Assembly: GCF_007197575.1 (NCBI RefSeq)
Contig: NZ_CP041616.1
Coordinates: 1,922,001 to 1,986,000, forward strand
Length of the DNA: 64,000 nt
Reading direction: 5' to 3'
Source: Ornithinimicrobium ciconiae
GTDB lineage: Bacteria; Actinomycetota; Actinomycetes; Actinomycetales; Dermatophilaceae
The notes under the pieces: generated by a model
The model's input: the letters and a program-made list of their open reading frames with translations, nothing else
Told to the model about the DNA's origin: nothing
Database searches by the model: none
Translations under genes and position numbers: made by a program
Shown: piece after piece, positions 1 through 64,000 of the stretch
Numbering within the stretch: position 1 is the stretch's first letter
Layout: each line of letters starts with the position of its first letter

Positions 1-1
1 T

Positions 2-574
2 CACGTGACCACCACCTTCCAGCCGATGCTGCAGGCGCTCGGGGTGGTCCCGGCCAACCAGCTGCTGACCCAACGCAGCCGCAGCGAGGTGCTGATCGCC
101 GGAGCAAAGGTCGCCACCCAGACACCTCCGATCCGCTCGGGGCGACGGGTCGTCTTCCTCACCCTGGAGGACGGCACCGGCCCCAGTGACGCCACCTTCT
201 TCGAAGACGTGCAGGGACCATTCGCCGAGACCGTCTTCCACTCCTTCCTGCTGGTGGTGCGCGGCATCACCCGGCGGACCGGTCCGCGGGGCATCTCGGT
301 GCGTGCCACCGGTGCCTGGGAGATGACCGCGCTGGGTCGTGCCTTCGACACCGGCGGCATCGAGGCAGTGCGTGAGCTGATGGACTCTGCCGAGCACGAT
401 GCCGTGGCCGGGGCGGAGCAGGCAGAGGAGGACGCGCGCCGGGCGGACCAGCAGCAGGGCCGCCGAGTGCTGCTGCACGCCTCCGGGTTCAAGCAGTCGC
501 CCTATGCCGACACCAAGCCGGCCGGCCCGGGCAGCAAGCTGTGGCACTCCAGCCCAGGCAGCGCGGGGTGGTGA
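2..574 (+). CDS. dnaE2: Error-prone DNA polymerase III alpha subunit (DnaE2), C-terminal part
   Basis: The gene runs in from the left edge, so only about 190 C-terminal residues are visible. The fragment carries the OB-fold segment of DnaE2-type alpha subunits, with the run RRVVFLTLEDGTG followed by DATFFEDVQ and a VFHSFLLVVRG strand. This pattern is typical of actinobacterial DnaE2, the translesion polymerase that works with ImuB or other Y-family enzymes in damage-induced mutagenesis; the polymerase and PHP domains must lie upstream. Its TGA stop overlaps the GTG start of the Y-family polymerase gene (GTGA), so the two are probably translated together. The short tail after the OB fold is Ala/Glu/Arg rich and ends in SSPGSAGW. 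Family assignment is good; replicative DnaE1 is less likely given the wording of the OB fold and the neighbour. Confidence 0.8.
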   Translation, partial: HVTTTFQPMLQALGVVPANQLLTQRSRSEVLIAGAKVATQTPPIRSGRRVVFLTLEDGTGPSDATFFEDVQGPFAETVFHSFLLVVRGITRRTGPRGISVRATGAWEMTALGRAFDTGGIEAVRELMDSAEHDAVAGAEQAEEDARRADQQQGRRVLLHASGFKQSPYADTKPAGPGSKLWHSSPGSAGW

Positions 575-1881
575 GCGAGGTGGTGGATGACCGCGGGTGC
601 ACGATCCTGCACGTCGACATGGACGCCTTCTATGCCGCAGCGTCCCTGATCGACCGGCCCGAGCTGGTCGGCAAGCCGGTCGTCATCGGTGGTGGGATGC
701 GCAGCGTCGTGCTGTCGGCGACCTACGAGGCCCGTGCCTACGGCATCCGGTCCGGCATCCCGATGGCCCGGGCGCGGCGGCTGTGCCCGCAGGCCGAGAT
801 CGTCCGGCCCGACTACGACCGCTACAGCGCGATCTCCTCCGCGGTGATGGCCGTCTTCCGCGAGGTCACCCACCTGGTGGAGCCGGTCTCGATGGAGGAG
901 GCCTTTCTGGACGTCTCCGCCGCGCGACGGCGTCTGGGTGGTCCTGCCCAGATCGGGCAGTGGATCCGCGACACGATCGCCGACGAGCAGCAGATCACCT
1001 GCTCGGTCGGCGGGGCCCCGACCAAGGTGGTGGCCAAGATGGCCTCCCGCGCGGCCAAGCCCGACGGGATGCTCATGGTGCCGCCGCACAAGGTGGTGGA
1101 CTTCCTGCACCCGCTGCCGGTCAGCGCGCTGTGGGGAGTGGGGCAGAGCACCGAGGCCGCGCTGCACCGGCTCGGGTTGCGCACGGTGGCTGACATCGCG
1201 CACCTTCCGATGGCCACGCTGACTCGGGCGATGGGGCACAACGGTGCCGTCCAGCTGCGCGACCTGGCCTGGGGGCGTGATGCGGGGCGGGTCACCCCGG
1301 TCCGGACCGAGCGCAGTGTCGGCTCCTCGGAGACCTTCCACCAGGACGTCGACGACCCCGCCGTCCTGAGACGGCAGTTGTTGCGGCTCAGTGACCGCAG
1401 CGCCACCCGGATGCGCCACTCCGGGCTGCTGGCCCGCACCGTGGTGCTGACCGTCCGGTTCTCCGACTTCACCACCATCACCCGGTCGCGCACCATGCGA
1501 GAGAGCACCGACGTCACCCGCGACATCTTCGCCACGGCCACCGCGTTGTATGCCGCACTCGGACTCCAACGGGCCCGGATTCGGTTGCTCGGGGTCCGGC
1601 TCGAGGGACTCACCGAGGCCGAGCACACCCCGGTGCAGGGTCGGCTGGACGAGCCCGAGCACGGGTGGCGGGACGCCGAGCGGGCGATGGACCGTGCGGC
1701 GCAGCGGTTTGGCAGCGGGATCGTGCGCCCGGCCAGCCTGGTCGTCCGGGACGAGGCACGCCGCGACGTCGAGGGTCGAGCGCCTCGGACCGAACGGGCA
1801 CCGGGGGACTCGGCGAGACGGTGGGGCGCGGCGGCCTGGTCTCCACGCGGTGGATCCACCGAGGTCAGCGGGGTGCGGTGA
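571..1881 (+). CDS. dinB: DNA polymerase IV (Y-family, DinB-like)
   Basis: This is a Y-family translesion polymerase of about 436 residues. The first metal-binding motif is HVDMDAFY (D16 and D18 from the chosen start) and the second is SMEEAFLDVS near residue 107, followed by CSVGGAPTKVVAKMAS and the helix-hairpin region around LWGVGQSTEAAL. The second catalytic pair reads Glu-Glu instead of the more common Asp-Glu, a conservative change. Because both acidic sites are kept it looks like an active DinB rather than the catalytically dead ImuB. The GTG at 571 is preferred because it overlaps the dnaE2 stop; an in-frame GTG at 541 would add ten residues. The last 50 residues are Arg/Gly rich and I could not find a clear beta-clamp motif. 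The dnaE2-dinB pair suggests an SOS-type mutagenesis cassette, though no LexA box lies inside the window. Confidence 0.88.
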   Translation: MSEVVDDRGCTILHVDMDAFYAAASLIDRPELVGKPVVIGGGMRSVVLSATYEARAYGIRSGIPMARARRLCPQAEIVRPDYDRYSAISSAVMAVFREVTHLVEPVSMEEAFLDVSAARRRLGGPAQIGQWIRDTIADEQQITCSVGGAPTKVVAKMASRAAKPDGMLMVPPHKVVDFLHPLPVSALWGVGQSTEAALHRLGLRTVADIAHLPMATLTRAMGHNGAVQLRDLAWGRDAGRVTPVRTERSVGSSETFHQDVDDPAVLRRQLLRLSDRSATRMRHSGLLARTVVLTVRFSDFTTITRSRTMRESTDVTRDIFATATALYAALGLQRARIRLLGVRLEGLTEAEHTPVQGRLDEPEHGWRDAERAMDRAAQRFGSGIVRPASLVVRDEARRDVEGRAPRTERAPGDSARRWGAAAWSPRGGSTEVSGVR

Positions 1882-2063
1882 GCGCCACAGCCCGGTCAGG
1901 AAACCTTTTTGACTCGTGGAGCGTCTTGAGGGTAGAGCCCCGGCTACCGCTGGAGCGGTTCCGGGCCTATCCTAGAAGAAGGGACGTCGTCGTCAGCACG
2001 GCGCCGACGTCACCGCCGTCACTCCACCGTGGCGGACAGAAGTCGACCGTCAGGGAGGTCACC

Positions 2064-2516
2064 GTGCCGCTCTCCGAGCACGAGCAGCGAGTTCTCGAGC
2101 AGATGGAGCAGGCGCTCTACGCCGAGGATCCGCGCTTCGCCACGTCCTTGGTCGGCAAGAGCGAGGCCCGCGCCAGGCGGCGCCGTGCGGCGCTCGGCCT
2201 ACTCATCGCGATCGCCGGTCTGGCCATGGTCCTGCTCGCAGTCACCCTGCACCAGATCTGGATCGGCGGCCTCGGTTTCGCCGCGATGGTCTTTGGCGGC
2301 GTCTGGGCCATGACCTCTCCGCGGACCAAGGGCGCCACCCTTGGCACCGTCGACGCCAAGGGCAATGTCACCCTTCACGCCAAGGCCGGGGGCAAGAGCG
2401 GCAAGACCACCGGCGGCAAGACCACCGGTGGCAAGAACACCGGCCACCGGAACACCGGACTGATGGACCGCTTCGAGGAGCGCTGGGACAAGCGCCGCGA
2501 AGACGGCCCCTTCTAG
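2064..2516 (+). CDS. DUF3040 domain membrane protein
   Basis: This protein of 150 residues starts with the signature of the actinobacterial DUF3040 family, PLSEHEQRVLEQMEQAL followed by a Glu-Asp-Pro-Arg-Phe-Ala segment. Two hydrophobic helices follow at about residues 47-65 and 69-85. The cytoplasmic tail is Lys/Gly/Thr rich with three GGK(T/N)TG-type repeats, then a charged end. The GTG start has a good ribosome-binding site (CAGGGAGGT at 2051-2059) eight bases upstream. DUF3040 proteins often sit near the division cluster in other actinobacteria, but nothing here supports a division role. The function is unknown. A strong terminator hairpin follows the gene, so it seems to be transcribed alone. 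Confidence 0.85.
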   Translation: MPLSEHEQRVLEQMEQALYAEDPRFATSLVGKSEARARRRRAALGLLIAIAGLAMVLLAVTLHQIWIGGLGFAAMVFGGVWAMTSPRTKGATLGTVDAKGNVTLHAKAGGKSGKTTGGKTTGGKNTGHRNTGLMDRFEERWDKRREDGPF

Positions 2517-2537
2517 ACCAAACCCTCACTCGGCTTA

Positions 2538-2578
2538 CGGCACGCCCCACGATGCACCGCGTCGTGGGGCGTGCCGTG
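2538..2578 (+). terminator. Intrinsic terminator after the DUF3040 gene
   Basis: An inverted repeat with arms 2538-2553 and 2563-2578 pairs perfectly over 16 bp around a 9-nt loop and is followed by TGCTTTCT. It starts 21 nt after the stop codon of the DUF3040 gene, which is the expected place for a rho-independent terminator. Confidence 0.75.
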
Positions 2579-2622
2579 CTTTCTGGAGGGGGACCCTCAG
2601 GCTGGTCACCGCCACACGTATC

Positions 2623-4653
2623 GTGCGTCAGAACGACAAGTTCGGAGGTGGCACGCTGACCAGGCAGGTGGATCTCGACCCCTCTGCGGTCGAGGTGCGG
2701 GAGTTCTGGATCCCGATGGCAGACGGCGTGCGGCTGCGAGCCCGTGCCTGGCTGCCCAGTAGCGCCGGGCGAGACCCTGTGCCGGTGCTCCTGGAGTACC
2801 TGCCCTACCGCCTGGATGACTGGACGTCGGTGCGGGACTCCGAGCGGCACCCCTACTACGCGGCGCACGGTTACGCCTCGGTGCGTGTCGACATACGCGG
2901 CAGTGGCAGTTCTGACGGACTGTTCGAGGACGAGTACTCCGTGGCCGAGCTCGACGACGGGGTCGCCGTCGTCGAGTGGCTCGCCGCTCAGCCGTGGTCC
3001 ACCGGCGCCGTCGGGATATTCGGCATCTCCTGGGGCGGGTTCAACGCCCTGCAGATTGCCGAGCGTGCGCCGGAGGCTCTCAAGGCGATCGTCACCGTCT
3101 GCTCGACGGACGATCGCTATGACAACGATGTCCACTACATGGGTGGGGCGGTCCTGGCGGTCGACATGGCGTCCTGGGCGGGAACCATGTTGGCGTTTGC
3201 GTCCCGACCGCCGCGGCCGGAGGTCGTCGGCTCCGGTTGGGTGGACCGTTGGCACGAACGCCTGGAGAGGCAACGCCCGCTCGCGCCGGTGTGGCTGGGA
3301 CACCAGGAACGGGACGACTACTGGCGCCGTGGCAGCGTCTGTGAGAACTACGCAGGTATCCGGGCGGCCGTCCTGGCGGTCGGCGGCTGGGCCGACCCCT
3401 ATCGAGGTGCCGTGCTGCGGTTGCTGGAGAACCTCGGGTCGCCAGTGAAGGGGATCATCGGACCCTGGTCGCACCAGTACCCCGATCGTGGCCTGGCTCC
3501 CGGCCCGGGGATCGACTTCCTGGGGGAGACGTTGCGCTGGTGGGACCGCTGGCTCAAGGACATCGACACAGGGGTGGAGGACGACCCCGCGCTGCGGGCC
3601 TGGGTCAACGACCCGGTGGCGCCCGCTCCGTATGTCGAGGAGCAGCCTGGGCGGTGGGTCGGGGTGCCATGGCCCGGGTCGGCTCCCGCCCGGCAGATGT
3701 CGCTCGGCACCGACCGGGTCCAGGTGTGCTCGCCCTGGGCCACGGGGCAGGACGCTGGCCGCTACTTCCCATTCGGCAACGCGGCGGACCTGCCCCCGGA
3801 CCAGCGGGCCGAAGACGGCCGATCAGTGTGCATCGACATCCCGGTCCACGACGAGCCGCTCGACCTGCTCGGACGGGCCGTCGTCAGGTTGCGGCTGAAC
3901 TCCACACACGACAGGGGGCACGTGATCGTCCGCCTGTGCGACGTCGCACCCGACGGCTCGTCGACCCTGGTGACCCGTGGGGTCCTCAACCTGCTGAAGC
4001 GCAATGGAATGGACTCGGTCGCACCCCTGGTGCCGCAGGAGGACGTCGACGTCGAGGTGCCCCTCGTGGCCGTCGGCTACCGGTTCCCACCGGGCCACCG
4101 GATCAGGATCGCCCTGAGTAATCACTACTGGCCCTGGGTGTGGCCGCACTCCGTTGAGGACACCCTCGAGGTCGACCTGGCCGCGAGCTCGGCGGTGCTG
4201 CCGCTGGCGGCGCCCGACGCTGTCTCCGTCGAGTTCGGTCCCGCCGTCCATGCCAGACCCATCACGATCACCGCCCCCGATGACGCGGGGGACCCCGTCC
4301 CGCCTCGCGTCGTCCGCCACGACGTGGCACTCGGAGAGACCACGGTGGAGGTGGACCCCGGATACGGAGACACCCGCGGCTACCCCGACGGGCTGCAGGT
4401 CCTGGAGTCCGCCCGGGAGGTGTGTCAGGTGCGCGAAGGGGCCCCGACCTCTCCGCGCACCGAGTCTCACTGGCAGGTGCGACTGGCGAATGACGGGTGG
4501 GTCGCCGAAGTGGAGACCCGATCGGTGATCACCTGTGACGCCGACACGTTCATCGTGGAGAACACGGTGCGCGCGACGGCCGAACGAGAGGGCGTGGAGG
4601 AGATGGTCTTCGAGCGCACCTATCGTGATCTGGTGCCCAGGACGTCAGCGTGA
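2623..4653 (+). CDS. CocE/NonD family hydrolase (peptidase S15-like)
   Basis: This is a 676-residue alpha/beta hydrolase of the CocE/X-prolyl dipeptidyl-peptidase class. The opening is typical (FWIPMADGVRLRARAWLP), then VPVLLEYLPYR, the oxyanion region around YASVRVDIRGSGSS, and the nucleophile elbow GISWGG with Ser136. The likely acid is in GGWADPYRG and the His in GPWSHQYPD. The C-terminal half has the jelly-roll PepX_C domain (DLLGRAVVRLRLNS, RIRIALSNHYWPW). Such enzymes cleave acyl esters or amides; the substrate cannot be read from sequence. Start choice is uncertain: GTG 2623 is the longest, but a textbook Shine-Dalgarno GGAGGTG at 2644-2650 would better serve a start at CTG 2656 or GTG 2668. 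No signal peptide is seen, so it is probably cytoplasmic. Confidence 0.87.
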   Translation: MRQNDKFGGGTLTRQVDLDPSAVEVREFWIPMADGVRLRARAWLPSSAGRDPVPVLLEYLPYRLDDWTSVRDSERHPYYAAHGYASVRVDIRGSGSSDGLFEDEYSVAELDDGVAVVEWLAAQPWSTGAVGIFGISWGGFNALQIAERAPEALKAIVTVCSTDDRYDNDVHYMGGAVLAVDMASWAGTMLAFASRPPRPEVVGSGWVDRWHERLERQRPLAPVWLGHQERDDYWRRGSVCENYAGIRAAVLAVGGWADPYRGAVLRLLENLGSPVKGIIGPWSHQYPDRGLAPGPGIDFLGETLRWWDRWLKDIDTGVEDDPALRAWVNDPVAPAPYVEEQPGRWVGVPWPGSAPARQMSLGTDRVQVCSPWATGQDAGRYFPFGNAADLPPDQRAEDGRSVCIDIPVHDEPLDLLGRAVVRLRLNSTHDRGHVIVRLCDVAPDGSSTLVTRGVLNLLKRNGMDSVAPLVPQEDVDVEVPLVAVGYRFPPGHRIRIALSNHYWPWVWPHSVEDTLEVDLAASSAVLPLAAPDAVSVEFGPAVHARPITITAPDDAGDPVPPRVVRHDVALGETTVEVDPGYGDTRGYPDGLQVLESAREVCQVREGAPTSPRTESHWQVRLANDGWVAEVETRSVITCDADTFIVENTVRATAEREGVEEMVFERTYRDLVPRTSA

Positions 4654-4676
4654 CAGCGCTGCTGTCCGACCGGTCG

Positions 4677-4722
4677 GCGTGAGCCCCACCACAATTCGGG
4701 CGTGAGTCCCACCACACTTCGG
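4677..4722. repeat. Tandem direct repeat, two 23-bp units
   Basis: Two head-to-tail copies (4677-4699 and 4700-4722) match at 21 of 23 positions; the shared core is a GCGTGAG then CCCACCACA then TTCGG pattern. They fill most of the gap between the CocE-type hydrolase and the MFS carrier. They could be operator sites for the MFS gene or a leftover end of an insertion sequence with repeated termini, as in the IS21 family. Neither is proven. Confidence 0.7.
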
Positions 4723-4767
4723 CACCAATGCTCCACGATCTGACTCAACCTGCGCTTGACTGCTCGA

Positions 4768-6210
4768 ATGACCGCACGGCCGCAGTCGGCATCCGAATCC
4801 GAGACCTCGTTGACCCGCCCGGAGCGCCTTGACCGGCTCCCGTTCACCCGCAAGCACGGCCGGCTCTTGACCGGATCCGGCATCGGCTGGGCCCTGGATG
4901 CCATGGACGTCGGGCTGATCTCCTTCGTCATGGCAGCCCTGGCCGCACAGTGGCAGCTGACCCAGACCGAGCAGAGCTGGCTTGGGTCCATCGGGTTCGT
5001 CGGCATGGCCCTCGGTGCCTCGCTCGGTGGTCTGCTCGCTGACAAGATCGGCCGCCGCTCCGTCTTCGCGCTCACCCTGCTGGTCTACGGCGTGGCCACC
5101 GGGGCCTCGGCGCTCGCGGGCAGCCTGGCCGTCCTGCTGGCGCTGCGCTTCGTCGTCGGCCTGGGGCTGGGGGCTGAGCTGCCGGTGGCCTCCACACTGG
5201 TCAGCGAGTTCGCGCCCGCCAAGATCCGCGGCCGGGTCGTCGTCATCCTTGAGGCGTTCTGGGCCGTCGGGTGGCTGCTGGCCGCACTGATCGCCTACTT
5301 CATCATCCCGCTGTCCGACGACGGCTGGCGCTGGGCCTTCGCGCTCGGCCTGGTCCCGGCCCTCTATGCCATCGTCATCCGCCGGGGCCTGCCCGAGTCG
5401 GTCCGGTTCCTGGAGACCAAGGGGCGCGACGCCGAGGCAGAAGCGATCGTCCGTGACTTCGAGGCCTCGGCCGGCGTCGCGTCACCATCCGTGCTCGAGA
5501 CCGAGCCGGCGACCGGAGCGACCGTCGCCCAGGCGTCTCAGGCGTCTCAGGCGTCTCAGCCGTCCCAGGAGTCTCAGGCGGCACCAGCTGGCACCACGGC
5601 TGAGCAGCTGCCGGCCCCGGGGCTGAGCCACCTGTTCGGCCCTCTCCTGCGCCGGCGCACCGCTGCCCTCTGGCTGACCTGGTTTGGCGTCAACTTCGCC
5701 TACTACGGCGCCTTCATCTGGATCCCGTCCCTGCTGCACGACGGTGGCTTCACGCTGGTGAAGTCCTTCCAGTTCACCCTCATCATCACCATCGCCCAGC
5801 TGCCCGGCTACGCCCTGGCGGCGGTGCTCATCGAGACCTGGGGGAGGCGCGCCACCCTGGCGACCTTCCTCGCCGGGTCGGCTGTCTCGGCGGTGATGTT
5901 TGGTCAGGCGGAGTCCGACACGATGATCCTGGTCACCGGGTGTGCGCTGTCGATGTTCAACCTGGGTGCCTGGGGGGCTCTGTATGCCGTGACTCCCGAG
6001 GTCTATCCGACGCAGATCCGCGCGACAGGCGCGGGCTGGGCGGCGGCGTTCGGCCGGATCGCCTCGATCGTGGCGCCCCTGCTCGTGCCCGTGCTGTTCC
6101 GAAGCGGGGGACTCGGGCTGGTGTTTGCGGTGCTCGGCGGTACGTTCCTGCTGGCGATGGTGTCGGCACTCTTCCTGCCCGAGATGGCCGGGGAAGACCT
6201 CGACGAGTAG
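4768..6210 (+). CDS. MFS transporter (aromatic acid/niacin-type metabolite:H+ symporter)
   Basis: The 480-residue protein has about 12 membrane segments. The cytoplasmic loop 2-3 signature is GGLLADKIGRRSVF, and the first helix begins GWALDAMDVGLISFVMAAL, a wording seen in the NiaP/AAHS-like metabolite symporter branch. The second half repeats the pattern (ALAAVLIETWGRRATLA), as expected for MFS proteins. The central cytoplasmic loop carries a low-complexity stretch of Ala-Ser-Gln triplets encoded by a 9-bp tandem repeat (5533-5577). The ATG at 4768 is chosen; an in-frame TTG lies at 4756 and neither has a strong ribosome-binding site. The substrate is unknown. The gene stands alone between a hydrolase and an oppositely oriented DUF456 gene. 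Confidence 0.85.
   Translation: MTARPQSASESETSLTRPERLDRLPFTRKHGRLLTGSGIGWALDAMDVGLISFVMAALAAQWQLTQTEQSWLGSIGFVGMALGASLGGLLADKIGRRSVFALTLLVYGVATGASALAGSLAVLLALRFVVGLGLGAELPVASTLVSEFAPAKIRGRVVVILEAFWAVGWLLAALIAYFIIPLSDDGWRWAFALGLVPALYAIVIRRGLPESVRFLETKGRDAEAEAIVRDFEASAGVASPSVLETEPATGATVAQASQASQASQPSQESQAAPAGTTAEQLPAPGLSHLFGPLLRRRTAALWLTWFGVNFAYYGAFIWIPSLLHDGGFTLVKSFQFTLIITIAQLPGYALAAVLIETWGRRATLATFLAGSAVSAVMFGQAESDTMILVTGCALSMFNLGAWGALYAVTPEVYPTQIRATGAGWAAAFGRIASIVAPLLVPVLFRSGGLGLVFAVLGGTFLLAMVSALFLPEMAGEDLDE
5533..5577 (+). repeat. 9-bp coding tandem repeat in the MFS central loop
   Basis: Five head-to-tail 9-bp units lie in frame; the first three are identical (GCGTCTCAG) and the last two each differ slightly. 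They encode Ala-Ser-Gln, Pro-Ser-Gln and Glu-Ser-Gln. Exact copies like this can gain or lose units by slippage without breaking the frame. Confidence 0.85.
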
Positions 6211-6249
6211 CTCGTCAGTCGCGGCCCAGGCCGCACGCCCGGGGGAAAG

Positions 6250-6732
6250 TCAGGTCCAGAAGATCACGGCGGCCACCCACAGGCCGATGATCAGCATGGC
6301 CGTCACGAACTCGATCAGCATGTTCATGCCAACCGCCTTGAGGGCGTGCTTGGTGGCGCCCCAGGCCTGAGCGCGGCCACCGCGTCGGGACAGCTCGACC
6401 AGGAAGATGCCCAGCGGGAACCCGATGAAGGCGCCCACGACGGGAATCAGGAAGGCGCACGGAATCGCCACCAGGACACCGACGACCAGGGTGGAGGTCT
6501 TGACCCCGGCAGCCTTCATCCGCTTGCCGGGGATCGCGAACTCGAGCACCAGGCACGCGGCGAACAGCGCGCCGGTCAGCGCGAGCACCCACCACGCCGC
6601 TGGGGTCTGCTGCTCCAGTGCCCAGACCAGGACCGCGGCGACGATGAGCAGCAGCCCTGGGAGCACCGGGATCACGATCCCGAGGAGCCCCACCAGGAAG
6701 ACGGGGATGACGATCCACTCAACAGCTGACAT
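6250..6732 (-). CDS. DUF456 family membrane protein
   Basis: The 160-residue protein is almost entirely hydrophobic, with five or six membrane helices, and matches the DUF456 pattern: PVFLVGLLGIVIPVLPG near the start, ELSRRGG in the middle and a repeated GAFIGFPLGIF motif. The ATG at 6732 is chosen because the family begins right at the first helix (MSAVEWIVIPVF); the frame stays open for 21 more codons upstream without membrane character. Function is unknown for the family. It converges with the MFS gene (39 nt apart) and lies downstream of the DUF7455 gene on the same strand, but a terminator hairpin separates them. Confidence 0.83.
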   Translation of the reverse strand: MSAVEWIVIPVFLVGLLGIVIPVLPGLLLIVAAVLVWALEQQTPAAWWVLALTGALFAACLVLEFAIPGKRMKAAGVKTSTLVVGVLVAIPCAFLIPVVGAFIGFPLGIFLVELSRRGGRAQAWGATKHALKAVGMNMLIEFVTAMLIIGLWVAAVIFWT

Positions 6733-6772
6733 GCGGGTCCTCGACGCTCGACGGGTCGCCTGGGGATGACAA

Positions 6773-6802
6773 ACGACCGGTGGCCCGAGGGCCACCGGTC
6801 GT
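6773..6802 (-). terminator. Intrinsic terminator after the DUF7455 gene
   Basis: A perfect 14-bp inverted repeat (6773-6786 with 6789-6802, 2-nt loop) is followed on the minus strand by TTTG. It lies 51 nt downstream of the DUF7455 stop and 41 nt before the DUF456 start, so it should isolate the two genes. Confidence 0.7.
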
Positions 6803-6853
6803 CAGTGTGTCAGGTGTGCGGGTCGGCCCGCACATGGACGGTATGCCGTCAGT

Positions 6854-7084
6854 TCATCCCGCGCCCATCGGCTCCGGGGTGCCGGCGGTCTCGTGCAGTC
6901 GGTGGGACTCGTCCTGGATCTTCACGTCGTCCAGGTCCTTCAGCTTCTCTTCGTACTTGCGCCCGTGGTGAGCGCAGAAGAGGAGCTCAAGGCCCTCCCC
7001 GAGCGTGACACGGACGTAGGCCTGCGCACCGCAGCGATCGCAGCGGTCCGCCACCGTCAGTTCAGGTGCAAGGGTGGTGTTCAC
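6854..7084 (-). CDS. DUF7455 family small zinc-ribbon-like protein
   Basis: This 76-residue protein contains CDRCGAQAYVRV followed about 20 residues later by LLFCAHHGRKYE, which together offer three Cys and two His as possible zinc ligands. This is the signature of the DUF7455 family, found across actinobacteria beside topoisomerase or sigma-factor genes. The GTG at 7084 is selected because the ribosome-binding site AGGGAG lies eight bases upstream; the frame is open for eight more codons. It is divergent from the parE-type gene with 224 nt between, so the two may share regulation. Function is unknown; a nucleic-acid or protein-binding role is only inferred from the Cys/His pattern. Confidence 0.82.
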   Translation of the reverse strand: MNTTLAPELTVADRCDRCGAQAYVRVTLGEGLELLFCAHHGRKYEEKLKDLDDVKIQDESHRLHETAGTPEPMGAG

Positions 7085-7110
7085 GTCGATCTCCCTCTCT
7101 GGTCGCAACG

Positions 7111-7138
7111 CCTATCTCTCACTGTGCATAACAGTCAA
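7111..7138 (-). promoter_or_regulatory. Possible promoter of the DUF7455 gene
   Basis: On the minus strand TTGACT (7138-7133) is followed after 16 nt by GATAGG (7116-7111), 27 nt upstream of the GTG start. The -35 matches well and the -10 poorly, so this is only a candidate. Confidence 0.35.
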
Positions 7139-7308
7139 GCACGTCCTGCTGTTCCACAGAGGGCCAAACGCCGCCCACCGCGGCATTTTCGCTCTCGGCA
7201 CAACGACGGACGCACCTGTCCGGAGCGGCCCCGCCGCGCCTGGTCGGCCGTGTCGGCGTGCGGGGTTAGCCTGCTGGTGCACGTTCCACAGCAGAAGGAG
7301 ACCCACCC

Positions 7309-9387
7309 GTGGCGCAGGACTACTCGGCCAGGCACCTGCAGGTCCTCGAGGGCCTGGAGGCTGTCCGCAAGCGCCCCGGCATGTATGTCGGCTCGACCGA
7401 CTCCCGCGGTCTGATGCACTGTCTGTGGGAGATCATCGACAACTCCGTGGACGAGGCGCTCGGCACCTTCGGTGACCGGATCGAGGTGATCCTGCTGCCC
7501 GACGGGTCCGTCGAGGTGCGCGACAACGGACGCGGCATCCCCATCGACGTCGAGCCACGCACCGGTCTGACCGGTGTCGAGGTGGTCTTCACCAAGTTGC
7601 ACGCCGGGGGCAAGTTCGGGGGCGGCTCCTACACCGCCTCAGGAGGCTTGCACGGAGTGGGAGCCTCGGTGGTCAACGCGCTCTCGTCACGACTGGACGT
7701 CGAGGTGGACCGGGGTGGCAAGACGCACCTGATGAGTTTTCGACGCGGGGAGCCTGGCGTCTTCACCGACAAGGGTGAGCCCAGCCCGGATGCGCCCTTC
7801 GAGCCCTTCGAGAAGACCTCGGTGCTGCGCACCAAGGGCCGCCTCAAGCGCGGCGTGAGCGGCACCCGCATCCGCTACTGGTCCGACCCGCAGATCTTCC
7901 TCAAGTCCGCCCAGTTCTCCTACGACGAGCTGGTCTCGCGGGCCCGCCAGACCGCCTTCCTGGTGCCGGGCCTGACGATGGTGATCCGGGACGAGCGGGG
8001 GGAGGAGCCCAGCGAGGAGACCTTCTCGTATGACGGGGGCATCACCGAGTTCGTCGACTTCCTGGCAGCAGACCCGCCGGTCACCGACACCTGGCGCCTG
8101 CAGGGCAGCGGCACGTTCACCGAGACCGTGCCGGTCCTGGACTCCAAGGGGCACATGAGCCCCAAGGAGGTGGAGCGAGAGTGCGAGGTCGACGTCGCGG
8201 TCCGCTGGGGGACCGGCTACGAGACGACCACCCGCAGTTTTGTCAACATCATCGCCACACCCAAGGGCGGCACCCACGTCGCGGGCTTCGAGCAGTCCGT
8301 GCTCAAGGTCTTCAAGAAGCAGCTCGAGAGCAACTCCCGACGGCTCAAGGTCGGCAACGACAAGGTGGAGAAGGACGACATCCTGGCCGGGCTGACGGCG
8401 GTGGTCACGGTGCGTCTCGCCGAGCCACAGTTCGAGGGCCAGACCAAGGAGGTGCTGGGCACCAGCGCCGTCCGGGCGATCGTCTCGAGGGTCATGGAGA
8501 AGGAACTGACAGGCATCCTCACCTCGACCAAGCGGGACCAGAAGGCCCAGGCCAGCCAGTTGCTGGAAAAGGTCGTCGCCGAGATGAAGTCTCGAATCTC
8601 CGCACGCATGCACAAGGAGACGCAGCGGCGCAAGAACGCGCTCGAGTCCTCGACCCTGCCGGCCAAGCTGGCGGACTGCCGCTCCACCGACCACGACAAG
8701 ACCGAGCTGTTCATCGTCGAGGGGGACAGCGCCCTGGGCACCGCCAAGCTGGCGCGCACCTCCGACTACCAGGCGCTGCTGCCGATCCGGGGCAAGATCC
8801 TCAACGTCCAGAAGGCCTCGGTCTCAGACATGCTCAACAACGCCGAGTGCGGCGCGATCATCCAGGTCATCGGGGCAGGCTCTGGGCGCACCTTCGACGT
8901 GGACATGGCGCGCTACGGCAAGGTCATCATCATGACCGACGCGGATGTCGATGGCGCCCACATCCGCACCCTGCTGCTGACGCTGTTCTTCCGCTACATG
9001 CGGCCCCTAGTCGCGGCGGGCCGGGTCTTCGCGGCGATGCCACCGTTGCACCGCATCGAGGTCAGTGCCTCAGGGCGCCGTCCCAAGGAGATGATCTACA
9101 CCTACTCCGAGCAGGAAATGCGCAAGAAGGTCGCCGCGCTGACCAAGCAGGGCCGCACCATCAAGCAGCCGATGCAGCGCTACAAGGGCCTGGGCGAGAT
9201 GGACGCCGACCAGCTGGCCGAGACCACGATGGACCCGCGCTACCGCACCCTGCGCAGGGTCACCCTCGACGACGCGGCGGGGGCAGAGCTGGTGTTTGAC
9301 CTGCTGATGGGCTCGGACGTCGCTCCGCGCAAGGACTTCATCATCTCCAGGTCCGACGAGCTGGACCGCGACCGCATCGACGCCTGA
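7309..9387 (+). CDS. parE: DNA topoisomerase IV-type subunit B (ParE/GyrB)
   Basis: The 692-residue protein is a type IIA topoisomerase ATPase subunit. The GHKL ATP site shows EIIDNSVDEA, DNGRGIP and GGLHGVGASVVNALS; the TOPRIM part shows VEGDSALG and IIMTDADVDGAHI; the C-terminal tail has QRYKGLGEMDADQL. Many actinobacteria outside Mycobacterium carry this second enzyme besides gyrase, with the A subunit encoded separately; the matching A subunit is on the opposite strand at 37427-39880. Together they would relax or decatenate DNA. The GTG start has a strong site (GAAGGAG at 7294-7300). Calling it ParE rather than GyrB rests on the partner and on the absence of a recF-dnaN neighbourhood. Confidence 0.9.
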   Translation: MAQDYSARHLQVLEGLEAVRKRPGMYVGSTDSRGLMHCLWEIIDNSVDEALGTFGDRIEVILLPDGSVEVRDNGRGIPIDVEPRTGLTGVEVVFTKLHAGGKFGGGSYTASGGLHGVGASVVNALSSRLDVEVDRGGKTHLMSFRRGEPGVFTDKGEPSPDAPFEPFEKTSVLRTKGRLKRGVSGTRIRYWSDPQIFLKSAQFSYDELVSRARQTAFLVPGLTMVIRDERGEEPSEETFSYDGGITEFVDFLAADPPVTDTWRLQGSGTFTETVPVLDSKGHMSPKEVERECEVDVAVRWGTGYETTTRSFVNIIATPKGGTHVAGFEQSVLKVFKKQLESNSRRLKVGNDKVEKDDILAGLTAVVTVRLAEPQFEGQTKEVLGTSAVRAIVSRVMEKELTGILTSTKRDQKAQASQLLEKVVAEMKSRISARMHKETQRRKNALESSTLPAKLADCRSTDHDKTELFIVEGDSALGTAKLARTSDYQALLPIRGKILNVQKASVSDMLNNAECGAIIQVIGAGSGRTFDVDMARYGKVIIMTDADVDGAHIRTLLLTLFFRYMRPLVAAGRVFAAMPPLHRIEVSASGRRPKEMIYTYSEQEMRKKVAALTKQGRTIKQPMQRYKGLGEMDADQLAETTMDPRYRTLRRVTLDDAAGAELVFDLLMGSDVAPRKDFIISRSDELDRDRIDA

Positions 9388-9429
9388 CACCAGGTCCGGC
9401 GCCCAGGCGAGTCCAGCCGCGCGCCCACG

Positions 9430-9867
9430 TCAGGGTGCCACGGGATAGTGGCTGCGGATCGCCAGGCGGTTCCAGGTGTTCATGACGATCGCCAACCAGC
9501 TGATCGCGGAGACCTGCTCCTCGTTCAGCGAGCCGTTGTCCCACCCGCGCGGCTCGGGGACCGGCAGACGGGTCACGTCCTCCGCCAGGGCCAGAGCGGC
9601 CTGCTCCTGCTCGGTGAAGTACTGCGACTCCCACCAGGCGGCGACGACGGCTAGGCGGTCGGCCGTCTCACCCCGGGCGGTCGCGTCCCGGACATGCATC
9701 CGGAGGCAGAACGCGCACCCGTTGAGTTGAGAGACGCGGATCTTCACCAGCTCACCGAGGAGCGGGTCGAGGCCTGCCCGGATGAGTGCTTGGTCGGCGT
9801 TCTTGTTCAGTGCGACGACGTCCTGATAGAGCTCGGGGTGCTGCTTGCTGAGGTTCACGATGGTCAT
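9430..9867 (-). CDS. Carboxymuconolactone decarboxylase/AhpD-like protein
   Basis: The 145-residue protein has the AhpD-type active-site motif NGCAFCLRMH (CxxC plus His) after a helix LGELVKIRVSQL, and a second half with AIVMNTWNRLAI. Proteins of this size and pattern are alkylhydroperoxidase D-like or carboxymuconolactone decarboxylase-like; the CxxC suggests peroxide or thiol redox chemistry rather than ring decarboxylation. Its ATG overlaps the stop codon of the upstream MFS gene by four bases (9864-9867), so the two are co-translated. The pairing may mean that the carrier exports or imports a compound that the enzyme protects against, but this is inference. A longer open frame extends to 10929 in the same frame, but it is antisense-like GC-rich sequence inside the MFS gene. 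Confidence 0.86.
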   Translation of the reverse strand: MTIVNLSKQHPELYQDVVALNKNADQALIRAGLDPLLGELVKIRVSQLNGCAFCLRMHVRDATARGETADRLAVVAAWWESQYFTEQEQAALALAEDVTRLPVPEPRGWDNGSLNEEQVSAISWLAIVMNTWNRLAIRSHYPVAP

Positions 9868-11030
9868 CGTCGCGCACCTGCCGCCCGTGGTCGACCGCGC
9901 ACCAGAGCCAGCGGCAGGGTCGCCAGACAGGTCCCGGCCACGACCATCATCGCGGTGCCGAACGAGGTGCCGGCGGCGACCAGCCCCACCAGCACCGAGC
10001 CGAGCCCCGTGCCGGCGTCGAAGCCGATATTCCACACGGCACTCGCCTGGCTGTAGTGGCGACGAGTGACCGCTGCGAAGGTGATCAGCATCGTCAGGTT
10101 CTGCAGGCCGCCATAGGACACCCCCACCACCGCCATACCGACTAGGAGGGTCGCGGCCACGGTTGCGGAGGGGTCGCCCACGGCCCAGGCGATCAACACC
10201 ATCCCCACGGCGCTGAGCACCACCAGCGGCCAGACGAAACGCTCCGGCCCGGACCGGTCCGCCAGGGCTCCCATCCGCCATCGGGCCAGAGCCGCCGTCG
10301 AGGAGAACAGCGCCAGGCCGATGACCGTGAGGGTGGTGCTGCTGCTCATCTGCGCGGTGAACGTGATGAGGGCGCCACCGGCCAGGGTCACCGCCAGCAA
10401 GAGCAGCATCGGCCGGATCAGTTGTCCGTAGGGTGCCCGACCGCCCTGCTCCTCCGGTGCCGGTCGGGAGTGCACCACCCGGCCGAGGGCGAGCGCCGCG
10501 GGCGCGCCGAGGACCGGGACGGCACCCAGTGCGAAGACCACGCCGAACCCGATGTTCTCGGCGAGCCACGGAGCCGCGGGCAGGAGTCCCACCTGGGTCG
10601 AGGCGATCGCGAGGCCGTAGACACCGACCGCCCGGCCACGCTGGGCGGCGGGCACCAGGTCGGCGACCACCGCGCTGCCCGTCACGGTCAATACCCCGAA
10701 ACCGGTGCCCCGCAGCGCGGACAGCCCAAGGGTGATGCCCAGGTCGTCGCTGAGCAGGTGCAGCAGGCTGGGCACTCCGAGCGCGAGCATGCCGGTGGCC
10801 ATGACCGCGCCCCAACCGAAACGTCGCAGCGCCGCCGGCACGACGAGCTGGGTCAGGACAGTGACCAGCATGAAGATGCCGTTGACGAGGCCGGCGCCGG
10901 CCTCGTCGGCCCCCCCGTGCACGGCCCACAGCGGGGCAACCGGCAGCAGCGCGGCATACCCGGCGAAGCCAAGCAGGGTCATGGTCAGCAGGGTCCGCAT
11001 CCCCGGGACCTGCCAGACGGAGGTGGTCAC
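9864..11030 (-). CDS. MFS transporter
   Basis: This 388-residue protein has 12 predicted helices and the compact loops of a drug- or sugar-efflux-type MFS carrier. Recognisable parts are a first helix around LLTMTLLGFAGYAALLPVAP, the VPAAQRGRAVGVYG loop after helix 4 and a short hydrophilic centre (SRPAPEEQGG). The start is GTG 11030, with no strong ribosome-binding site. The gene is divergent from the beta-glucoside operon, and its start lies only 50 nt from that operon's -35 element, so the LacI-type operator at 11110 could influence it too. Substrate unknown. It is followed by the overlapping AhpD-like gene. Confidence 0.82.
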   Translation of the reverse strand: MTTSVWQVPGMRTLLTMTLLGFAGYAALLPVAPLWAVHGGADEAGAGLVNGIFMLVTVLTQLVVPAALRRFGWGAVMATGMLALGVPSLLHLLSDDLGITLGLSALRGTGFGVLTVTGSAVVADLVPAAQRGRAVGVYGLAIASTQVGLLPAAPWLAENIGFGVVFALGAVPVLGAPAALALGRVVHSRPAPEEQGGRAPYGQLIRPMLLLLAVTLAGGALITFTAQMSSSTTLTVIGLALFSSTAALARWRMGALADRSGPERFVWPLVVLSAVGMVLIAWAVGDPSATVAATLLVGMAVVGVSYGGLQNLTMLITFAAVTRRHYSQASAVWNIGFDAGTGLGSVLVGLVAAGTSFGTAMMVVAGTCLATLPLALVRGRPRAAGARR

Positions 11031-11079
11031 ATCAGCGGACCCTACGCGGTGCGTCGAGCGGCGTGTTTGGTGTGGACCC

Positions 11080-11109
11080 TTGACAAGTGGTGGCTGTGTG
11101 CGTCACTCT
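11080..11109 (+). promoter_or_regulatory. Promoter of the beta-glucoside operon
   Basis: A perfect TTGACA at 11080-11085 is followed, about 18 nt later, by a weak -10-like CACTCT (11104-11109) that abuts the palindromic operator. A repressor on the operator would block the start site directly. Confidence 0.55.
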
Positions 11110-11131
11110 CTTGTGAGAGCGCTCTCACAAG
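11110..11131. promoter_or_regulatory. LacI-family operator (22-bp perfect palindrome)
   Basis: The left half CTTGTGAGAGC (11110-11120) is followed immediately by its exact reverse complement (11121-11131). The centre GAGAGCGCTCTC has the CG-centred symmetry recognised by LacI/CebR-type repressors; the Streptomyces CebR box has the same GAGCGCTC core. It lies 57 nt before the binding-protein start and just after the -10 region. The obvious ligand is the LacI-type regulator encoded at the end of this operon. Confidence 0.85.
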
Positions 11132-11187
11132 TGTTCCGACACCACTGACCGGCGGCAGATCCCGCCATGTGACAAGGGAGTTACACA

Positions 11188-12495
11188 GTGCACACCACCC
11201 GGCGAACGATCACCGCGGCGGTCGCGATGACCGCGATGACCTTCACTCTCGCCGCCTGCGGCGGAGGAGACGACGAGGGCAGCAACGGCGACGACAGCAC
11301 CTCGGGCAACGCCGATGGCGGTGAGCAGATCACGCTCACCGTCGCGACGTTCAACGAGTTCGGTTACGAGGACCTCCTCGACGAGTACGAGTCCCTCCAC
11401 GACAACATCACCGTCGAGCACGTCAAGGCGGACACCGCCGACAACGCGCGCGACGCCCTGCGCAACAGCCTGGGAGCCGACTCCGGGGCAGCCGACATCG
11501 AGGCCATCGAGATCGACTGGCTCGTGGAGTTCATGCAGTATCCCGACAAGTTCGAGGACCTGGCTGACTCCAGCGTCGAGGGACGCTGGCAGGACTGGAA
11601 GGCCGACGCCGCCACCACCGATGACGGCCAGCTCATCGGCTACGGCACCGACAACGGCCCGCAGGCCATCTGCTACCGCGCCGACCTGTTCGAGGAGGCC
11701 GGCCTGCCGACGGACCGCGAGGAGGTGGCCACCCTCCTCGAGGGTGACTGGCAGCACTACTTCGACGTGGGCAAGGACTTCGTCGCCTCCTCCGACGCGG
11801 CCTGGTTCGACTCGGCCAATGCCACCTGGCAGGGCATGATCAACCAGGTCGAGGTCGCCTATCAGGACGAGAGCGGCGAGATCATCGCCACCACCAACCC
11901 TGAGGTCAAGGCGCTCTACGACCAGGTGCTCGCCGCCGCCGTGGACGACGAACTGTCCGCCGGACTCGGCCAGTGGAGCCCGGACTGGTCCAACGGTTTC
12001 CAGCAGTCCTCCTTCGCCACCATGCTCTGCCCGGGCTGGATGCTGGGCATCGTCGAGGGCAACGCCGAGGGCATCGAGGGCTGGGACGTCGCCAATGTCT
12101 TCCCCGGTGGCGGCGGCAACTGGGGCGGTTCCTACCTGACCGTTCCCGCCCAGGGTGACCACGTCGAGGAGGCCAAGGCGCTGGCCAACTGGCTCACTGC
12201 GCCGGAGCAGCAGATCAAGGCCTTCGAGGCCAAGGGGACCTTCCCCAGCCAGGTCGAGGCCCTGGAGTCTGAGACGCTGCTGCAGTCCACCAACGCCTTC
12301 TTCAACGACGCCCCGACCGGTCAGATCTTCGTCGACCGGGCCAACGCCGTCACCTTCCAGCCCTTCAAGGGGCCGGACTACTTCTCCATCAACACCGCCC
12401 TGCAGGACGCGCTCACCCGCGTCGACGTGGACGGCACCGACGACCCCCAGAGCTCTTGGGACAAGTTCGTCGCCGACGTGGAGGCGCTGGGCTGA
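11188..12495 (+). CDS. ABC transporter sugar-binding lipoprotein (CebE-like)
   Basis: The 435-residue extracellular solute-binding protein family 1 member starts with a lipoprotein signal peptide (RRTITAAVAMTAMTF then the lipobox TLAAC, Cys at about residue 24) and a Gly/Asp/Ser-rich linker. The mature part has the usual binding-protein fold features, for example YGTDNGPQAICYRADLF and a C-terminal TAPEQQIKAFEAKGTFPS segment. The position before two permeases, a GH1 beta-glucosidase and a LacI regulator, together with the CebR-like operator, points to cellobiose or another beta-glucoside as ligand. The GTG start is preceded by AAGGGAG. No ATPase is encoded here, so a shared MsiK-type ATPase elsewhere is expected, as in Streptomyces. 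Confidence 0.88.
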   Translation: MHTTRRTITAAVAMTAMTFTLAACGGGDDEGSNGDDSTSGNADGGEQITLTVATFNEFGYEDLLDEYESLHDNITVEHVKADTADNARDALRNSLGADSGAADIEAIEIDWLVEFMQYPDKFEDLADSSVEGRWQDWKADAATTDDGQLIGYGTDNGPQAICYRADLFEEAGLPTDREEVATLLEGDWQHYFDVGKDFVASSDAAWFDSANATWQGMINQVEVAYQDESGEIIATTNPEVKALYDQVLAAAVDDELSAGLGQWSPDWSNGFQQSSFATMLCPGWMLGIVEGNAEGIEGWDVANVFPGGGGNWGGSYLTVPAQGDHVEEAKALANWLTAPEQQIKAFEAKGTFPSQVEALESETLLQSTNAFFNDAPTGQIFVDRANAVTFQPFKGPDYFSINTALQDALTRVDVDGTDDPQSSWDKFVADVEALG

Positions 12496-12498
12496 GCC

Positions 12499-13470
12499 GT
12501 GAGCACCACATCCACGCTCCGACCCCCGACGGAGCACGCTGAGCCGCCCCCGAAGCGCATCGGCTTCGGGGGCCGGCTCAGCCGGTGGGACCTGAAGCTC
12601 AGTCCCTACCTCTACATCTCCCCGTTCTTCATCCTGTTCTTCGTCACCGGCCTCTTCCCGCTGGTCTACACCGGGTGGGTCGCGGTCCACGACTGGGACC
12701 TGATCATGGGCCAGGGCGAGTTCGTCGGGACCAAGAACTTCACCGATGTCCTCGGCGGGCGCGACTTCTGGAACGCTCTGGTCAACACCTTCAGCATCTT
12801 TGTGCTCTCCTCGGTGCCCCAGGTCATCGCCGCCCTGACGATCGCCGCCCTGCTCGACGCCAACCTGCGGGCCAAGACGTTCTGGCGGATGGGAGTCCTC
12901 CTGCCGTATGTCGTGGCCCCCGTGGCCGTGTCCCTGATCTTCTCCAACCTCTTCGCTGACAAGTTTGGTCTGATCAACAGCATGCTGGGCCTGGTCGGGA
13001 TCGACCCCATCGGCTGGCACTCCCAGCGACTGCCCAGTCACGTCGCGATCGCGACCATGGTCAACTTCCGCTGGACCGGCTACAACGCCCTGATCTTCCT
13101 GGCTGCCATGCAGGCCATTCCCAAGGACCTCTATGAGCAGGCCTCGATCGACGGGGCGGGCAAGATCCGCCAGTTCTTCGCGGTCACCGTGCCAATGCTG
13201 CGCCCCACGATCATCTTCATCGTCATCACCAGCACCATCGGTGGACTGCAGATCTTCGACGAGGTCCGCCTCTATGACCAGTACGGCCGCGGCGGCGCCG
13301 ACGGCCAGTGGCAGACCCTGACCATCCTGCTCTACGAGCAGGGCTGGACCCGCGCCAACTTCGGTCGGGCCTCGGCCATCGCCGTGCTGCTCTTCCTGAT
13401 CATCGTCGCCATCGGCCTGATCAACTACCTCATCACCCGACTGATCTCCACCGCGGAGGTGAAACGATGA
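12499..13470 (+). CDS. ABC transporter permease (CebF-like, MalF family)
   Basis: The 323-residue membrane protein has six helices and the EAA loop YEQASIDGAGKIRQFFAV followed by TVPMLRPTIIF, which docks the ATPase. A charged cytoplasmic leader (residues 1-35) precedes the first helix LYISPFFILFFVTG. The GTG start lies 3 nt after the stop of the binding-protein gene. The first 28 codons contain a long hairpin (see the feature at 12538). The membrane-coupled partner is the next gene, which overlaps by four bases. Substrate is inferred from context to be a beta-glucoside. Confidence 0.9.
   Translation: MSTTSTLRPPTEHAEPPPKRIGFGGRLSRWDLKLSPYLYISPFFILFFVTGLFPLVYTGWVAVHDWDLIMGQGEFVGTKNFTDVLGGRDFWNALVNTFSIFVLSSVPQVIAALTIAALLDANLRAKTFWRMGVLLPYVVAPVAVSLIFSNLFADKFGLINSMLGLVGIDPIGWHSQRLPSHVAIATMVNFRWTGYNALIFLAAMQAIPKDLYEQASIDGAGKIRQFFAVTVPMLRPTIIFIVITSTIGGLQIFDEVRLYDQYGRGGADGQWQTLTILLYEQGWTRANFGRASAIAVLLFLIIVAIGLINYLITRLISTAEVKR
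12538..12582 (+). promoter_or_regulatory. Large hairpin at the 5' end of the first permease gene
   Basis: The arms 12538-12556 and 12563-12582 pair over 19 bp with a single bulged base and a 6-nt loop. The hairpin lies inside codons 14-28 of the permease gene. A stem-loop just after the binding-protein gene often lowers expression of the permeases relative to the binding protein; here it is unusual in being coding. Confidence 0.6.
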
Positions 13471-14362
13471 GCACCATCACCCCAGTCCCAGGGGAGCCGC
13501 TGCTTGCCGAGCAGCCCGAACCCGGCCGACGCTCCAGTGGCCGGTCCTACAGCGACCGCCCGGGCAAGCTCGTCTACGGGCTGCTGGCTGCTGTCGTCCT
13601 CGGAGGGCTCTTTCCCCTGTGGTGGTCCTTCCTCATCGCCAGCCACGACTCCACGGTGCTCGCCCGGGACCCGTTCCCGCTGGTGCCCGGCGGCAACTTC
13701 GTGAAGAACGCGGCGACGGTCATCGACACGGTCGACTTCTGGAAGGCGACCTGGAACTCGATCGTGGTCTCCACGGTGGTGTCCGCCTCGGTGGTCATCT
13801 TCGCCACCCTGGCCGGCTACGCGTTCGCCAAGCTGCGTTTCCGCGGGCGCGGACCGTTGCTGGTCTTCGTCATCGCCACCATGGCGGTGCCCACGCAGCT
13901 CGGTGTCGTCCCGCTCTATCAGGTGATGGCCAAGCTGGGCTGGACCGGTGAGCTGGTGGCGGTGATCGTGCCGGGCCTGGTGACCGCCTTCGGCGTGTTC
14001 TGGATGACGCAGTACCTCTCCTCGGCCGTCCCGGACGAGCTGATCGAGGCTGCGCGCGTCGACGGGTGCAACATGATCCGCACCTTCTGGCACGTGGGCC
14101 TGGTCGCCGCGCGGCCTGCCGCAGCGATGCTCGGACTGTTCACCTTCGTGGCCACCTGGACCAACTTCTTCTGGCCGTTCATCGTCCTCGGTCCGCAGAA
14201 CCCCACCCTGCCCGTCGCCCTGCAGCAGCTGCAGGCCGCCCACTTCGTGGACTACTCACTCGTCCTGGCCGGTGCCCTCCTGGCAACCGTGCCGCTGCTG
14301 ATCCTGTTCATCTTTGCCGGGCGCCAACTGGTCTCCGGCATCATGCAAGGAGCCGTCAAACA

Positions 14363-14366
<4 letters not shown>
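13467..14366 (+). CDS. ABC transporter permease (CebG-like, MalG family)
   Basis: The 299-residue permease has six helices and the EAA motif ELIEAARVDGCNMIRTFWHV, followed by VAARPAAAMLGLFTF. The N-terminus is hydrophilic (about 33 residues) before the first helix LVYGLLAAVVLGGLFPLWW. The ATG overlaps the preceding stop (ATGA at 13467-13470) and has the ribosome-binding site GGAGGTG at 13455-13461. With the preceding gene it forms the membrane channel of the sugar importer. The next gene, the beta-glucosidase, starts with another ATGA overlap. Confidence 0.9.
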
Positions 14367-15775
<1,409 letters not shown>

Positions 15776-15788
15776 GAGGAGTTCCGCC

Positions 15789-16796
15789 ATGGCCACCGGT
15801 AACGCGCCCACGCTGGAGGACGTCGCCGCCCGAGCCGGCGTCTCCCGGGCGACGGCCTCGCGTGTCATCAACGCCGACCCCCGGGTGCGCGAGGCTGCCC
15901 GCCTGGCGGTCCACGCGGCGGTCGCCCAGCTCGGCTACCGGCCGAACCGGGCCGCCCGGCGGCTGGTCACCCGCGCCGCCGACTCGATCGCCGTCGTGGT
16001 GCCGGAGTCGGACGAGCGGGTGTTCAGCGACCCGTTCTTCTCCGGCACGCTGCGCGGCGTGACGCGGGCGGTCGGTGACCTCCCCATGCAGGTGGTGCTC
16101 GTCATGGGCAAACCCGATGACGGCGACCACCGGATGGAGCGCTACCTGCGCGGTGGTCACACCGACGGTGCCATCGTGGTCAGCCATCACCAGAACGACA
16201 ACCTGTGGCGGGTCCTCGCCGAGACCCAGCTGCCGTCGGTCTTCCTGGGGCGGCCGTATGCCGAGGAAGCCCGGGTGCCCTATGTCGACGTCGACAATGC
16301 AGCGGGTGCTGCACTCGCTGCCCGCCACTTGGTGGAGCGAGGCTGCCGCCGCATCGGCACGGTGACCGGACCATTGGACATGAGCGCCGGGCAGGACCGT
16401 TTGGACGGCTGGCAGCGGGTGCTCGTCGAGGCCGGTCTGAGCACCGACCTGGTGGAGATCGGCGACTTTGCGGCAGCCGGGGGAGCCCAGGCGACCCGGC
16501 GCCTGCTCGAGCGGTGCCCGGACCTGGACGGGATCTTTGTCGCCTCGGACCAGATGGCCGTTGCTGCGATCGGGGAACTTGCCGTGGCCGGGCGACGCGT
16601 CCCCGAGGATGTCGCAGTCGTGGGCTATGACGACTCCACGGCCGCCACCATGAGTCGCCCGGCGCTGACCACCGTGGTGAACCCCATCGCCGAGATGGCT
16701 TCCCGCGCAGTGGATCTGTTGCTGCGCGTCATGGATGGTGATGAGGTCGAGCCGGCCATCTTGCCCACCGCCCTCGTCGTGCGCGAGTCGGCCTGA
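15789..16796 (+). CDS. LacI-family transcriptional regulator of the beta-glucoside operon
   Basis: The 335-residue protein begins with a LacI helix-turn-helix (PTLEDVAARAGVSRATASRV) and the hinge NRAARRLVTR, followed by a periplasmic-binding-protein-like sensor domain (SDPFFSGTLRGV, FLGRPYAEE, DGIFVASDQMAVAAI, VVGYDDSTAATMSRPALTTV). The ATG at 15789 has the site AGAGGAG at 15774-15780. It is the last gene of the operon, 13 nt after bgl, so it is probably autoregulated through the palindrome at 11110-11131. The inducer is expected to be cellobiose or a related beta-glucoside, by analogy with CebR and BglR. Confidence 0.9.
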   Translation: MATGNAPTLEDVAARAGVSRATASRVINADPRVREAARLAVHAAVAQLGYRPNRAARRLVTRAADSIAVVVPESDERVFSDPFFSGTLRGVTRAVGDLPMQVVLVMGKPDDGDHRMERYLRGGHTDGAIVVSHHQNDNLWRVLAETQLPSVFLGRPYAEEARVPYVDVDNAAGAALAARHLVERGCRRIGTVTGPLDMSAGQDRLDGWQRVLVEAGLSTDLVEIGDFAAAGGAQATRRLLERCPDLDGIFVASDQMAVAAIGELAVAGRRVPEDVAVVGYDDSTAATMSRPALTTVVNPIAEMASRAVDLLLRVMDGDEVEPAILPTALVVRESA

Positions 16797-16812
16797 GGGG
16801 TGGACCGGAGAC

Positions 16813-17544
16813 TCACAGGCCCGTGGCGTCGACGCCGAAGGTTGCCTGCGACTGCGTGAATCCCTCAAAGATCAGCTGGTCGATGAGTCCTTGCCGCGAG
16901 AACCCGGAGAACTCCAGATAGTTCTCTGCAGACTGTGCAGCTTGCTCGTTCCAGTCCACGTCGAGGTGGTTGACGGCGAACTCCGCGTCGGCGGTGGAGA
17001 AGTCCTCGAACTCCAGCTGTTCGACCAGCCCGGACTGGGAGAAGGCCGTGAAGCTCAGGTAGCTCTCGGCGGAGCGAACGGCGTTCTCCTGCGACCTGGT
17101 CAGTTCCGGCTCGGCTTGGGCGGCGGGCCTTTCCTCGTCGGCCGGCTCTACCTCGTCGGCCGGCTCTGCCTCGTCGGCCGGCTCTGCCTCGTCGGCCGGC
17201 TCTGCCTCGTCGGCGGACGGTGCTTCGGGCGTGGACGGTGACTCCGCCACGACCTCGGTGGCGTCGGCGACGGTGGCGGGCTCGTCCTCCCCGCCGACCA
17301 GGCTGCCCACGACGATGAGCCCCGCGATGATGAGCAATGCCGTCATGACCTTGTGCCGGCGGAACCAGGACCTCTTCGGTGCTTCAGGGTGATGCTGCGG
17401 TGGCACAGGGGGCGCAGGTGGGTGACCGTGACCTGGTCCCCAGCTCTGATGGCCCCCCTGCTGTCCATGAGGAGGTGCGGGCGGTGGATCCTGCCAGGTG
17501 GCGCCATAGTGCGGAGGCTGCTGGCCGGGAGAGGGTGTGGTCAC
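16813..17544 (-). CDS. Ltp-repeat membrane protein (host cell surface-exposed lipoprotein domain)
   Basis: The 243-residue protein has a Pro/His/Gln/Gly-rich cytoplasmic N-terminus (residues 1-55), one membrane helix (VMTALLIIAGLIVVGSLVG), an acidic linker made of PADEAE repeats, and two C-terminal Ltp repeats of about 48 residues (ENAVRSAESYLSFTAFSQSG and a second copy beginning EQAAQSAENYLEFSGFSRQG). The Ltp domain is best known from the superinfection-exclusion lipoprotein of the Streptococcus phage TP-J34, which blocks phage DNA entry, but the same domain is common in chromosomal actinobacterial proteins with no known role. GTG 17544 is chosen because GAGGAG precedes it. It converges with the LacI gene. 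Confidence 0.83.
   Translation of the reverse strand: MTTPSPGQQPPHYGATWQDPPPAPPHGQQGGHQSWGPGHGHPPAPPVPPQHHPEAPKRSWFRRHKVMTALLIIAGLIVVGSLVGGEDEPATVADATEVVAESPSTPEAPSADEAEPADEAEPADEAEPADEVEPADEERPAAQAEPELTRSQENAVRSAESYLSFTAFSQSGLVEQLEFEDFSTADAEFAVNHLDVDWNEQAAQSAENYLEFSGFSRQGLIDQLIFEGFTQSQATFGVDATGL
17133..17213 (-). repeat. 18-bp coding tandem repeat in the Ltp protein linker
   Basis: About 4.5 copies of an 18-bp unit (plus-strand CCTCGTCGGCCGGCTCTG) occur head to tail; copies 2-4 are identical and the first differs at one base. They encode the repeated hexapeptide Pro-Ala-Asp-Glu-Ala-Glu that spaces the Ltp domains from the membrane. Copy number may vary between strains. Confidence 0.9.
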
Positions 17545-17713
17545 GATGACTCCTCGCTGGTCGTGGGTGAGAGCCACCAGCAGACCGTGGTCAAGGCGTG
17601 GGGCACATCGGCCGACCAGACAGTCCCTGCTAGCCGATCGGCTACCGTCGCCGGGGCTGGACTCTCCAGGTGGTGGCGCTGCAGTGTCAGTGGTCGGCCC
17701 TACCGTTCGGGAC

Positions 17714-19069
17714 ATGTCAACGTTGTCGCCGAGCACCGAGGGGCTGTCGTCCGCCGCACCGCTGCGCGTGCCCGCACGCGGCTTCCCGGGTCTCCGCGGC
17801 GGTTTGAGTTGGCTAGGCGCACGCGCTCGCTTCCTGGCGATGGTCGCACTCTGTCTTCTGGGGTCCCTGCTCGCCATGGGCACGAGCCTCAACCGCTACG
17901 TCGAGGCCTCAGCGACGGGAGAGCTGAGCATCCTTCAGAGCATGTCCATCCTGCTGGCCACGGTCGGTGCCGTCGTGGCCGTGATGGCACTGCGACGGCG
18001 TCACACCGCCCCTTACGCTGTGACGCTGGTGACCGCCGCGCTGCCGCTCATCGTTCCTCTGGACGCCACAGCAGCCCTGTTCGCACTGGCGGCGCTCGTG
18101 CGGGTGCGAGCTGAGCGTGCGGTGTGGGCGTGCGCCGGACTGGTCGGTCTCGCGACGGCAGCGGCCCTCTTCCGGGATGCCTCTGGTGCCACGACTGACT
18201 CGTCCATGCTGAAGTCGATGACCTCCACGCATGCACCGGGCCAGGTGGTCGAGATGGACCTGTCCCTGTGGGTTCCCGTGATCGTCTCTCTGGCGCTGCT
18301 GGGCACGTCGGTGGGTGCCGGCCTGTTCATGCGCAACCGTCGAGCGCTGGTGGCTACGCAGGGGCGTGCCCGGGCTGCCGAGCAGAGTCATGACCTCCTC
18401 CACAGCCGGCTAGGGCGTCAGGCAGAGCGAGACCTCATCGCGCGTGAGGTGCACGACGTCATCGGTCACCGGCTCTCGCTGCTGTCCCTGCACGCCGGCG
18501 GGCTGGAGGTTGCCGCCGATGGTGACACCCGGCTGGCACACAGCGCTGCGCTGATCCGGCAGAGCGCCCAGCAGACGATGGAGGATCTGCAGTCACTGCT
18601 CCGAGTGCTGCGCGAGCCCGAGACCACGCCTTACAACCGGACGGCGATGCCGTCACTGGCGGATCTGCCGACCGTGATCGACGAGACCGTGGATGGCGGC
18701 ATGCCGGTCGTCTCGACTGTCTATCTGTCCCAGGCCGAGGACGCCGACCCGGCCCTGGCCCGCGCGGTCTACCGCATCGTGCAGGAGTTGCTGACCAATG
18801 CGCGTCGCCACGCACCGGGTGCTCCCGTGCGGTTGCTGGTCAGGGGTGGCCCGGCCGAGGGCATCCGCATCGAGACAGCCAACCGCCTGACCACCCAGCC
18901 CCTGAGGCCGCCGGGCAACGGACTGACCGGGATCTGCGAACGGGTAGCCCTGTGGAATGGCACGGTGCGTCACGGGCTGGACGAGCAACACGCCTTTCGG
19001 GTTGCCGTGCACCTTCCGTGGGCGGCTGCCGCTGCCTCACGGGCCGACCGGCAGGAGGTGCAGGTGTGA
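17714..19069 (+). CDS. Two-component sensor histidine kinase (NarL/LuxR type)
   Basis: The 451-residue protein has about six membrane helices in its first 215 residues and then a HisKA_3 dimerisation motif, REVHDVIGHRLSLLSLHAG, with the phospho-accepting His in EVHD. The HATPase region contains RIVQELLTNARRHAPGA and GNGLTGICERVALWNG. Such kinases pair with LuxR-type response regulators, and the next gene is exactly that, overlapping by four bases. The membrane sensor has only short extracellular loops, as in bacteriocin- or cell-envelope-sensing families; the signal is unknown. The ATG at 17714 is preferred as the start; upstream in-frame codons have no support. Confidence 0.88.
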   Translation: MSTLSPSTEGLSSAAPLRVPARGFPGLRGGLSWLGARARFLAMVALCLLGSLLAMGTSLNRYVEASATGELSILQSMSILLATVGAVVAVMALRRRHTAPYAVTLVTAALPLIVPLDATAALFALAALVRVRAERAVWACAGLVGLATAAALFRDASGATTDSSMLKSMTSTHAPGQVVEMDLSLWVPVIVSLALLGTSVGAGLFMRNRRALVATQGRARAAEQSHDLLHSRLGRQAERDLIAREVHDVIGHRLSLLSLHAGGLEVAADGDTRLAHSAALIRQSAQQTMEDLQSLLRVLREPETTPYNRTAMPSLADLPTVIDETVDGGMPVVSTVYLSQAEDADPALARAVYRIVQELLTNARRHAPGAPVRLLVRGGPAEGIRIETANRLTTQPLRPPGNGLTGICERVALWNGTVRHGLDEQHAFRVAVHLPWAAAAASRADRQEVQV

Positions 19070-19851
19070 GACGTGAGTCCCGGCACATGGGTGACACGCC
19101 CCTCGGCGGTGGCCCCGGCGCGGACACCCGGGCGACTACAAGCGGTGACGCACGACCGGTGCGTGTGCTGCTGGTGGATGACGACCCGCTCGTCTGCTCC
19201 GGGCTGGAGCTCATGCTGTCCTCCGCGGGAGGGATCGCCGTCGTGGCCTCGGTGGGTGATGGTGACCTCGTGGTGCCCGCCGTCCAACAGCACTATCCCG
19301 ACGTCGTGCTCATGGATGTGCGCATGCCTCGGGTCGACGGGATCACGGCGACACGCGAGGCGCTTGCCCAACCCAACCCTGCCCGGGTGATCGTCCTGAC
19401 CACGTTTGCCGAGGACTCGGCGGTGATGCGGGCGGTTGAGGCGGGCGCCGCCGGATTCCTGCTCAAGACGGCCGCCCCAGCAGAGATCATTGACGCGGTC
19501 CGGCGCGTAGCAGCAGGGGAGGGAGTCCTCTCACCCGCGAGCGTCCCAGAGCTCTTTCAGCATGTTGCCACCCATCCCGTCGTCTCCCGGCGACGGGACG
19601 CGGCCACGCGTCTCACGGGACTGACCACCCGTGAGCGAGACATCGTCATCCGGGTCGCGCAGGGCCTGTCCAATGCCGAGGTGGCTCGTGCGCTCTTCGT
19701 CAGCGAGGCCACCGTCAAGAGCCACCTAGGAGCAGTGATGGGCTCCCTGGGTTGCTCGAGCCGGGTCGAGGTCGCTGTCCTGGCAGAGCGAGCGGGCTGG
19801 TTGCACGAGGACTCGGCCGTCGGGCACGCAGGGTCAGCAATGGGACGGTGA
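19066..19851 (+). CDS. LuxR/NarL-family response regulator
   Basis: The 261-residue protein has a receiver domain (RVLLVDDDPLVCSGLELML, phospho-Asp in VVLMDVRMPRVDG, VIVLTTFAEDSAVM with the conserved Thr, and Lys in GFLLKTAAP) and a C-terminal LuxR helix-turn-helix (LTTRERDIVIRVAQGLSNAE then EATVKSHLGAVMGSLG). The GTG at 19066 overlaps the kinase stop (GTGA) and has GGAGG at 19054-19058, so it is a better start than the ATG 21 nt further on. About 30 unstructured residues precede the receiver. It should regulate target promoters upon phosphorylation by the adjacent kinase. A weak hairpin (19843-19865) overlaps its stop codon. Confidence 0.9.
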   Translation: MRRESRHMGDTPLGGGPGADTRATTSGDARPVRVLLVDDDPLVCSGLELMLSSAGGIAVVASVGDGDLVVPAVQQHYPDVVLMDVRMPRVDGITATREALAQPNPARVIVLTTFAEDSAVMRAVEAGAAGFLLKTAAPAEIIDAVRRVAAGEGVLSPASVPELFQHVATHPVVSRRRDAATRLTGLTTRERDIVIRVAQGLSNAEVARALFVSEATVKSHLGAVMGSLGCSSRVEVAVLAERAGWLHEDSAVGHAGSAMGR

Positions 19852-19993
19852 AACTGTCACTGTCCGAGGCAGATACGCGGTCTGCAGGTGGCGATATGTG
19901 AGCCTCAGGACGGCGTGAAATGGTCCAGAAGGCCATCTCGGGAGCGTTTCTCGTCCGGCCTGTGAGCGGTTCCACAGCCTCAAAACTGTATGA

Positions 19994-21397
<1,404 letters not shown>

Positions 21398-21404
21398 CCG
21401 GACG

Positions 21405-22016
21405 TCAGTCCATCCGCATCCGACGGGACCGGCGCCACCGCAGGATGAGATCGGCGAGGGCGCCGAGCACCAGCGACAGCCCGACCCCGACCGCAGCACT
21501 GAACAGCGGGTTGCCATCGACCCAGGCGGCCGCCAGCAGGCCGAGGCTGAGCATGTAGAACGCCCATACGGTGCCGCCGATGATGCTGATGGGCAGAAAC
21601 CGGCGGTGCGGGTAGCCGCTGGCGCCGGCGGCGAGGTAGACCGCGACCCGTCCCACGGGCACGAAACGCCCGGTGAGGATCACGGTGGCGGGCCGTCGTT
21701 CCAGCTGGCGACGACCGGCGTCCAGGGCGCGGGCGACGCGCCCGGCCCGGAGTCGGTCGAAACGTCCCGGGCCCAGTGACCGCCCGATGGCGAAACTCAG
21801 GTTGTCACCCGTGATGGCGCCCAGGGCCGCCACCGCGATCAGCAGGGGCAGTGACGGGGGACCATCGAGGGCAGCCAGGGCCATGACGAGGGCCTCGCTG
21901 GGGACCACGGGCAGGATCCCGTCCAGCACAATCAGCAGGTAGGTGGCACCCAGCAGCCAGGGCTGTTCGGCGGCAGCGATGAGTGCCGTGTTCACGGCGT
22001 CGAAGAACTCAGACAT
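21405..22016 (-). CDS. DedA family (VTT domain) membrane protein
   Basis: The 203-residue protein has four to five membrane segments and the DedA signature: DGILPVVPSEALVMAL near the start, GAITGDNLSFAIGRSLG, and the conserved Arg loop TGRFVPVGRVAVYLAAG. DedA proteins are implicated in phospholipid or undecaprenyl-phosphate recycling across the membrane and envelope stress tolerance, so a lipid flippase-type role is reasonable but not specific. It converges with gdhA, only 7 nt between stops, and is divergent from the amino-acid permease at 22232. Confidence 0.87.
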   Translation of the reverse strand: MSEFFDAVNTALIAAAEQPWLLGATYLLIVLDGILPVVPSEALVMALAALDGPPSLPLLIAVAALGAITGDNLSFAIGRSLGPGRFDRLRAGRVARALDAGRRQLERRPATVILTGRFVPVGRVAVYLAAGASGYPHRRFLPISIIGGTVWAFYMLSLGLLAAAWVDGNPLFSAAVGVGLSLVLGALADLILRWRRSRRMRMD

Positions 22017-22231
22017 CGCTGCCCTGTCAGTCGTGCGGAGGTGAGCCCGGCCCCCTGATGAGCGGCCCAGGAGCGAAGACTACGGGACACCCGAAGGCAG
22101 CCCTATGGTCAGCCACGTCACCCGATTCGGCAAAGAACTCGCGTGGGTGCTTGCCAGATGGCTGTGATCTGAGTCACCCTGACGCGTAGCCATGGGGCGC
22201 AGTCCCAGGGCCTGGAACTCAGGAGGGCGAC

Positions 22232-23683
22232 ATGAGTGACGCAAGGGTGGACGAAGCAACCGGTGAGCAGCAGACCGAGCTCAAACGGGTCCTCGGGCCA
22301 AAGCTGCTGCTGCTCTTCATCGTCGGCGACATCCTGGGCACCGGCATCTATGCCCTGACCGGCAAGGTGGCCGGTGAGGTGGGCGGTGCCGTCTGGTTGC
22401 CCTTCCTGGTGGCCTTCACCATCGCCATCATCACGGCATTCAGCTATCTGGAGCTGGTGACCAAATATCCCAAGGCCGGCGGTGCCGCGTCGTTCGTGCA
22501 CCGCGCCTTCGAGATCCACTTCATCACCTTCCTGATCACCTTCACGGTGATGGCCAGCGGCATCACCTCGGCTTCGACGGCCTCGCGGGCGTTCGCGGAG
22601 AATATGTTCAAGGGCTTCCACTGGTTCGTGGAGACCGGTGCGGACGGCCAGACGGTGGTCAACGCCGGAGCCATCTCGGTCGGCGCACTCTTCTTCATCC
22701 TGCTGGTCGCGGCCATCAACTTCCGCGGTGTGGCCGAGTCGGTGAAGGCCAATGTGGTGCTGACCCTCATCGAGCTGTCCGGTCTCCTCCTGGTGATCTT
22801 TGTCGGCCTGTGGGCGGTGGCCGGGTTCTCCGGCGCAGAGGTCGACTTCTCAAGGATCACGGTCTTCGAGAGCCCCAGTGGCAAGAACGCCTTCATGGCA
22901 GTCACGGCCGCGACCGGACTGGCGTTCTTCGCCATGGTCGGCTTCGAGGACTCGGTCAACATGGCCGAGGAGACCAAGGAGCCGAGCAAGATCTTCCCCA
23001 AGGTCATGCTCACCGGCCTGCTGATGACGGCCGCGATCTACCTCATGGTCTCGATCACGGCCGTGGCGCTCGTGCCGGTGGGGGAGCTGTCCCAGGGAGG
23101 CACGCCGTTGCTCACCGTGGTGGAACGCGGTGCCCCCAACCTGCCGATCGACACGCTCTATCCGTTCATCGCGATGTTTGCCGTCGCCAACTCCGCGCTG
23201 ATCAACATGATGATGGCCTCCCGACTGCTCTATGGCATGTCCCGGCAGGGGGTGCTGCCCAAGCCGCTGGGCATGGTGCACCGGGGACGGCAGACCCCGT
23301 GGGCGGCGATCATCTTCAGCACGCTGCTGGCCGTCGGCCTGATCCTGCTCGTCCAGTCGGTCGCCAACCTCGGTGACGTGACTGCCCTGCTGCTGCTCGG
23401 CGTCTTCAGCGTCGTCAACGTGGCCTGCCTGGTCCTGCGCAAGGACCGGGTCGAGCACCAGCACTTCACCGCACCCACGGCCTTGCCCGTCATCGGTGCC
23501 CTGGCCTGCGCCTACATGGTCGGCCCGTGGACCGGCCGTGACGGATCGGTCTATGAGATCGCCGGGTGGCTGCTGGTCATCGGCGTGTGCCTGTGGGCCC
23601 TCACCTGGTTCCTCAACCGGGCGCTCTATGCCAAGCCGACCCGGATCAAGGACCCCACGGACCTGACCAACACCGACGACTAG
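22232..23683 (+). CDS. APC-family amino acid permease
   Basis: The 483-residue protein has about 12 helices and a typical APC first helix, LLLFIVGDILGTGIYALTG. Further family marks are GGAASFVHRAFEI, NFRGVAESVKANVVLTLIE and FFAMVGFEDSVNMAEETKEP, the last being the common helix 6-7 region. It should import an amino acid or amine; specificity is not readable. The ATG at 22232 follows CAGGAGGGC, a strong ribosome-binding site. It is apparently monocistronic, and the next gene on the other strand ends 10 nt beyond its stop. Confidence 0.9.
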   Translation: MSDARVDEATGEQQTELKRVLGPKLLLLFIVGDILGTGIYALTGKVAGEVGGAVWLPFLVAFTIAIITAFSYLELVTKYPKAGGAASFVHRAFEIHFITFLITFTVMASGITSASTASRAFAENMFKGFHWFVETGADGQTVVNAGAISVGALFFILLVAAINFRGVAESVKANVVLTLIELSGLLLVIFVGLWAVAGFSGAEVDFSRITVFESPSGKNAFMAVTAATGLAFFAMVGFEDSVNMAEETKEPSKIFPKVMLTGLLMTAAIYLMVSITAVALVPVGELSQGGTPLLTVVERGAPNLPIDTLYPFIAMFAVANSALINMMMASRLLYGMSRQGVLPKPLGMVHRGRQTPWAAIIFSTLLAVGLILLVQSVANLGDVTALLLLGVFSVVNVACLVLRKDRVEHQHFTAPTALPVIGALACAYMVGPWTGRDGSVYEIAGWLLVIGVCLWALTWFLNRALYAKPTRIKDPTDLTNTDD

Positions 23684-23693
23684 GCGCTGAGGA

Positions 23694-24560
23694 TCAACGG
23701 GCCTCGACCCGGGACACGATCTCTGCCGCGACCTGCTCGGGACGCTTCTCGGGCAACCAGTGCCCCGCGTCGAGTTCGACGAAGCGGTAGTCCGACTCGA
23801 CATACTGCGCCGTGCGCTCGATCGCCGCGCGACCCAGGAACGGGTCACGGTTGCCCCACACCAGCGTCGTCGGCACCTGCACCGGCTCGGCACCCAGCAC
23901 GCTCGGCTCATCCAGGCTGTGCCACCGCTGCCGTCCACCACCGGGCCGCAGAGCGGCGCGATACCAGTTCAACGGGCCACGCATCGCCTGGGGAGTGCCC
24001 AGCCGTGCGGCATACCTGTCCTGATGCTCGCTCGGCACACCCTGACGGACCATGGCGCCATTGGTCATCATGCGTGCCAGGATCCGCTCGGGGGCGACCG
24101 GGAGCACGAAGGCCGCCATATACCAGCTGTGTCGGGCCTGGTCGGCATGTCGCGCGGCCCAGGCGAGGGCTCGGGGAAACGGCGTGGAGAGCACCGTGAG
24201 GCTGGCCACCCGCTCCGGTGCGTGCTGCGCCAACGTCCAGGCCACCGCGCCACCCCAGTCGTGACCGACGATGTGCGCTCGCTCCAGCCCCGCTGCGTCC
24301 AGGAGCGCCAGCACGTCTCCGACCAGATGGGACAGGCGGTATGCCGACACGCGCCGTGGGCGGGCGCCGGGGGAGTAGCCGCGCTGATGGGGTGCCAGGG
24401 TGCGCAGGCCGTGCTCGTGCAGGCGCTCGGAGACCTCGGCCCAGGCGCTCGCATCCTGGGGAAAGCCGTGCAGGAGCAGCACGGGCGCGCCGTCGCGCGG
24501 GCCGCCGTCGATGACCTCGAAGATCAGACCTTCATGGGTGAAACTGTCCACGCACCCCAC
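23694..24560 (-). CDS. Alpha/beta hydrolase (epoxide hydrolase-like)
   Basis: The 288-residue protein has the alpha/beta hydrolase fold with the oxyanion motif LLLHGFPQDASAW, an Asp nucleophile in VGHDWGGAVAW, an acid region WGNRDPFLG and the catalytic His in ELDAGHWLPEKRPEQV. An Asp nucleophile with HGFP fits the epoxide hydrolase/haloalkane dehalogenase group rather than esterases; the two lid Tyr residues cannot be assigned with certainty. The GTG at 24560 is preferred because GGAGGT lies five bases upstream; an ATG at 24605 would add 15 Arg-rich residues with no homology. It is divergent from the helicase gene, with 256 nt between them. Confidence 0.86.
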   Translation of the reverse strand: MGCVDSFTHEGLIFEVIDGGPRDGAPVLLLHGFPQDASAWAEVSERLHEHGLRTLAPHQRGYSPGARPRRVSAYRLSHLVGDVLALLDAAGLERAHIVGHDWGGAVAWTLAQHAPERVASLTVLSTPFPRALAWAARHADQARHSWYMAAFVLPVAPERILARMMTNGAMVRQGVPSEHQDRYAARLGTPQAMRGPLNWYRAALRPGGGRQRWHSLDEPSVLGAEPVQVPTTLVWGNRDPFLGRAAIERTAQYVESDYRFVELDAGHWLPEKRPEQVAAEIVSRVEAR

Positions 24561-24816
24561 GGTAGACCTCCGGAGACGTCGGCGGGCGGTGGTGACGAGC
24601 GCCATACTCCGTCAGTTCGCGTCCGAGGGTAGTTGTCCGCTAAAGTTGATCCTTGCCCGCAGGTTGCGCAGACGCACCGGGAGACGGGCTCGCCGGAGGA
24701 CAAACCGTTCCTCGCGGCCCATCGGGTGCCATCGAGCACCTGGAGGTAGGTCGGTCACGCTCAAGGTAGCGATGAGGCGTCCAACCTCATCGAGTAGCAG
24801 AATTGAGCGATTCGCC

Positions 24817-27012
24817 ATGGCCAAGGCCATCGGGCGCGCCTCCGCGCCCTCCCACAAGAAGAAGCCCCGTCACACGGCGGCCCAAAAGAAGGCAGCCGCT
24901 AAGACGCGCGAGCTGTCTGACCGTTCGTCGCGCCGCGACGACCGCAGGTCGTATGCCGACAAGCCGGCCCGTGAGGACCGGCCCCGTCGCGACTTTGACA
25001 GCCGTGGTCCCCGTCGTGAGTGGAACCGCGATGACCGTCCGGCCCGTGACGACCGTGGTACGCGTCGTGAGTGGAACCGTGACGAGCGTCCGGCCCGTGA
25101 CGACCGTGGTCCCCGTCGTGACTTCGACAACCGCGGCCCGCGTCGCGAGTTCGACAACCGCGGCCCGCGTCGCGAGTTTGACAACCGCGGCCCGCGTCGT
25201 GAGTGGAACCGCGATGACCGTCCGGCCCGCGATGACCATGGCCCGCGTCGTGAGTGGAACCGTGACGAGCGTCCGGCTCGTGACGACCGTGGTCCCCGTC
25301 GTGACTTCGACAACCGGGGCCCGCGTCGCGAGTTCGACAACCGTGCCCCGCGTCGTGAGTGGAACCGTGACGAGCGTCCGGCCCGTGACGACCGTGGTCC
25401 CCGTCGTGACTTCGACAACCGCGGCCCGCGTCGCGAGTTCGACAACCGTGCCCCGCGTCGTGAGTGGAACCGCGATGACCGTCCGGCTCGTGACTTCGAC
25501 CGCAGCGCCCCGCGTCGCCACTGGGACCACGACGACCGTCCCCGTCACCGCGACGACGCCACCCAGGCCCGCACCAACCACGACTGGGAGCGTCGCGAGC
25601 GTCGCGACAACCGGCAGTTCTCCGAGGACCGGGAGCGCACGCCATACTCCCCGTCCGTTGCTCCGGTGCCCAAGGCCGCGGTGGTCCACGAGGGTCCGAA
25701 CGAGTTCGGCGCCCTGGGCCTGAACCCGCAGCTGGTCGACAAGCTCACCGAGCTCGGTCTGGTCAAGCCGTTCCCGATCCAGGCCGCGACGATCCCGGAC
25801 GCGATGGCTGGCCGTGACCTGCTCGGGCGCGGACAGACAGGCTCGGGCAAGACCCTGGCCTTCGGCCTGCCCACCCTGCACCGTCTCGCGGAGGGTGAGC
25901 GCGCCAAGCCGCGCAAGCCGCACGCGCTGATCGTGACCCCGACCCGCGAGCTGGCGATGCAGATCCTGGACGCGCTGCGTCCGCTGCTGTCGACCATGCG
26001 GCTGCGTCACCAGCTGGTGGCTGGCGGCATGTCCTACACGCCGCAGCTGCGCAGCCTGGAGCAGGGAGTTGACCTGCTGGTGGCCACCCCTGGCCGCCTT
26101 GCTGACCTGCTCGAGCGCGGTGCCGCCGACCTCTCCGAGGTCAAGATCACGGTGCTGGACGAGGCCGACCACATGGCCGAGATGGGCTTCGTCGAGGCGA
26201 TCTCCGAGATCCTCGACCTGACCCCGGCCGATGGCCAGCGTCTGCTCTTCTCTGCAACCCTCGACCACGGTGTCGACCAGGTGGCGAAGAAGTACCTGAC
26301 CGACCCGGTGACCCACCAGACGGACAGCGCCACCGCGAGCGTGTCGACCATGGAGCACCACGTCTTCCTGATCGACCCGCAGCACAAGAAGCCGATCACC
26401 GCGACCATCGCCAACCGGCCGGGACGCACTGTCGTCTTCGTGCGGACCAAGCTCGGTGCCGACCGTGTCGCGCTGCAGCTGCGCGAGTGCGGCGTCTTCG
26501 CTGCTGCCCTGCACGGTGGCCTCAACCAGGCCCAGCGCACCCGCGTCCTGGAGGCGTTCAAGTCCGGCGAGTTGCCGGTCCTGGTCGCCACCGACGTCGC
26601 GGCTCGCGGGATCCACGTCGACGACGTGTCCCTCGTGCTGCAGGCCGACCCGCCCGCGGACCACAAGGACTACCTGCACCGTTCCGGGCGGACCGCTCGG
26701 GCGGGGGAGCAGGGTCGTGTTGTGACCCTGGCGCTGCCGCACCAGAAGAAGCAGGTGCAGCGGATGCTGGACGCTGCTGGTGTCGACGCCGCACCGACCA
26801 AGGTGACGCCGCGCGATGCTGAGGTGCTCGAGACCGCTGGCGGTCGTGAGCCCTCGTTCGAGGCCATCCCGCAGTCGGTGCTCGACGACCTGCTGCGCCC
26901 GAAGCGGCCCCAGGGCCGCGGCAACTACCGCGGTCGCCCGCAGCGTCGCAACGGTGGTTTCAACCGCGAGCGTTCTTCCCGCGTGGGTGGCGGATACCGG
27001 GGCAACCACTGA
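24817..27012 (+). CDS. DEAD-box RNA helicase with Arg/Asp-rich repeat domain
   Basis: The 731-residue protein has three parts. Residues 1-50 are Lys/Arg rich. Residues about 53-230 are tandem repeats of RREWNRDDRPARDDRGP- and RRDFDNRGP-type units, a mixed-charge disordered region. Residues about 297-680 form the helicase core: Q motif FPIQAATIP, GQTGSGKT, PTREL, TPGR, DEAD, SAT, and HRSGRTARAG with VATDVAARGIHV before it. The C-terminus is Arg/Gly rich (RGRPQRRNGGFNRE). It would unwind structured RNA in ribosome assembly, cold adaptation or decay. The repeat domain is much longer than in most RhlE/CsdA-type enzymes and may drive RNA binding or condensate formation. The ATG at 24817 is chosen by the homology start; no strong ribosome-binding site is seen. 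Confidence 0.92.
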   Translation: MAKAIGRASAPSHKKKPRHTAAQKKAAAKTRELSDRSSRRDDRRSYADKPAREDRPRRDFDSRGPRREWNRDDRPARDDRGTRREWNRDERPARDDRGPRRDFDNRGPRREFDNRGPRREFDNRGPRREWNRDDRPARDDHGPRREWNRDERPARDDRGPRRDFDNRGPRREFDNRAPRREWNRDERPARDDRGPRRDFDNRGPRREFDNRAPRREWNRDDRPARDFDRSAPRRHWDHDDRPRHRDDATQARTNHDWERRERRDNRQFSEDRERTPYSPSVAPVPKAAVVHEGPNEFGALGLNPQLVDKLTELGLVKPFPIQAATIPDAMAGRDLLGRGQTGSGKTLAFGLPTLHRLAEGERAKPRKPHALIVTPTRELAMQILDALRPLLSTMRLRHQLVAGGMSYTPQLRSLEQGVDLLVATPGRLADLLERGAADLSEVKITVLDEADHMAEMGFVEAISEILDLTPADGQRLLFSATLDHGVDQVAKKYLTDPVTHQTDSATASVSTMEHHVFLIDPQHKKPITATIANRPGRTVVFVRTKLGADRVALQLRECGVFAAALHGGLNQAQRTRVLEAFKSGELPVLVATDVAARGIHVDDVSLVLQADPPADHKDYLHRSGRTARAGEQGRVVTLALPHQKKQVQRMLDAAGVDAAPTKVTPRDAEVLETAGGREPSFEAIPQSVLDDLLRPKRPQGRGNYRGRPQRRNGGFNRERSSRVGGGYRGNH
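24976..25510 (+). repeat. Minisatellite-like coding repeats in the helicase gene
   Basis: About 535 bp consist of near-identical units of roughly 30 to 36 bp, in higher-order blocks such as CGTCGTGAGTGGAACCGTGA followed by a GACTTCGACAACCG-type unit. Third-position differences between copies are few, which suggests recent expansion or gene conversion. The repeats are strictly in frame. Confidence 0.85.
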
Positions 27013-27052
27013 TCTGGCGCTCACGCCAGGCGGGTGATTAACTCTGCCTTAC

Positions 27053-27092
27053 GAGACCGGCCTCACGAGCAACTGCTCGTGGGGCCGGTCTC
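27053..27092. terminator. Bidirectional terminator between helicase and PKD-protein genes
   Basis: Arms 27053-27071 and 27074-27092 form a 19-bp stem with one G-U pair and a 2-nt loop, followed by TTG on the plus strand. It sits between two convergent genes, 40 nt after the helicase stop. Confidence 0.75.
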
Positions 27093-27103
27093 TTGTGATC
27101 CCG

Positions 27104-28006
27104 TCAGTCGTCGTAGAGCCGGTTCCTCGAGGTCAGCACCTCCAGCGGGTTCAACGGCCCGTCGATCGTTGCGGTGCCGGGGATCGTGCTCCACGCTCCA
27201 CCGTCCACGCTGACCTCACCGCCGTAGACGACGGTGATGTGCGGGTCGACTGTGGCTGCGTTGGCGTACTCGTGGGTGATGTCGCCGTTGGGGTGCGGCC
27301 CTCCCAGTGATGTCGTGGGACCAGCGGAGGTGCCGTCACCGAAGTGGTAGGTCGCGGAGTCAAGGGTCGGTCTGATGCGCACCTCGAAACCGATGATGTC
27401 GGTCGTGTCGATCTCGCCAGGCTCGTAGCCCTCGTCAGGCCAGACGAGCTCGTAGAAGACGGGGAGGTTCACCAGCGTGCGCCCGTCCGGTGGCTCGATG
27501 GACATGGTCGGCAGCGCGAAATCCGTGCGGTGGAACTGCTCCAGGATCATCGCTTCGGTGAGTTCGGGCGCGGACTCACCGGACCGTGCCGGCACGTCAG
27601 TGCGGAAACAGGTGGGGCCGAGGGGCTCCCAGGTGCCCAACGGGCCGGAGTCGTCGGCCACTCGGCGGTGGATGTAGGAGTAGGGGCCAGAACTCCCGGG
27701 CTGGAATGTGTCGCAGTAGCTGATCGCGAACTGGCAGTTCACCCGATCAGGAGCATCCGGGCCGTTCCCCCGGCACGCGATCACGGCGACGTACTCAAAC
27801 CAACGTTCGGGGTTATCCGGACTTGACCCGCTCGGATAGACGTCGGCCAACTGTCGAGTCTCAGACTTGGTCATTCCGACGTAGCCGCCACCGCCCCCCA
27901 CTCGGCATATCAGGTCTTCGCGTTCACAAGGTTTATCAACTGGAGCGGAGGGTGCCGTAGTCGAGAGCATAAGCGTGAGGAAAAGTATCTGAATTTTGGG
28001 GAGCAT
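27104..28006 (-). CDS. Secreted hypothetical protein with PKD-like segment
   Basis: I do not recognise this 300-residue protein as a named family. It begins with a likely signal peptide (MLPKIQILFLTLMLSTTAPSA), then a Gly-rich VGGGGGYVG stretch and four or more Cys residues spaced as in extracellular disulfide-bonded proteins. The C-terminal third has a PKD-like signature, ATYHFGDGTSAGP followed by ITHEYANA, suggesting an Ig-like fold at the cell surface. It is encoded 5 nt after the DUF6318 lipoprotein gene, and the two are likely an operon. ATG 28006 is chosen; an ATG at 28042 would overlap the upstream gene. This stretch and its partner are visibly less GC-rich than the neighbourhood. Confidence 0.65.
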   Translation of the reverse strand: MLPKIQILFLTLMLSTTAPSAPVDKPCEREDLICRVGGGGGYVGMTKSETRQLADVYPSGSSPDNPERWFEYVAVIACRGNGPDAPDRVNCQFAISYCDTFQPGSSGPYSYIHRRVADDSGPLGTWEPLGPTCFRTDVPARSGESAPELTEAMILEQFHRTDFALPTMSIEPPDGRTLVNLPVFYELVWPDEGYEPGEIDTTDIIGFEVRIRPTLDSATYHFGDGTSAGPTTSLGGPHPNGDITHEYANAATVDPHITVVYGGEVSVDGGAWSTIPGTATIDGPLNPLEVLTSRNRLYDD

Positions 28007-28011
28007 GGAAG

Positions 28012-28656
28012 TTATCCGAGTTGAATTTCGGAGATGATCCATCCTTCGGTGGTCGGATTTAGCCGGACCACCATGGTGAACGCTTCAGGAGACCCCTCCT
28101 CGCCTACAACATGGCCCTCAGCATTCAGGCGTGCTGGAAAGGCTTGGACTGCTTCAACGTACAAGACCGCGTGATCCCCCGTAAGTGAGCCGGTCGGTTC
28201 TGTAAAAGTCAGGATCGGGCCATTGGCTCTCTCGTTCGCTGACGTGTATTCGGCAACGATGTCAATGAAGGCGTTGCACGTCTCGCACGACTCATCACCA
28301 AGGGGGTCAAGTAGTCCACTCTCTGGTGTCATTGTCGCGTAATTGAACGTATCTAGGTAGTGCATGACGAATGCTTTGGCGCCTGCCTCAGAGTCCTCCT
28401 GAGCTTCCTCGGGCATCACGGGAGGGCCACTCGCCTCGGTTGTCTCGACGGTGTCGGGCGGAGCGGTGGTCTGCTCGACATCATCCCCAGGAGCCTCGGT
28501 CGTGGGCGCCGCGTCGGAGGTGGTCGGTGTGGCGGTGGTTGGTGTGGCGGTGGTCAGCGAGTCCTGGCTGCTTGGTGGATCAGCTGGCTCCGAGTCGCCC
28601 TGACACCCAGCCAAGAGCACAGCGCCTATCAGCATCACAGGAGCAATGGTCCGCAC
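28012..28656 (-). CDS. DUF6318 family lipoprotein
   Basis: The 214-residue protein has a lipoprotein signal (VMLIGAVLLAGC, Cys at about residue 18), a Thr/Pro/Ala-rich linker of about 60 residues and a C-terminal domain typical of DUF6318: EAGAKAFVMHYLDTFNYA, DESCETCNAFIDIVAEY and VVRLNPTTEGWIISEIQLG. DUF6318 proteins are actinobacterial, surface-located and uncharacterised; the fold resembles the NTF2/mce-associated type. It lies first in a two-gene unit with the PKD-like secreted protein, so the two may act together outside the cell. The upstream 250 bases hold no gene that I can support. Confidence 0.8.
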   Translation of the reverse strand: MRTIAPVMLIGAVLLAGCQGDSEPADPPSSQDSLTTATPTTATPTTSDAAPTTEAPGDDVEQTTAPPDTVETTEASGPPVMPEEAQEDSEAGAKAFVMHYLDTFNYATMTPESGLLDPLGDESCETCNAFIDIVAEYTSANERANGPILTFTEPTGSLTGDHAVLYVEAVQAFPARLNAEGHVVGEEGSPEAFTMVVRLNPTTEGWIISEIQLG

Positions 28657-28907
28657 GGAAGTCCCCTCCTAGTTCGAGTCGCCCGAACGCCCACGGGCCG
28701 GTCTGCAAGCCAGTGTTACGCGCGATCAGTGCGCAGAACGTTGTCCACAGGTAAAAAGTCCGTAAGAAAGCAGCGTGCTCGGGGAGGTACGTGTCGCTCT
28801 AGAGCACCAGATTGACCCACGAGCACCGGGTCACCGCGCCGCGAGGTCCGTCCCGCGTTCTGCCCGGCGTCGCCCAGGAGGTGCTGGGAAAGGGTGCCGA
28901 GCACCCG
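28657..28907. other. Intergenic region without recognised gene
   Basis: These 251 bases lie upstream of the DUF6318 gene and downstream of the alarmone synthetase gene, both on the minus strand. The DUF6318 ribosome-binding site (AGGAGGGG on the minus strand near 28670) is the only clear signal. Short open frames here show no coding character. Confidence 0.5.
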
Positions 28908-29669
28908 TCAGACGAACCGCCTGCCGCCCTGCGACTCCCGCATCTCGTGCAGCTGCTGCACGACGTGGTCCGCCAGCTCGGTTCCCGACGACTGCCCAAA
29001 GCTGTCCTTGTGCGAGTTGATCTGCACGTGCAGGCGCTCCATCCGCGCGTCCAGGTCGGCCGCGGTCTGTGCAGCGTCCTGCAACTGCTGGAGCAGGTCC
29101 TGGGGGACGTCCTCGCGATACTTGTAATAGATCTTGTGCTCCAGGCTGGCCCAAAAGTCCATCGCGACCGTCCGCAGCTGCATCTCGACGGTCACCGGCA
29201 CGACCCGGTCCGACAGGTGCACGGGCACCCGCACCAGCGCGTGCAGGCTGCGATAACCGTTGGGCTTGGGGTGCTCGATGTAGTCCTTGACCGCCATCAC
29301 CTCGATGTCCGGCTGCGAGGACAGCATGTCGTAGACCTGATAGACATCACGCACAAAGCTGCAGGTCACGCGCACCCCGGCGATGTCGGTGATGTTGTCG
29401 CGGATCGCCTCGAATGACGGGTCGAGCCCCCGGCGCCGGGTCTTCTCCAGGATCGACTCCGGGGTCTTGAGCCGGGTCAGCACGTGCTCGATCGGGTTGT
29501 AGTCGTGCAGGTGGGTGAACTCTTCCTGCAGGATCGAGATCTTGGTCTCGATCTCGTCCATGCCGAACTTGTACTCCATCATGAAGCGTGTGAAGTCGGT
29601 CCGGATCTGGGACAGGTTGCTGTCGCGGGACAGTGGGCTCAGGTCGGCAGGCGTCGTTGCGGGGTCCAC
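28908..29669 (-). CDS. Small alarmone synthetase (GTP pyrophosphokinase, RelA/SpoT domain)
   Basis: The 253-residue protein contains only the synthetase domain of the RelA/SpoT superfamily, flanked by helices, like YjbM/RelQ and YwaC/RelP. Conserved parts are IAGVRVTCSFVRDVYQV, the G-loop EHPKPNGYRSLHALV, VTVEMQLRTVAMDFWASLEH and KIYYKYRE. It should transfer pyrophosphate from ATP to GDP or GTP to make (p)ppGpp; no HD hydrolase or TGS/ACT regulatory domain is present, so removal of the product must be by another enzyme. GTG 29669 is selected because upstream in-frame sequence lacks homology. It appears monocistronic. Confidence 0.9.
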   Translation of the reverse strand: MDPATTPADLSPLSRDSNLSQIRTDFTRFMMEYKFGMDEIETKISILQEEFTHLHDYNPIEHVLTRLKTPESILEKTRRRGLDPSFEAIRDNITDIAGVRVTCSFVRDVYQVYDMLSSQPDIEVMAVKDYIEHPKPNGYRSLHALVRVPVHLSDRVVPVTVEMQLRTVAMDFWASLEHKIYYKYREDVPQDLLQQLQDAAQTAADLDARMERLHVQINSHKDSFGQSSGTELADHVVQQLHEMRESQGGRRFV

Positions 29670-29764
29670 CCGCCCACCGTATGCCGAGTGTCTGGGCCGA
29701 CCCTGACCGTCACCTGAATGTGTGGACGCCACCTGGGGCGACGGCCCCGGCGGGCGTGATGTCG

Positions 29765-30928
29765 TCACAGCGAGCGCGCCATGCTGCGTCGCAGCAGCCA
29801 CGCGCCCACCAGCAGGGCAGCAACTGCCATCGCGGCCAGCACTCCCAGCTGCGGGAGGATGTCCACCAGGCCGCCGCCGTGGCGCTGGACCTCGGCGAAG
29901 GCGTCATAGCCCCAGGCATGCGGGGTGACGTGGGCGAGCGTGCGCATGGTGTCGGAGAAGATCTCCAGCGGCATCATCCCGCCACCGATCGCCGCCAGCA
30001 CCAGGCCGAGGCCGACGCCGGCACCGACTGCGGCGCCCTCGTTGTCCAGGATCGACCCGAGCATCATGGCCGCACCGGCGGCGACCAGCGCAAAGATCGC
30101 CAGGATCAGCAGGGACAGGCCGATGTTGCCCCAGTCGACGCCAAAGAGCAGCCAGGTCGCCAACATGATGTAACCACCCTGGAAGAACGCGATTACCCAG
30201 CGACCGAGCGCCTGTCCCAGGAGGGCCTGCATCGTGCTGACCGGCGCGGCCAGGCTGCGGGCCATCACCCCTTGCCGTCGCGCGTTGATCAGGGTCGAGG
30301 ACCCCGCCAGGGAGGTCAGGAAGGAGAACAGCAGCAGCTGGGAGGAGGCCCCGAGGTCGAACTGTCCCAGGCCCTGGAACTCCTGGGCCAGACTGTCGAC
30401 ATTGACCACCTCGAGGGTGGGCTCGTTGACCTGCCCGGCCGCCTCGTCGAGTGCCTGGGCGGCATCGGGCCCTGAGACTCCGGCGTCCTCCAGCGCTGTG
30501 ACCTGCACCTGCCGCAGATCCAGATTGGTCACGGCCACCCGCACCTGCTGCTGGGCCGCCATGCTCGTGGTGGCGCTGCTGGCGATCATCTCCAGCTCGG
30601 AGGTGCCCCCATCGGTGTATGCCGTGGAGGCGTCCTCGTTGACGACCAGTCCGACGTCGGTGCGGCCGCGGGCGACCTGCTCGAGCATGTCGTCGTGGCT
30701 GGCATAGCTGACGGAGACCTCCTGCCCCTCGAGCTGCTCGGCCACTGCGGTGCGCAGCTCACTGTCGGGACCGCTCAGGGTGACCCGGCCGGAGCTGCCC
30801 GAGCCGCCGAACTGCGAGCCGAGCACAAAGACCAGCATCAGCGGGAAGATGAAGGTGAAGAAGACGTTGCCCTTGTCCTTGACAAAGCGACGCAGCTCGA
30901 CGGCGGCGATCGCGAGTGCGGCCCTCAT
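29765..30928 (-). CDS. ABC-2 type exporter permease, second subunit
   Basis: The 387-residue protein has the YhgE/ABC-2 layout: one N-terminal helix (FFTFIFPLMLVFVLGSQFG), a large extracytoplasmic part of about 170 residues, then five helices near the C-terminus (LLLFSFLTSLAG, GGYIMLATWLLFG, LILAIFALVAAGAAMMLG). The sequence RRQGVMARSLAAPVS matches the cytoplasmic coupling loop of ABC-2 permeases. Its ATG overlaps the preceding permease stop (30925-30928). With the other permease and the ATPase it should form a heterodimeric exporter of a lipid, antibiotic or polysaccharide; the cargo is unknown. Confidence 0.88.
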   Translation of the reverse strand: MRAALAIAAVELRRFVKDKGNVFFTFIFPLMLVFVLGSQFGGSGSSGRVTLSGPDSELRTAVAEQLEGQEVSVSYASHDDMLEQVARGRTDVGLVVNEDASTAYTDGGTSELEMIASSATTSMAAQQQVRVAVTNLDLRQVQVTALEDAGVSGPDAAQALDEAAGQVNEPTLEVVNVDSLAQEFQGLGQFDLGASSQLLLFSFLTSLAGSSTLINARRQGVMARSLAAPVSTMQALLGQALGRWVIAFFQGGYIMLATWLLFGVDWGNIGLSLLILAIFALVAAGAAMMLGSILDNEGAAVGAGVGLGLVLAAIGGGMMPLEIFSDTMRTLAHVTPHAWGYDAFAEVQRHGGGLVDILPQLGVLAAMAVAALLVGAWLLRRSMARSL

Positions 30929-32088
30929 GCCATCGCCCCCCGGTCCGGGACGACCCGGGCGATGAGCATCGCCACCGCCGCAAAGCCGAGCAAGATGAGC
31001 ACCGGAGTGGCGATGTCGGCCAGTCCGCCGCCGCCGCTGGTGATGCCCAGGCCACGGGTCATCGCCGCGACCGGGTTGAGGTCCAGGATCGTGCCGAGGA
31101 CGCCCGCGCCACTCATCGGGAAGAACGCCCCTCCCGCGATCCCCAGGACCATCGCCAGGATTGTCTGGATGATGCTGGCCTGCTCCGAGGTCTTGGCGAT
31201 CTTGATCACGATGAAGGTCAGCGACGTCGTCGCGATGACCGCGCACACGATCAGCACCGCCACCGGCAGTGGTGAGCCGAAGCTCACGCCAAAGAGCATC
31301 CCGCCGACCGTGAGCAGCAGGCTGGTGGCCACCACACCGAGGACAAAACTGCTCAGCACCTTGGAGATGACCACCAGGTTGGGGTTCATCGGCATGGAGC
31401 GCAGCCTGGCCAGCGTGCCGAACTCGCGCTCGGCCAGCAGGCCGAGGACGCCGAAGCTGACGGTGAACATCAGGAACAGTCCGGCCTGCCCGGCCACGAG
31501 CGCTCCCTTGGGATCAAGCTGCTGGTCGGAGGCCTCGCCAGCGGTCAGAGTGATCGCCGAGTCGCCGGTGGCGACCTGCTGGGCGACACCGCCCAGTTCT
31601 GCAGAGGCCAGCCCGAGGGTCGCGCCAGCGGTGCTGGCGACGGCGGAGGCCCCGGCCCGGTCCAGGAAGCCCTGGACGACCGAGAGCACCACGGTGGACT
31701 CGATGCCCGCGCCGTCGCCCCTGATCGCGGTGACCTCGACCGGCTCACCGGCCATCAACGCGGCCGAGAAGCCGTCGGGGATGATCAGGCCGAGCCTGGC
31801 GTCGCCGGACTCCGCCCGGGCGTGCACGTCGTCCTGGTCGGTCTCCGTGACCTCGACGTCCAGGCCGATCTCCGGCAGGCTCTGCACCAGGGCGGTGGCG
31901 AGCTGGTCGTCCGCAGGTGCCGAGACCGCGACAGTCGCGGTCTCCAGGTCACCGTCCATGGCGTCGCCCATGACCAGGTGCATGGCCCCCATCAGCGCCA
32001 GCGGCACGATCACAGCGAAGATGATGACCGACTTGTCGCGCAGGCGTTGGACCAGATCGGTGCGCAGCAGTGTCCCGAGTTGTCGCAT
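30925..32088 (-). CDS. ABC-2 type exporter permease, first subunit
   Basis: This 387-residue protein has the same topology as its partner: helix near residue 20 (VIIFAVIVPLALMGAMHLVM), a long extracytoplasmic domain, then a helical bundle beginning GLFLMFTVSFGVLGLLAERE and a coupling segment EREFGTLARLRSMPMN. The end of the protein has another pair of helices (ATPVLILLGFAAVAMLIARV). It is translated between the ATPase gene (1 nt upstream) and the second permease (4-nt overlap). The two permeases are diverged paralogues, so the exporter is probably a heterodimer. Confidence 0.88.
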   Translation of the reverse strand: MRQLGTLLRTDLVQRLRDKSVIIFAVIVPLALMGAMHLVMGDAMDGDLETATVAVSAPADDQLATALVQSLPEIGLDVEVTETDQDDVHARAESGDARLGLIIPDGFSAALMAGEPVEVTAIRGDGAGIESTVVLSVVQGFLDRAGASAVASTAGATLGLASAELGGVAQQVATGDSAITLTAGEASDQQLDPKGALVAGQAGLFLMFTVSFGVLGLLAEREFGTLARLRSMPMNPNLVVISKVLSSFVLGVVATSLLLTVGGMLFGVSFGSPLPVAVLIVCAVIATTSLTFIVIKIAKTSEQASIIQTILAMVLGIAGGAFFPMSGAGVLGTILDLNPVAAMTRGLGITSGGGGLADIATPVLILLGFAAVAMLIARVVPDRGAMA

Positions 32089-32089
32089 G

Positions 32090-33067
32090 TCAGTCCCGCA
32101 ACGCCTTCCCGGTGAGATGCAGGAAGACCGACTCCAGGTTGGGCCGGCTGATCTGCACGTCGCTGAGCTGCAGACCTGCGGACGTCGCCGTCGTGACGAT
32201 CTGCGCCACGGCCGTCGGTGCGTCGTGCACCGTCAGCTGCAGGCGTCCCCGCTCGGCGTCGACCTGGGCGACCGATGACAGCCCTCGGAGCGCCTCGGCA
32301 GCGGCAGTCGTGTCACCGGACCCGGTGAGCTGGATGTTGTCGACCCCGCCGGTGAGCTGGATCAGCTCGCTGCGGGTCCCCTCGGCCTGCAGCGTGCCGG
32401 AGTCGATGATGCCGATGCGGTCGCACAACCGCTCGGCCTCCTCCATGTAGTGCGTCGTGTAGATCACGGCCATGCCCTCACCGGACAGGTTCTCCACCGA
32501 CTCCAGGATGGCGTTGCGTGATTGCGGGTCCACGCCCACGGTCGGCTCGTCCAGGATCAGCAGGGTCGGCTTGTGCAGCAACCCGATGCCGATGTTGAGC
32601 CGACGCTTCATGCCGCCGGAGAACTCCTTGGTCGGATCCTTGGCGCGGTCGGCGAGTCCGGTGAGCTCAAGGACCTCACCCACCCGGGACTTCAGGTCGT
32701 TGCCGGCCAGGCCCTGCAGCTTGCCGAAGAAGGTGAGATTCTCACGAGCGCTCAGGTCGGGATAGATCGCCAGGTCCTGAGGCACGAGCCCCAGGTGCCG
32801 TTTGGGCGCGACCTTCGTCGGGCCCATCTGCTGTCCGAGGACCATCACGGTGCCCTCGTCGGGCTCCAGCAGCCCGCAGACCATCGAGATGGTGGTGGTC
32901 TTGCCGGCACCGTTGGGTCCCAGCAGTCCGTAGGTCTCGCCGCGCGCCACCCGGAAGGACACGTCGTTGACGGCGGTCAGGTCGCCGAAACGGCGGACGA
33001 GACCGTCGACCACCAGGACGTCGTGCCCGTCCTGTGTGGCCTGCTGCCGCTCTGCTGTCTGTGTCAT
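32090..33067 (-). CDS. ABC exporter ATP-binding protein (DrrA-like)
   Basis: The 325-residue protein carries all nucleotide-binding motifs: Walker A GPNGAGKTT, Q-loop LVPQDLAIYPDLS, signature EFSGGMKRRLNIG, Walker B LLILDEPTVGVD and the switch His in YTTHYMEEAERLC. The C-terminal 90 residues form the extra domain found in DrrA/CcmA-type exporters. It is the first gene of a three-gene unit with the two ABC-2 permeases. ATG 33067 is chosen over the open upstream frame because the family starts near residue 16. A direct repeat TGTCACAA (33145 and 33168) lies about 80 nt upstream and may be regulatory. Confidence 0.92.
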   Translation of the reverse strand: MTQTAERQQATQDGHDVLVVDGLVRRFGDLTAVNDVSFRVARGETYGLLGPNGAGKTTTISMVCGLLEPDEGTVMVLGQQMGPTKVAPKRHLGLVPQDLAIYPDLSARENLTFFGKLQGLAGNDLKSRVGEVLELTGLADRAKDPTKEFSGGMKRRLNIGIGLLHKPTLLILDEPTVGVDPQSRNAILESVENLSGEGMAVIYTTHYMEEAERLCDRIGIIDSGTLQAEGTRSELIQLTGGVDNIQLTGSGDTTAAAEALRGLSSVAQVDAERGRLQLTVHDAPTAVAQIVTTATSAGLQLSDVQISRPNLESVFLHLTGKALRD

Positions 33068-33263
33068 GTCCGAGTCCTGTTCATCGGTGAAATCCCCACG
33101 TCGGCCAGCGTAGGCGCCCACCCACCCCAGCGCACAGGGATATCTGTCACAAAGCCGATAGCAGATGTGTCACAAGCGATCCCGTGGTCGTGGTGGGCCC
33201 ACAGGTATCGCGAGTCACGTGCGCCATCCACGCACCCCGGGTGCGGACCGATAATCTCGGTCG

Positions 33264-35456
33264 ATGAGTCGTGTGATCTTCATGTGCGGCCCCTCGGGGT
33301 CGGGCAAGTCCACCTATGCGCGCGAACTTGAGGCCTCCGGGATGCTCCGGCTCTCCTTCGACACCGAGCTGTGGCGCCGCGGGGTCACCCAGGTGCCCCC
33401 GCCGCAGGACCTCAACGCGCAGGTCGAGGCCGACCTGCGAGCCCAGCTGCTCGAGGCAGTGGCTCAGGGGCGGGACGTCGTGCTGGACTTCGCCTTCCCG
33501 ACCCGCGCGATGCGCGAGGACTACCGTGCCCTGCTCGCACCCGCCGGGGTGGTCCCCGAGACCATCTATCTCGCGACGGACCGCGCCACCGTGATGCACC
33601 GTCTGGCCACCCGCACCGGCGCCGACAGTGACGATCTCGTGCTGGACGATGACCTCTCCGCGCGCCATTACGACCACTTCGAGGCCCCCACCTCGGCGGA
33701 GGGACCGCTGACCGTCCTCACGCACGAGGACCCGGAGCCGGTCACCGGGCCGCGGCCGCGCGTGACACATCAGGTGCTCAACCAGGTGCCGCCACGGGTC
33801 GGCGTCAACGAGTTCCGCAGCAACACCGTGCTCTCCGAGGCGGTGTCGACCTTCGGCGCAGGCTGGGCCGTGCCGCAGTTGGAATCGGTCGGCGAGCTGG
33901 TCGGCTCGGCCGGGTTCCAGGCGGATGCGCGGGCAGCCCACAGCAGCGCGCCGGTGCTGCGCACCCACGACCGCTGGGGCCAGCGCATCGACCAGGTCGA
34001 CTACCACCCGGCATACCACCGCATCATCGGTGCGGCCGTGGCGCACGGCGCCCACACCAGCGCCTGGGCCGACCCGCGAGCAGGCGGGCACGTGGCCCGG
34101 GCGGCGACTTTCATGCTCTTCGCCCAGATCGAGCCCGGTCACGCCTGCCCGGTCTCGATGACCCACGCAGTCGTGCCCGCGCTGCGGCACAGCCCCGCGC
34201 TGGCCGACCGGTGGCTGCCGCGGGCCTACGGGACCGCGTATGACGGCCGGTTGCGCCCTGCGGCGGACAAGCCCGGGGCGCTGTTCGGCATGGCGATGAC
34301 CGAGAAGCAGGGCGGCTCGGACGTGCGCGCCAACCTCACCCGTGGGGTGCACGTCGGAGGAACTGCGGGAGGAGCGGCAGGGGCGGGCACCGAGGATGAG
34401 GATGGAGCGAGCAGCGACGACTACCTGCTGACCGGGCACAAGTGGTTCTGCTCCGCGCCGATGTCGGACGCCTTCCTGGTGCTGGCCCAGACCTCCCGAG
34501 CCGGCGCCGAGGAGGGACTGAGCTGCCTGCTGGTGCCGCGCGTGCTCGAGGACGGCACCCACAACGTCTTCCGCATCCAGCGGCTCAAGGACAAGCTCGG
34601 CAACCGGTCCAACGCCTCCGCCGAGATCGAGCTGGACGGCACCGTCGGACACCTGGTGGGCGAGCCCGGACGCGGGGTGCGCACCATCATCGAGATGGTC
34701 GCCCGCACCCGCCTGGACTGTGTCCTCGGCAGCACGGCCGGGATGCGCCAGTCGGTCGCCGAGGCGCTCTGGCACGTGCGCCACCGCTCGGCCTTCGGCG
34801 CCAAGCTCATCGACCAGCCCGCGATGAGCGCGGTCGTCGCGGACCTGGCGCTGGAGTCGGAGGCCGCGACGCTCACCTCGCTGCGGCTGGCCCAGGCCCA
34901 CGAGGACGACGCCAGCGAGCAGGACGTGCTGTTCGCCCGACTGGCCACGGCCGTGGCGAAGTACTGGATCTGCAAGCGCGGCCCGCACCACGCCTACGAG
35001 GCGCTGGAGTGCCTGGGCGGCAACGGCTACACCGAGGACTTCCCGCTGGCGATGCGCTATCGGGAGCAGCCGGTGATGGCCATCTGGGAGGGGTCGGGCA
35101 ATGTCATCGCCCTCGACGTCCTGCGGGCCATGGGTCGTGAGCCGGAGACCGTGGAGGCGCTGCTGACCGAGCTGGCGCTCGCCGAGGGGACCCACCGCGA
35201 CTATGACGCCCACCTCGGGCGGGTCCGTGCCCTGCTCGCCGCCACGCGCGGCCAGGACCCGGCGGTGCTGCAGGCCGGTGCGCGCCGACTCACGGAGGCC
35301 CTGGCCCTGGCGCTCCAGGCGAGCCTGATGATCCGGCACGCCCCGGCATACTCCTCGGACGCCTTTGTCGCCGCCCGGCTTGGGGAGGACCGCGGCGGCC
35401 AGTATGGCGTGCTGCCGGCAGGCGCAGACGTCGCCGCAATCCTGGCTCGCCACTGA
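33264..35456 (+). CDS. P-loop kinase (AAA_33) fused to AidB-type acyl-CoA dehydrogenase
   Basis: One uninterrupted frame of 730 codons joins two unrelated domains. Residues 1-160 are a zeta-toxin/AAA_33-like P-loop kinase: VIFMCGPSGSGKSTYAREL (Walker A residues 9-17), LSFDTELW, VVLDFAFPTRAMREDY and ARHYDHFEAP. Residues about 167-730 are an AidB-like flavoprotein: THQVLNQVPPRVGVNEF, MAMTEKQGGSDVRANLT, LTGHKWFCSAPMSDAFLVL, ECLGGNGYTEDFPLAMRY and AIWEGSGNVIALDVLR. AidB in E. coli is an adaptive-response protein that binds FAD and DNA. A loop insertion GGTAGGAAGAGTEDED sits at about residue 370. An internal GTG at 33762 could start the AidB part alone, but it lacks a ribosome-binding site. The pairing is unusual for either family. 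Confidence 0.87.
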   Translation: MSRVIFMCGPSGSGKSTYARELEASGMLRLSFDTELWRRGVTQVPPPQDLNAQVEADLRAQLLEAVAQGRDVVLDFAFPTRAMREDYRALLAPAGVVPETIYLATDRATVMHRLATRTGADSDDLVLDDDLSARHYDHFEAPTSAEGPLTVLTHEDPEPVTGPRPRVTHQVLNQVPPRVGVNEFRSNTVLSEAVSTFGAGWAVPQLESVGELVGSAGFQADARAAHSSAPVLRTHDRWGQRIDQVDYHPAYHRIIGAAVAHGAHTSAWADPRAGGHVARAATFMLFAQIEPGHACPVSMTHAVVPALRHSPALADRWLPRAYGTAYDGRLRPAADKPGALFGMAMTEKQGGSDVRANLTRGVHVGGTAGGAAGAGTEDEDGASSDDYLLTGHKWFCSAPMSDAFLVLAQTSRAGAEEGLSCLLVPRVLEDGTHNVFRIQRLKDKLGNRSNASAEIELDGTVGHLVGEPGRGVRTIIEMVARTRLDCVLGSTAGMRQSVAEALWHVRHRSAFGAKLIDQPAMSAVVADLALESEAATLTSLRLAQAHEDDASEQDVLFARLATAVAKYWICKRGPHHAYEALECLGGNGYTEDFPLAMRYREQPVMAIWEGSGNVIALDVLRAMGREPETVEALLTELALAEGTHRDYDAHLGRVRALLAATRGQDPAVLQAGARRLTEALALALQASLMIRHAPAYSSDAFVAARLGEDRGGQYGVLPAGADVAAILARH

Positions 35457-35516
35457 GGCGCCTCTCCGGTCCCCGCCGAGTTGCCGACCCCGGCCTGCCT
35501 GACGGCATACTTCATC

Positions 35517-36524
35517 ATGGTCAGACTGCGCAAGGTCGCACCCGACGACGCCGGGTGGACCCGCCGACGGGCCGGGACGGGCTTCACCTATCTCGACGAG
35601 GACGGTGAACGGTTGCCCGCCGAGGAGGCCCAGCGCCTCAAGGCGCTGGCGATCCCACCCGCCTGGGAGGACGTGTGGATCTGCCCGCATGCCAACGGCC
35701 ACGTCCAGGCCGTCGGCACCGACGACGCCGGGCGCCGGCAGTATCTCTATCACCCCGACTGGCGCGAGAAGCAGGACGAGCTGAAGTTCGAGCGGATCGT
35801 GGAGGCCTCCGAGGTGCTGCCGGACGCGCGGCGCAGGGTCACCCGCGATCTGCGGCGAGAGGGCATGCCGCTCGAACGCGCCTGCGCGACGGCGGTCCGG
35901 ATGCTCGACCTGGGCTACTTCCGCATCGGGCACGACGTCTACACCGATCTCAACGGCTCGTTCGGGCTGACCACGCTGGAGCGTCAGCACGTGCGATCGG
36001 TCCGGGGCGGGCTCCGGTTCTGCTTCGTCGGCAAGGGCGGGATCACGCAGGAGCTGGCGATCGAGGACGAGGACGTCACGACCGCGCTGCGCCAGATGCG
36101 GCGCCGGCGCACCGGCTCCCAGCGGGTGCTGGCATACCGCGGGGACAACGGGTGGCACGACCTGGACGCCGACGAGGTCAACGCCTATCTGGCCGAGCTG
36201 TTTGACGGACGGCTGACGGCCAAGGACTTTCGCACCTGGCACGCCACCGTCCACGCCGCGGTGGCCCTGGCGAGCTCACCGGAGCCGGGCGACACGCTGG
36301 CCTCGCGGCGCCGGGCGGTGAAGGCTGCGGTGGAGGAGGTCTCCGAGTTCCTCGGCAACACACCCACCATCGCCAAGGGCTCCTATATCGACCCCCGGGT
36401 CATCGATCACTATGTGGAGGGCGAGACGGTCTCGGTGCCCAGGGCCACCGGGCGCACCCCCGTGCGTCGGCAGCGGGCGGTCGAGGCTGCGGTGCGCGAC
36501 CTGCTCACGGACGAGGAGGGCTGA
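35517..36524 (+). CDS. DNA topoisomerase IB
   Basis: The 335-residue protein is a poxvirus-like bacterial type IB topoisomerase. It begins LRKVAPDDAGWTRRRAGTGF and holds the conserved PPAWEDVWICP, ACATAVRMLDLGYFRIGHD, GLTTLERQHV, FCFVGKGGITQ and the catalytic Tyr290 in KGSYIDPRV. The enzyme nicks one strand through a 3'-phosphotyrosyl link and relaxes supercoils without ATP. ATG 35517 is preferred, as the homology starts there. The gene is 60 nt after the kinase-AidB fusion on the same strand and may be transcribed with it. Both are DNA-damage or DNA-topology related if AidB acts on DNA. Confidence 0.92.
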   Translation: MVRLRKVAPDDAGWTRRRAGTGFTYLDEDGERLPAEEAQRLKALAIPPAWEDVWICPHANGHVQAVGTDDAGRRQYLYHPDWREKQDELKFERIVEASEVLPDARRRVTRDLRREGMPLERACATAVRMLDLGYFRIGHDVYTDLNGSFGLTTLERQHVRSVRGGLRFCFVGKGGITQELAIEDEDVTTALRQMRRRRTGSQRVLAYRGDNGWHDLDADEVNAYLAELFDGRLTAKDFRTWHATVHAAVALASSPEPGDTLASRRRAVKAAVEEVSEFLGNTPTIAKGSYIDPRVIDHYVEGETVSVPRATGRTPVRRQRAVEAAVRDLLTDEEG

Positions 36525-36613
36525 GGGCGCGCGGGTCACCGCCGGGAGAAGAAAGCCGTGATCTCCCGCGCCGACGGGCCGGGCTTGCTCGAGGGCTGCT
36601 CCGGAGGCATCCG

Positions 36614-37108
36614 CTAGCTCCTCGTGGTCAGTCGGTCGTGCGTCTCGTACAGCCGCCAGAAGGAGCCCGTCGGGAGGGGCTCGCCGTGCAGGGACGCCTC
36701 GAAGTAGGTGAGGTGGGTGATCCACCCGGGCAGGTAGGACCCCGCGAGATCGGCGAGCTCATGGTGCTCCAGGTGCAGGTCCGTGGCTCCGTCCGGCATC
36801 GCGTCGTCGGGCAGCACCGTCTCCAGCTCGATGGTGACCCGTGACGGGGGCTCGTCGGGGAACTGCCACGACATGGCCAGGGACCGGCCGTCCTGTGCGA
36901 CCAGGACGTCACTGCGGCACAGATAGCCGTCCCCGTGGTCGACGACCAGGTGGTCGCCCGCGGTGAACGAGCCGTCCTGGCGCCGCCCGAGCCACTCCGG
37001 AAGGCGGTCCACGTCGGTGAGATGCCGCCATACAGCAGCAGGGCGGGTGGACAGCCTCCACGTCAGGCAGACCACCCCCGGTGCGTCCACGCGAGCAACG
37101 AGAGGCAT
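36614..37108 (-). CDS. SRPBCC (START-like) domain protein
   Basis: The 164-residue protein has the SRPBCC/AHSA1 pattern: LTWRLSTRPAAVWRHLTDVDRLPEWLG at the start (a helix that closes the cavity), a central beta sheet and a C-terminal helix (WITHLTYFEASLHGE). Such proteins bind hydrophobic ligands or act with chaperones; the ligand is unknown. The start at 37108 is selected because the domain begins immediately after. It is divergent from the small acidic protein gene with 85 nt between them. Confidence 0.78.
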   Translation of the reverse strand: MPLVARVDAPGVVCLTWRLSTRPAAVWRHLTDVDRLPEWLGRRQDGSFTAGDHLVVDHGDGYLCRSDVLVAQDGRSLAMSWQFPDEPPSRVTIELETVLPDDAMPDGATDLHLEHHELADLAGSYLPGWITHLTYFEASLHGEPLPTGSFWRLYETHDRLTTRS

Positions 37109-37193
37109 GGTCTGATCCTGCCTGACCCGGCTCCGGCCGTCCGCCGGGGGTCGCCAGCGCGCAGTCCGTCCCGGTCGGTGCGACGCTGAGGAG

Positions 37194-37430
37194 ATGAGTG
37201 ACACGACACCAGACGGGCACCAGGAGCCGGACGAGGCAACGTCCGGCCGTGACGACAGCGGCCAGATCCCCTCCGCGGACCAGGACGTGGCCTCCGGGCA
37301 GCCCTACGACCCGCGCCAGGACCCGGAGACCGACGCGAACCTGTCGCAGGAGAAGGCACCCGCTCAGGAGGGAGTGAACCAGCGCGACCCGGCCGAGGGG
37401 CCGGATGACGAGTCGGCCACCGACGGCTAG
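37194..37430 (+). CDS. Small acidic hypothetical protein
   Basis: The 78-residue product is strongly acidic and rich in Asp, Glu, Pro, Gln and Ser, with no Cys, no hydrophobic segment and no recognised domain; it is likely disordered. The ATG has GAGGAG immediately upstream, which supports real translation. The gene stops in a CTAG palindrome that also contains the parC stop on the other strand. Function is unknown; small acidic disordered proteins of this kind are frequent in Micrococcales. Confidence 0.6.
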
Positions 37431-39880
37431 ACCGACCCGCTCGCCACCTGCGTGATGGGGACGGTCCCGGGGGTGCCGGAGCCGTCGCGCTTGCCGGTGG
37501 CCTCGGGCAGGTCGACGGCGGCCCCGTTGCCGGAGGCAGCCAGCGGGGGAGCGGCGCCCGCCCAGCCGAGCAGGAGGGTGTCCTCACCGCGCAGGAAGCG
37601 GTGGCAGCGCACGCCTCCGGTGGCGCGGCCCTTGGCGGGGTACTCGGCATACGGGGTGACCTTGACGGCGCCGGTCTGGGTGCCGGGCAGTGACCCGGAG
37701 GAGCCGGACACGGTGACCACCACGTTGTCTGCGGCGGGGTCCAGCGCCCAGAAGCCGACCACGGCCGCGCCGGAGGAGAGTTTGATGCCGGCCACGCCGC
37801 CACCGGTGCGGCCCTGCGGGCGCACCAGGTCCGCGCCGAAGTGCAGGAGCTGGCCGTCGTCGGTGACGAAGACCAGGTCCTCGGTGCCGGTGGTCAGCTC
37901 GACGGCGCCGACGACCTCGTCACCGTCCTTGAGGGAGATGACCTCGAACTCGTCCTTGTTGCCCGGATAGTCCGGGTTGACCCGCTTGACGACGCCGGCC
38001 CTGGTGCCCAGGGCCAGGCCCGGTCCGGCGTCGGAGAGGGAGCACAGCGCCAGGGGCAGGGCACCGGCGGGCAGGTCCACGAACGCCGCCAGCGGTGCAC
38101 CGCCGGAGAGGGTGGGGGCGCCGTTGGTCGGTGGCAGGGTGGGCAGCTCGAGGGCGCTGAGCCGCACGATGCTGCCGTCGGAGGTGACGATGCCGACCGA
38201 GCCGCGGGCGGTGGTCCTGACCGCGGAGACGATCACGTCGTGCTTGCGGCGTGCCCCGCCGGTGCCCAGGGGCTCGTCGGTGGAGGTGCGGGCGAGCAGC
38301 CCGGTGGAGGACAGCAGCACCCAGCACGGGTCGTCGGCCACCTCCAGGGGGGTGGTGGCCGCGGCCGTCGCGGAGATCCCGTCGGACTCCAGCAGGACGG
38401 TGCGCCGGGGGGTGCCGTGCTCCTTGGCGACCTGGGCCAGCTCGTCGGAGACGAGGTTGAGCAGCAGCTGGTGGTCCTCGAGCAGTGCGCGCAGGCGCTC
38501 GATCTCCCGCACCAGCTCGTCGCGCTCGGTCTCCAGCTCGATGCGGGAGAACTTGGTGAGCCGGCGCAGCTGCAGATCCAGGATGTAGTTGGCCTGCAGC
38601 TCGGAGAGGTCGAAGACCTGGATCAGCCGCTCCCGGGCGGTGGCCACGTCGTCGGCCGCCCGGATGAGCTGGATGACCTCGTCGATGTCCAGGATGGCGA
38701 TGAGCAGCCCCTCGACCAGGTGCAGGCGCTCCTCCTTGCGGCGCAGGCGGTAGGCCGTGCGGCGGCGCACCACGTCGGTGCGGAACTCGACATACACCGA
38801 GAGGAGCTCACGCAGGCCCAGCGTGCGCGGCTGCCCGTCGACCAGGGCCACGTTGTTGATGCCGAAGCTCTCCTCCATCGGGGTGAGCTTGTAGAGCTGG
38901 GCGAGCACCGCCTCGGGGTTGAAGCCGTTCTTGACCTCGATCACCAGGTGCAGGCCCTTGGTGCGGTCGGTCAGGTCGGTGATATTGGAGATGCCCTGCA
39001 GCTTCTTGGACTGCACGAGGGTCTTGACCTTGTCGATGACCTTCTCGGCGCCGATGAGATAGGGCAGCTCGGTGACCACGATGCCCTTGCGGCGGGCCGT
39101 GATGCTCTCGATCTTGGCGGTGGCGCGGGTGCGGAACGAGCCGCGGCCCGTTTCGTAGGCGTCGCGGATCCCGTCCAGCCCGACGATCCGTCCGCCGAGT
39201 GGCAGGTCCGGTCCCGGCACGAAACGCATCAGGTCATCCAGGCTCGCGTCCGGGTGGGAGATGAGGTGGCGTGCCGCGCCGATGACCTCACCCAGGTTGT
39301 GCGGGGCCATGTTGGTGGCCATGCCGACGGCGATGCCGGACGCACCGTTGACCAGCAGGTTGGGGAAGGCCGCCGGCAGCACCTCGGGCTGCATCAGCTG
39401 GTCGTCATAGTTGGGGACGAAGGTGACGGTCTCCTCGTCCAGGCTGGCCGTCATCAGCAGCGCCGCCGGGGCCGGGCGGGCCTCGGTGTAGCGGCTGGCG
39501 GCCGGGCCGTCGTCGAGGGAGCCGAAGTTGCCGTGCCCGTCGACCAGCGGCAGGCGCATCGTGAACGGCTGGGCCATCCGCACCAGCGCGTCATAGATCG
39601 CGGTGTCACCGTGCGGGTGGTACTTACCCATCACGTCACCCACGACGCGCGAGCTCTTGACGTGGCCCTTGTCCGGGCGCAGGCCCATCTCGTGCATGCC
39701 GAACAGGATCCGTCGCTGCACCGGCTTCAGCCCGTCCCGGGCATCGGGCAGGGCCCGGGAGTAGATCACCGAGTAGGCGTACTCCAGGAAGGCTCCCTGC
39801 ATCTCGTCCCGGACATCGATGTCGACGATCTTCTGCTCGACGTCGAACAGGTCCGGTCCAGGTGGGGTGCGGCGCGCCAT
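37427..39880 (-). CDS. parC: DNA topoisomerase IV-type subunit A (ParC/GyrA)
   Basis: The 817-residue protein is a type IIA topoisomerase breakage-reunion subunit. It shows [18 protein letters not shown], the quinolone-region [18 protein letters not shown], the catalytic Tyr131 in ASRYTEAR and the coiled gate EELRRKE-like segments around [19 protein letters not shown]. The C-terminal domain has pinwheel repeats without a clear GyrA-box (QRRGGKG), which favours ParC over gyrase A. The partner ParE gene is at 7309-9387. The quinolone-resistance region shows G-D-T, the sensitive-type wording at the Ser/Asp positions being unusual in actinobacterial ParC, so no resistance claim is made. The upstream 186 nt contain a three-copy tandem repeat. 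Confidence 0.92.
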
Positions 39881-39977
39881 GCTCTGCAGTCTCCGTGGGG
39901 GTCTCGGGTGCGGGTGGATCGCCTTCGATCGTATGTCGTGAACGCAGCCGATCAGGGCAGGGCACGCCTCACCCCCC

Positions 39978-40062
39978 TTTTTAGAGGGGTTCTGTTGCCC
40001 GCGCCCGCATTTTCAGAGTGGTTTTGCCGGCGACGAACGCATTTTCAGAGTGGTTTTGCTGA
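39978..40062. repeat. Three tandem repeats with exact 32-bp period
   Basis: Copies begin at 39978, 40010 and 40042. The last two share an identical 21-bp run (GCATTTTCAGAGTGGTTTTGC plus flank, counted from 40007 and 40039); the first is degenerate, matching about 23 of 32 positions. They are AT-richer than everything nearby and lie between the antiporter end and the parC start. They may be binding sites controlling parC or a solo end of an IS21-like element, whose termini carry repeated sites. Confidence 0.75.
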
Positions 40063-40066
40063 TGAT

Positions 40067-41778
40067 TCAGACGCGGTCCCAGTGCAGCAGCGAGGTGTCC
40101 AGCGCGAGCTCCTCGGCATCCAGACCACGCTGCACGTCGCGCATCACCTCCTCATCGATGGTGCCCCGGTCGCGCTCGCGGACCAGGATGTCGCGCTGGT
40201 GGCGGATCATCTTGCGGCGCAGTTCGAGCCGCTGCTGCTGGGCCGCCCGGTCCAGGCCGCGGTCCTCCTGCTCCTCCGCCCGGGCGTCGTCCTCCTGACG
40301 TGCCAGACGCAGACTCATCGAGCTGAGCAGGAGGGTGATGAGCTTGGGGTCATAGTGCTGAGACAGCATCTCCTGGTTGGCCTCGAGGTAGTCCACGCCC
40401 TCGGTCATCGTGATGGCGAGCACGTCACGCTGCTCCTGACGGTCGCGCGGCTCCTGCCCGAGATCGCGCACCCCAGGCGGGTGATGACCATCGGCAGCGT
40501 CAGCCCCTGGAGCAGGAGGGTGCCGATGGTCACGAAGAACGCGACGAAGACGATGATGTCGTGACCGGGCACCGGGATGCCGGAGTCGGTGATGACCGGC
40601 ACCGCGGCGGCGGCCGCCAGGCTGACGACCCCGCGCATGCTCGTCCAGGAGATCACCGTGAGCTCGCGCCAGGTCATTTCGGGCTCCTCCACAAGGGCGG
40701 TCGGCAGGGCCGACCCGGCACGGCTGCGGCCCCGCCGCCGGGTCCGCGAGCGTGCCTCGAGCCGCTCCCGGCCCCGCTTCCGCCGAGCCTGCTGGGAGCG
40801 GGAGGCGTAGTAGGTCGTGAAGATGAACGCCGGCCGGATCAGGATGACGACGACCAGGATGACGACCGCGACCAGCACGGTGCTCCAGACGTCGCGGTCG
40901 CTGGCGGCCAGCGACTCGGCGATCGACTTCATCTGCAGACCGATGAGGGCAAAGACGACCCCCTCGAGCAGCAGGTCGATCGCCGACCACACGGGACGCT
41001 CGGTGAGGCGCGCGGCATACCCCGTCTTGGGTGAGTTGAACCCGATCCACAGACCGGCCGCCACCACGGCCAGCACGCCCGAGCCGCCGAGCTCCTCCGC
41101 GCTGATGTAGGCCAGGAAGGGCACCAGCAGACCCAGCATCGTCTCGGTCACGGGGTCAGTGACGCGCATCCGGATCCAGTGGAAGATGACGCCGAGCGCC
41201 AGGCCCACGAGGACCCCCACGACCACGGCCAGGGCGAAGATCCCGAGGTCGTCCAGCAGCGTCAGCGAGGTGCCGCCGACGACGAGCAGGAAGACCTTGA
41301 ACAGGGTGAGCGACGCGGCGTCGTTGATCAGGCTCTCCCCGGACAGCACCGTCATGACGTGCCGGGGCAGGCCCAGCCGCCGACCGATCGCCGCGGCGGA
41401 CACCGCGTCTGGCGGGGCGACGATCGCGCCCAGCAGGAGTGCGGCGGGCAGACTCATGTCGGGCACCAGCCAGTATGCCGTCAACCCCACCACCGCGGCC
41501 GTCAGCGCCACCAGGCCCATGCCGAGGCGAGTGATGTGCTTGCGGCTGCGGGTGACGTTGATCAGCGACACATCCAGCGCCGCCGAGTAGAGCAGCGGCG
41601 GCAGCACGAGCGTCAGGATGACGTGCGGGTCGATCTCGAACTCGGGGACGCCAGGGAGCCCGGCGACGACGAGGGCCACCCCGGTGACGAGCAGGGGCGC
41701 GGGCCAGCCGAGCCGTCGCGCGATGGCGGTCAGTCCCACGCACGCCGACACCAGCAGGATCAGGGGGAGAAACTCCAT
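40067..41778 (-). pseudogene. Na+/H+ antiporter (CPA1 family), frameshifted
   Basis: The intact-looking part from ATG 41778 reads as a CPA1 sodium/proton exchanger: FLPLILLVSACVGLTAIARR, APPDAVSAAAIGRRLGLP, SGESLINDAASLTLFKVFL and WTSMRGVVSLAAAAAVPV, about 12 helices. After LTLPMVITRLG the frame falls into nonsense and stops at 40405, while the neighbouring frame carries the expected cytoplasmic tail (VLAITMTEGVDYLEANQEM up to IDEEVMRDVQRGLDAEELA) and stops at 40067. Adding one base to the run of four C at 40471-40474 restores a continuous protein of about 570 residues. So the gene is either recently broken or contains a sequencing error. Function would be sodium or potassium efflux coupled to proton entry. 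Confidence 0.82.
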
Positions 41779-41827
41779 GGCGCGTCCGTTCTGTCCTGTC
41801 ACAGCGATGTGGCCTAGGGTCACCCTC

Positions 41828-42739
41828 GTGACCAGGGTGATCCACACCGGCCAGGCCCTCGTCGACCTCGTCGTGGAGGTCGGCGCCATTCCCCGGCGCG
41901 GCGGCAACGTGATGGCACAGTCCTTCACCCGGTATGCCGGGGGCTCGGTGAGCGTGCTCGCCGCCGCGGCCCGCTCCGGTGCCCAGGCCGTGCATGCCGG
42001 GGCCCACGGGAGCGGCCCCAATGGCGATCTGATCCGTGAGGCGCTCGCCAGCGAGGGTGTGACCCTGTCGGCGGCGCCGGTGGCGGACGCCGACACCGCC
42101 GTCTGTGTCGTCATGATCGAGCCGACTGCCGAGCGGACCTTTGTCACGACCCTGGGCGCGGAGCGGCGGATTACCCCGGAGAGCCTGGGCTCCTCGACGC
42201 CGGTGGCCGGTGACCTGGTCTGCGTGACGGGCTACAGCCTGTTGGAGCCCACGCGTGACCCATTGCTGGAGTGGCTTGACTCGCTGGACGAGGGCGTGCG
42301 CGTGGTGCTAGACCCGGGTGCGGCCTTTGCCGGTCTCGATCCCGCGGTCCGCCAGTTGATGCTCGGTCTCACCAACGTGTGGACCAGCAACGCCGAGGAG
42401 GCGCACGAGCTGACGGGGATCGAGGAACTGACGGCCACGTTGCCCGCTATCAGTCAGCTGCTCCCGCAGGGCGCCGTGGTCATCGTGCGCGACGGTCCGG
42501 AGGGCTGCTACCTGCACGCGGGTGGCGACGTCGAGCACCTGCCCGGCTATCCGCAGGAGCCGGTTGACACCAACGGTGCTGGTGACGCCCACACCGGTGT
42601 GCTGGTGGCCGAGCTCGCAGCCGGGACCGACGCGCGCACGGCGTGCACGCGCGCCAACGCGGCGGGGGCGATCAAGGTGACCCGCCGCGGCCCGGCCACC
42701 GCCCCGACCCGCGCCGAGATCGACGCTTTCCTGGCCTAA
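41828..42739 (+). CDS. PfkB-family carbohydrate kinase
   Basis: The 303-residue kinase has a ribokinase-like fold: N-terminal GQALVDLVVEVG and RYAGGSVSVLAAAARSGA, and the C-terminal anion-hole motif DTNGAGDAHTGVLVAEL with the catalytic Asp. The closing GPATAPTRAEIDAFL is also typical. It would phosphorylate a sugar or nucleoside with ATP; the substrate is not apparent. The GTG at 41828 is chosen because the family starts there. The gene diverges from the frameshifted antiporter with only 49 nt between starts, so promoters must overlap. Confidence 0.88.
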   Translation: MTRVIHTGQALVDLVVEVGAIPRRGGNVMAQSFTRYAGGSVSVLAAAARSGAQAVHAGAHGSGPNGDLIREALASEGVTLSAAPVADADTAVCVVMIEPTAERTFVTTLGAERRITPESLGSSTPVAGDLVCVTGYSLLEPTRDPLLEWLDSLDEGVRVVLDPGAAFAGLDPAVRQLMLGLTNVWTSNAEEAHELTGIEELTATLPAISQLLPQGAVVIVRDGPEGCYLHAGGDVEHLPGYPQEPVDTNGAGDAHTGVLVAELAAGTDARTACTRANAAGAIKVTRRGPATAPTRAEIDAFLA

Positions 42740-42745
42740 CCCAGG

Positions 42746-43780
42746 TTATGCCCCGCCCGGTCCCGACCGGCGCCGCGTGAACGAGTCCAGCACCCCGCGC
42801 AGCCCCTCCTCGCGATAGACCTCTCGCAGGTGGCGCGCGGCTGTCGTGGCAGCGTCCTGGAGGCCCTCCCGAGAGCGAAGGGTCTCAGGCACCCACTCAC
42901 GGTCGTGTGGGCCACGCTGTTCGATCTGCTGGGTCACCGTCGTGCCGCGCGCCATCGCCGAGCCGACCCGCGGGTCGTGCTCGACAGTGCGCGCCACGCG
43001 TTGGCTCCCCGGGGTCCGGGCAGCCTCCTGCAGTTTGCGGAGATAGTCGTCGGCGTTCCCCCGGTGATACTCAATCTGGGACCCGGCCTCCTGCCTGAGC
43101 TCCTGCCACTCGAAGCCGACGACTCGGGTGCCGGTTGCCAGCCCGTGCAGGCCAACACCACCAGTGAGCCACACGATGAGCAGCACGATGGACAGTGCGA
43201 TGAACAGCTCTGCGAGGTCGACGGCGCCGGGCACCGCGAAGGCCGCGGCGAGGAGCATCCCGACGGCCAGCGCCGGGGCGCCGACCACGAGACCGGCCCG
43301 CAGTCCCATGCGCAGCGCGCGCTTGAGGATGGACCTGTGGGCCCGGACGGCTGGGGCCATAGTCGGCTCGAAGGTGTGGTGGTGCCTCGTCACCCGCACC
43401 CGCGTGACCACCTTGCCGATGCTGCTGCTGGTCAGCGTGAGACTGAGCCACTCGTAGGCCCAGATGACGAGCGCCTGAAGGCAGACCGTGCTCAGGACCA
43501 CCGGTTGGAGCCGCTCAAGCGCTGCTCCGATCGAGCCGCCCGGGTCGGTGCCGAGGTCCCACTCGTCGAGGAGGTCTCCGAAGGAGTCGAAGCCGCCGAG
43601 CAGGAGCGCATCGGACGCCTGGCTGAAGGTCAACGGCAGCACGACCACGCAGGCCAGAGCGAAGGCGATCGCGGAGTCGATGACGCGGGCGGTGAGCCGG
43701 CGCACGAGCAGCGGCGGATAGGTCCGTGTCGGGTCCCGGCTGAAGCGGGTTGTGTCCACGTCCACAGTCACCTCACTCAC
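42746..43780 (-). CDS. RDD family membrane protein
   Basis: The 344-residue protein has the RDD opening LLVRRLTARVIDSAIAFALA (Arg and Asp near the first helix), further helices around VLSTVCLQALVIWAYEW and RMGLRAGLVVGAPALAVGM, and a long hydrophilic tail of about 130 residues with several RR pairs. The family has unknown or Na+/H+ exchange-related roles. Stops of this gene and of the PfkB kinase are 6 nt apart and convergent. The ATG at 43780 is the start. Confidence 0.82.
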   Translation of the reverse strand: MSEVTVDVDTTRFSRDPTRTYPPLLVRRLTARVIDSAIAFALACVVVLPLTFSQASDALLLGGFDSFGDLLDEWDLGTDPGGSIGAALERLQPVVLSTVCLQALVIWAYEWLSLTLTSSSIGKVVTRVRVTRHHHTFEPTMAPAVRAHRSILKRALRMGLRAGLVVGAPALAVGMLLAAAFAVPGAVDLAELFIALSIVLLIVWLTGGVGLHGLATGTRVVGFEWQELRQEAGSQIEYHRGNADDYLRKLQEAARTPGSQRVARTVEHDPRVGSAMARGTTVTQQIEQRGPHDREWVPETLRSREGLQDAATTAARHLREVYREEGLRGVLDSFTRRRSGPGGA

Positions 43781-43810
43781 CTGGATCCTCCCAGTATGCC
43801 GTGGGGCAGG

Positions 43811-43850
43811 TCAGCGCCCCGCCGGCCAAAGGGGGCCGACGGGGCGCTGA
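43811..43850 (-). terminator. Terminator-like hairpin in the gap before the RDD gene
   Basis: Arms 43811-43827 and 43834-43850 form a 17-bp stem with one mismatch and a 6-nt loop. It lies between two divergent genes, where a terminator is not expected, and just downstream of a minus-strand open frame that ends at 43865. It may mark the 3' end of a decayed gene. Confidence 0.5.
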
Positions 43851-43864
43851 TCCTCAGACGGTGA

Positions 43865-44071
43865 TCACCTCAGGTCGACACCGCGGCTGGGGTTCACCTC
43901 AATGCGCGAAGGTCGCACCAGGAGCACCGGGGCGTCCTGCGAGCCCGCCTGGTGGTGTAGGCAATGGTTCCTGCAAGACCTTGCGCAAGTCTGACATGGC
44001 TGGCCCATCGACCATGACCCGACGAAAGACGTTCGGAGAGGTGCCAACCCCGTGCCGCACTGCGGCGTCAC
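43865..44071 (-). pseudogene. Possible 3' remnant of a decayed gene
   Basis: The minus-strand frame ending at 43865 closes with the protein-like sequence APVLLVRPSRIEVNPSRG, and a neighbouring frame holds LRKVLQEPLPTPPGG. The hairpin just beyond it fits the end of a former transcript. The rest of the stretch lacks coding character. The wording loosely recalls the C-terminus of FAD-dependent monooxygenases, but I would not assign a family. Confidence 0.25.
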
Positions 44072-44077
44072 ACAGAC

Positions 44078-45859
44078 ATGAAGACCTTCCGTTCACTGGC
44101 GACCGGCGCCGTCGCGATGGCGCTTGTGCTGGCCTGCAGCCTGACCCAGGGGTCGGCCGCAGGCTCCCTGACAGACCTCGACCACGACACCGGTGCGACC
44201 CAGGTCGACACCGGCCCGAACGGGTCGGACACCGAGACGGCCCCGCTGGCCGGAGACCTCAACTTCTCGGTCGAACGCCTCGCCGGAGCCAACCGTTATG
44301 CGACCGCCACCGCAGTCAGCCGGGAGTTCTTCTCACCCGGGGTGCCGGTGGCCGTCGTCGCAACCGGCGCCAACTTCCCGGACGGTCTGGCGGCGGGCCC
44401 GGCTGCGGATCAGCTCGGGGGACCGGTGCTCTTTGTCACGCCCACCGTGGTCCCGGCGGTGACGCGGGCGGAGCTGGTGCGGCTCAAGCCGCAGCGGATC
44501 GTCGTGGTGGGCGGCACCGGGGCCGTCTCCTCGGCGGTGCGCGCGGAGCTGGACACCCTGACCGCCGGTGCGGCGATCCGCGTGTCCGGAGAGTCGCGCT
44601 ACGACACTGCGGCCGCGCTGTCGGCCCATGCCTTCCCAGGCGGCGCCACCATCGCCTATCTGGCCACCGGATCCAGCTTCCCCGACGCCCTCGCCGGCGG
44701 TCCGGCCGCCGGGGTGCAGAGTGCGCCGATGTTGCTGACCTCCCGGACCCGGCTGAACGCAGCCACCCGGGCAGAGCTGCTGAGGCTCAACCCCGACCGC
44801 GTGATGCTGCTCGGTGGCACAGGCGCGATCTCTGCCGCCGTGGCCCAGGAGGTCTCGCAGTTCGCCACGGTCGAGCGGATCTCCGGCTCGGATCGCTATG
44901 CCACGGCCCTGGCCCTGTCGCAGCGGGTCTTTGGCACCGACCGACCCGGAGTCCTGGTGGCGACCGGACGCAGCTGGCCGGATGCGCTCTCCTCCGGGGC
45001 GGCCGTGGCGCTGACCCACGGACCGATCCTGCTGTCGACCGGGACGAGCCTGCCTCTCGGGATGCGCAGCGAGCTGGACCGGCTCAGCCCCACCACGGCA
45101 TACGTCTTGGGCGGGAGCGCGGCACAGAGCAACGAGATCCCGCGCGAGGTCCAGCGCCGGCTTGGGGTCTGCTGGTCCGGGACCCGGCCCGCGGCTGGCT
45201 CCCAGCAGGTCATCTCCAGCGTGCCCGGCGCGACCAAACAGCTCGCCTTCACCCTCGACATGGGCGGGCGGCTAGACGGAGCCGACCAGATCCTCGACTA
45301 TCTGATCGACAACCAGGTGTGCACGACCTTCTTCCCGACCAGCCTGAGCGCCAACTCCAGCGAGGGACGGGCGCTCATCACCAAGATCGCCGCCCACCCG
45401 GAGCTCTTTGAGATCGGCAACCACACCGTGCACCACTGCGACCTGGTCAGCGGTGGTGGCGGCTCGCCGAGCGGAGCCCCGTGCCAGGTGCCGATGACCC
45501 GGTCCTTCGTCCAGCACGAGCTCACCGATGCCGAGACCGTCCTTGAGGCCCTGACCGGTATGCCGGCAAGCCCCTACTGGCGTCCGCCCTACGGCGCGCA
45601 CAACGCCACCGTGCGCAACTGGGTCGCGGAGGTGGGCTACACCAAGACGATCTACTGGTCACGCGACACGATCGACTGGGACCCGAACACCACGGCTGCC
45701 CAGATCGTCAGTCGCACAACGGTTCCGGCACCACCAGCGGGCACCATCGTGCTGGCTCACCTCGGGGGTTATGCGACGCCCCAGGCGTTGCCGACGATCG
45801 TGAACACCCTCCGCTCGCAGGGCTACACACTCACCACGCTGTCCGACATGCGGGACTGA
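44078..45859 (+). CDS. Cell-wall-binding repeat (CWB2) and polysaccharide deacetylase fusion
   Basis: The 593-residue secreted protein has a signal peptide (SLATGAVAMALVLACSLTQ), then three cell-wall-binding type 2 repeats at about 62-345. Each has the RLAGANRYATATAVS / ATGANFPDGLAAGPAA / VVGGTGAVSS pattern. Residues about 385-593 form a NodB-type polysaccharide deacetylase: LAFTLDMGG (motif 1 Asp), IGNHTVHHC (metal His), YWRPPYGAHN, and HLGGYATP near the end. The repeats anchor to teichoic-like wall polymers and the catalytic domain probably removes acetyl groups from peptidoglycan or a polysaccharide. The ATG is used with only a weak ribosome-binding site. Confidence 0.9.
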   Translation: MKTFRSLATGAVAMALVLACSLTQGSAAGSLTDLDHDTGATQVDTGPNGSDTETAPLAGDLNFSVERLAGANRYATATAVSREFFSPGVPVAVVATGANFPDGLAAGPAADQLGGPVLFVTPTVVPAVTRAELVRLKPQRIVVVGGTGAVSSAVRAELDTLTAGAAIRVSGESRYDTAAALSAHAFPGGATIAYLATGSSFPDALAGGPAAGVQSAPMLLTSRTRLNAATRAELLRLNPDRVMLLGGTGAISAAVAQEVSQFATVERISGSDRYATALALSQRVFGTDRPGVLVATGRSWPDALSSGAAVALTHGPILLSTGTSLPLGMRSELDRLSPTTAYVLGGSAAQSNEIPREVQRRLGVCWSGTRPAAGSQQVISSVPGATKQLAFTLDMGGRLDGADQILDYLIDNQVCTTFFPTSLSANSSEGRALITKIAAHPELFEIGNHTVHHCDLVSGGGGSPSGAPCQVPMTRSFVQHELTDAETVLEALTGMPASPYWRPPYGAHNATVRNWVAEVGYTKTIYWSRDTIDWDPNTTAAQIVSRTTVPAPPAGTIVLAHLGGYATPQALPTIVNTLRSQGYTLTTLSDMRD

Positions 45860-45914
45860 CCTCACCAGGCCGCGGAACAGCGCCCCGGACTTCCCCACGA
45901 GGATGTGCCGAACC

Positions 45915-46544
45915 TCAGTGCGGCCCAGCGAGCTCGAGCGGAGTCCCGAATCGACCCGCGTGGGCGACCTGGGGCACGGCGCGTCGGCCCCGGCGCAAAC
46001 TCGGACTCTTGCGGTCCGGTGCCGGATAGCCCAGGGAGACGACTCCCACCAGGTTGCGGCCGGCCGGGACGTCCAGCGCGGCCGCCACGGTCTGCAGGCT
46101 TTCGACGGGGACCCCGAAGAACAGCCCGCCCAGCTCCTCATCGACGGCGGTCAGCAGCATGAGCAGGGCCGCCATACCGGTGTCGATGTCCCAGTAGGGA
46201 ACTGGCCACCGTGCGGCGTCCCGATCGGTCCAGCCCTTGTCCGGCTCTGCATAACGGTCCAGATAGGCCTCGGGGCTCGAGCAGCAGACGATCAGGCACG
46301 GCGCCTTCTGTATGCCGCGCAGCCAGTTGTCCGCCTCCTTGCCCGGGTCGGTGGTCGCCGCCCAGAAGCTCTGACGCTCCTCGTCGGTGCGCAGCACCAC
46401 GAAGTCCCAGCCCTGGGAGAAGCCGGCGCTGGGAGCGCGCACCGCGTTGGCGAGCACCCGGGCCAGGATGTCGTCGGGCACCGGACGGTCCGGGTCGTAG
46501 TTGCGGACCATGCGTCGGGACCGGACCACCTGGGAGAACTCCAT
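45915..46544 (-). CDS. Nitroreductase family protein
   Basis: The 209-residue protein has the flavin-reductase opening FSQVVRSRRMVRNYDPDRPV, APSAGFSQGWDFVVL, and the helix TGMAALLMLLTAVDEELG followed by GVVSLGYPAPD. It should bind FMN and reduce nitro, quinone or related substrates with NAD(P)H as a dimer. It converges with the wall-deacetylase gene (55 nt between) and diverges from the sigma-factor gene. Substrate unknown; the active site is the standard one. Confidence 0.88.
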   Translation of the reverse strand: MEFSQVVRSRRMVRNYDPDRPVPDDILARVLANAVRAPSAGFSQGWDFVVLRTDEERQSFWAATTDPGKEADNWLRGIQKAPCLIVCCSSPEAYLDRYAEPDKGWTDRDAARWPVPYWDIDTGMAALLMLLTAVDEELGGLFFGVPVESLQTVAAALDVPAGRNLVGVVSLGYPAPDRKSPSLRRGRRAVPQVAHAGRFGTPLELAGPH

Positions 46545-46695
46545 GCCTCTATCGTGCCTGGCTGACGCTGGATGTGCCGCAAGGATGTGCTGTCACCGTG
46601 CTGCAGAAGTGGTGCCCTGGCCCCCGACACGCCGCAGCGTCACTGGTGGCGTCTGTGGGACCAACCGAGCACCCCGCACCGGCGTCATACTCAGC

Positions 46696-47241
46696 ATGAC
46701 AGCAGTCCTGACCCCCGCCAGTGCGATCGGAGGCCACGTGCAGCGGAGCGCGGATCCCGTCGAGGACGCCGTCCGTGAGGTCTTCGTGGCGCACTATGGG
46801 CAGCTGGCCGGTTGGGCGGCGCACCTCGTGGGTGACCGGGACCTGGGGCACGATGTGGCGACCGAGGCGTTCACCCGTCTGCTGTCGCACTGGGAGCGGG
46901 TGGACGACCCGCGGCCCTGGCTGTTTGCCACGGCCGCCAACCTGGTGCGGGACCACTGGCGCAAGCGCGGGCGGGAGGCCAAGGCCTACGAGCGCTTTCA
47001 GGGGGGACGGCCCGGGCCCGAGGAAGCGCTGCCGGGACCCGACCAGGCACAGCTGCTCAGTGTCCGCGAGGCCGTCGAGCAGCTGCCCGACCGTCTCCGC
47101 CTGCCGGTGCTGCTGTTCTACTTCGCCGATCTGTCGGTGGCAGAGGTGGCCCGGCAGGTGGGCCGCTCCGAGGGTGCCGTCAAACGCGACCTGTATGACG
47201 CGCGGTCGAGTCTCGCCGCAACGCTGGAGGAGGCGCGATGA
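46696..47241 (+). CDS. ECF-like RNA polymerase sigma factor
   Basis: The 181-residue protein has sigma region 2 (FVAHYGQLAGWAAHLVGDRD, TEAFTRLLSHWERVDDPRPW, LFATAANLVRDHWRKRGRE) and region 4 (LPDRLRLPVLLFYFADLSVA then VGRSEGAVKRDLYDARSSL). It belongs to the ECF/SigE-like sigma-70 group with no region 3. The ATG at 46696 is preferred; a longer open frame starts at 46501 inside the nitroreductase promoter. Its stop overlaps the next gene, which encodes a membrane protein that should control it. No anti-sigma zinc-finger (HxxxCxxC) is present in that partner, so the pairing is unusual. Confidence 0.88.
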   Translation: MTAVLTPASAIGGHVQRSADPVEDAVREVFVAHYGQLAGWAAHLVGDRDLGHDVATEAFTRLLSHWERVDDPRPWLFATAANLVRDHWRKRGREAKAYERFQGGRPGPEEALPGPDQAQLLSVREAVEQLPDRLRLPVLLFYFADLSVAEVARQVGRSEGAVKRDLYDARSSLAATLEEAR

Positions 47242-48629
47242 GCAGCGATGAGCAGAGGCCGGGCGACGATGGCCGGCCGGGCGAGGCGCGTCACGACCCG
47301 GTGGAGGAGTTCTTCGCCGCTCACCGCGCGCAGGTGCGCGATGAGCCGGCGGACGAGGTCACCTGGCAGCGGATCCGGGACGGGCGACGGCGGGCCAGCT
47401 CGCCGCGTCGCGGTGCCGTCGCCGGCGCCATAGTCGCGGCCGCCGCAGCCCTGGCCGTCGTCTTCGGCCCCGGCCTGCTGCCGGATGCCGCACCGCCCGA
47501 CCTCGCGGGACCCCCGCCCGGCTCGACGGAGCCGGCCAGCGGAGACCCGAGCGGCCCTGAGCAGCCGCAGACAGTCACCACTGAGATCCCGGAGGGCACG
47601 CTCGCCTCGGACGGGCGCTTCGCCGACGTGACGACCGCTGACCCCGATCCCGGGGTCGACACGGGGGTGCGTCGAGCCGTGGTGACCCGACCCTGCGACA
47701 CGAACGGCTGGTGCTCGGTGCTCGCCACCTCTGACGACGGCGGTCTGACCTGGGCGCCCTCGGCCGACCTGGCGGAGCTGGGAATGGTGGACCGGGTGCT
47801 CTTTGTCGACCACGAGCGCGGGTGGGTGTGGGGAGGCAAGGCACCGCTGTGGGCCACCGTCGACGGGGGCCGGTCCTGGACCCAGGTCGACGTGGGAGGC
47901 GACACGGTCGACGACATCTCGGTCTGGGAGGACGTGCTGCTCGCGACGACGCTCGTGGACGACCCCGGGACGTGCACCTCCGCGGCAGACTGTCCGCAGG
48001 TGAGTGGTGCGGCCGTGCTGACCGACCCGGCGGACCGTGACTGGACCGACGACCCGGTCACGGCTCTGGGGCCGGTCGGGAGGGCGGCGGTCATCGGAGC
48101 GGGGAACGAGCGCTACGTCCTGGCCCACGGCGACGGCGCCCTGGTGACCTCGCTGCTGCGCCTGCAGGACGGCCGGCTGGAGTCCACCGCCGCGGTGAGC
48201 TCCTGCGGGGGTGGCCCGGTCGCGGTGACCGCCTCGGCCGACGACCCGGCCCACCTGTGGGCGTTGTGCGACGACGAGCGTGGCCTGGCGCTGCAGCAGA
48301 GCTCCAACGGAGCCCGGACCTGGCTGCCGACCAACCTCACCGTCCCCTCCTTCGTGCTGGGGGAGCGTGCCCCGCTGATGGCCTCGACACACGCCGACCA
48401 CCTCCTGTTGGTGGGTGAAGGCAACTACGCGCTCACCACCGACGGCGGCCAGACCTGGAGCACCGAGGAGTTCCTGCCAGGCGCGCAGGCCCGCCCCGAG
48501 CGACTTGAGGTGACGATGTTTGGTGAGGTCATCGCCTATCCCACGGCAGATCAGGCATCTCCCGAGCTGGCCCTGTGGCGCTCCGGCGATGGCGGCCGCA
48601 CCTGGGAGACTGTGCTGTCCGGGGGATGA
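47238..48629 (+). CDS. Membrane protein with Asp-box beta-propeller, probable sigma partner
   Basis: The 463-residue protein has a short cytoplasmic part with PVEEFFAAHRAQVRDEPADE, one membrane helix (GAVAGAIVAAAAALAVVFG) at about 57-75, a Pro/Gly/Ser-rich linker and an extracellular domain rich in Asp-box repeats: TSDDGGLTW, TVDGGRSWTQV, SSNGARTW, TTDGGQTWS and SGDGGRTWE. Repeats of this kind form sialidase/BNR-type propellers that bind sugars or proteins. Its ATG overlaps the sigma stop by four bases (47238-47241). The N-terminal helix and coupled translation suggest that it holds the sigma factor at the membrane and releases it upon an extracellular signal, but no known anti-sigma domain is recognised. 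Confidence 0.7.
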   Translation: MSSDEQRPGDDGRPGEARHDPVEEFFAAHRAQVRDEPADEVTWQRIRDGRRRASSPRRGAVAGAIVAAAAALAVVFGPGLLPDAAPPDLAGPPPGSTEPASGDPSGPEQPQTVTTEIPEGTLASDGRFADVTTADPDPGVDTGVRRAVVTRPCDTNGWCSVLATSDDGGLTWAPSADLAELGMVDRVLFVDHERGWVWGGKAPLWATVDGGRSWTQVDVGGDTVDDISVWEDVLLATTLVDDPGTCTSAADCPQVSGAAVLTDPADRDWTDDPVTALGPVGRAAVIGAGNERYVLAHGDGALVTSLLRLQDGRLESTAAVSSCGGGPVAVTASADDPAHLWALCDDERGLALQQSSNGARTWLPTNLTVPSFVLGERAPLMASTHADHLLLVGEGNYALTTDGGQTWSTEEFLPGAQARPERLEVTMFGEVIAYPTADQASPELALWRSGDGGRTWETVLSGG

Positions 48630-48727
48630 GTGCCCACGGGGATGGCGGCCGCGCATGGGAGAGGGTGCCGTCCGGGGGATGGGTGCCCACGGGGTCGTGC
48701 CTGGGAGCGGTGCTGCCCGGCAGATGA
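48588..48727 (+). repeat. Imperfect 53-bp tandem repeat across the 3' end of the propeller gene
   Basis: Copies start at 48588 and 48641 (period 53 bp; most bases identical, including GATGGCGGCCGC and CCGGGGGATG), and a shortened third copy starts near 48694. The first copy encodes the last Asp-box of the propeller gene; the others lie beyond the stop codon. It appears that part of the coding end was duplicated into the intergenic space. Confidence 0.8.
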
Positions 48728-48775
48728 GCGGGGCGGCGACACACACAGCGTGGTCGGATCAGGCATGCTGGACCC

Positions 48776-51412
48776 ATGACTGACGTGCCCCCCGGCTATC
48801 CCCGCGAGTGGGAGGCCGACGTCGTCCTGACCGACGGCTCGGTGGCGCATGTGCGCCCGATCCGGCCCGGGGATGGCGAGGCCCTGCACCACTTCCACTC
48901 CCAGCAGTCCGAGGAGTCCATCTACCTACGCTTCTTCGCGCCGATCCGACGGCTTTCCGACCGTGACGTGCACCGCTTCACCCACGTCGACTACGACAAG
49001 CGCGTGGCGCTGGTGATGATCATTGGCGACGAGATCGCCGGCGTCGCCCGCTACGACCGGCTCGAGGAGACCGACTATGCCGCCGCCGAGGTGGCCTTCA
49101 ACGTCGCGGACAAGCACCAGGGCATGGGCATCGGCTCGGTCTTCCTCGAGCACCTGGCCGCCATCGGCCGGGAGTCGGGGGTCAAGCTGTTCACCGCCGA
49201 CGTGCTCCCGCAGAACCGCAAGATGATCAATGTCTTCCAGGACGCGGGCTTTGAGGTCAGCCACGAGTTCGAGGACGGTGTCATCGCGGTCAGCTTTGCG
49301 ATCGAGCCGACCGACAAGTCCCGGGCCGTCGAGCTGGCCCGTGAGCACCGTGCCGAGGCGGTGAGCATGCGCATGGTCCTCCATCCCTCCTCGGTGGTCG
49401 TGGTGGGCGCGAGCCGGCGCGAGGGGTCGGTCGGTGGTGCCCTGGTGCGTCACATCCGCGAGGGCGGTTTCACCGGGGACCTGTATGCCGTCAACCCCGC
49501 CGCCGACGAGATCGCCGGCGTGTCGGTCCACCCGACGGTCTCGGCCATCGGCCGCTCGATCGATCTCGCCGTCATCGTGGTGCCCGCCGCGGACGTGCCC
49601 GACGTGGTCCGGGAGTGCGCCTTCGCAGGGGTGCGCGCGGTCGTGGTGATCAGCAGCGGCTTCGCCGAGTCGGGCGAGGAGGGCGCGGCACTGCAGCGCC
49701 AGCTCCTCGAGACCGCCCGGGTGCACGGCATGCGGGTGCTCGGGCCCAACTCCTTCGGGCTGATCAACACCAGCGAGGAGTTCAGCCTCAACGCCTCGAT
49801 CTCACCGCGGATGCCGATGATGGGCTCGCTGGGCCTGTTTGCCCAGTCCGGTGCCCTCGCGATCGCCGTGCTCGCCTCGGCCGAGCGACGCGGCCTGGGT
49901 CTGTCGACCTTTGCCTCGGCGGGCAACCGGGTCGACATCTCCGGCAACGACCTGATGCAGTACTGGATCGACGACGAGGCCACCGCCGCGGTCGGGCTCT
50001 ATCTGGAGTCGATGGGCAACCCGCGCAAGTTCACCCGCATCTCCCGGCAGCTGTCGGCCGTCAAGCCGGTGATCGTGGTCAAGAGCGGCACCGGGCACCA
50101 CGGCGTGCCCGGGCACACGGTCCGGGCCACCCGGGAGCGACCGGAGGCATTCGCGCAGATGCTGCGCCAGAGCGGGGTCATCCGGGTGGACAACACCCAC
50201 CAGCTCTTTGACGTCGCCCAGCTCGTCGTGCACCAGCCGCTGCCGAAGGGCCGGGCCACGGCGATCGTCACCAACTCCGACGCCCTGAGCACGCTGACCG
50301 CAGATGCTGCTGTCGAGCGGGGCCTGACCATCGGTCACGGGCCGATTGCCCTGCCGGTGACGGCCACCGTCCAGGAGTTCACGGCCGCCCTGCAGACGGC
50401 GCTGGCCGACCCCGGGGTGGACAGCCTGATCGCCTGCTTCATCCCCCCGATCGTCATCCCCGACACCGACATCGTCACCGCCGTCGAGGAGGTCGTCGCC
50501 GACAGCGAGAAGACCTGTGTCGCAACCTTCCTGGGGATGCGAGGGGTCGCTCCTGGTGGCTCGCTGCCAACCTATCCGCTGCCGGAGGACGCGGTCAGCG
50601 CCCTGGCTGCCGCGACCGACTATGCCGAGTGGCGCGGGCGGGACCGGGGTGAGCGGGTTCGTCCGGGGCGCATCAACCGCCGGCGGGCCCACGACGCGAT
50701 CGAGAGCGTCCTGGCAGCCAGCCCAGAGGGCCGGGCGATGACGGTGGAGGAGGTCACCGAGCTGCTCAACGCCTATGACATCCCGTTGTGGCAGGCCCAC
50801 CCGGTCGACGACGCCGAGGACGCCGCTCGGATGGCCCAGGACGTCGGGCTGCCAGCCGTGGTCAAGGCAACCGACCCAGCACTGCGGCATGCAGCGGGCC
50901 ACTACTGGATCCGCACCGGCCTGCGGACACCCGCAGCCGTCGCAGCGGCCTATGAGGACCTGCAGGTCGTGCTCGCCGAGCGCGGAGTGGAGGGCATCGC
51001 AGTGCAGGCCCAGGCCCCCACCGGTGTGGTCGTGGAGGTCACCTCGGCCGAGGACCCGCTCTTTGGCCCGGTCGTCGGGTTCGGTGTCGCGGGGGTGCCC
51101 TCAGAGCTGCTCGGCGACGTCAGTCACCGCTTCCCGCCGCTGACCGACACCGACGTGGCGGACATGGTCGCCGGGGTGCGTGCGGCCCCGCTGCTCGCGG
51201 GCTATCGCGGCACCGACCCGGTGGACCAGGTGGCGCTGCACGACCTGGTGGCGCGCGTCTCGGTCCTGGCCGACGACCTGCCCGAGGTGGCGCAGCTGCG
51301 GCTCAACCCGGTCGTTGCGCACCCCAGCGGCGTGGCAGTCCTGGGGGCCACCGCCCTGGTCCAGCCCGACCCGGGCCGCGCTGACGTCGGCCGGCGCGCA
51401 CTCAGCCGCTAG
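48776..51412 (+). CDS. GNAT acetyltransferase fused to acyl-CoA synthetase (NDP-forming)-like domains
   Basis: The 878-residue protein starts with a GNAT domain (EEVAFNVADKHQGMGIGSVFL-like motif A, residues about 20-185), followed by a CoA-binding domain (SSVVVVGASRREGSVGGALV), a succinyl-CoA-ligase-like part (LGLFAQSGALAIAVLAS, then the region around KPVIVVKSGTGHHGV) and an ATP-grasp remnant near the C-terminus (GLPAVVKATDPALRHAAG, LRLNPVVAHPSGVAVLG). This is the actinobacterial Pat type in which GNAT is N-terminal; the enzymes acetylate lysines of acyl-CoA synthetases and other targets. The synthetase-like part is thought to regulate the acetyltransferase. ATG 48776 is used. Confidence 0.88.
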   Translation: MTDVPPGYPREWEADVVLTDGSVAHVRPIRPGDGEALHHFHSQQSEESIYLRFFAPIRRLSDRDVHRFTHVDYDKRVALVMIIGDEIAGVARYDRLEETDYAAAEVAFNVADKHQGMGIGSVFLEHLAAIGRESGVKLFTADVLPQNRKMINVFQDAGFEVSHEFEDGVIAVSFAIEPTDKSRAVELAREHRAEAVSMRMVLHPSSVVVVGASRREGSVGGALVRHIREGGFTGDLYAVNPAADEIAGVSVHPTVSAIGRSIDLAVIVVPAADVPDVVRECAFAGVRAVVVISSGFAESGEEGAALQRQLLETARVHGMRVLGPNSFGLINTSEEFSLNASISPRMPMMGSLGLFAQSGALAIAVLASAERRGLGLSTFASAGNRVDISGNDLMQYWIDDEATAAVGLYLESMGNPRKFTRISRQLSAVKPVIVVKSGTGHHGVPGHTVRATRERPEAFAQMLRQSGVIRVDNTHQLFDVAQLVVHQPLPKGRATAIVTNSDALSTLTADAAVERGLTIGHGPIALPVTATVQEFTAALQTALADPGVDSLIACFIPPIVIPDTDIVTAVEEVVADSEKTCVATFLGMRGVAPGGSLPTYPLPEDAVSALAAATDYAEWRGRDRGERVRPGRINRRRAHDAIESVLAASPEGRAMTVEEVTELLNAYDIPLWQAHPVDDAEDAARMAQDVGLPAVVKATDPALRHAAGHYWIRTGLRTPAAVAAAYEDLQVVLAERGVEGIAVQAQAPTGVVVEVTSAEDPLFGPVVGFGVAGVPSELLGDVSHRFPPLTDTDVADMVAGVRAAPLLAGYRGTDPVDQVALHDLVARVSVLADDLPEVAQLRLNPVVAHPSGVAVLGATALVQPDPGRADVGRRALSR

Positions 51413-51414
51413 GG

Positions 51415-52299
51415 CTACTGCACGTAGAGCGTGAACTGCGCATTGCCCTCGGGGGCGTAGCAGGCACCGGCCGCCTTGGACTCCGGGTCGTAGGGCGAGA
51501 CGTAGCACTCCCACCCGGTGGGGGTGATCCACGGCACGTTCCAGGACGGGTCCGCGTTGGCCTCGGCCAGCTCCCACTCGGCGGTCGCGTCGCCGCAGGT
51601 GACGGCGATCAGATCAGCGACCGTGTCGCCATACAGGTTGGTCGAGATGATGCAGTCGGGGGCCGGCGGCTCGGTCGGCGGCGGCGTGGTCGGGGGAGCG
51701 GTCGGGGCCGGCTCCTCGCAGTCGGGCAGCAGCTTGGCGATCGCCGGGGGAGCACCACGGGAGGTCAGGTCGTCCTTGCAGACGGGGTCGCCGATGGTGA
51801 CGGCGTGGAACCAGCGTCCGTCCACCCGCTCGGCGATGAACTCCGGTGCCCCGGGAGCATTCGGATAGGCCGCATAGGCCCAGTCGCCGTCGCAGAAGTA
51901 GACACTGACGCCCCCGGGGAACCCGAGGATGTCCTCGCTGAGCGCGTCGCCGGTGCAGTCGCTGGGCCCGGCGGGGGCGCTGGTGGGCGCCGAGGGCTGC
52001 GGCGGTGCGCTCGGCTCGGCCGGCCGGGGAGCCGGGGCCGGGGCGCTCGGCGCCGCGGTGCCGGTCGCACCGGAGGACGGATCCGGGGAGGACGCCGTCG
52101 CGGCCGTCGTGGGGGCTGCGGTCGGGCGCTGCGTCGCGGTCTGCGCGTCGGTGTCGGCCGGGGCCGTCGTCGAGGTCGCGTCGGAGCTGGCGGTGGGCGC
52201 GGTCTCGGACGGTGCCGGGTTGTCGGTGTCGTCACCGCATCCGGTGAGCACGGCGGCAGAGACCACCAGCACGGCGAGGCACCTTGCCACAGCAGACAT
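51415..52299 (-). CDS. Hypothetical lipoprotein
   Basis: The 294-residue protein has a lipoprotein signal peptide (CLAVLVVSAAVLTGC, Cys at about 21) and a Thr/Ala/Pro/Ser linker of about 90 residues. The remaining C-terminal part has paired Cys residues and short Trp/Tyr-rich segments (YFCDGDWAYAAYPNAPG; GWECYVSPYDPES). A Pro/Thr run (APTAPPTTPPPTEPPAP) splits it into two small globular parts. I do not recognise a family. It is convergent with the acetyltransferase gene (2 nt between stops) and divergent from the DUF5998 gene. Confidence 0.7.
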   Translation of the reverse strand: MSAVARCLAVLVVSAAVLTGCGDDTDNPAPSETAPTASSDATSTTAPADTDAQTATQRPTAAPTTAATASSPDPSSGATGTAAPSAPAPAPRPAEPSAPPQPSAPTSAPAGPSDCTGDALSEDILGFPGGVSVYFCDGDWAYAAYPNAPGAPEFIAERVDGRWFHAVTIGDPVCKDDLTSRGAPPAIAKLLPDCEEPAPTAPPTTPPPTEPPAPDCIISTNLYGDTVADLIAVTCGDATAEWELAEANADPSWNVPWITPTGWECYVSPYDPESKAAGACYAPEGNAQFTLYVQ

Positions 52300-52394
52300 C
52301 GGGTGGACCTTTCAGACGATCGGGCAGCGGGCAGGGCAGCAGGCCTGTGGACCGCCGGTCGAGCAGGAAGTGTGGGAGATGGGAGGATGAGCCC

Positions 52395-52976
52395 ATGCCC
52401 CAGCCAGACAGCATGACCCTCCCGCAGGCACTGCGCGAGGACATTGAACACGCAGGCTACCTGCCCGCCCTCGTCACCGACGTCGTCGCCACGGCTGTTG
52501 CCGGGGATGAGATCGTCGGCCACCTGGTCCACCAGGAGACCACGCTGGACGAGGAGGCCGTGCGCCGGCACGTGACCGTGCTGGTCCTGACTCCGCAGCG
52601 GTTGGTGATCGGGCACGCCGACGACCACGAGACCGGCGAGCCCCAGGGGCACTTCGCGACGGCGACCACCGAGACCGTGCCGCTCAGCGCGGTGCGCGGG
52701 GTGATGATGACCCACGTCCTGCCCGACCCCGCGTCCTACACCGGCGGCCTGTCCGGACGGGCCCTGACCCTGACCCTGGGCTGGGGCACCGTCTCGCGTC
52801 TCGACCTGGTGCCCGCCGTCTGCGCCGACCCGACCTGCGAGGGCGACCACGGCTATGAGGGCACGGTCGCCTCCGACGACATCTCGCTGCGGATCACCGC
52901 CGAGGCCGACGGACCGGAGGCGCTGTCCCGGGCCATCGACTTTGCCCGACAGCTCTCGGCACGCCTGGGCAGGTGA
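52395..52976 (+). CDS. DUF5998 family protein
   Basis: The 193-residue protein matches the actinobacterial DUF5998 family: LREDIEHAGYLPALVTDVVA near the N-terminus, VTVLVLTPQRLVIGHADDH, AVRGVMMTHVL and DDISLRITAEADGPEALSRA. It lacks membrane segments and Cys-based sites except CADPTCEGDHGYEG, which could bind a metal. Function is unknown. The ATG at 52395 has a fine ribosome-binding site (GGGAGGATG). The next gene, a phosphodiesterase, overlaps by four bases; this order is commonly seen in Micrococcales. Confidence 0.83.
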   Translation: MPQPDSMTLPQALREDIEHAGYLPALVTDVVATAVAGDEIVGHLVHQETTLDEEAVRRHVTVLVLTPQRLVIGHADDHETGEPQGHFATATTETVPLSAVRGVMMTHVLPDPASYTGGLSGRALTLTLGWGTVSRLDLVPAVCADPTCEGDHGYEGTVASDDISLRITAEADGPEALSRAIDFARQLSARLGR

Positions 52977-54145
52977 CGGGCCACGTGTCCGGCCTGCCCC
53001 CCGAGTTCCTCGAGGTGGAGTATGCCGGGTCGCTTGCCACCGTGCTCCCTGCCGTCGCGCGCAGCCTGGGCGTGGCGGCCGACCCCGCCGCGGCGCTGGG
53101 CATCGAGCCGCTCTTCACCCTGCCCCCGGCCCGCTCCGCGGTCCTGGTGCTGGTCGACGGGCTGGGGTCGGAGCAGTTGCGCCGGCGCAGCGGGCACGCC
53201 CCGTTCCTGCGCTCCCTGCAGAGCCCGGCACCGGCGCTGACCTGTGGGTTTCCGGCCACCACAGCCACCAGCATGGGCAGCCTGGGCACCGGCCTGCCTC
53301 CCGGCGCCCACGGCATCGTGGGCTGGCAGTCGCTGATGCCCGAGCACGACCGGCTGCTCAACCACCTGTCCTGGGACGAGGGACCGGACCCGGAGCGCTA
53401 TCAGCCGCACCACACCGTCTTTGAGCAGCTGGCGGCGAACGGGGTGGCCGTGACCCGCATCGGGCCGAGCTACTTCGACGGCTCGGGGCTGACCCGGGCC
53501 GCGCAGCGTGGAGGGGTCTTCAGCGGGGCCCGGGAGCTGTCTGCCCGGGTCGACGCCGCCGTTGCCGCGCTGACGGCCAGCCCACGCGCCTTCGTCTACC
53601 TCTACTGGGGCGAGGTCGACAAGACCGGCCACAGCTTTGGCCCGGACTCCTGGCAGTGGGGTGAGGAGGTGGAGCGCACGGACGCAGCCCTTTCCGACCT
53701 GGCCGCCCGCCTGCCACCGGGCACGTCGCTGACCGTCACCGCCGACCACGGCATGGTCTCGGCGCCCGAATCGGCCCGACGCGACCTGGCCTGGGAGGAG
53801 GACCTGGCTCACGGCATACGGCATCTGGGGGGTGACCCCCGGGCACCGCAGCCCTATTGCGAGCCCGGCGCCGCCCCGGACGTGCTGGCGGCCTGGACCG
53901 AGCTGCTGGGGGAGACCGCGCTGGTGGTCAGCCGTCAGGAGGCGATCGATCATGGCTGGTTCGGCGCGGTCGAGGACCGGGTCAGCGAGCGGATCGGCGA
54001 CCTGGTGGTGGCCATGCGCAGCAACGCCACGGTGCTCGACTCGCGCGACCACCGGCCCGAGCTGCTGGTGCTGCAGGGCCACCACGGATCGCTGACACGC
54101 GAGGAGATGGCGATCCCGCTCCTGCACCTGCCCGCCGTTACGTAG
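52973..54145 (+). CDS. Alkaline phosphatase-superfamily phosphodiesterase (nucleotide pyrophosphatase-like)
   Basis: The 390-residue protein has the type I phosphodiesterase/NPP layout: RSAVLVLVDGLGSEQLRRR (first metal Asp), the nucleophile Thr in CGFPATTATSMGSLGTG, the metal-binding VYLYWGEVDKTGHSFGPDS, and TVTADHGMVSAP near residue 255, with a final His in LQGHHGSL. It should hydrolyse phosphodiester or pyrophosphate bonds; the substrate is unknown. No signal peptide is apparent. The GTG overlaps the DUF5998 stop (GTGA), so the two are coupled. The thymidine kinase gene follows 10 nt later, and all three may form an operon. Confidence 0.87.
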   Translation: MTGHVSGLPPEFLEVEYAGSLATVLPAVARSLGVAADPAAALGIEPLFTLPPARSAVLVLVDGLGSEQLRRRSGHAPFLRSLQSPAPALTCGFPATTATSMGSLGTGLPPGAHGIVGWQSLMPEHDRLLNHLSWDEGPDPERYQPHHTVFEQLAANGVAVTRIGPSYFDGSGLTRAAQRGGVFSGARELSARVDAAVAALTASPRAFVYLYWGEVDKTGHSFGPDSWQWGEEVERTDAALSDLAARLPPGTSLTVTADHGMVSAPESARRDLAWEEDLAHGIRHLGGDPRAPQPYCEPGAAPDVLAAWTELLGETALVVSRQEAIDHGWFGAVEDRVSERIGDLVVAMRSNATVLDSRDHRPELLVLQGHHGSLTREEMAIPLLHLPAVT

Positions 54146-54155
54146 ACTGCTCGCC

Positions 54156-54839
54156 GTGGCCGAGCTTGTCTTCTTCACCGGAACGATGGACTGCGGCAAG
54201 TCGACCCTCGCGCTCCAGATGGACCACAACCACGCCTCGCGCGGGCGGGCCGGGTTGATCTTCTCCAAACTGGACCGGGCCGGGGAGTCCGTGCTGTCCT
54301 CCCGGCTGGGCCTGTCCCGCGAGGCCATCGAGGTGACCGACAACCTGGACTTCTGGGAGTTGGTCGTCGAGCAGGCCACCAACGGGCGACGGATCGACTA
54401 CCTGATCTGTGACGAGGCCCAGTTCTACACCCCCCACCAGGTCGAGCAGCTCGCCCGACTCGTGGACGAGATGGGGCTGGACATCTTTGCCTTCGGCATC
54501 ACCGCGGACTTCCGGGCTGAGCTGTTCCCGGGGTCGCGCCGGCTGATCGAGCTGGCCGACCGCACCGAGGTGCTGCAGGTCGAGGCGCTGTGCTGGTGTG
54601 GGCGCACCGCCACGCACAACGCGCGCGTGGTCGACGGCGTGATGGTTGTCGAGGGGGACCAGATCGTCGTCGGCGACGTGGGGGAGGCCGACGCTGAGCC
54701 CGCCGCGCAGGTCGAGTACGAGGTGCTCTGCCGCCGCCACTACATGCGCCGGATGACCTCGCACGCGGCCCGGGCCGCGTCGCTGTCGCCCGAGGTGCTG
54801 CCCTTTGACCTTGACGTCTGCCCGGTGCCGCAACGATGA
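54156..54839 (+). CDS. tdk: Thymidine kinase (type II)
   Basis: The 227-residue enzyme shows the P-loop FFTGTMDCGKST, the Walker B-like DYLICDEAQFY, a lasso region (CWCGRTATHNAR) and the zinc-ligand end (EYEVLCRRHYMR). These mark TK1-like bacterial thymidine kinases, which phosphorylate thymidine to dTMP in the salvage pathway and are normally feedback-inhibited by dTTP. GTG 54156 is used and the gene is followed by an overlapping MFS gene. It lies after DUF5998 and the phosphodiesterase, a linkage possibly tied to nucleotide handling. Confidence 0.93.
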   Translation: MAELVFFTGTMDCGKSTLALQMDHNHASRGRAGLIFSKLDRAGESVLSSRLGLSREAIEVTDNLDFWELVVEQATNGRRIDYLICDEAQFYTPHQVEQLARLVDEMGLDIFAFGITADFRAELFPGSRRLIELADRTEVLQVEALCWCGRTATHNARVVDGVMVVEGDQIVVGDVGEADAEPAAQVEYEVLCRRHYMRRMTSHAARAASLSPEVLPFDLDVCPVPQR

Positions 54840-56377
54840 CCGGGACCGAGGCCGAGCACCCCGGCGGGCACCACGGGGCCAGTGACGAGTGGGACGAGCA
54901 GCCCTCCTGGGAGGACCCGGCCGCGCGAGCCGAGCAGGAGCAGTGGCGCCGCGACCACCCACTGGAGGGCGGCGCCAGCTATGGGCCCATCGCCGGGGCC
55001 TCGGCCCGGCCCAAGCCCACCAAGACCGCCAAGGTGGCCCAGGCCGGTGTCACCGTCGGGCACGGCATCACCAAGGGGGCCAAGGCGGTGGCGCACGGCA
55101 CCAACGTCGTGGGCCACTCGGCATACCGCGTCACGCGCAAAGCGACCCACGCCGGAGGTGCGGGTGAGACCGGGCTGTCCCGGCTGATCGAGGTGCACGG
55201 CCTGCACAACGCCGGCGACGCCGCCGTCGCGATCTCCCTGGCCGGGACCCTGTTCTTCTCGGTGCCGACGGGGGAGGCCCGGGGTCAGGTCGCGCTGTTC
55301 TTGCTGCTCACCCTGCTGCCCTTCAGCATCATCGCCCCCTTGGTGGGGCCCTTCCTGGACCGCTTCCGGCACGGGCGACGTTGGGCGATCGGGGCGACGA
55401 TGGCGATCCGGGCGGTGCTGTGCCTGGTGCTGGCCAGCTCGTTGGACACCTCCTCGTGGTGGCAGTTCCCGATGGCGCTGGGGATCCTGGTGGCGTCCAA
55501 GGCCTACAACGTGACCCGGTCCGCGGCGGCGCCACGGCTGCTGCCGCAGGGGATGACCCTGGTCAAGGCCAACGGCCGGATGTCGCTCGCCGGGACGCTG
55601 GGGGCGACCCTCGCGGCGCCGATCGCGGTCGGGGTCGGCTACTTCGGGGCGGAGTGGGCGCTGCGCTTTGCCTTCCTGATCTTTGCCCTGGGCACGGTCC
55701 TGGCCATCCTGCTGCCCCCCAGGGTCGACTCGACCAAGGGCGAGACCGAGGTGCCGATCTCCGAGGTCGCCGGCCGGGGCAGCCGGTGGGTGCCCGCCCC
55801 GGTGGTCACCGCCCTGCGCGCCAACGTGGGTCTGCGGATGCTCTCGGGCTTCCTGACGATCTTCCTGGCCTTCCTGCTGCGGGAGTCACCACCGCCGGGC
55901 TGGGGTGGCAACTATGCCCTGCTGCTCGGCGTCGTGGTGGCCGCGGCGGGCATCGGGTCGGCACTGGGCACCCTGCTGGGGTCACTGACCAAGATGCTGC
56001 CGCCGCGGGCGCTGGTGCGCATCACGCTGATCGTCGACGTGGTCGCCGCGGTGATCACCGCGATCAACTTCGGCATGGTCACCATCGTCATGCTCTCGCT
56101 GGTCGTGGGGCTGTGCCAGCAGGTCGGCAAGCTCGCCCTGGACGCGGTGATCCAGGAGACCGTGCCCGAGCACATGCGGACCTCGGTCTTTGGACGCTCG
56201 GAGACCCTGATCCAACTCTCCTGGGTGATCGGCGGTGGCATTGCCGTCGCGCTGCCCACCGACGCCACGATCGGGATGAGCGTGATCGCCGTCGTGCTCG
56301 TCGCCTGGCTGCTGGTCGTGCTGCTCCCGGGCCGCAAGGGCTCGCGGCTGACGACCGGGGACGCGAGCTCTGCCTGA
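54836..56377 (+). CDS. MFS transporter
   Basis: The 513-residue protein has a hydrophilic N-terminus of about 120 residues (acidic, then GVTVGHGITKGAKAVAHG) followed by 12 helices. Features are LFLLLTLLPFSIIAPLVGP, RHGRRWAIGATMAIRAVLC, the repeat around ALVRITLIVDVVAAVITAI and a C-terminal helix VVLVAWLLVVLLPG. Its ATG overlaps the tdk stop (ATGA at 54836-54839). The wording is close to the actinobacterial MFS group found beside tdk in related genomes; the cargo is unknown. The long unstructured N-terminus is uncommon for MFS. Confidence 0.83.
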   Translation: MTGTEAEHPGGHHGASDEWDEQPSWEDPAARAEQEQWRRDHPLEGGASYGPIAGASARPKPTKTAKVAQAGVTVGHGITKGAKAVAHGTNVVGHSAYRVTRKATHAGGAGETGLSRLIEVHGLHNAGDAAVAISLAGTLFFSVPTGEARGQVALFLLLTLLPFSIIAPLVGPFLDRFRHGRRWAIGATMAIRAVLCLVLASSLDTSSWWQFPMALGILVASKAYNVTRSAAAPRLLPQGMTLVKANGRMSLAGTLGATLAAPIAVGVGYFGAEWALRFAFLIFALGTVLAILLPPRVDSTKGETEVPISEVAGRGSRWVPAPVVTALRANVGLRMLSGFLTIFLAFLLRESPPPGWGGNYALLLGVVVAAAGIGSALGTLLGSLTKMLPPRALVRITLIVDVVAAVITAINFGMVTIVMLSLVVGLCQQVGKLALDAVIQETVPEHMRTSVFGRSETLIQLSWVIGGGIAVALPTDATIGMSVIAVVLVAWLLVVLLPGRKGSRLTTGDASSA

Positions 56378-56456
56378 AGTTCGACGTCGAGCCAACCGAC
56401 TCTGACGCCGGCGCAGGCCGAGGGCGGGCGTGGGAACTCGTTGCCGCCGTGGCGAC

Positions 56457-57440
56457 TCAGCTCTCGTCCTCCGGATGTGGTGGGACATCGTCGGCAACCA
56501 CGGCACCACGCTGCCCGGGCGGACGCTCGGCTCCGACGGTCGAGTCACGCGCGGTCTGCCGCTCGGTCTCGGCGTTGAAGGCGGCGCCGAGGATGATCAG
56601 CAGGACGGTGAGCCAGAGCCAGAGCATGCTGATCGCCACCCCTGCCAGGGAGCCGTAGGTGCGCTCGTAGGTCCCCAGACCCCGCACGTAGAGGAAGAGC
56701 CCGGCCGAGGCAGCGAGCCACAGGGCGGTCGTGGCGGTGGCACCGATGCTGATCCAGCCCCACCGCGCCCGGCCTTGGCGGTCTGGAGCAAACCGGTAGA
56801 GGACCGCCAGGCAGGACGCCACCAGTGCGGCGAGCCCGATCCAGATCCCGGTGGCGAGGGGCACCCGCAGCCAGGACGGGTCATCGGACAGGACCTGTGA
56901 CACCACGGTGCTGGCGGTGATCACCGCCCCGATGACCAGTGCGCCGCCGAACACAAAGGTGAGCGCCAGGACGCTGCGCCGCAGCATGCCGCGCGTCTCC
57001 TGCTCGCGATAGGCCACGGTCAGGGCGTCGATGAGGAAGGTCGTGGCTGTCGTGGCCGTGCCGAGGGCGACCGCCAGGGCAAGCAGACCGCGGACCGTGA
57101 GCAAGTGGGTGGATGCTGCAGTGATCGACACGAGCTGGTCGGCGACGAGCTCGGCGAGCGTCGGCGGCATGAGTTCCACGAGTCCGGAGAGCTGGTCCAT
57201 GGCCTGGGCCGGGGTGTTGATGGCGCCATACACGGAAAGGGCGGTCAGCAGGACCGGCGCTATCGACAGCACGGCGAAGAAGGCGACAGCGGCGCTGTAG
57301 AGGGAGAACTTGTCGTCCACCACCCGGCGGATCACCCGGCGCAGGATCCGCAGCCACCCCCGCAGCGGAATCTGGCGCGGCTCCACCGAACCGGCACCAT
57401 AAGCCTCTGACGGCGATTCGTGGTCCGCCACCCGCGCCAT
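56457..57440 (-). CDS. YihY/BrkB-family inner-membrane protein
   Basis: The 327-residue protein has six helices and the YihY signature VDDKFSLYSAAVAFFAVLSIAP, TFLIDALTVAYREQETRG, RWGWISIGATATTALWLAAS and GLFLYVRGLGTYERTYGS ending in LGAAFNAETERQ. The family (once named ribonuclease BN) is predicted to act in membrane transport or serum resistance; no enzymatic role is proven. It has a short acidic tail. It converges with the tdk-linked MFS gene and lies just upstream of the MBL-fold gene on the same strand order. Confidence 0.88.
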   Translation of the reverse strand: MARVADHESPSEAYGAGSVEPRQIPLRGWLRILRRVIRRVVDDKFSLYSAAVAFFAVLSIAPVLLTALSVYGAINTPAQAMDQLSGLVELMPPTLAELVADQLVSITAASTHLLTVRGLLALAVALGTATTATTFLIDALTVAYREQETRGMLRRSVLALTFVFGGALVIGAVITASTVVSQVLSDDPSWLRVPLATGIWIGLAALVASCLAVLYRFAPDRQGRARWGWISIGATATTALWLAASAGLFLYVRGLGTYERTYGSLAGVAISMLWLWLTVLLIILGAAFNAETERQTARDSTVGAERPPGQRGAVVADDVPPHPEDES

Positions 57441-57500
57441 GACTCAGTGTCACCCTTCCTGGTGGCTGTCGCACATCCGGACGGGTCGATGACTCGTGCG

Positions 57501-58355
57501 CTACGGCATACGCAACGCACTGCTGCTGGGGCCATCGTCCTGCCTGCTGCGCGCCAAGGACTGCACCTGCCCCTCGTGGAGGTCGCTGACCCACTCCCAG
57601 CCGGGCTGCGCAGCCGGACCGATCCGCGGGTCCGCGGATGTCGTGCCGTCGCGCAGGGCGTGGATGTAGGCCCGGTCCAGGATGATCCGTGCCCGCACCT
57701 GGTCGGCGCGCGCGACGGAACCGTGACCGGGGACCATCGCCGCGACATCGTCGGCCACCTCCTCCAGCCGGGTCAGGCCGACCAGGTAGTCACCGACGGG
57801 GTCATCGGTGCTGGCCGCGTCGTTGAGCATCGGCACGAGGACGTCGGAGAGCATGTCGCCGGCTGCGAGGACTCCGCAGGTCTCGACCAGCAGGGCCGCG
57901 TGCCCGGCGGCGTGCGCCGGGTGCTCAATGATCCGCACCGGCGGGCCGTCCCACGGGAGGTGCCTGGTCCCCGCGGGCAGGCCGGTGAGCTGGCCGAACA
58001 GATCCAGGGGCACGGCGCCGGCGATCTCCGGTGGCAATCCCTCGGCGGCCTGCGTCCGCCAGTCCGGCTGTGAAAGGAGCTCGGCCATGATGCCAGCGCA
58101 GCGCGCGGTGCCGTATCGGGGCGCATGGCCGAGCTCGGGATGCCACAGCACGTGATCCCAGTCCGGGTGCGTCGAGAAACCCGCGACGACGGGCTGCCCC
58201 AGCTCACGCAGGTCGGCCGCCAGGCAGCGCATCTCGGAGTCCGTGATGCCCGCGTCGATGAGCAGCACGCCAGTGGCGCCCTGCACCACGAGGGTGTTGT
58301 TCTGGAGCAGTGCGCTCTGATGCACCAGCACCCCCGGCGCGATCTGGAGCAGCAT
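57501..58355 (-). CDS. MBL-fold metallo-hydrolase with altered zinc motif
   Basis: The 284-residue protein has the metallo-beta-lactamase layout: GVLLIDAGITDSEMRCLAAD, the zinc loop FSTHPDWDHVLWH, HPAHAAGHAALLV, and the late His in MVPGHGSVARADQV. In most MBL proteins the zinc motif is HxHxDH; here the second position is Asp (H-P-D-W-D-H), so one of the normal zinc ligands is replaced. Other ligands seem to be kept. ATG 58355 is chosen on homology grounds; the frame is open much farther upstream (to 58784) without coding character. The gene is divergent from a truncated kinase gene that starts 120 nt away. Confidence 0.82.
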   Translation of the reverse strand: MLLQIAPGVLVHQSALLQNNTLVVQGATGVLLIDAGITDSEMRCLAADLRELGQPVVAGFSTHPDWDHVLWHPELGHAPRYGTARCAGIMAELLSQPDWRTQAAEGLPPEIAGAVPLDLFGQLTGLPAGTRHLPWDGPPVRIIEHPAHAAGHAALLVETCGVLAAGDMLSDVLVPMLNDAASTDDPVGDYLVGLTRLEEVADDVAAMVPGHGSVARADQVRARIILDRAYIHALRDGTTSADPRIGPAAQPGWEWVSDLHEGQVQSLARSRQDDGPSSSALRMP

Positions 58356-58475
58356 CAGTGCCACCGTGTCCGGTGCAGTAGGGAGGGCGGTCGCGCTTTT
58401 CCTGGCGTCATCGTGTCGTCCATGTGTCGTCCTCTCGGGTGGGCTTCTCGCGTTCTCCATAAGACCGTCGGACAC

Positions 58476-58811
58476 GTGCACCTCCTCTATGGTCTCGCCG
58501 GGTCGGGCAAGACCACCCTCTCCCGTGAACTGAGCAGGGACGGCCGAGGTGTCCGGTTCACCCTCGATGAGTGGATGCTGCGACTGCACCCCGGTCTCGA
58601 CTTCGAGTCGACCAAGTATGGCGACAAGGCCAGCGACGTGCGCGAGCTGATGTGGACGATCGCCGGTTGCCTGTGTGCTGCAAACGGTTGTCTTCAGAGC
58701 GCTCATAGGCCTGTGGGCGGGAAGATCGCCGTGGGCTTGTCGAGAATTCCTGTCACGGCTGTCCACCTCTGCCGGATGGGTCATACCCTTTTTATGCCAA
58801 CACCAGCGTGA
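58476..58811 (+). pseudogene. Truncated P-loop kinase (AAA_33) gene
   Basis: The GTG at 58476 opens a clear nucleotide-kinase start: VHLLYGLAGSGKTTLSREL (P-loop), then FTLDEWMLRLHPGLDF and VRELMWTIA at about 62. From about 58665 the sequence no longer resembles the family; it ends at 58811 after 50 unrelated residues. The family normally has about 170 residues, with a VVLD-type motif next. The gene has therefore been cut, probably at the left boundary of the accessory region. It resembles the N-terminal domain of the fusion at 33264 in fold type only, not in close sequence. Confidence 0.72.
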
Positions 58812-58983
58812 GCAATAGTGCCTCTGATGCTATCGACGGCAACGTCCAAATCGACTGAGCGTTAGTCTCGGGGATCCCGCATCGAGCATTACCGACACGA
58901 GATGTTCACCAGCGACGGGTCGTGGGCCCACTGCAAGGTTCATCAAGCCCCAGAGCCGGTAAGCCTTCAAGGAAATCGTGCTG

Positions 58984-59018
58984 GGTGCCCCGCTCGGAAA
59001 GTATCCGAGCGGGGCACC
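58984..59018 (-). terminator. Hairpin downstream of the CHAP-domain gene
   Basis: A perfect 14-bp inverted repeat (58984-58997 with 59005-59018, 7-nt loop) lies 30 nt after the stop of the minus-strand CHAP gene. No T tract follows on the minus strand, but the position and stem strength fit a terminator. Confidence 0.6.
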
Positions 59019-59047
59019 GAAAAAGCGGACTGCTAGCCGCGGCTACA

Positions 59048-59896
59048 TCATGGGTAGATGAAGCTCGAGAAGCTCGAGTTCGCGAGTGTGAGGTTTGCGC
59101 GTACTCCATGCTTGCACTTCGCCACGTAGTTATACTCCTCGACTGTGAAACTGAAGTCGGAGTTAACCTTTGTGACATAAGCTACGTGACCGTACGTTCC
59201 GCTCTCCGAAACTGCGACCGCACCGATAAGTGGCATGGTGCCGACCGATATTCCTTTCGCAGGCGCCCTGTTATTCCACTCGGAAGCCTGCCCCAGGCCA
59301 CTGAGGTTCTTGCCCAACCTGCCTTGCGCGCGGAAGGAGACGAAGGAGGTGCACTGGCCCTTCGTATAGTTCCAGGTGTCCCGCTCGTTACCCACACCAG
59401 GGGGAGTCGGGCACTGTCCCGACCAGGGATAGTCATCTCCAGTCGGCTCCGTGCAGTTTCCCGGCGTTTTCGTGACGACGAGATAGCCCCCGCTGACGTA
59501 CTTGCGCCCTGCGGTCTTATACCAACGGTTTGTCGTGCCCGCTGGGCCAGTGACCTTTTGGCCGAAAGTCTTACACAAAAGTGTGAGCGTCGTCCCGTTG
59601 GGGTAGCTGCCGTTCGTGGAGTAGTAGCCGCTGTGGGGGCCGCGCCGTATATTGACGGCACTGTTTGCCTTAACGGTCCCGGTGCCCTTGGCCGGCGCAA
59701 GTATCTCTGCGTCAGGGTAGCCAGCTTCGTTCACCGTATGTCCGGCTGCAAACTCTGCAAATTCCGACGGTGCATGGGATGCATCCTGTGCGACTGCTGG
59801 AGCAGTTAGACCTCCGAGGGCCACAGTTATTGCGGCAACCCCTGCCAACCAGGATCGTGTTCGGCGTTCTTTCCTCACTTGTGCCACCCCGTTCAT
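59048..59896 (-). CDS. Secreted SH3/CHAP-domain peptidoglycan hydrolase
   Basis: The 282-residue protein has a signal peptide (RSWLAGVAAITVALGGLTAP), an SH3-like domain (NSAVNIRRGPHSGYYSTNG to WYKTAGRKYVSGGYLVV) and a C-terminal CHAP amidase domain with the catalytic Cys in KGQCTSFVSFRAQG and His in GTYGHVAYVTKVN, then FTVEEYNYVAKCKHG. CHAP enzymes cut peptide or amide bonds in peptidoglycan. The domain order is like actinobacterial lysins and secreted autolysins. ATG 59896 is used, but GTG 59878 would give an equally plausible signal peptide. Base composition is clearly less GC-rich than surrounding genes, which suggests acquisition. Confidence 0.83.
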   Translation of the reverse strand: MNGVAQVRKERRTRSWLAGVAAITVALGGLTAPAVAQDASHAPSEFAEFAAGHTVNEAGYPDAEILAPAKGTGTVKANSAVNIRRGPHSGYYSTNGSYPNGTTLTLLCKTFGQKVTGPAGTTNRWYKTAGRKYVSGGYLVVTKTPGNCTEPTGDDYPWSGQCPTPPGVGNERDTWNYTKGQCTSFVSFRAQGRLGKNLSGLGQASEWNNRAPAKGISVGTMPLIGAVAVSESGTYGHVAYVTKVNSDFSFTVEEYNYVAKCKHGVRANLTLANSSFSSFIYP

Positions 59897-60100
59897 TCTG
59901 ACATCGGGTCGATGACGACCCTTCTACGCTGCCAAGGACCTTGGCTATGAAGCGTGACCAAAGAGTGGCAGAAGGATTCCCAAGCGGACACCCAGTTTTG
60001 TTAAAGAACAGGGAAATGTTTTGGAGGGTTCCCGAGGGATGGCTGTGGACGTGGGACAGGGTCCTCGGCACGACGGCTCTAGATGAGTGATTCCCGGGGG
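59897..60100. other. Gene-free stretch upstream of the CHAP gene
   Basis: These 204 bases hold no supported gene. The AT-rich segment TTAAAGAACAGGGAAATGTTTT around 60000 may contain the CHAP promoter, but I cannot place it. Confidence 0.4.
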
Positions 60101-60352
60101 TCAGTGGCCGTACGCGGTCAGGGAGCGTAGGACGGGTGCGCGGGCGTGGTCGTTGTGCCAGATGACGGCGGTGATGGCCAGGACGCGTAGGGCGACACGG
60201 GGCACGGGTTGCGACGCCGGAAGGGGTTTTGCCGTCCTCCCGACGGACCCTCCAGCGCGCAATACGCCGCGGTTAGGCCCGTCGCTTCCCGGCGTCCGCG
60301 TATCGATCCGCATGACCGCAATCGTCAAGTAAGGGAAACCCGGTGGAGCCAC
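60101..60352 (-). pseudogene. Remnant of an IS5-family transposase (C-terminus)
   Basis: The minus-strand frame ends with ALRVLAITAVIWHNDHAR followed by APVLRSLTAYGH. The motif with IWHN then RSLTAY-x-H is the usual C-terminus of IS5-family DDE transposases. Only about 30 residues at the end are convincing; upstream the sequence shows no transposase motifs, so most of the element has been lost. The stop is at 60101-60103. No clear inverted repeat could be paired. Confidence 0.6.
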
Positions 60353-60630
60353 ACCTACTCCCCAAAGCCCACCACGGGACTCTTACGGGCAAACCCGCAC
60401 AGTCACGGGGGCGTGCCCGCAGGCGAATCCCGCTCATCGGAGCCGCGATGTCACGACCGGCGGAAGAGTGCCTGACATGCGCGACTCGCCGGTGGCCCAT
60501 GATGAGCGGAACGACGCGTCCGTAGGCGGCGGAATGCCGCAGGGCTCGATGGCGCCGACGTACAGAGTTGTGCGTCTTGGCCACTTGTCGACGCCCCCAT
60601 GCTGCGTCGACAGGAGGAGTATTCGGAGAT
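60353..60630. other. Gene-free stretch
   Basis: This 278-base segment has open frames on both strands but none with recognisable protein features. Together with the transposase remnant it is probably degraded insertion-sequence DNA. Confidence 0.4.
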
Positions 60631-61008
60631 CTAATGCCCTGGCGGGATGGGTAGTTGCCGGACTCTCACGTTGGTGTCTGTGACGACAACAACCGCGCCG
60701 CGGGCAAGGTCTTCGCTCACCTGGTCGAGGTTGGCCAAGAGCAGCGCGGCCAGCTCGTTGGCACGACGTGCTCTGCTCCGGCGGATCAGGATGACCGAGG
60801 GATCGGGTGCGCCAGTGCGTGCCAGCAGCATGCCGAAGTCGGTGTCGGCAGAGATCAGGATCCTGTGGGTCCGCCTGGCAAGTTCCAGGACCTCTTCATC
60901 GGGAGCCGACTGCATCTCGTGCTCCCGAACGTGCTCGGTGTCGTAGCCTGCAGCGCTCAGGAGTGCGACCAGTGCCGGTGCAAGGTTGTTGTCGAGCAGG
61001 AACCTCAT
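60631..61008 (-). CDS. DUF5615 PIN-like toxin
   Basis: The 125-residue protein has the DUF5615 pattern: MRFLLDNNLAPALVALLSAA, GYDTEHVRE, RILISADTDFGMLLA and SVILIRRSRARRANELA. It is related to PIN-domain nucleases and keeps acidic residues in LLDNN and SADTDFG that could bind Mg2+. It is the second gene of a two-gene unit; its ATG overlaps the stop of the DUF433 gene (61005-61008). This DUF433-DUF5615 order is the known VapBC-like toxin-antitoxin arrangement. The likely target is RNA, which is inference. Confidence 0.83.
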   Translation of the reverse strand: MRFLLDNNLAPALVALLSAAGYDTEHVREHEMQSAPDEEVLELARRTHRILISADTDFGMLLARTGAPDPSVILIRRSRARRANELAALLLANLDQVSEDLARGAVVVVTDTNVRVRQLPIPPGH

Positions 61009-61235
61009 GCCGACGGCTGCAACGGCAGGTGTCGTTCCCGCAGTCCCTCGGCGGCGTAGCGCAATGCCTCCTGGATGTCCTCGACCTCAAGGTCAGGAAG
61101 GTCGGCCAGCACTTCCTCAGTGGTCATCCCGTCGGCGACCATCGCCACCACGGTCGCTACCGGGATCCGCAATCCGCGCAGGGTAGGCATCCCGGCCATG
61201 ACGGCCGGGTCGACGGTGATTCGCGTGAAGGTCAC
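61005..61235 (-). CDS. DUF433 antitoxin
   Basis: The 76-residue protein is a DUF433 member: ITVDPAVMAGMPTLRGLRIP followed by TVVAMVADGMTTEEVLAD and EDIQEALRYAAEGLRE. The fold includes a helix-turn-helix, as in VapB-type antitoxins, and it probably neutralises the adjacent DUF5615 toxin and autoregulates the pair. The GTG at 61235 is used; the ribosome-binding site is weak. Four bases overlap with the toxin gene, so the antitoxin is made first. Confidence 0.83.
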   Translation of the reverse strand: MTFTRITVDPAVMAGMPTLRGLRIPVATVVAMVADGMTTEEVLADLPDLEVEDIQEALRYAAEGLRERHLPLQPSA

Positions 61236-61447
61236 TAACCCAGCCTACAGCTGAGGTCAACTGGTCGACCGTACCTGCATACCGCAGCAACTTCCCAGCA
61301 TCGCGCGAGATACCGCGTGGCTGAGGCTCCGACGTCCGCAGCCCTCGAGCGTGCCGGTGTGCGCTACCGCGTGTGCAGGTACCGGGACCGGGACCGGGAC
61401 GACAATCTTGCTGGAACGCTCCGACGCCCACGTCCTGTCGCGGCGCT
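61236..61447. other. Gene-free gap with short GGGACC repeat
   Basis: No gene is supported in these 212 bases. A short tandem run of ACCGGG hexamers occurs around 61380-61399. Both antitoxin and lipoprotein promoters must lie here or nearby. Confidence 0.4.
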
Positions 61448-61932
61448 ATGACGCATCCCGAGAGGAGGCTGGCTCGCGGCAGTTCAGGTGTCGCTGCGAC
61501 CACTTTGGTGACGGTGCTGTTGGTCGGCGGCTGCGGTGATGTGTCGCGGGACCGACCCCAAGTGGTTCTGCCGCCCCTGGGACGGTCGTGCAGGTCTATG
61601 ACGACGTCGTGTTCTACCCTGCCTGCGGCAACGAGGTGCTCGGCTTGAGCGGCGACACCTGGTACCAGCTTCTCCCGGACGAGCACCGCGCACTGCGTGA
61701 GGAACCTGACGATGAGAATTCAAGAGGCCCGGCCTCGCCCGGAACGTTCACGACGGGGCGTAGCTACGCGCGCCCGGCTCAAGCGTCCAAGATGACCCTG
61801 ACACACGGCATCTACGTTCCCGCTGTCGTTGCACTTGGGCCAGGCGACGATGTCGGCGACGTGACCGTCTTCGCCGACGGCCTTGCTCGCTTCGAGTCCG
61901 AGAGCGGAGACCTGATCACATGGCTCACTTAA
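61448..61932 (+). pseudogene. Small lipoprotein gene, frameshifted
   Basis: The frame from ATG 61448 encodes a good lipoprotein signal, GVAATTLVTVLLVGGCG, and continues to about PQVVLPP. The continuation with protein-like sequence, VVQVYDDVVFYPACGNEVLG and then LSGDTWYQLLP, is in another frame and ends at 61932. Adding one C to the CCCC run at 61574-61577 joins them into a protein of about 161 residues ending GDLITWLT. I do not recognise the family. The sequence is either a real pseudogene or contains a sequencing error like the antiporter. Confidence 0.62.
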
Positions 61933-62116
61933 GATGAACGTGCCTACAACTGGGTCTGTTAACCGCCTCACGCCGACAAGGGAGCGGCCATCACGGAGCA
62001 CGCGCACGGGACGCGGCAGATGCGTGCGCTGATCCTGCAGACGCGCGAGGTGGTCACGTCAGCCGCTCATGTCCTTCCTGGCGCAGCAACCGAGGATTCA
62101 CTGGGTTTCGCGGGGT
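61933..62116. other. Intergenic stretch
   Basis: No gene is supported in these 184 bases between the lipoprotein pseudogene and the reductase. Confidence 0.4.
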
Positions 62117-63480
62117 TTAGGTCAGCGAGCCGAGGACTTCGTTGAGTGCCTCGGTGGCGGAGGGGTGGGTGTAGACGGCGTCGCGCAGTTGGCCTGCGGT
62201 GATGCCGTGGCGCATGGCCACCGCGAGAAGATTGATGACCTCATGGGAGTCCACGTGCATCAGCGCCGCACCCAGGACGAGGTCGGTGCCGGTCTCGACA
62301 ACGACCTTCACGATGCCGCGCGGCTCGTTCTCGATCTTGGGGCGTGGCATGGCGGCGATGTCGCTGACCTTCTTCACCGCGACCTTCACGGTGCGCCCGG
62401 CTTCCCGGGCCTGTGTCTCGCTCAAGCCGACCCGGGCCAACGGCGGAGTGAGGAACAGCGTGTACGGCACCACGGTCCGGTCTGCAGTGGAGCGGCCACC
62501 CTCACCTGTGAGCTGGTCGGCGACGATGCGGTAGTCATCCAGGGAGATGTAGGTGAACTGGGGGCCGCCCTTGACGTCGCCTACCGCGTACACGCCCTTC
62601 GCCGTGGTGCGCAGGTGCTCGTCGACGACGACCGCCCCACCCTCGTCGACCTCGATACCGGCGGCCTGCAGGTTGAGGTCCTTGGTCGCAGGCGTGCGAC
62701 CCAGCGCCAGAAGCACGGCATCGCCCTCGATCGTGCGTGGTGCCCCGTCGACCGTGTAGGTCACCGTGGCGGTGGTGGGGCCGTCTTCGATCTGGGTGAC
62801 GGACGCGCCGGTCACGAACTGGACGCCCACGTCCTCCAACGCGGCGGCAGCGACCCCCGCCACGTCCGCGTCCTCGCGGCGCATTGGACGCGTGCCGCGG
62901 TCCAGGACCGTGACCGATGATCCGAAGTGAGCGAACATCGAGGCGAACTCAAGACCCACGTAGCCGCCGCCCACCACGACCAACCGAGGAGGTAGGGGGT
63001 GTACGTGCTGCAGGGTGATGGAGTTGTGGACGCGTCCACCCAGCACGGCTCCCTCAATGGGTGGCGTCGCTGGCACGGCACCGGTGTTATCACCACCGCG
63101 CCGGCAGCGATCCGCAACATCTGGTCTCCAGCGATGACCTCTACCTGGCGCGGTCCCGTGAAGGAGGCCCGGCCGGTCACCAGGCTGACTGAGTCCACGG
63201 TCTCCAGCAGCTCGACGTTCTTCGCCCGCATGGCACCGGTGAGGTTGTCGCGGCGGGCTACCGCCGCTTCGAAGAAGGTCTGTGGGTGGTCGTCGGGACG
63301 CCGGGTGTCGGCGTCGTGGATCAACGCCTTGGTCGGCACGCAGGCGACATTGATGCAGGACCCACCGGCCATCCTCAGGTCTTGTTCGACCACAGCCACG
63401 CGATGACCGGCCCGTCCCATCACCCCAGCCAGCGTCTTGCCACCCTTGCCCCACCCGAGCACCAACAGGTCCACGTTCAT
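62117..63480 (-). pseudogene. FAD/NAD(P)-dependent disulfide oxidoreductase (RclA/MerA-like), frameshifted
   Basis: From ATG 63480 the protein reads VDLLVLGWGKGGKTLAGVMG, then the redox disulfide motif GGSCINVACVPTKALIHDAD, continuing to RIAAGAVVIT. Downstream protein (LVVVGGGYVGLEFASMFA, YAVGDVKGGPQFTYISLDD, LARVGLSETQAREAG, HVDSHEVINLLAVAM, YTHPSATEALNEVL) lies in another frame that ends at 62117. Adding one base near 63088 (GTGTTATCACC on the plus strand) gives a continuous enzyme of about 454 residues. The Cys motif and the dimer interface place it near RclA (reactive chlorine or copper response) and MerA without an N-terminal heavy-metal domain. An AAAGGAG ribosome-binding site precedes the start. 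Confidence 0.83.
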
Positions 63481-63599
63481 CTCGGGCACTTCGACCCACT
63501 CCTTTCGGTAACCAGGCGCTCCAGCAACCGTAGACCCCCTGGCGGAACCTGGCTTGCAACCCAGGCTCTCAGGAGCGAGGCCCCAGGTCTCCCGTCCGA

Positions 63600-63845
63600 C
63601 CCAACGGACGACATTGCAAGTGCCCTGTCCACCGGCTCGGCACGAGCATGACCGCCGCGCTGGCTTGCAGGTGCATACGGCCGCTGCCCACCCCGCGCAG
63701 GTCTCAGGGTGTGGCTCACTTCCGGTCTGCAGCCCGTCGGGTACCGCTGACGAGGCGTGGGGCAAGAAGGGACTGCCCTGCTCGTAGTAGCACTGCCCAC
63801 CTCGCCGTCCACATTGGTACGAGCGTCAGGTTGGGAAGAAGAATC
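63600..63845 (+). ncRNA. Possible IS110 left-end bridge RNA region
   Basis: IS110-family elements of the IS110 group carry a non-coding left end before the transposase gene that encodes a bridge RNA with donor- and target-binding loops. The 365 bases between the reductase start and the transposase start contain no gene and fit this place. The exact ends and loops cannot be read without a second copy of the element or a structure model, so the coordinates are only nominal. Confidence 0.25.
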
Positions 63846-64000
63846 ATGGGACAGGTCATCATCGGGGTCGATCCCCACAAACTGTCGGCAACCATCGAGG
63901 TCGTCGACCAGCAGGAGAAGTTGCTCGGCGCGGGCCGGTTCAGCACCGACCAAGCCGGGTACGCGGCGATGCGCCTCTACGTGAAGTCGTGGCCCGATCA
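63846..64000 (+). mobile_element. IS110-family transposase, N-terminal part (runs off window)
   Basis: The ATG at 63846, preceded by a weak GGGAAGAAG site, opens a frame that continues beyond the right edge. It starts with VIIGVDPHKLSATIEVVDQQ, the DEDD/RuvC-like N-terminus of IS110 transposases with the first catalytic Asp in VDPHK, and goes on with LLGAGRFSTDQAGYAAMRLY. These recombinases insert without classical inverted repeats, guided by a bridge RNA encoded at the element end. Only about 51 residues of the usual 400 are visible. Together with the IS5-like remnant it marks the accessory region. Confidence 0.88.

Follow-up and report, generated by a model that had tools for sequence, protein, structure and literature searches.

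Organization of the locus

The window, i.e. the complete stretch of DNA analysed in this study, comprises 64,000 nucleotides of the genome of Ornithinimicrobium ciconiae, which is represented by a single contig of 4.09 Mb. It harbours a gene in which a P-loop kinase of the AAA_33 family is joined to an acyl-CoA dehydrogenase of the AidB/FadE8 type (Table 1). In the window and in three congeners (G009, G018, G019), aidB is flanked by a divergent ABC exporter gene on one side and by the gene for topoisomerase IV/gyrase subunit A on the other, and because both flanks are conserved, the three were regarded as the same locus as that of the window. Downstream of aidB, the interval up to the topoisomerase IV/gyrase A gene (35457–37426) is variable; it holds the topoisomerase IB gene and an AHSA1-like gene in the window, other frames in G009 and almost nothing in G019. 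Topoisomerase IB, to which the first-pass annotation had drawn attention, indeed follows the fused gene, but this link is not conserved: no match was found in the aidB regions of five relatives (L134–L137, L143), and topoisomerase IB was dropped as a partner.

Table 1. Coordinates of the fused gene, its parts and the neighbouring genes (numbering of the window).
Feature	Position	Strand	Basis
Fused gene, 730 aa: AAA_33 kinase and AidB/FadE8-type acyl-CoA dehydrogenase	33264..35456	+	Open frame; Pfam; same architecture in three further clusters
GATAATCT, directly upstream of the ATG	33250..33257	+	Sequence read directly
Kinase half, residues 1–152	33264..33719	+	Pfam; model pLDDT 91.4; residue check; fold matches
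P-loop GPSGSGKST, residues 9–17	33288..33314	+	Translation; G9, G12, G14 and K15 among invariant columns
PTR, residues 79–81, in the loop after strand 72–74	33498..33506	+	STR in P0002–P0004
Linker, residues about 153–168 (~16), predicted disordered	33720..33767	+	pLDDT <50 at 155–172; alignment A1; codons
AidB half, residues 169–730: AidB_N, middle and C-terminal dehydrogenase domains	33768..35453	+	Pfam; NCBIfam; PDB matches
Divergent ABC transporter ATPase (ABC exporter)	32090..33067	-	Conserved flank; start set by relatives' ATG
DNA topoisomerase IB	35517..36524	+	Pfam; absent beside aidB in relatives compared
DNA gyrase/topoisomerase IV subunit A	37427..39880	-	Conserved far flank

Translation of the fused gene confirmed one frame with zero internal stops, and the Pfam matches assigned to it an AAA_33 kinase and a full AidB-like dehydrogenase, as had been claimed from first inspection; the P-loop was also found at the residues given there. 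The G+C content at third codon positions is 0.88–0.93 per 40-codon block over codons 1–200, which cover the kinase, the linker and the start of AidB. Past codon 200 it is 0.88–0.97, with two lower values, namely 0.78 at codons 361–400 and 0.64 in the last block, which is short. Since a stretch of 165 codons also stays open in 5.8% of 5,000 base shuffles, an open stretch of this length by itself is weak evidence, and the case for a real fusion is carried by the conservation of the protein rather than by the open frame alone. The octamer GATAATCT is a candidate −10 element and could belong to a leaderless transcript.

Recurrence and rarity of the fusion

A protein search was performed over 5.8 billion predicted proteins, of which the 7,999 candidates sharing most words were scored. 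The same domain order was present in three other clusters, namely P0002 (81% identity, 712 aa), P0003 (79%, 728 aa), and P0004 (75%, 705 aa). Among the four fusions, identity amounts to 78–81% for the kinase halves and 77–84% for the AidB halves, so that both halves are conserved to about the same degree. The comparison of length and linker that had been proposed in the first-pass annotation thus gave four proteins of 730, 712, 728 and 705 aa, but linkers that vary in both length and sequence. The linker occupies the place at which aidB begins in unfused relatives (alignment A1).

Codons 145–186 include three in-frame start codons, GTG in each case, at residues 167, 171, and 175. Restarts at 167 and 175 are not conserved, because other fusions have other residues there (A in P0003 and T in P0004 at position 167; A in the other three fusions at position 175). 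Residue 171 is V in every row of alignment A1, but it is part of the conserved TH-V-NQ start of AidB. Internal restart as the source of a separate AidB was set aside, although it might still occur in the window protein itself.

For a second search, residues 1–165 were used as query against targets of about 400 to 1280 aa. The nine matches obtained were P0002–P0004 and six proteins with the kinase joined to other partners. Fusions of this kinase subfamily to a metallo-beta-lactamase fold, a methyltransferase, an EamA transporter and others (P0122–P0126) indicate that the subfamily may be promiscuous; some of these fusions may be gene-calling artefacts. The domain-architecture search that had been suggested as a check accordingly recovered the AidB fusion in P0002–P0004, but within the genus in only 1 of 31 genomes, that of the window itself. 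In 396 genomes of the order, no other listed kinase place adjoins a listed aidB place, as judged by eye among the matches listed. Going by these protein comparisons, the AidB fusion is real but rare. No enzyme of this kind was found in titles and abstract openings of the open-licence literature.

Two further possibilities were considered and dropped. A role in anti-phage defence was rejected, the fusion having no PADLOC match at E up to 0.01. Carriage of the kinase by viruses was likewise dropped, as 0 of 32 pattern-matching stretches encoded a relative of it.

The kinase half

The Pfam match to AAA_33 (PF13671) covers residues 4–125 with 80.6 bits, compared with a cut-off of 27. The description as zeta-toxin-like was not supported, since Zeta_toxin (PF06414) is absent from the Pfam matches of the window protein at E up to 0.001; such a match is found for a paralogue, a second, stand-alone AAA_33 kinase at 3.21 Mb of the same genome, which is 51% identical to the window kinase. 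This paralogue (L142:8749-9201, G000) is identical, over the protein stretch compared, to a kinase of another species of the genus (L144:7529-7981, G001), which suggests a recent transfer of the stand-alone gene. Two further observations concern the surroundings of stand-alone kinases. In G007, a stand-alone kinase of the same subfamily is encoded in overlap with the end of a gene for peptide methionine sulfoxide reductase (PMSR match; L140:8573-9852), and in G019 a frame resembling this reductase frame lies upstream of the kinase (L139:7108-7797).

The closest relatives of the kinase half are AAA_33 "predicted kinases" of ~155 aa from Nocardioides and other actinobacteria (62–81% identity among the 120 listed). 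Those listed are stand-alone proteins, the search having been restricted to proteins of similar length, and in the rows aligned they have the P-loop and core residues of the window kinase. This core comprises Walker A, D33, D75, R84/R88, and R113/R117, which we take to be catalytic residues, and it is present in the window protein. A kinase alignment (A4) was built from 40 rows including the window kinase and the stand-alone protein P0128, while P0002–P0004 were left out. Its 24 invariant columns, kept by the window kinase and P0128 by construction because both are rows of A4, are unchanged in all three fusions outside the alignment. A difference was found in the loop after strand 72–74: the fusions have PTR or STR there, whereas WSR is present in 117 of the 120 listed stand-alone kinases, STR in two (P0189, P0213), and WSQ in one (P0199). 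PTR/STR may thus be the mark of a shifted substrate.

The model of the kinase half has the polynucleotide kinase fold, and among the solved structures closest to it are polynucleotide kinases and seryl-tRNA(Sec) kinase. With mammalian PNKP, T4 Pnk, C. thermocellum Pnk, and seryl-tRNA(Sec) kinase, the fold is common to nearly the whole kinase domain, at an identity of just 15–25%. The profile similarity to PNKP is weak, and the DNTN motif of the mammalian enzyme, presumably part of the acceptor site, is replaced by DFAF at the aligned position of the window kinase. The small-molecule kinases PFKFB3, gluconate kinase and APS kinase match the window kinase well, too. Hence, the proposal of a nucleic-acid-modifying kinase in the first-pass annotation is compatible with the fold, but the fold does not single it out.

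The AidB half

Hallmarks of AidB are FAD binding, a tetrameric state, and a weak isovaleryl-CoA dehydrogenase activity. In the window protein, Pfam matches were obtained for AidB_N at residues 173–327 (183.8 bits; cut-off 22.9), Acyl-CoA_dh_M at 342–458 (52.8 bits; cut-off 33.3), and Acyl-CoA_dh_1 at 469–623 (89.3 bits; cut-off 22.4). The top NCBIfam match was PRK11561, the model for E. coli AidB, with 462.8 bits and thus under its cut-off of 545; by this measure the window protein is an AidB homologue outside the E. coli AidB equivalog class. Top PDB sequence matches were 5ez3 and E. coli AidB 3djl (E 3.4e-115 for 3djl). A FadE cluster of Mycobacteroides abscessus (P0103), which may represent the FadE8 orthologue, is 66% identical to the window protein.

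E. coli AidB and M. smegmatis FadE8 have the AidB_N and dehydrogenase domains found in the window. Unlike the window protein, E. coli AidB is without a kinase, and for FadE8 none is mentioned in the passages of PMC7432924 on this protein. According to PMC3546729 (2012), E. coli AidB is a FAD-containing tetramer with a dehydrogenase activity ~1000-fold under that of known acyl-CoA dehydrogenases, which is probably not its role, and its protection of DNA persists without the DNA-binding domain. FadE8 is described in PMC7432924 as FAD-binding, as a weak dehydrogenase and as shifting DNA in a gel. As to the DNA binding that had been attributed to AidB, the FadE8 homologue thus shows it, though the C-terminal domain of the window protein has a net charge, a crude measure, of −2 versus +2 in E. 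coli AidB. The whole AidB half is net acidic (−9).

A second kinase family upstream of aidB in relatives

In G018, G019, G023, and in G048, a member of another family, a distinct P-loop kinase gene overlaps the start of aidB by the four bases ATGA. In G009 this overlap is kept by a FlaR-like kinase frame without the P-loop half (L134:8592-8915), which is perhaps retained only as a translational lead-in. Altogether, the ATGA overlap was present at all five loci read and the P-loop at four of them. The overlapping kinase resembles the FlaR "DNA topology modulation" protein (PRK08118, 75.9 bits, under the cut-off of 215). These small kinases belong to a family other than the AAA_33 of the window and are encoded by separate, unfused genes. 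FlaR-like kinases also occur on their own: G007 has one at this locus, where aidB is missing, and at five other FlaR-like loci of the genus examined no aidB match was found. Of 24 genomes searched from the family to which G048 belongs, one had a full-length aidB match, together with a FlaR-like kinase, as if the pair had moved jointly between families.

The range of the association was examined by a census of aidB in the order, which gave 82 other genomes with aidB at E up to 1e-100. Outside the clade, neither kinase was found upstream of aidB in any of the best 28 from these 82 genomes, one of which offered just 574 bases. Additionally, P-loops were sought at 95 loci, some of them from the clade, for which enough upstream sequence was available; the scan covered residues 1–80 of frames called mechanically, and the window and seven loci duplicating others or holding the window were left out. 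Four of the 95 were flagged, two from the clade (L136, L137) and two others, of which L041 is by eye a chance match in a TetR-looking frame and L082 an unrelated NTPase. L135 and L012 were missed by the scan, and the FlaR-like kinase there was found by tblastn. Among the loci examined, the kinase–aidB link is confined to one clade.

The window genome has AAA_33 or AAA_18 matches at 13 distinct places at E up to 0.001 (places counted, not genes) and a FlaR-like kinase match at one further place. With so few places in 4.09 Mb, two different small kinases at one spot are unlikely by chance. Judging from these gene neighbourhoods, coupling of AidB to one or the other of two different small kinases recurs within this clade, and in the window kinase and AidB are merged.

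A probable split form and the history of the fusion

Among stand-alone proteins, the kinase half was matched best by P0128 (159 aa, 81%) and the AidB half by P0005 (557 aa, 84%). For each of them a single contig is listed, and in both cases the length (6,630 bases) and the source are the same; they are therefore probably neighbours, and the kinase–AidB pair of the window probably exists in a split form, too. P0128 ends with ...TTGDQS, P0005 begins with MTHPRPGVTHEV, and the fused P0002 reads ...TPDQAAITRPRPRVTHAV across the same place. At the protein level, this junction would be the expected trace of a merger of frames at an ATGA overlap.

Kinase trees were calculated with 37 and 32 rows, the bootstrap being unsettled in both. 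In the 37-row tree, the fusion kinase halves form one clade against 33 other rows (99/99), and in the 32-row tree P0128 is sister to the fusion kinases (85/84). For AidB, trees of 47 and 20 rows were built from rows picked from the 120 listed matches and the loci. In the 20-row tree, in which many branches are weak, the AidB halves of the fusions do not group together, and forcing all four into one clade costs 30.5 log units (p-AU 0.015). Therefore, either aidB recombined between fused and unfused forms, or the fusion arose more than once. The joint alignment A5 was used, while A3 was set aside because the stand-alone kinases were only 20–27% identical in it, which was taken as misalignment.

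Discussion

We consider the product of the fused gene a genuine bifunctional enzyme (probability about 0.7), in which a P-loop kinase with a polynucleotide-kinase/PSTK fold is connected by a short flexible linker to a flavoprotein of the AidB/FadE8 type. The architecture is a new combination of known parts. It would have originated from an overlapping kinase–aidB pair by merger of the two frames at the overlap; the two proteins would already have been co-produced and have acted together before the fusion. The first-pass annotation had mentioned loss of a stop between neighbouring genes as the less exciting option; such a merger is the most likely origin, but it is not peculiar to this assembly, as four protein clusters have the merged form. 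Separate genes in relatives, or a fusion limited to one assembly, had been named there as grounds for refutation. Unfused relatives do exist, but the fusion is found beyond this assembly.

Cooperation of the two halves is inferred from three observations: one position is taken by either of two kinases, the overlap with aidB is conserved, and the pair appears to have been transferred as a unit. Counting against it are the restriction of the association to one clade, the occurrence of FlaR-like kinases where aidB is missing, and the ease with which the kinase subfamily joins other partners. Mechanistically, the kinase might phosphorylate a hydroxyl group of a compound that the flavoprotein consumes or produces, or of another molecule delivered to the flavoprotein. 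If the AidB half is tetrameric like E. coli AidB, a single flavoprotein core would carry four kinases. The most likely context, as AidB and FadE8 suggest by analogy, is protection against stress.

An error of sequencing or assembly would agree with the occurrence of the fusion in a single genome of the genus; it was rejected as scarcely credible, because P0002–P0004, which come from other data sets, carry the same architecture at 75–81% overall identity, and the coding signal runs unbroken across the junction. Unlikely, yet of more weight, is a neutral merger, in which chance neighbours with unrelated jobs were joined and the product was tolerated because both halves fold and work alone. The several unrelated fusion partners of the kinase subfamily would be expected then, as would the variable linkers, the aidB genes without a kinase neighbour elsewhere (0 of 28 examined) and the FlaR-like kinase without aidB in G007. 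It explains less well why the place next to this aidB is taken by kinases of two families, with a conserved ATGA overlap in the case of one family, why the kinase and aidB of the window probably also exist as a split pair, and why the FlaR–aidB pair seemingly moved jointly between families.

The kinase might also act on nucleic acids and be brought to DNA by AidB, where it would heal 5′-OH ends or phosphorylate RNA near AidB-bound sites. The fold would suit this function, which we nevertheless regard as improbable in view of DFAF in place of DNTN of mammalian PNKP, the likewise good matches to PFKFB3, gluconate kinase and APS kinase, and the net acidic AidB half.

Returning to the bifunctional enzyme, a more far-reaching version of it can be offered tentatively, as one that we would sooner doubt than accept: a two-step kinase–flavoenzyme system, in which AAA_33 and FlaR-like kinases would, at one locus of this clade, be interchangeable partners of AidB, the fusion would be the Rosetta-stone form revealing the partnership, and the phosphorylated molecule would be the missing substrate or product of AidB. 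If the kinases are interchangeable in this way, what AidB needs would be the phosphorylation itself. For AidB, whose flavin role is left unsettled in PMC3546729, the kinase fusion together with the second, overlap-coupled kinase provides a concrete partner activity to test, and this one locus allows the comparison of coupled genes with a fused gene.
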